Shown here one piece after another: positions 1-14,538 of a stretch of DNA of 14,538 nt (its first letter is position 1; every line of letters starts with the position of its first letter). Made by a program: the position numbers and the translations under genes. Below the pieces are notes generated by a model that did not search any database, was not told where the DNA came from, and saw nothing but the letters and a program-made list of their open reading frames with translations. The stretch spans positions 1 to 14,538 of the forward strand of contig JAGGVT010000084.1 in NCBI GenBank assembly GCA_021157815.1, given 5' to 3'. This DNA is from a bacterium. GTDB lineage: Bacteria; JAJVIF01; JAGGVT01.

Positions 1-1
1 T

Positions 2-250
2 AATGTGAAAAAGTATCCGCTTATTGCAAGGAGCAAAGGCAAAGAGGGGTCGGTGGTTGTTGAATTTACTCTTCATTTGGATGGTTCAATCAGCGATATT
101 CTCATTTTGGAGAGAGCCTCCTTTTCGAGTTTCAATGATGCCGCAATAACCGCTGTCAATTCAGCAGCGCCGTTTGAGCCGATTCCCGCTGTGCTGGGTA
201 TCAGTAAAATGAGTATATCGGTACGGTTGACATTCCAATTAAACCAATGA
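2..250 (+). CDS. TonB-family protein, C-terminal domain (5' end outside window)
   Basis: The frame is open from the left edge (codon AAT at 2-4) to a TGA at 248-250, so this is the 3' end of a longer gene. The GTG at 5-7 is probably an internal valine, not a start. The 82 visible residues match the TonB C-terminal fold: YPLIARSKGKEGSVVVEF (the 'YP..A...g.eG.V.v.f' motif), then a 'dG.i.d' turn, then a helix with DAAITAVNSAAPFEPIP, the usual 'aa..av....PF.PiP' signature. In the family this domain lies in the periplasm and contacts TonB boxes of outer-membrane receptors, energised by ExbB/ExbD. TonB-like domains also occur in other envelope proteins, and the missing N-terminus prevents a distinction. 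There is no obvious terminator before the next gene. Confidence 0.85.
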   Translation, partial: NVKKYPLIARSKGKEGSVVVEFTLHLDGSISDILILERASFSSFNDAAITAVNSAAPFEPIPAVLGISKMSISVRLTFQLNQ

Positions 251-267
251 TTTTCCCCGTTTGACGT

Positions 268-295
268 TTCAAAATTCACCTTATGCTTCTATAAT
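268..295 (+). promoter_or_regulatory. Candidate sigma70-type promoter for the MATE gene
   Basis: TTCAAA (268-273, 4/6 to TTGACA), a 16-nt spacer and a perfect TATAAT (290-295). Predicted transcription would begin near 302, leaving a short leader before the GGGAGG at 314-319. A second TATAAT overlaps at 298-303. This is a consensus match only. Confidence 0.4.
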
Positions 296-313
296 TCTAT
301 AATTCCACTTTCC

Positions 314-326
314 GGGAGGCGAAATA
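314..326 (+). promoter_or_regulatory. Ribosome binding site and probable ATA start of the MATE gene
   Basis: GGGAGG (314-319) is the only good Shine-Dalgarno sequence upstream of the MATE frame and is followed four bases later by ATA (324-326). No ATG, GTG or TTG occurs in frame between the stop TAA at 300-302 and the GTG at 366. The codons after ATA encode the conserved MATE N-terminus (IDLTTGNITRKLW). ATA is therefore the best-placed initiator, although ATA initiation is rare. A mutated or mis-sequenced ATG is the alternative. Confidence 0.5.
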
Positions 327-1685
327 GATTTAACCACGGGAAATATTACTCGTAAGCTCTGGGCTGTGTCCTGGCCTGTGATATCGGGCATGATGCTGCA
401 TCTTCTGCTTGGAGTCGCGGATATCGCGATGGTCGGACGGCTTGGCGGTGACGCTCTCGCAGCGACCGGATTTGCCAGAACGGTGATAATGGTTCTCTTC
501 TCGCTTTTCATGGGCTACAGCCAGGCAACCAATGCGCTTGTCGCTCGATATATTGGGGCAAAAGATCCTGAACGCGCGCAAAAAGCCGCGTTTCACGCCC
601 TTTTATTTTCATCATATATTGGCTGCATTGTGTCAATTCTCACATTTCTTACGATGAACAGCATCCTCGCAGTGTTATCACTTGATGATAATGTTCGTAA
701 GCTCACGACAGAGTACATTACTGTTTATGCCGCTTTTCTTATAGTTGTCCCATGGAATTTCATTCTGAATGGAATATTCCAGGGTATGGGTCGCACAAAA
801 ATCCAGTTCTATGTCATGGGCGGGGCGAATATTCTGAATATCATTCTTAACTACTTTCTGATATTTGGCGACCAATATATTGATGTAATTCCCATAGCAG
901 GATTAGGGCTTGGTGTTAAAGGAGCGGCGCTTGCGACAGTAATTTCCCGATTGATAGGCATTACCATTCTGGTATTCATTCTTCAGCGCAAGAAATATAA
1001 GGTGCATTTGAAATTCTTTTCATTTAAACCGTCATGGGAATTTATACGTCCGTTGAACATAATCGGGCTGCCATCGGCTATGCAGGGAATCGGGCGCAAT
1101 GTCGCGATGATAATGATATTCGATGTCGCTGCGCGAACCTCAATCGGCATGAACGCGATGGCCGCGCTGACCGTTGGAATACAAGCTGAGGCATTTGCGT
1201 TTATGCCTGTTTTAGGGTTGACGAATGGTACGATGTCGATGGTTGGGCAAAATCTGGGCGCTAAAAAAATAGGCCGCGCCCAGTCGTGCGCATGGGAGGG
1301 CGCAAGGCTGGCTGTGTATTATCTGGTTCCCTGGAGCGCAATTTTTGTATTTTTCGCAGTTCCCCTTGTAAAAATATTCACAAATGACCCGAATGTGATT
1401 TATCCCGCAGCGACATACCTGATTACATGCGCGATTCCTGAGGTGTTCCTGTGCGCGCTCCCACTAATGGGCGCTTTGAGATCAGCCGGGGATGCCATTG
1501 TGCCGCTTGCGATAAATCTTCTGTCATACTTCATGATTCGAGTTCCCTTCTCATACCTGTTAGCTCTCTATACTCCGATGGATTACATCGGAATCTGGTG
1601 GGCGATAAATATCGCAATGGCGGTTCAATGCCTCTTGATTATCCTCAGATTCCGCCAGGGCGTGTGGAAGCGAATAGAGTTTTAG
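324..1685 (+). CDS. MATE family efflux transporter
   Basis: Inner-membrane multidrug/toxin extrusion protein, which in this family exports cationic or amphipathic compounds in exchange for H+ or Na+. Starting at 324 it has 453 codons, a usual MATE length; the GTG at 366 would give 439 but lose conserved residues. The N-terminus DLTTGNI...LW..SWPVISGMM and the following ADIAMVGRLGGDALAATGFA are the hallmark first two MATE helices. The mirrored second half begins near IIGLPSAMQGIGRNVAMIM and continues with MAALTVGIQAEAFAFMP and the GTMSMVGQNLGAKK loop, as expected for 6+6 transmembrane helices. It follows the TonB-like tail by 73 nt with a promoter candidate in the gap, so it may be transcribed alone. 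Substrate cannot be predicted. The family call is secure; the start codon is the uncertain part. Confidence 0.92.
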   Translation: MDLTTGNITRKLWAVSWPVISGMMLHLLLGVADIAMVGRLGGDALAATGFARTVIMVLFSLFMGYSQATNALVARYIGAKDPERAQKAAFHALLFSSYIGCIVSILTFLTMNSILAVLSLDDNVRKLTTEYITVYAAFLIVVPWNFILNGIFQGMGRTKIQFYVMGGANILNIILNYFLIFGDQYIDVIPIAGLGLGVKGAALATVISRLIGITILVFILQRKKYKVHLKFFSFKPSWEFIRPLNIIGLPSAMQGIGRNVAMIMIFDVAARTSIGMNAMAALTVGIQAEAFAFMPVLGLTNGTMSMVGQNLGAKKIGRAQSCAWEGARLAVYYLVPWSAIFVFFAVPLVKIFTNDPNVIYPAATYLITCAIPEVFLCALPLMGALRSAGDAIVPLAINLLSYFMIRVPFSYLLALYTPMDYIGIWWAINIAMAVQCLLIILRFRQGVWKRIEF

Positions 1686-1790
1686 AGGGGTTTCAGGCTA
1701 TGAATATATTTGCAAAGCCCGTATAATTTATTTAGTATAGTCTGGCATATTAGTTATCAGGCTTGACCAACTGTTAAATGAGATGAAACC

Positions 1791-1979
1791 ATGAATAACT
1801 ACCGATTGGCAGTTGTGATTGAAAAGGATGAGGATGGATACTTTGCATATTGCCCTCAATTGCAGGGTTGCTATACTCAGGGAAATACATTTGAGGAAGC
1901 AATCGAAACCCTTAAGGATGCGGTAAAACTGAATATTGAAGACAGGCTTGCTCAAAATGAAATAATTAATTGTCTCTGA
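1791..1979 (+). CDS. Solitary HicB-family antitoxin-like protein
   Basis: A 62-residue protein with the HicB core: a YRLAVVIEKDEDGYFAYCPQLQGC strand-turn-strand block of the degenerate RNase-H-like fold, then 'TQGNTFEEAIETLKDAVKLNIED'. In type II HicAB modules HicB neutralises HicA, a dsRBD-like mRNA interferase, and many HicB proteins also bind their own promoter. No DNA-binding domain follows the core here, so it is the short form. No HicA-like ORF (about 60 residues with the G.h.H...H block) is visible within 100 nt upstream or in the 443 nt downstream. It is therefore an orphan antitoxin, a remnant, or one of the many stand-alone HicB-like proteins of unknown role. The ribosome binding site is weak (GAGAT at 1780-1784). 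A TATAAT lies at 1722-1727 without a convincing -35. Confidence 0.8.
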   Translation: MNNYRLAVVIEKDEDGYFAYCPQLQGCYTQGNTFEEAIETLKDAVKLNIEDRLAQNEIINCL

Positions 1980-2059
1980 TAAAACAATATGTGTAGGGGC
2001 GCCTCATGGAAAGCGTCTCAGAACTTCCAAACAGCAAGTAAAACGTCTTTCCCGCGAAA

Positions 2060-2190
2060 GAGCCTGTCGGAAAAGGGCTGAATGTAGGGGGTAGGTCTCT
2101 GTGCCTACCCTAAATATTGGCATAAATACAGGGCAACCACGGAGAGTTGCCCCTACGCTCTGGGACAAAACGGGGTTTTTCAACAGACTC
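2060..2190. repeat. Nested imperfect palindromic element (MITE-like)
   Basis: The ends form a 15-bp inverted repeat with 12 matches: GAGCCTGTCGGAAAA (2060-2074) against TTTTTCAACAGACTC (2176-2190). Inside are two further hairpins: GGGTAGG/CCTACCC (2089-2095, 2104-2110) and GGGCAAC/GTTGCCC (2131-2137, 2146-2152). GCCCCTAC (2149-2156) also pairs with GTAGGGGC at 1993-2000, outside the element. No coding frame is convincing. This looks like a small non-autonomous mobile repeat or stacked remnants of several. Confidence 0.6.
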
Positions 2191-2277
2191 GAAAGCGGGA
2201 ATCCATATTTCTTTTGATTTAATCCTGTTCGATAGTTTGACTTAAAGCAAAAATTGGATTCCCGCTTTCGCGGGAAT
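2191..2277. repeat. 15-bp perfect inverted repeat containing a REP-like hairpin
   Basis: GAAAGCGGGAATCCA (2191-2205) is the exact reverse complement of TGGATTCCCGCTTTC (2255-2269), separated by 49 nt. The right arm is also part of a compact hairpin, ATTCCCGC-TTTC-GCGGGAAT (2258-2277). The left arm directly abuts the preceding element at 2190, so repeats have accumulated end to end here. Confidence 0.7.
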
Positions 2278-2325
2278 GACGTGTTATTCGACCTGACGTG
2301 TTATTCGACCTGACGTGTTATTCGA
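2277..2325 (+). repeat. 17-bp tandem repeat, nearly three copies
   Basis: Unit TGACGTGTTATTCGACC occurs at 2277-2293 and 2294-2310, followed by a 15-base partial third copy at 2311-2325, with identical bases in the shared part. The array begins at the edge of the preceding hairpin. The remaining stretch to 2422 shows nothing recognisable apart from the approach to the next gene. Confidence 0.9.
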
Positions 2326-2422
2326 ATGTAAGAAGCGAATGGTCGGAATCCCTTTCTTTTTCCAAATTACTCATAATCATTCACAGCCTGATTTGATTCA
2401 ACTGTAACAATTCAACTACGAC

Positions 2423-4087
2423 ATGATACAATACGCGGTGGGAGCGTTATGTATTTTGAAATTTAGCCTTAAAAGATGGTTATATACCTGTTTTGCACGG
2501 AAAGCCAGCGTTTTCTGGATTGTCACGCTTGTTTCCTTTCTTGTGTATTTTCTCACCTGCGCACGTCACCTGAGCTGGCTGCATGAGGGCGCTGATGGCG
2601 GCGACCTTGCGCTTTGCGCATATACACTGGGAATTCCACATCCAACAGGATATCCAATCTATTGCATTGCCGGATGGTTGTTCACACATCTGCTTCCATT
2701 TGGCGAGGTGGCTTTCCGCCTGAATATCTTCTCAGCGATTTTCGCCGCGCTCGGTGCGGGTTTTATCGCGCTTGCACTGAAACATGCTTCTGATTTCCTT
2801 TTTCCCAACGCCGAAAGAAATATAAGGCATATCTGGATTCCGATAATCGGTGGATTCAGCATCGCGTTTTCATTTTCATACTGGACACAGGCGCTTATTG
2901 TCGAGGTTTATTCGATGAACGCGTTTTTCCTCGCGATGGTAACATGGAAAATAACGTTGATGATTGCTGCTGAAAATCAACATGAACGGGACAGGCATTT
3001 TATTCATACCGCGTTAATCGCCGGTCTGGGATTTACAAATCATCTCGCTGCTATTTATCCCCTTGTCGCGGGATTGCTGACACTGGCGTATTTACGGTAT
3101 CTGCCGTCGTGGCGAACTTTTTCAAAGGGGTTGCTCTATTTCATCCTGCCGCTTCTGCTTTATCTGTATCTTCCTATCCGTTCCAGCATGAATCCGCTAA
3201 TGGACTGGGGAAATCCGGAAACACTGGATGGCGTTCTCTGGGTTTTATCTGGAGAGCAGTTCTCCGCGCTTGTATTCAGCTCGCTGTTTCTCCAGATACT
3301 CTTCAGGATATTCACACAGATTAACATGATAAAACAGTTTGGAATCGCAGGACTAATCGCGGCTTTTATCGGAATGGCATACATAATGTCGATTAGAGGC
3401 AGCAGGCGTCTTGCGTTTTTCATCTACTTAACACTGGTTCTCGTTTTGAATTTCTTTCACATCGCGAATTATCTTGTAATCGACCCGTTAAGTTTCATGC
3501 TTCCCGCGTTTATGATGGTTTCAGTATTTGCCGCGATAGGATGCGGATTTGTTCTCGCTTATGCGCACAAGATCGCAAAAACAGCCGGCATGAAATCGCC
3601 AAAAGGAAGGCTGGCAATCAGGTGCGCGAAAGCGATCGTGGTTTTGGTCCCCGTTCTGATGTTCAGCCTTAATTATTGCAAAGCGGATATTTCAGGGGAA
3701 TCCGAAGGTTATGACTACGCCAAAAGAGCTTTTGATAATGCCATCCCCGGAAGCGTAATCTGCGAGACTTTTTATGGTCGAGGCCTGACACTGCTTTATT
3801 ATCATCATGTTGAGGGAATGGGAAAAGAAAAGAACATTACTCCGATTTACATCGAGCAGAATCAATTTGTATGGGGTAAAGTGAATTTCAGGCAGCGACA
3901 TCCAAATCTGGAAATTTCCGATAATGATTACATCCACGATAATAACATCATCGCCTATGATTTAATCGAGCGAAACTACGACAAAGTCCCCGCTATATAT
4001 TTTGGCAGGATGTTCACGCCGCCTGATGGTTACAGGTGGGAAGCAGCGGACGACCTGTTCAGAATTGTCAGATGTGAAGATCCATGA
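2423..4087 (+). CDS. DUF2723-type multi-span membrane protein (GT-C-like)
   Basis: A 554-residue integral membrane protein. The N-terminal third carries the DUF2723 signature: an acidic loop HEGADGGDLALCAYTLGIPHPTGYPIY (residues about 54-80) after the first membrane helix, then LPFGEVAFRLNIFSAIFAAL. That layout, an acidic motif in the first periplasmic loop, resembles GT-C glycosyltransferases that use polyprenyl-phosphate sugars, and DUF2723 proteins are generally regarded as PMT-like. Many hydrophobic helices follow to about residue 410, then a soluble C-terminal domain of about 130 residues with no motif I recognise. Transferase activity is inferred from family resemblance. The ATG at 2423 lacks a clear ribosome binding site. 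TTG at 2456, eleven bases after GGGAG (2440-2444), is an alternative that still precedes the first helix. The gene converges on the AftB-like gene downstream. Confidence 0.8.
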   Translation: MIQYAVGALCILKFSLKRWLYTCFARKASVFWIVTLVSFLVYFLTCARHLSWLHEGADGGDLALCAYTLGIPHPTGYPIYCIAGWLFTHLLPFGEVAFRLNIFSAIFAALGAGFIALALKHASDFLFPNAERNIRHIWIPIIGGFSIAFSFSYWTQALIVEVYSMNAFFLAMVTWKITLMIAAENQHERDRHFIHTALIAGLGFTNHLAAIYPLVAGLLTLAYLRYLPSWRTFSKGLLYFILPLLLYLYLPIRSSMNPLMDWGNPETLDGVLWVLSGEQFSALVFSSLFLQILFRIFTQINMIKQFGIAGLIAAFIGMAYIMSIRGSRRLAFFIYLTLVLVLNFFHIANYLVIDPLSFMLPAFMMVSVFAAIGCGFVLAYAHKIAKTAGMKSPKGRLAIRCAKAIVVLVPVLMFSLNYCKADISGESEGYDYAKRAFDNAIPGSVICETFYGRGLTLLYYHHVEGMGKEKNITPIYIEQNQFVWGKVNFRQRHPNLEISDNDYIHDNNIIAYDLIERNYDKVPAIYFGRMFTPPDGYRWEAADDLFRIVRCEDP

Positions 4088-4100
4088 GAGTGAACATCCT

Positions 4101-4125
4101 AATTTTGGGAGCGCCCTTCAAAATT
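4101..4125. terminator. Possible bidirectional terminator between convergent genes
   Basis: AATTTTG (4101-4107) and CAAAATT (4119-4125) form a perfect 7-bp stem around GGGAGCGCCCTT, whose GGG and CCC can extend pairing with a two-base bulge. It sits in the 46-nt gap between two converging stop codons, where a shared terminator is expected. There is no clean T-run on either side, so efficiency is doubtful. Confidence 0.4.
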
Positions 4126-4133
4126 ACACATTA

Positions 4134-5738
4134 CTAATCCCTCGCTACCCCAAACAGATGCACGAGTTTTGGATGACCCATAAGAGATGCCTTCACATCA
4201 GCCGCGACATCCTTTCGCGCGAAAAGCCACAGGTTATACTGGCTCCATGCCTCAAACGCCAGAATGAAATCGTATTCCTCAGAAAAACTCGGGTAGGTCA
4301 TTATCGCCTTGTCAATCGGGCTTTGAGGGTTAAACTCAGGATATGGATAAATGCTGTTTAGGATAATAACAGTCGGACGCCGGTTTATAATATATTCAGG
4401 ATCGGTTTTTATATTAAACTCACCGGGGAGATGCGCGATATGGCGGTCGCATAAACCGGCAGGATCAATATTGATTATATCGCCGGAATAGGGAAGAGCT
4501 CCGGCATCGTCGAATGAAATGGATTCGTTTGGCCCGAGTATATCCCCAAGCGCGATTCCGAGCGGAATGTGAATCCTGTCGAGGTGCAGCGATGGATTAT
4601 CCTCATGCAACAGGTGTTTTCCAGCATGATTCCAGTTGATAAACACAATACACGCCGCGAAAAGCAATACAAGAGCGCGAATCCAGACAGTACGGGCGGT
4701 TTCACGCCAGACCATATGAAAAATCCCAACCACGAGAAGATAGAATTCAGGCAGAACGGGAACAAGAAACCGTCCCCATCCCATCCATGGTCCGCCGCTG
4801 AGGAGGATAAACAGCCATCGCGCGACCACGAACGCAGCCAGCGCGAATATCACATGTTTGTTTTGATACTTCTCACGCTTTTCACGCGATGATGCTCTAA
4901 TCATGCCTAGAATCGCGATAAACACTACAATCCAGATTGCGCCGATATCCAGCAGGTTTGATGTAAGCCGATTTGAGCCTCTCACAAGAAGGTCGGAGGT
5001 CATCATCTTCTTGGCGTAATAACTGTTGGGAAATGGATATCCGAATATCATCCAGTGCCGGATGAAATACGGCAGAAAGATAACCAGCATCGGAACGAGA
5101 TAAAACGCAAATCTTTTCAGGCTGCCTTTTAAATCTTTTTTGTCAAACAACAACACAAGGACAACAAACACGAAAAAAGCGGCGTCCGGACGGGTCAGCA
5201 TTGCGAGTCCTGATAGAAAACCCGCGAGTCCGATTCCTGCCGGTGGAATCTCCTCCCCCGGTGCAAAGCTGATTATCAATAATATAAACAAAACAAGCAG
5301 CGTAAAGAAACTGGTTTCCAAACCTCCAACGCTTTCGACAGAGAACATTCCTGAACTGGCAAGGCAAATCGCTGTGATGCCGGCGAATAACGGCGATAAC
5401 TGCATTCTGATACGGGCGAAATGCCATGTAAGAAACAGAGTTCCCCATGCGGATATTATCCCAAGCCATTTAGCCGCGTGCAGTGGATCGATTCCACACT
5501 TGATTCCGCCTGCGAGTATCAGCGCCAGAAGGTAGTTGGTGATTCCATCCGCCAGTTCGCCGGGATTATAGACAGGCCCAAATCCGCGAGCCATATTCAG
5601 TGCGTGACGGAAAGTAATATATGAGTCATCCCATGTGAAATATCTAAGGCGATATTGGAGATAAATCAGAATGGCGAAAGCTGCAAATAGAACAATAAGT
5701 CCCGTTAATCTTCCGGATATTTTTCCTTTATCTGGCAA
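4134..5738 (-). CDS. AftB-like GT-C membrane glycosyltransferase
   Basis: A 534-residue polytopic membrane protein. After one N-terminal helix it shows WDDSYITFRHALNMARGFG, then VYNPGELADGITNYLLALIL (residues about 36-75). The Asp-Asp pair (D37-D38) followed by SYI.FR.A.N...G.G.V.NPGE is the motif of AftB-related arabinofuranosyl/GT-C transferases, where the aspartates lie in the first extracytoplasmic loop and take part in transfer from a polyprenyl-phosphate donor. About ten more hydrophobic segments follow, then a soluble tail. Donor and acceptor cannot be inferred. The start is TTG (5736-5738), eight bases after the plsY stop; no ATG lies in frame nearby and the ribosome binding site is weak, suggesting translation coupled to plsY. 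It is probably the last gene of a plsY operon. Confidence 0.75.
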   Translation of the reverse strand: MPDKGKISGRLTGLIVLFAAFAILIYLQYRLRYFTWDDSYITFRHALNMARGFGPVYNPGELADGITNYLLALILAGGIKCGIDPLHAAKWLGIISAWGTLFLTWHFARIRMQLSPLFAGITAICLASSGMFSVESVGGLETSFFTLLVLFILLIISFAPGEEIPPAGIGLAGFLSGLAMLTRPDAAFFVFVVLVLLFDKKDLKGSLKRFAFYLVPMLVIFLPYFIRHWMIFGYPFPNSYYAKKMMTSDLLVRGSNRLTSNLLDIGAIWIVVFIAILGMIRASSREKREKYQNKHVIFALAAFVVARWLFILLSGGPWMGWGRFLVPVLPEFYLLVVGIFHMVWRETARTVWIRALVLLFAACIVFINWNHAGKHLLHEDNPSLHLDRIHIPLGIALGDILGPNESISFDDAGALPYSGDIINIDPAGLCDRHIAHLPGEFNIKTDPEYIINRRPTVIILNSIYPYPEFNPQSPIDKAIMTYPSFSEEYDFILAFEAWSQYNLWLFARKDVAADVKASLMGHPKLVHLFGVARD

Positions 5739-5746
5739 TCGATTAT

Positions 5747-6484
5747 TTACTCGGTGCTGTCCGGCTCATCGTCTGGAGTTTCATCGGCATTATTATTTTC
5801 AGTTATGGCTTCTTCATCAGGCGGTTTTTTCTTCTTTGAGCCGAGACGATTTTCCGTGCCTGTCAGTAGTCGCTTGATATTTGATTTGTGACGCATGATC
5901 ACAAGAACAGCAAGCAGTAATGTGAATCCGATAAAAATATTATCCGATGCGTTTGAGGGATATGGGAAAGTCCTGAATAGATAAAATATTACAGGGACAC
6001 TTATCGCTGATAAAATTGAGCCGAGTGAGACATAGCGGGTGATTGCTACAATTAGCACAAAAACAAATATCGGGACCAAAATCCACCAATTCATCAGAGC
6101 CGCAAGAATGCCAAGGCTGATTGCAACGCTTTTCCCTCCTTTGAATGACAGCCAAATCGGATATGAGTGCCCAACCACTGCCAGAAGGAATATCATGCAG
6201 ATAATAGCTCCCCATATCATGTAGTCATTACCGAAATTATTAGGAGGAATCCAGAGCAGTGAAAGGTAAACAACGATGTAGCCCTTGAATGCATCGAGAA
6301 ACAGCGTAACAATCCCCGGCAGAAAGCCCAGAGTCCTGAAAACGTTTGTCATTCCAATATTGCCGCTGCCGTGCTCCCGGATATCGATGCTGCCATAGGA
6401 AAATGCGATTATGTATCCAAATGGGATACTTCCCGCAAGGTATGCGAAGAACATCAGTAATATGGCTTTAGTAGGTGCCAGCAT
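5747..6484 (-). CDS. plsY: Glycerol-3-phosphate acyltransferase PlsY
   Basis: Inner-membrane enzyme that transfers an acyl chain from acyl-phosphate to sn-glycerol-3-phosphate, giving lysophosphatidate, the first step of phospholipid synthesis in most bacteria (with PlsX). All three cytoplasmic PlsY motifs are present: SIPFGY plus GSGNIGMTNVFRTLG (residues 19-53), GHSYPIWLSFKGGKSVA (105-121), and RHKSNIKRLLTGTENRLG (198-215). Hydrophobic helices lie between them. Length is 245 residues against about 200 for typical family members; the excess is a charged tail after residue 215, a KKKK stretch followed by an Asp/Glu/Asn-rich end. The order der-plsY is common in bacteria. The ATG at 6484 has little Shine-Dalgarno complementarity. 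Confidence 0.95.
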   Translation of the reverse strand: MLAPTKAILLMFFAYLAGSIPFGYIIAFSYGSIDIREHGSGNIGMTNVFRTLGFLPGIVTLFLDAFKGYIVVYLSLLWIPPNNFGNDYMIWGAIICMIFLLAVVGHSYPIWLSFKGGKSVAISLGILAALMNWWILVPIFVFVLIVAITRYVSLGSILSAISVPVIFYLFRTFPYPSNASDNIFIGFTLLLAVLVIMRHKSNIKRLLTGTENRLGSKKKKPPDEEAITENNNADETPDDEPDSTE

Positions 6485-6509
6485 TGTAATTGTCTAATTC
6501 TGGATGGCA

Positions 6510-6518
6510 ATTATATCA
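6510..6518 (-). promoter_or_regulatory. Extended -10 promoter candidate for plsY
   Basis: Read on the minus strand this is TGATATAAT, a perfect TATAAT with the TGn extension. No good -35 is found at 16-18 nt, as is usual for extended -10 promoters. Predicted start near 6503 gives a leader of about 19 nt before the plsY ATG. The 24-bp inverted repeat at 6569-6645 lies immediately upstream. Confidence 0.5.
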
Positions 6519-6568
6519 TTAAGGAGAGGCTTTTATTAAGTGTAAACATATGAAAAAGGAAATATCCC

Positions 6569-6645
6569 GTAGCCCGGTTTCTCATTAACCGGGAAAACAT
6601 GGGAAATAGCCACGCATTACTCCGGTTAATGAGAAACCGGGCTAC
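6569..6645. repeat. Perfect 24-bp inverted repeat between der and plsY
   Basis: The 24 bases at 6569-6592 (GTAGCCCGGTTTCTCATTAA then CCGG) are the exact reverse complement of 6622-6645, separated by 29 nt. The element sits between the der stop (6682) and the plsY promoter candidate (6510-6518). There is no T-run after it in the direction of transcription, so it is more like a mobile palindromic repeat than a simple terminator, although the RNA stem could terminate or stabilise the der transcript. It is unrelated in sequence to the GGGACAGTCCCC repeats near the transposase. Confidence 0.9.
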
Positions 6646-6681
6646 AAATTATATCGAACTGCCTGTAGTGAGTCAGTCGAA

Positions 6682-8040
6682 CTATGGTGAGGTTCCCGAA
6701 CCACTCTTCTTACGCTGCTTGTAATAAATGAGCAAAGGAGCGCCATCGAAACCAAACACGTTGCGAATCTGCTTTTCGAGGTATTTTCGATAATTAGAGT
6801 GAAACAATTTGGTGTCATTCACAAAAAATTGAAACGTGGGCGGCGCGACATCCACCTGATGCGTGTATAGAATTTTCGGATTTCGACCCTTATATGCCTG
6901 CGGTGGGCGATGTTCATACGCATCTTTGACAATGCGATTTAACTCGGATGTTTGAATCCTTAGGTTGTAATTGAAATTGACCAGATTAATCGCGGTGATT
7001 AAATCCTCAATTCCAGTGCCCTCAAGACCGCTTGTGAACACAACTGGCGCGTATGGGAAAAAGTGAATTCGCTTTCTGATATGCTTTTCAAATTCAGCTC
7101 GATTTTGCGGAGTGTCCTTATTCGCTAGGTCCCACTTGTTTGCGAGAATGACAATGCCTCGCCTTGATTTCTCAATCACATCCGCGATTTTAAGATCGGT
7201 GTCAAGAACGCCATCCTGCGCATCCAGCATGAAAAGTGCGATTTCAGCTCGTTCGAGGCTGCGTCTGGCGCGGACTGAGCTGAAAAAATCAACATTTTCT
7301 TTAGTTCTTGAACGTTTTTTCAATCCAGCGGTATCAACAATCGCGAATTGCTTTTCGTTATATTCGAAATACGCGTCAATCGAATCGCGAGTCGTACCCG
7401 GAATCGGGCTGACAATGCTTCTTTTATCGCCCAGAAGAAAATTAAACAGACTTGACTTGCCTACGTTCTGGCGGCCAATCAACGCAAGGCTTAAAACATC
7501 GTCATCCTCATCGTCATCCGGCACATCGGGGAAATCGAGATGTTCGATTATCTCATCGAGAACGTCATTAATACGGCGCGAATGAGCCGCGGATATCATT
7601 ATCGTTTCATCAAATCCAAGGCCGAGAAATTCACCCTGATATTTCTCCATGTCCGCGTGATCAATCTTGTTCACAAGCAGAATAGTCTTCTTGCCCAATT
7701 TGCGAACTTTGTTTGCAAGGACTTCATCCTGCGGGATTAATCCCGACCTGCCATCCACCATGAAGAGAAGCAATTCAGCCTTTTCGATTGTGTCATCGAT
7801 TATCTCTTTAACTTCCACCTCGAACGGTGAATCGAGTTTATCCTCCCATCCGGCAAGATCGGCAAGGGTGAATTCATGGTTATCCCAATCGACAACGCCC
7901 TCGATGCGGTCGCGCGTGATTCCGCTTTCCTCATGAACAATGGCTTTCTTCCGTCCGATAAGACGGTTAAACAGCGTGCTCTTGCCGACATTCGGACGGC
8001 CAATAATCGCCACCAGCGGTATTTTGTGTAGTTTTTTCAT
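6682..8040 (-). CDS. der: GTPase Der (EngA), ribosome assembly factor
   Basis: Double-GTPase protein needed for maturation of the 50S ribosomal subunit. The start is taken as ATG at 8038-8040, giving 452 residues beginning MKKLHKIPLVAIIGRPNVGK. An upstream in-frame start at 8124 would add 28 unconserved residues and run into the repeat at 8107-8122. First G domain: P-loop GRPNVGKS (14-21), DLAG at the G3 position (61-64; DTAG or DTGG is commoner), NKID (124-127). An acidic linker (about 172-181) follows. Second G domain: GRQNVGKS (189-196), PGTTRDSID, DTAG (236-239), NKWD (301-304). The last 90-100 residues form the KH-like domain. Stop is TAG. No strong ribosome binding site precedes the start. 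Confidence 0.96.
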   Translation of the reverse strand: MKKLHKIPLVAIIGRPNVGKSTLFNRLIGRKKAIVHEESGITRDRIEGVVDWDNHEFTLADLAGWEDKLDSPFEVEVKEIIDDTIEKAELLLFMVDGRSGLIPQDEVLANKVRKLGKKTILLVNKIDHADMEKYQGEFLGLGFDETIMISAAHSRRINDVLDEIIEHLDFPDVPDDDEDDDVLSLALIGRQNVGKSSLFNFLLGDKRSIVSPIPGTTRDSIDAYFEYNEKQFAIVDTAGLKKRSRTKENVDFFSSVRARRSLERAEIALFMLDAQDGVLDTDLKIADVIEKSRRGIVILANKWDLANKDTPQNRAEFEKHIRKRIHFFPYAPVVFTSGLEGTGIEDLITAINLVNFNYNLRIQTSELNRIVKDAYEHRPPQAYKGRNPKILYTHQVDVAPPTFQFFVNDTKLFHSNYRKYLEKQIRNVFGFDGAPLLIYYKQRKKSGSGTSP

Positions 8041-8106
8041 AGCAGTTTCAAAATATCCAGCGATAGAGTGTAACATACAGCGGGTGATGGAAAAATAGGG
8101 GATTTT

Positions 8107-8122
8107 AATAGGGACAGTCCCC
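8107..8122 (+). repeat. Left REP-like motif flanking the RAYT gene
   Basis: AATAGGGACAGTCCCC. It is the exact reverse complement of the 16 bases at 8869-8884 on the other side of the transposase gene. The core GGGACAGTCCCC is itself nearly palindromic around a central A/T. The same core is found twice at 10583-10714. Confidence 0.9.
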
Positions 8123-8138
8123 ACTGTAACTACGCTAT

Positions 8139-8167
8139 TTGACTGACATTACAGTTCAGTGTATTAT
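8139..8167 (+). promoter_or_regulatory. Promoter of the RAYT gene, probably leaderless
   Basis: TTGACT (8139-8144), a spacer of exactly 17 nt, and TATTAT (8162-8167): 5/6 matches in each hexamer. The transcription start expected 6-7 nt after the -10 falls on the ATG at 8174. There is no Shine-Dalgarno sequence ahead of that ATG. Together these suggest a leaderless transcript. Confidence 0.6.
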
Positions 8168-8173
8168 ATCACC

Positions 8174-8851
8174 ATGCCAAGACAAGCACGAATAGTTGTG
8201 AGGAACGTACCTCATCATGTAACTCAAAGAGGTAACCGGCGCCAGGATGTCTTTTTCTCAACTAAGGGGCGAAAGAAATATCTAGGATGGCTGGCTCAGT
8301 ATTCAAGCAGATACAGATTTGAAATACTAGCGTATTGCCTGATGACTAACCACATTCACATTGTCGGCATACCGCGCAATGAAAACAGCATGGGGCGTAC
8401 GCTGCAAATTGTCAATATGTGCCATACTCAGTCTGTGAATCGAGCGCATGGATGGGAGGGGCATCTATGGCATAGCCGATACTTTTCAACAGCGCTGGAT
8501 GAATCACATCTATGGCTTGCAGTGCGCTATGTTGAGCAAAATCCGGTACGCGCGGGCATGGTAATGCGAGCGTGGGATTATCCATGGTCAAGCGCCGCCT
8601 GTCATTGCGGATTACGGTCAGATCCGCTTCTTGTGCAGAATCACGAGTACAGCGGCATCTTTGAGGATTGGTCGGATTTGCTTGATGAAATACCGGAGAA
8701 GGAAGAAATTGAAAAGCTGCGAAATCGAACACGCACTGGTATTCCATGTGGAGATGATAAGTTCATTAAGAAAGTTTCAAAAATATCTGGTCGGGATTAC
8801 ACGAAAAAAACAAGAGGTCGCCCTGCGAAAAAAGAAGGGAATAGCCAGTAA
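8174..8851 (+). CDS. REP-associated tyrosine transposase (RAYT, Y1/IS200-like)
   Basis: A 225-residue single-domain HUH/Y1 transposase. It starts MPRQARIVVRNVPHHVTQRG, the typical RAYT N-terminus, so the ATG at 8174 is preferred to the in-frame GTG at 8159. The metal-binding HUH motif is NHIHIV (H60, H62), and the catalytic tyrosine is probably Y119 in RYVEQNPVRAG, a signature RAYT context. The basic C-terminus TRGRPAKK is also typical. In characterised RAYTs this enzyme nicks and joins single-stranded REP hairpins and is thought to spread REP/REPIN sequences within its own genome. The reading frame is intact with all catalytic residues. Inverted GGGACAGTCCCC copies flank it at 8107-8122 and 8869-8884. 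It points opposite to the neighbouring genes and sits between der and crt as an insertion in a minus-strand region. Confidence 0.93.
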   Translation: MPRQARIVVRNVPHHVTQRGNRRQDVFFSTKGRKKYLGWLAQYSSRYRFEILAYCLMTNHIHIVGIPRNENSMGRTLQIVNMCHTQSVNRAHGWEGHLWHSRYFSTALDESHLWLAVRYVEQNPVRAGMVMRAWDYPWSSAACHCGLRSDPLLVQNHEYSGIFEDWSDLLDEIPEKEEIEKLRNRTRTGIPCGDDKFIKKVSKISGRDYTKKTRGRPAKKEGNSQ

Positions 8852-8868
8852 TGAAGGTCTATTCCAGA

Positions 8869-8884
8869 GGGGACTGTCCCTATT
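8869..8884 (-). repeat. Right REP-like motif flanking the RAYT gene
   Basis: GGGGACTGTCCCTATT, the exact reverse complement of 8107-8122. It lies 17 nt after the transposase stop codon and 24 nt past the crt stop, so both converging transcripts may run into it. With the left copy it delimits a unit of about 778 bp. Confidence 0.9.
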
Positions 8885-8908
8885 TAATTTACTAACCTGC
8901 CAACCGTT

Positions 8909-9691
8909 CTATTTCCCCTTAAAGTCAGGCTTTCTCTTTTCCATAAACGCTTTAGGACCCTCGACGAAATCCTCGGTTGAGCAGGTTAATCCGAACAGGT
9001 CGGCTTCGAGCATGCCGCCGAGTTCGCTGGTCATGTTGATTCCGCGATTGACTGCTTCGAGTGCAGCCTCGATTGCTACCGGAGCCTGTCCTATGATTCT
9101 TTTCGCGATTTTTTCGCAGGCTTCGATTAGTTCCTCCGGTGGGACTACTTTGTTTACCAGCCCTATTCGGAGAGCCTCATCAGCGCGGATTGGCGCGCCG
9201 GTGAGAATCATCTCGAGCGCGATTCCCTTTCCGACCAGTCTTGGAAGGCGTTGCGTTCCCATGTATCCGGGGATTATTCCCAGCGCGACTTCCGGTTGTC
9301 CGAATTTCGCTTTCTCGGATGCCACTCTCATGGAACATGCCATCGCGAGTTCACAGCCTCCGCCGAGAGCGAATCCGTTAATTGCCGCTATTGACGGTTT
9401 TTTTGAATTTTCGAGTACGTTAAGAACCTCCTGCCCGTTTTTTGAGAAGTGGCACGCATCGACAGCGCTCATGCCGACAAACTCGCTGATATCCGCTCCG
9501 GCTACAAATGCCTTGTCTCCGGCTCCGGTGATAATCATTACGCGGACTTCAGCATCATCGCCGGCGCCAATGAACGCCTGTTTGAGTTCCTGCATGGTTG
9601 CGATGCTTAACGCGTTCAGCTGTTTGGGACGGTTAATCGTTATGTAACAGATATTGTCCCTGACTTCATAAAGAATGTTTTCGTATGACAA
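8909..9691 (-). CDS. crt: Enoyl-CoA hydratase / crotonase
   Basis: Crotonase-fold enzyme of 260 residues, the standard length, that adds water across the double bond of a trans-2-enoyl-CoA or runs the reverse reaction. The oxyanion-hole segment FVAGADISEF (about 62-71) and INGFALGGGCELAMACSMR are clear. Both catalytic glutamates of the hydratase type are present: E114 in GGGCE and E134 in GQPEVALGIIPG. The C-terminus FMEKRKPDFKGK is typical of Crt-like proteins. It follows hbd by 12 nt, so the pair acts in sequence on (S)-3-hydroxyacyl-CoA in butyrate-type or beta-oxidation metabolism; the direction and chain length cannot be told. The start is TTG (9689-9691), supported by a GGAGG six bases upstream. 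Confidence 0.93.
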   Translation of the reverse strand: MSYENILYEVRDNICYITINRPKQLNALSIATMQELKQAFIGAGDDAEVRVMIITGAGDKAFVAGADISEFVGMSAVDACHFSKNGQEVLNVLENSKKPSIAAINGFALGGGCELAMACSMRVASEKAKFGQPEVALGIIPGYMGTQRLPRLVGKGIALEMILTGAPIRADEALRIGLVNKVVPPEELIEACEKIAKRIIGQAPVAIEAALEAVNRGINMTSELGGMLEADLFGLTCSTEDFVEGPKAFMEKRKPDFKGK

Positions 9692-9697
9692 GATAAA

Positions 9698-9702
9698 CCT
9701 CC
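9698..9702 (-). promoter_or_regulatory. Ribosome binding site fixing the TTG start of crt
   Basis: Minus-strand GGAGG, six bases before TTG at 9689-9691. It lies in the 12-nt gap after the hbd stop codon. Its strength and spacing make TTG initiation convincing. Confidence 0.8.
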
Positions 9703-9703
9703 G

Positions 9704-10558
9704 TCACTTGGAATAGTTATAGAATCCCTTGCCGGATTTTTTGCCCAGCAGACCCGCGCGACGCATCTGATGCAGGATTGGCGGGCAGTGGAAAAGCCGT
9801 TCACGGAATTCGTTATATAAACTGTCGCCGACATGTGTCGCGACATCGACCCCTATCATGTCAATCATCTCGCAAGGCCCCTTTGGCATTCCTGTTGCGA
9901 GTTTCCACGCTTTGTCGATATCCTGCGGACTCGCAAGACCCTCCTCCGCCATCCGAGCGCCTTCGTTAAGAAACAGCACCATAAGGCGATTCACAATAAA
10001 TCCGGGAGTGTCCTTTGCTTCGATTGGTGTTTTCTTGAAACTCTTGACTGTTTCAAACGCCGCATCGAATGACTCATCGGATGTAAGAAGCGTTCTTATT
10101 ACCTCAACCAATTGTGTTTCAGTCGGTGGATTGAAGAAATGCAGCCCGAGGAATCTATCCTGCCTGTTCGTGGAAGTTCCGATTTCGACAACTGACAGCG
10201 ATGATGTGTTTGTCGCGAAAATCGTTTCATCAGGGCAGACACTATCCAGTTTCTCGAATATCGATTTTTTCAATTCCACGATCTCAGGAGCGGCTTCGAT
10301 TACCAAATCGACATCGCTGAAATCATCGAGGCTCGTTGTTGTTTTAATCCGCGCGAGGACATTGTCCTTTTCCTCAGGGAGAATTCGTTTAAACCGTATC
10401 GCAATTCGTATCATACGCTGGATGTTTTTCATTCCCGCAGCGATAATCTCATCGTTGATATCCTGCACTATGACATCGAAACCGGCCTCAGCGGCAACCT
10501 GCGCGATTCCGTTGCCCATTGATCCGATGCCTATAACGCCTATTTTTTTTATTTCCAT
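9704..10558 (-). CDS. hbd: 3-hydroxyacyl-CoA (3-hydroxybutyryl-CoA) dehydrogenase
   Basis: A soluble NAD(P)-dependent dehydrogenase that interconverts 3-hydroxyacyl-CoA and 3-ketoacyl-CoA. Starting from ATG at 10556-10558 it has 284 residues, the length of single-domain HBD/PaaH proteins; a longer frame upstream is rejected because GGAGG (10564-10568) sits five bases before this ATG. The Rossmann motif is GIGSMGNG (10-17). The catalytic pair is H140 in LGLHFFNPP and E152 in LVEVI; NTSS (117-120) and PGFIVNR (185-191) are family signatures. The C-terminus GKKSGKGFYNYSK is diagnostic. It forms a two-gene operon with crt. No thiolase, acyl-CoA dehydrogenase or Etf gene is present in the window. 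Confidence 0.95.
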   Translation of the reverse strand: MEIKKIGVIGIGSMGNGIAQVAAEAGFDVIVQDINDEIIAAGMKNIQRMIRIAIRFKRILPEEKDNVLARIKTTTSLDDFSDVDLVIEAAPEIVELKKSIFEKLDSVCPDETIFATNTSSLSVVEIGTSTNRQDRFLGLHFFNPPTETQLVEVIRTLLTSDESFDAAFETVKSFKKTPIEAKDTPGFIVNRLMVLFLNEGARMAEEGLASPQDIDKAWKLATGMPKGPCEMIDMIGVDVATHVGDSLYNEFRERLFHCPPILHQMRRAGLLGKKSGKGFYNYSK

Positions 10559-10563
10559 GTTTA

Positions 10564-10568
10564 CCTCC
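10564..10568 (-). promoter_or_regulatory. Ribosome binding site fixing the hbd start
   Basis: Minus-strand GGAGG, five bases upstream of ATG at 10556-10558. It excludes the longer frame that reaches into the repeat at 10583. Confidence 0.85.
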
Positions 10569-10582
10569 GAGTGTTGGAAAAA

Positions 10583-10714
10583 CAAAAAAGGCAAAAAAGG
10601 GGACAGTCCACACAGAATTTCCAGTTTGATGATTTCAATAGATATTGTTTAAAGCACTAGTGTTTATTGTGTTTATAAACATTTTTGGGACAGTCCCCTT
10701 TTTTGCCTTTTTTG
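10583..10714. repeat. REPIN-like element sharing the RAYT-flanking motif
   Basis: A perfect 22-bp inverted repeat: 10583-10604 (CAAAAAAGGCAAAAAAGGGG then AC) is the reverse complement of 10693-10714, with an 88-nt centre. Each arm's inner end contains the motif seen beside the RAYT gene: GGGGACAGTCC at 10599-10609 and GGGACAGTCCCC at 10687-10698. The centre has no coding frame and includes the palindrome GTTTATAAAC (10671-10680). The element occupies almost all the space upstream of hbd, ending 25 nt before its start codon, so the hbd promoter must lie inside it or beyond it. Nothing else is recognised between 10715 and the next gene at 10789. Confidence 0.85.
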
Positions 10715-10788
10715 CTCAAAGTTCGAGAATCAATTGAATATCTTTCTGAATTATATTATGCAAAGGTCTCATTCTACATGAATTTTCA

Positions 10789-11301
10789 TCATTTTTCCTT
10801 TTCAAAATTTGCTTTTATATAATTGACAATATCTCCAGCTTCGAGAATACGAAGGAAAGTTTTCGGCAGCGCTTTTCCACGTGCCGCAAGTCCGCTGGTT
10901 CGGTTTCTCACGATTGAATCAAAAGGATTAACCTCGATAAGGTCGCCGTCCGCAATCATCTCAAGCGCGATTGGCAGAATGATAATGGGAAATCCCAGGT
11001 TGATTGAGTTTCGCAGGAATATCCTGTTCAAACTAACAGCGACAACCGCGCTGATTCCCATTCCCATAAGCGCCATAGTGGTCTCTTCGCCGGTATCTCC
11101 CTTAGCGAAATTCCGCCCCGCGACTATGATATCACCGTGCGCTATTTTGCTTTTTAAGGATTTGTCATACGCGTCAAAGCAATGCGCCTTGAACTCGTCA
11201 CGATTGAAACTGCCCCTGCAAATGATAGGAACTATCATGCCTGAGCGTACATTGTCAGGAAGAATGACTGCTCGACCGGATATGATTGATTTATCTGTCA
11301 T
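10789..11301 (-). CDS. IPM dehydratase/aconitase-like small subunit lacking the GSSREH motif
   Basis: A 170-residue protein with the swivelling-domain fold of LeuD/homoaconitase small subunits, close to the short archaeal-type length. Clear homology: HGDIIVAGRNF then MGISAVVAVSLNRIFLRNSINLGFPII (about 55-106), matching 'G.NFG...Gi.aViA.SFarIFyRNaiN.GLp'. The stretch between differs. Where LeuD has GCGSSREHA, this protein reads AKGDTGEET (66-74). In aconitase the two serines and the arginine of that motif supply the catalytic base and bind substrate; here they are Asp, Thr and Gly. The N-terminal 'DnIdTD.IiPar' is also altered (DNVRSGMIVPII). Dehydratase activity as known is therefore unlikely. 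It follows the large subunit by 9 nt with no clear ribosome binding site, so translation is probably coupled. Confidence 0.8.
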   Translation of the reverse strand: MTDKSIISGRAVILPDNVRSGMIVPIICRGSFNRDEFKAHCFDAYDKSLKSKIAHGDIIVAGRNFAKGDTGEETTMALMGMGISAVVAVSLNRIFLRNSINLGFPIIILPIALEMIADGDLIEVNPFDSIVRNRTSGLAARGKALPKTFLRILEAGDIVNYIKANFEKEK

Positions 11302-11310
11302 ATTATAAAT

Positions 11311-12561
11311 TCAAACAAACTCCCTGGCGGATGTTATTTTGCCTGTAACAGCGCTCGCTGCGCATGTTTTCGTTCCCGCAAGATATATCTCAGACGCAAT
11401 ATGTCCTACGATACCCTCATAGTTTAATGAACTGTTAATTAAAACATGTTCATCTTTCGCGCTGATTCCATGATTGCCGTAACCTTCGGGACCTCGTCCG
11501 GGAGCGCAAACCATTATTCCTGCTTCCACGAATCGTCCGATTATACCCTCCCTCACAGCGATATTGTAAATATCACTCGATGATGGATAAACCATTAGAC
11601 GAACATCAGGATTCAGTTTATTGCGTGAGAGTATTGAATCAAGCTCAATGAGATTCTGATATGTTCCGCCGAGCCCTCCGCCGATTAATATCAAATCCAC
11701 CTTTGTTTCTTCGATATCCTCAACCGGAATAATTTCATTTTCACCGGATGGCAGCGCGACCATCGGTTTAAGCTCATTCAGATTGATGGAAACATCGTTA
11801 TCGAATATCGTTTCGGGATGTTCTGTTTGAGTCTGCTCAGCGGGAAGTCCCAGCTGTACAAAGAGTTCCGCGGATGGTGGAATAATCGCGCTTGTCGCTC
11901 CGCTTTCCATTATGAAATAGGCAACTTCAAGGCGTTCATCCAGTGTAAGATCATACGCGCCTTGAGAGTTGAATTCATATATGCTGGCATCATCGTCATT
12001 ATCAGATTGGGAAATTACACTAAGCGAGATATCAACGCCATCCGTCCATTCAGGTTTCCTGCCGTTTAGCGCGATTTTTAATGTCTCAGGAATAAGAAGA
12101 TGAATGCTGCCTTTTCGCCATAACGCCGCGACATCACCCGCGCCAATCGCGGTGGCGTAACAGCCTAATCCGCCAAGCGCTCCTGTTATTGGGTCTGTTC
12201 CGACAATCAACATTCCCGGTTTGACAAGCCCTTTATTCACAGCGACAACAGCGCCGATTCCTGAACGCCCCAAATCGCAGAAGTGCTTAAGCTTCCATTC
12301 TTTTGCCTTGCGACGGATTTTGTTTTGAATTTCAGCGCCGTCAATCGTGGATGGCGGTGTGAAATGCTCGCAGGTTACAAGGATTTTGTCCTTATCCAGA
12401 GGCTCTTCGCCGCCCATCTGATCGAACACTTCAATACTGCGCACGGTGGCAAGGTCATCGCAGATTACCAAATCGACACTGACATCAATCATCTCACCAA
12501 TTGAAATGACAGCGTTGTCAGAATGTTCACGAAGTATGCTTTCACCAAGTTTGGCTAACAC
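11311..12561 (-). CDS. IPM dehydratase/aconitase-like large subunit lacking Fe-S cysteines
   Basis: A 416-residue protein with LeuC/homoaconitase layout and near-canonical length for the two-subunit type. Collinear motifs with altered key residues: CEHFTPP (64-70) for '.DH..P'; SGIGAVVAVNKGLVKPG (100-116) for 'GI.Hqv..E.G...PG', losing His and Glu; GTDPIT (121-126) for GTDSHT; LDERLEVAYFIMESGA for the 'R.tl.NM..E.Ga' helix; LIGGGLGGTYQNL (292-304) for 'iGSCTNGR..DL', Cys to Gly at 296; APGRGPEGYG (353-362) for 'PGCGPClG', the two Cys becoming R356 and E359; SLNYEGIVG (378-386) for NRNFEGRmG, losing both Arg. The frame is intact, so this is not a pseudogene by sequence. It should not bind a standard [4Fe-4S] cluster. 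GTG start (12559-12561), with GGAG eight bases upstream. It lies in the sppA-maf array. Confidence 0.82.
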   Translation of the reverse strand: MLAKLGESILREHSDNAVISIGEMIDVSVDLVICDDLATVRSIEVFDQMGGEEPLDKDKILVTCEHFTPPSTIDGAEIQNKIRRKAKEWKLKHFCDLGRSGIGAVVAVNKGLVKPGMLIVGTDPITGALGGLGCYATAIGAGDVAALWRKGSIHLLIPETLKIALNGRKPEWTDGVDISLSVISQSDNDDDASIYEFNSQGAYDLTLDERLEVAYFIMESGATSAIIPPSAELFVQLGLPAEQTQTEHPETIFDNDVSINLNELKPMVALPSGENEIIPVEDIEETKVDLILIGGGLGGTYQNLIELDSILSRNKLNPDVRLMVYPSSSDIYNIAVREGIIGRFVEAGIMVCAPGRGPEGYGNHGISAKDEHVLINSSLNYEGIVGHIASEIYLAGTKTCAASAVTGKITSAREFV

Positions 12562-12594
12562 TTCACGTTCTCCATAGGATAGTTCTCTATCGGG

Positions 12595-13200
12595 TTAAAA
12601 CAAATCACGATAATCATAACCTGTTTTTCCAATCAACTGAAACAGATTAAAAACAGGCAGTCCAACCACATTGAAATAACAACCCTCGATACGTTCAATG
12701 AATATTCCGCCCATGCCCTGAATCGCGTATCCACCAGCTTTCCCGAATGGTTCGCCGGTGGAAACATACCAGTTTATATCATCATCACAAAGGTTTGTGA
12801 AATATACGCTTGTCGATTCATGCGACAAGACAGGCTCACCATCGCCCTCTCGAAGTGCGATTGCGGTAATCACCTTGTGCCTTTTTCCACTTAATTTCCT
12901 GAGGAAATTCGCCGCTTCATCTGAATCTTTTGGCTTGCCGAAAACCATGCCATCTATCGAGACCACAGTATCAGCGGTTAGCGCAAGTTGATTCTGAGTT
13001 AAATTCAGCGACAGCGATTTCCTTAGCGCAATCGCCAATGCAATATCAGAAGGGGATATCGATGAGTTTTCAATATCGATATTCTCATCGATATCCGGCG
13101 CAGGGATAATGCTGAAATTAATCCCCAGGTTCTCAAGGATTTCCTTTCTTCTAGGCGATGCCGATGCCAGAGTTAATTCAATCATCGAATAGTCATTCAT
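12595..13200 (-). CDS. maf: Maf family nucleoside triphosphate pyrophosphatase
   Basis: House-cleaning enzyme that hydrolyses non-canonical or excess NTPs to NMP and PPi. The family was originally named for a septum-inhibition phenotype. It has 201 residues, a normal length. Motifs: LTLASASPRRKEIL (9-22), the substrate loop; LALTADTVVSIDG (72-84) with D77 as the probable catalytic base; VFGKPKD (87-92); GKAGGYAIQGMGG (153-165); IEGCYFNVVGLPV (171-183). The GGYAIQG form is the one seen in dTTP/UTP-type Maf proteins, so that specificity is likely but not proven. The start ATG (13198-13200) directly abuts the sppA stop (TAA-ATG, zero gap), implying coupled translation. A second ATG five codons in is an alternative start. 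Confidence 0.94.
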   Translation of the reverse strand: MNDYSMIELTLASASPRRKEILENLGINFSIIPAPDIDENIDIENSSISPSDIALAIALRKSLSLNLTQNQLALTADTVVSIDGMVFGKPKDSDEAANFLRKLSGKRHKVITAIALREGDGEPVLSHESTSVYFTNLCDDDINWYVSTGEPFGKAGGYAIQGMGGIFIERIEGCYFNVVGLPVFNLFQLIGKTGYDYRDLF

Positions 13201-14148
13201 TTAACGAATTGCCATCCGCATTAGCAGATGATTCATGTAAAGCGATGTTGCCATTGTGCGTAAATCAGTTTGTGGAAATGATGGCGCGAATTTCATCTCG
13301 AATCCCCTGAGCAGTTCATCAAAGATTGAACCCTCACCAAGAGGAGAAACGACATAATCGTTCACATCAAGACCGCCTTCGGTTGCCGCGCGGTCAAGTG
13401 CATCCTTCAATCCGCCAAGTTCATCCACAAGGCCAAGGTCTTTCGCCTGCCTGCCGCTCCAGATTTCACCTGTCGCGATTTTGTCCACTTCGTTTTTAGT
13501 CATGCCCCTGCCCTCCATGACCGCTTCCTTGAATTGCTCATGCACCTCATCGAGAATATTCTGCAATATCTTCTTTTCTGCAGGAGTCATGGGACGATTC
13601 GGGCTTCCAATGTCCTTGTACTTGCCTGCTTTTAAAGTAACATTATCCAGCCCGATTAAATCGTACAGGCCCTCATAATTAAGCAGCTGCATGATAACGC
13701 CGATTGAACCTGTTAATGTAGCAGGATTGGCGTAAATGACATCCGCCGAGGCAGCGACAAAATATCCGCCGCTTGCAGCGACATCGCCCATCGAGACAAT
13801 AATCTTCTTTCCGGATTGGCGGTATCTCTGAATTGCCGTGAATATCTCCTGGCTGGCTGCTGCTGACCCGCCGGGGGAATTGACTCGAATTACAACCGCT
13901 TTGATATTGCCATCCTTGATTGCTTCATCAATCTGTTCAACAACGGTTTCAGAACTCGTTCCGGCAGTCGGCATGAACGGGTTCATTCCACTTCTCTCTG
14001 CTGTGATTATACCGTTGATGTGGATTAATCCCACGCGATCGCCGCTGTATGGTATTCCGGCTGATGTAAAGTCATTGCAGCTAATACCAATGAAAACCGC
14101 GAGAGTTATTATCGCAATCAAGCCCAGGACCGAAAGGAAATTCTTCAT
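13201..14148 (-). CDS. sppA: Signal peptide peptidase SppA (short form)
   Basis: Membrane-anchored Ser/Lys protease that degrades signal peptides and other membrane-associated peptides. At 315 residues it is the single-domain, Bacillus-like form, not the 600-residue double-domain one. One N-terminal hydrophobic helix (about 4-23) ends in GISC, which resembles a poor lipobox (Gly, not Leu/Val, at -3), so a lipoprotein is possible but weakly supported. The protease domain has VNSPGGS (89-95), the nucleophile Ser126 in DVAASGGYF, LTGSIGVIMQ (145-154), and the general-base Lys178 in GKYKDIGSPNRPMT. A downstream EIWSGRQAKDLGLVDELGG block completes the S49 signature. ATG at 14146-14148 has GGAGG seven bases upstream. 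It is the first gene of the array sppA-maf-large-small subunit. Confidence 0.95.
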   Translation of the reverse strand: MKNFLSVLGLIAIITLAVFIGISCNDFTSAGIPYSGDRVGLIHINGIITAERSGMNPFMPTAGTSSETVVEQIDEAIKDGNIKAVVIRVNSPGGSAAASQEIFTAIQRYRQSGKKIIVSMGDVAASGGYFVAASADVIYANPATLTGSIGVIMQLLNYEGLYDLIGLDNVTLKAGKYKDIGSPNRPMTPAEKKILQNILDEVHEQFKEAVMEGRGMTKNEVDKIATGEIWSGRQAKDLGLVDELGGLKDALDRAATEGGLDVNDYVVSPLGEGSIFDELLRGFEMKFAPSFPQTDLRTMATSLYMNHLLMRMAIR

Positions 14149-14193
14149 TGTTCAGCCTCCATAAACTGGATTAGTTTGTCAAAATTCAAAAGC

Positions 14194-14221
14194 ATTATAG
14201 CAGTTATGTATGTTATGACCA
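14194..14221 (-). promoter_or_regulatory. Promoter candidate for the sppA operon
   Basis: On the minus strand: TGGTCA (14216-14221, 4/6), a 16-nt spacer, and a perfect TATAAT (14194-14199) preceded by TGC, making an extended -10 (TGCTATAAT). Predicted start near 14187 gives a leader of about 39 nt containing the GGAGG at 14156-14160. Confidence 0.6.
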
Positions 14222-14386
14222 CAGTCAATTTAAAATGTTGCGATGAATATTATGGTAGATGTAAAAAGCGGTGAGGTGTAATATACTAATGCTGAATTGG
14301 TTAATTAAAAGGTTCTTCATGAAAAAGAACTTAGAGCATAACCGTGTCTTGAATATTAGTGTATGTTGGGAAAGCCCCCACCCCAG
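14222..14386. other. Gene-free stretch upstream of sppA
   Basis: No convincing coding frame. The only structure seen is a small hairpin, GTTCTT/AAGAAC with a 7-nt loop (14312-14330), lacking a T-run. The stretch then grades into the GC-rich palindrome at 14387. Confidence 0.4.
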
Positions 14387-14408
14387 CCCTCCCCGCGAGC
14401 GGGGAGGG
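14387..14408. repeat. GC-rich palindrome opening the tandem array
   Basis: CCCTCCCCGC (14387-14396), loop GA, GCGGGGAGGG (14399-14408): a perfect 10-bp inverted repeat. The preceding CCCCCACCCCAG is also strongly C-biased. The right arm is the first ten bases of the 31-bp tandem unit. Confidence 0.85.
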
Positions 14409-14538
14409 AGCAAATTGTTTTTCAAGTTAGCGGGAAGGGAGCAGATTGTTTTTCAAGTTAGCGGGGAGGGAGCAAATTGTTTTTCAAGTTAGCGGGAAGG
14501 GAGCAGATTGTTTTTCAAGTTAGCGGGAAGGGAGCAGA
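14399..14538 (+). repeat. 31-bp tandem repeat array, continuing past the window
   Basis: Units start at 14399, 14430, 14461, 14492 and 14523, the last cut at 16 bases by the window edge. Each unit is GCGGG(G/A)AGGGAGCA(A/G) followed by ATTGTTTTTCAAGTTA. The two variable positions change together, giving two variants in the order A-B-A-B-B. There are no spacers, so this is not CRISPR. Confidence 0.95.

Follow-up and report, generated by a model that had tools for sequence, protein, structure and literature searches.

The window, which is the whole stretch of DNA analysed, is a 14,538-nt contig from a 3.2 Mb MAG that is 91% complete. It carries two neighbouring genes, LC and LD, whose products resemble the large (LeuC) and small (LeuD) subunits of isopropylmalate isomerase (IPMI). 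They lie downstream of the Maf and SppA genes:

13201–14148, minus strand: SppA, upstream of Maf and on the same strand
12595–13200, minus strand: Maf, upstream of LC and on the same strand
11311–12561, minus strand: LC, LeuC-like large subunit of 416 amino acids, GTG start, intact frame
10789–11301, minus strand: LD, LeuD-like small subunit of 170 amino acids, intact frame

The large-subunit gene precedes the small-subunit gene, and the two are separated by 9 nt (11302–11310). LC matches the Pfam family Aconitase (PF00330, 1.5e-39, 136.7 bits) over nearly the full model, and LD matches Aconitase_C (PF00694, 8.4e-08, 33.1 bits), which together with the coordinates bears out the initial annotation of the locus as two intact LeuC/LeuD-type reading frames of normal length. 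HBD and enoyl-CoA hydratase (ECH) genes follow downstream of LD on the same strand. About 195 nt with REP-like palindromes separate LD from HBD, so that a single operon of LC/LD with HBD/ECH is weakly supported.

The AF2 model of LC (pLDDT 90.3, pTM 0.92) has 4kp2, a homoaconitase/IPMI large subunit, as its nearest solved structure (VIA Z 53.2, 1.7 Å over 405 residues), and that of LD (pLDDT 93.4) has 3vba, an IPMI small subunit (VIA Z 26.1), the predicted folds being partly carried by the canonical relatives that made up the AF2 input alignments. The predicted fold of domains 1–3 with a separate domain 4, as well as the adjacency of the genes, agree with membership in the LeuCD family. The three Cys for a [4Fe-4S] cluster, the Ser-Ser-Arg of domain 4 and the NRNFxGR arginines are missing. 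LC does not reach the cut-off of any LeuC/HacA model in NCBIfam (best for the archaeal-type PRK00402, 304 bits vs 385), while LD passes TIGR02087 only, and narrowly (114.6 bits vs a cut-off of 108.95).

The pair is similar to archaeal-type LeuC–LeuD (PRK00402, TIGR02086/TIGR02087; PDB codes 4kp1, 4kp2 and 3vba) in gene order, lengths, predicted fold and most of the fold Gly and Pro residues, with an identity of about 30–33% for LC and up to 39% for LD, but it is devoid of the cluster Cys, the Ser base and the substrate Arg. Aconitase X (AcnX, type I/II) shares the superfamily fold, also departs from the classic active-site set, and binds [2Fe-2S] or [4Fe-4S] via its own Cys residues (PMC8184944). 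The identification of LC as AcnX was rejected, as the structural Z is about 20 for AcnX vs 48–53 for IPMI/HACN and no AcnX model was among the NCBIfam matches of LC. A separate AcnX-like protein is encoded on contig C197 of the same genome.

The active-site motifs of LC were called in an alignment with 32 homologues, and further column tests used 36 and 41 canonical rows. The mAcn numbering was assigned to LC and LD by motif matching, and the equivalences are presumed. The roles of the residues, such as the binding of carboxylates by Arg, are those of the published aconitase structures. The positions are as follows:

12364–12369, minus strand: LC Glu65-His66, acid dyad (mAcn Asp100-His101), with Asp65 changed to Glu and His66 kept
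12250–12252, minus strand: LC Ala104 in place of the GxxH His (mAcn His147), which is His in 31/32 homologues
12187–12195, minus strand: LC Asp123-Pro124-Ile125 in place of D-S-H (mAcn Asp165-Ser166-His167), with Asp kept, and Ser and His present in 32/32 homologues
11674–11676, minus strand: LC Gly296 in place of a cluster Cys (mAcn Cys358), Cys in 32/32 homologues
11485–11496, minus strand: LC Arg356-Gly-Pro-Glu359 in place of C-G-P-C (mAcn Cys421/Cys424), both Cys in 32/32 homologues
11410–11430, minus strand: LC S-L-N-Y-E-G-I in place of N-R-N-F-x-G-R, both substrate Arg gone (R379 in 32/32 and R384 in 31/32 homologues)
11221–11250, minus strand: LD R-S-G-M-I-V-P-I-I in place of D-T-D-x-I-I-P-A-R by alignment consensus, the equivalents of mAcn Asp568 and Arg580 gone
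11089–11097, minus strand: LD Asp69-Thr70-Gly71 in place of S-S-R (mAcn Ser642 base, Ser643 and Arg644) by a column test, S-S-R being present in 66/66 LD rows among the matches listed

In aconitase, Ser642 is the base and three Cys are the cluster ligands (PMC8184944). The equivalents of all of these are replaced in LC/LD, together with those of the four carboxylate-binding Arg (R447, R452, R580 and R644). Altogether, 15 of the 18 mapped active-site residues of mAcn are replaced, and only the equivalents of His101, Asp165 and Glu262 are kept (His66, Asp123 and Glu196 of LC, correspondingly). The initial annotation had listed the exchange of the three cluster Cys for Gly296, Arg356 and Glu359, the change of GTDSHT to GTDPIT, the loss of both NRNFxGR arginines and the replacement of the small-subunit GSSREHA, all of which hold; LD reads AKGDTGEE where the canonical sequence is GCGSSRE(H). 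Its claim that the catalytic His/Glu stretch is lost holds only in part: His66, Asp123 and Glu196 are kept and Asp100 is changed only to Glu.

At columns conserved in at least 95% of sequences, LC has lost 10/13 active-site residues vs 33/77 elsewhere (Fisher p=0.034) and LD has lost 7/7 vs 13/31 (Fisher p=0.009). At such columns LC keeps 20/26 Gly and 5/7 Pro (25/33 together). LC/LD thus show the feature of pseudoenzymes, in which the catalytic residues are lost and the frame and fold residues are retained. Judging from established chemistry, LC–LD would not be expected to catalyse the known isomerase reaction once the metal site, the Ser base and the four carboxylate-binding Arg are lost, and the loss of all four Arg speaks against the usual mode of binding for hydroxy-di/tricarboxylate substrates.

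Frameshift or assembly errors had been named at the outset as a possible source of the altered motifs, and the source is indeed a MAG contig of 14.5 kb. Such an origin is exceedingly improbable. The LC/LD frames have 0 stops and the other sense frames of the region have 10–41, and canonical motifs were not found at the expected places in those frames, so a double frameshift hiding them was rejected. The lengths are normal, and the codon usage of LC/LD is that of typical coding sequence and like that of the neighbouring genes. The changes are spread across both LC and LD, and the SppA–Maf neighbours are common to the window and to the genome G002 of the same phylum. To the extent that sequence permits, the artefact can be taken as refuted.

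No orthologue with the LC changes turned up when LC patterns were run against GTDB genomes and viral contigs, and the best 80 relatives listed by an alignment-based GTDB scan are all canonical. Whole-genome samples, which are overlapping sets (59, 385 and 392 genomes for LC, 385 for LD), gave no jump in score, and the closest matches that were read keep the motifs. The matches listed from a plasmid collection are 29–31% identical to LC and mostly annotated as LeuC. The initial annotation had linked its proposal to the existence of homologues sharing the substitutions, and here the searches made went against it, as none was found. Since the substitutions were found in no other genome searched, a conserved family cannot be claimed.

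The phylum is represented by four genomes, and a LeuC with intact motifs is found in G001, G002 and G003. The LeuD genes of G001 and G002, also with intact motifs, lie apart from their LeuC genes. The canonical LeuC genes of G001 (C56, L073) and G003 (C71, L074) are located between genes for a multi-pass and a small membrane protein, with no adjoining LeuD, and no leuB was found in either genome. The LC branch is so long, with ~7 changes per site, that its placement in the tree is uncertain, and a topology that groups LC with the G001 and G003 LeuC is not rejected (p-AU 0.42). Orthology of LC to the second pair on contig C103 of the window genome was rejected (p-AU 0.097, worse by 24.8 log units), as was, weakly owing to long-branch effects, orthology to the LeuC of G002 alone (p-AU 0.045).

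The gene order is SppA-Maf-LC-LD in the window and SppA-Maf-acyl-CoA dehydrogenase (ACAD)-LeuB-x-LeuC in G002, where LeuC is canonical, and this partial synteny suggests the descent of LC/LD from a leucine-type locus. Neither LeuA_dimer (PF08502) nor leuB was found in the window genome, although at 91% completeness either absence may be a gap; the single Iso_dh gene adjoins an aconitase gene on C103. KARI is present, and a 468-amino-acid HMGL protein on C52 is similar to IPMS/homocitrate synthase but scores below all cut-offs. LeuA_dimer was not found in any of the phylum's four genomes (G000–G003), though G002 has leuB and leuC. Synthases of the IPMS/homocitrate group, 468–517 amino acids long and without the LeuA_dimer domain, are present in G000–G003.

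Whether the genome has a canonical leuCD elsewhere had been left as a question, and an intact LeuCD-type pair (GCGSSREQ) is indeed present on C103. It follows Iso_dh and a 609-amino-acid aconitase and precedes a succinyl-CoA-synthetase-like gene (34421–40400, L072), an array which forms a TCA-type cluster containing two enzymes of the aconitase superfamily. A similar LeuCD-type pair adjoins the aconitase in G003 and the succinyl-CoA-synthetase-like gene in G001. Given the intact pair on C103, the ancestral reaction could be done elsewhere, and in the window genome it may be either gone or so performed.

The best explanation, to which a probability of about 0.6 is assigned, is that LC/LD descend vertically from a LeuCD pair, have given up its chemistry and are retained, cluster-less, for a non-isomerase role, probably ligand-dependent regulation. 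An IPMI-type LeuC/LeuD would have been passed on vertically, losing its Fe-S site, Ser base and substrate Arg while keeping both subunit folds and the adjacency of the genes. LC and LD would assemble as a pair without a bound cluster, the former active-site cleft would bind another ligand, and the opening and closing of the pair would serve regulation or scaffolding. The initial annotation had proposed a cluster-less heterodimer with a new role rather than decay; the missing cluster ligands, the kept fold, the involvement of both partners and the 0 stops sustain a cluster-less pair and speak against random decay. The new role is conjectural, and RNA binding, one of the roles suggested, is weakly disfavoured. 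Against the retained-pair explanation stand the singleton status of LC/LD and the very long branch, the latter fitting relaxed selection too.

Decay was modelled by 400 neutral simulations, which started from the canonical LeuC and LeuD of the relatives and stopped when the loss of conserved residues in LeuC equalled that in LC. The simulated pairs acquired a mean of 10.6 stops and a minimum of 2, compared to 0 observed in LC/LD, so a pseudogene drifting without constraint over the whole divergence is unlikely. Gly and Pro are kept at 25/33 positions vs 19.1 expected under neutral decay (p=0.005). It is rather unlikely that LC/LD are a functionless late relic of a lost classical leucine pathway, one on which selection has become very weak but in which no stop has arisen so far. 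The failure to find leuB and LeuA_dimer in a 91% complete genome, the extreme branch length and the changes at 33/77 conserved columns outside the active site of LC would fit such a relic, but all 400 neutral runs gave at least two stops, Gly and Pro are retained, the codon usage is normal and active-site losses outnumber fold losses.

Retention could also mean that the pair is an iron-free enzyme, a different lyase, hydratase or isomerase in which LD Asp69, at the Ser642 position, would act as the base and LC Glu65-His66 as the acid. The kept equivalents of His101, Asp165 and Glu262, the mere change of Asp100 to Glu, the Asp at the base position and the HBD and ECH genes downstream on the same strand are consistent with this, but the His147 and His167 partners are missing, as are the metal site and every substrate Arg, the palindrome-containing gap separates LD from HBD, and from a single sequence a conserved new motif cannot be shown; the proposal is considered improbable. 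A role as an RNA-binding regulator has superfamily precedents in the apo form of IRP1 (PMC6584224) and apo-AcnB of E. coli (PMC4150767), and the eukaryotic single-chain regulators IRP1 and IRP2 are similar by analogy as an aconitase fold without catalysis. However, cluster binding by IRP1 is reversible, whereas the cluster ligands of LC are gone altogether. LC is strongly acidic, and its net charge of -27.5 vs a canonical LeuC median of -8.0 speaks weakly against RNA binding, while the window has no Rfam family match at gathering scores; this role appears highly improbable.

The superfamily fold combined with the failed catalytic features of LeuCD makes LC/LD a candidate heterodimeric pseudo-isomerase, of which this is so far the only example. 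We are not aware that any such LeuCD pair has been described, and a small, limited literature check found no paper on a cluster-less LeuC/LeuD pair, as the initial annotation had supposed. It is tentatively suggested that LC/LD might be the first case in prokaryotes of a two-subunit aconitase-superfamily protein with the Fe-S site permanently lost in one partner and the base and substrate Arg lost in both, now working as a heterodimer that either responds to a ligand or catalyses without iron. If real, the case would be one in which the chemistry of a heterodimeric Fe-S enzyme was lost from its two subunits jointly, with the fold and operon kept, and it would show the conversion of a dehydratase cleft into something else. 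LC/LD would then provide a defined pair for testing the iron-free use of the aconitase fold in bacteria.

Inverted repeats of the GGGGACAGTCCC type are located at positions 8104–8129, 8862–8887, 10583–10609 and 10688–10714 of the window, where they flank an IS200/Y1-like transposase gene (8159–8851) and occupy the interval from LD to HBD. The transposase and the GGGGACAGTCCC-type repeats together look like a REP-associated transposase and its repeats.
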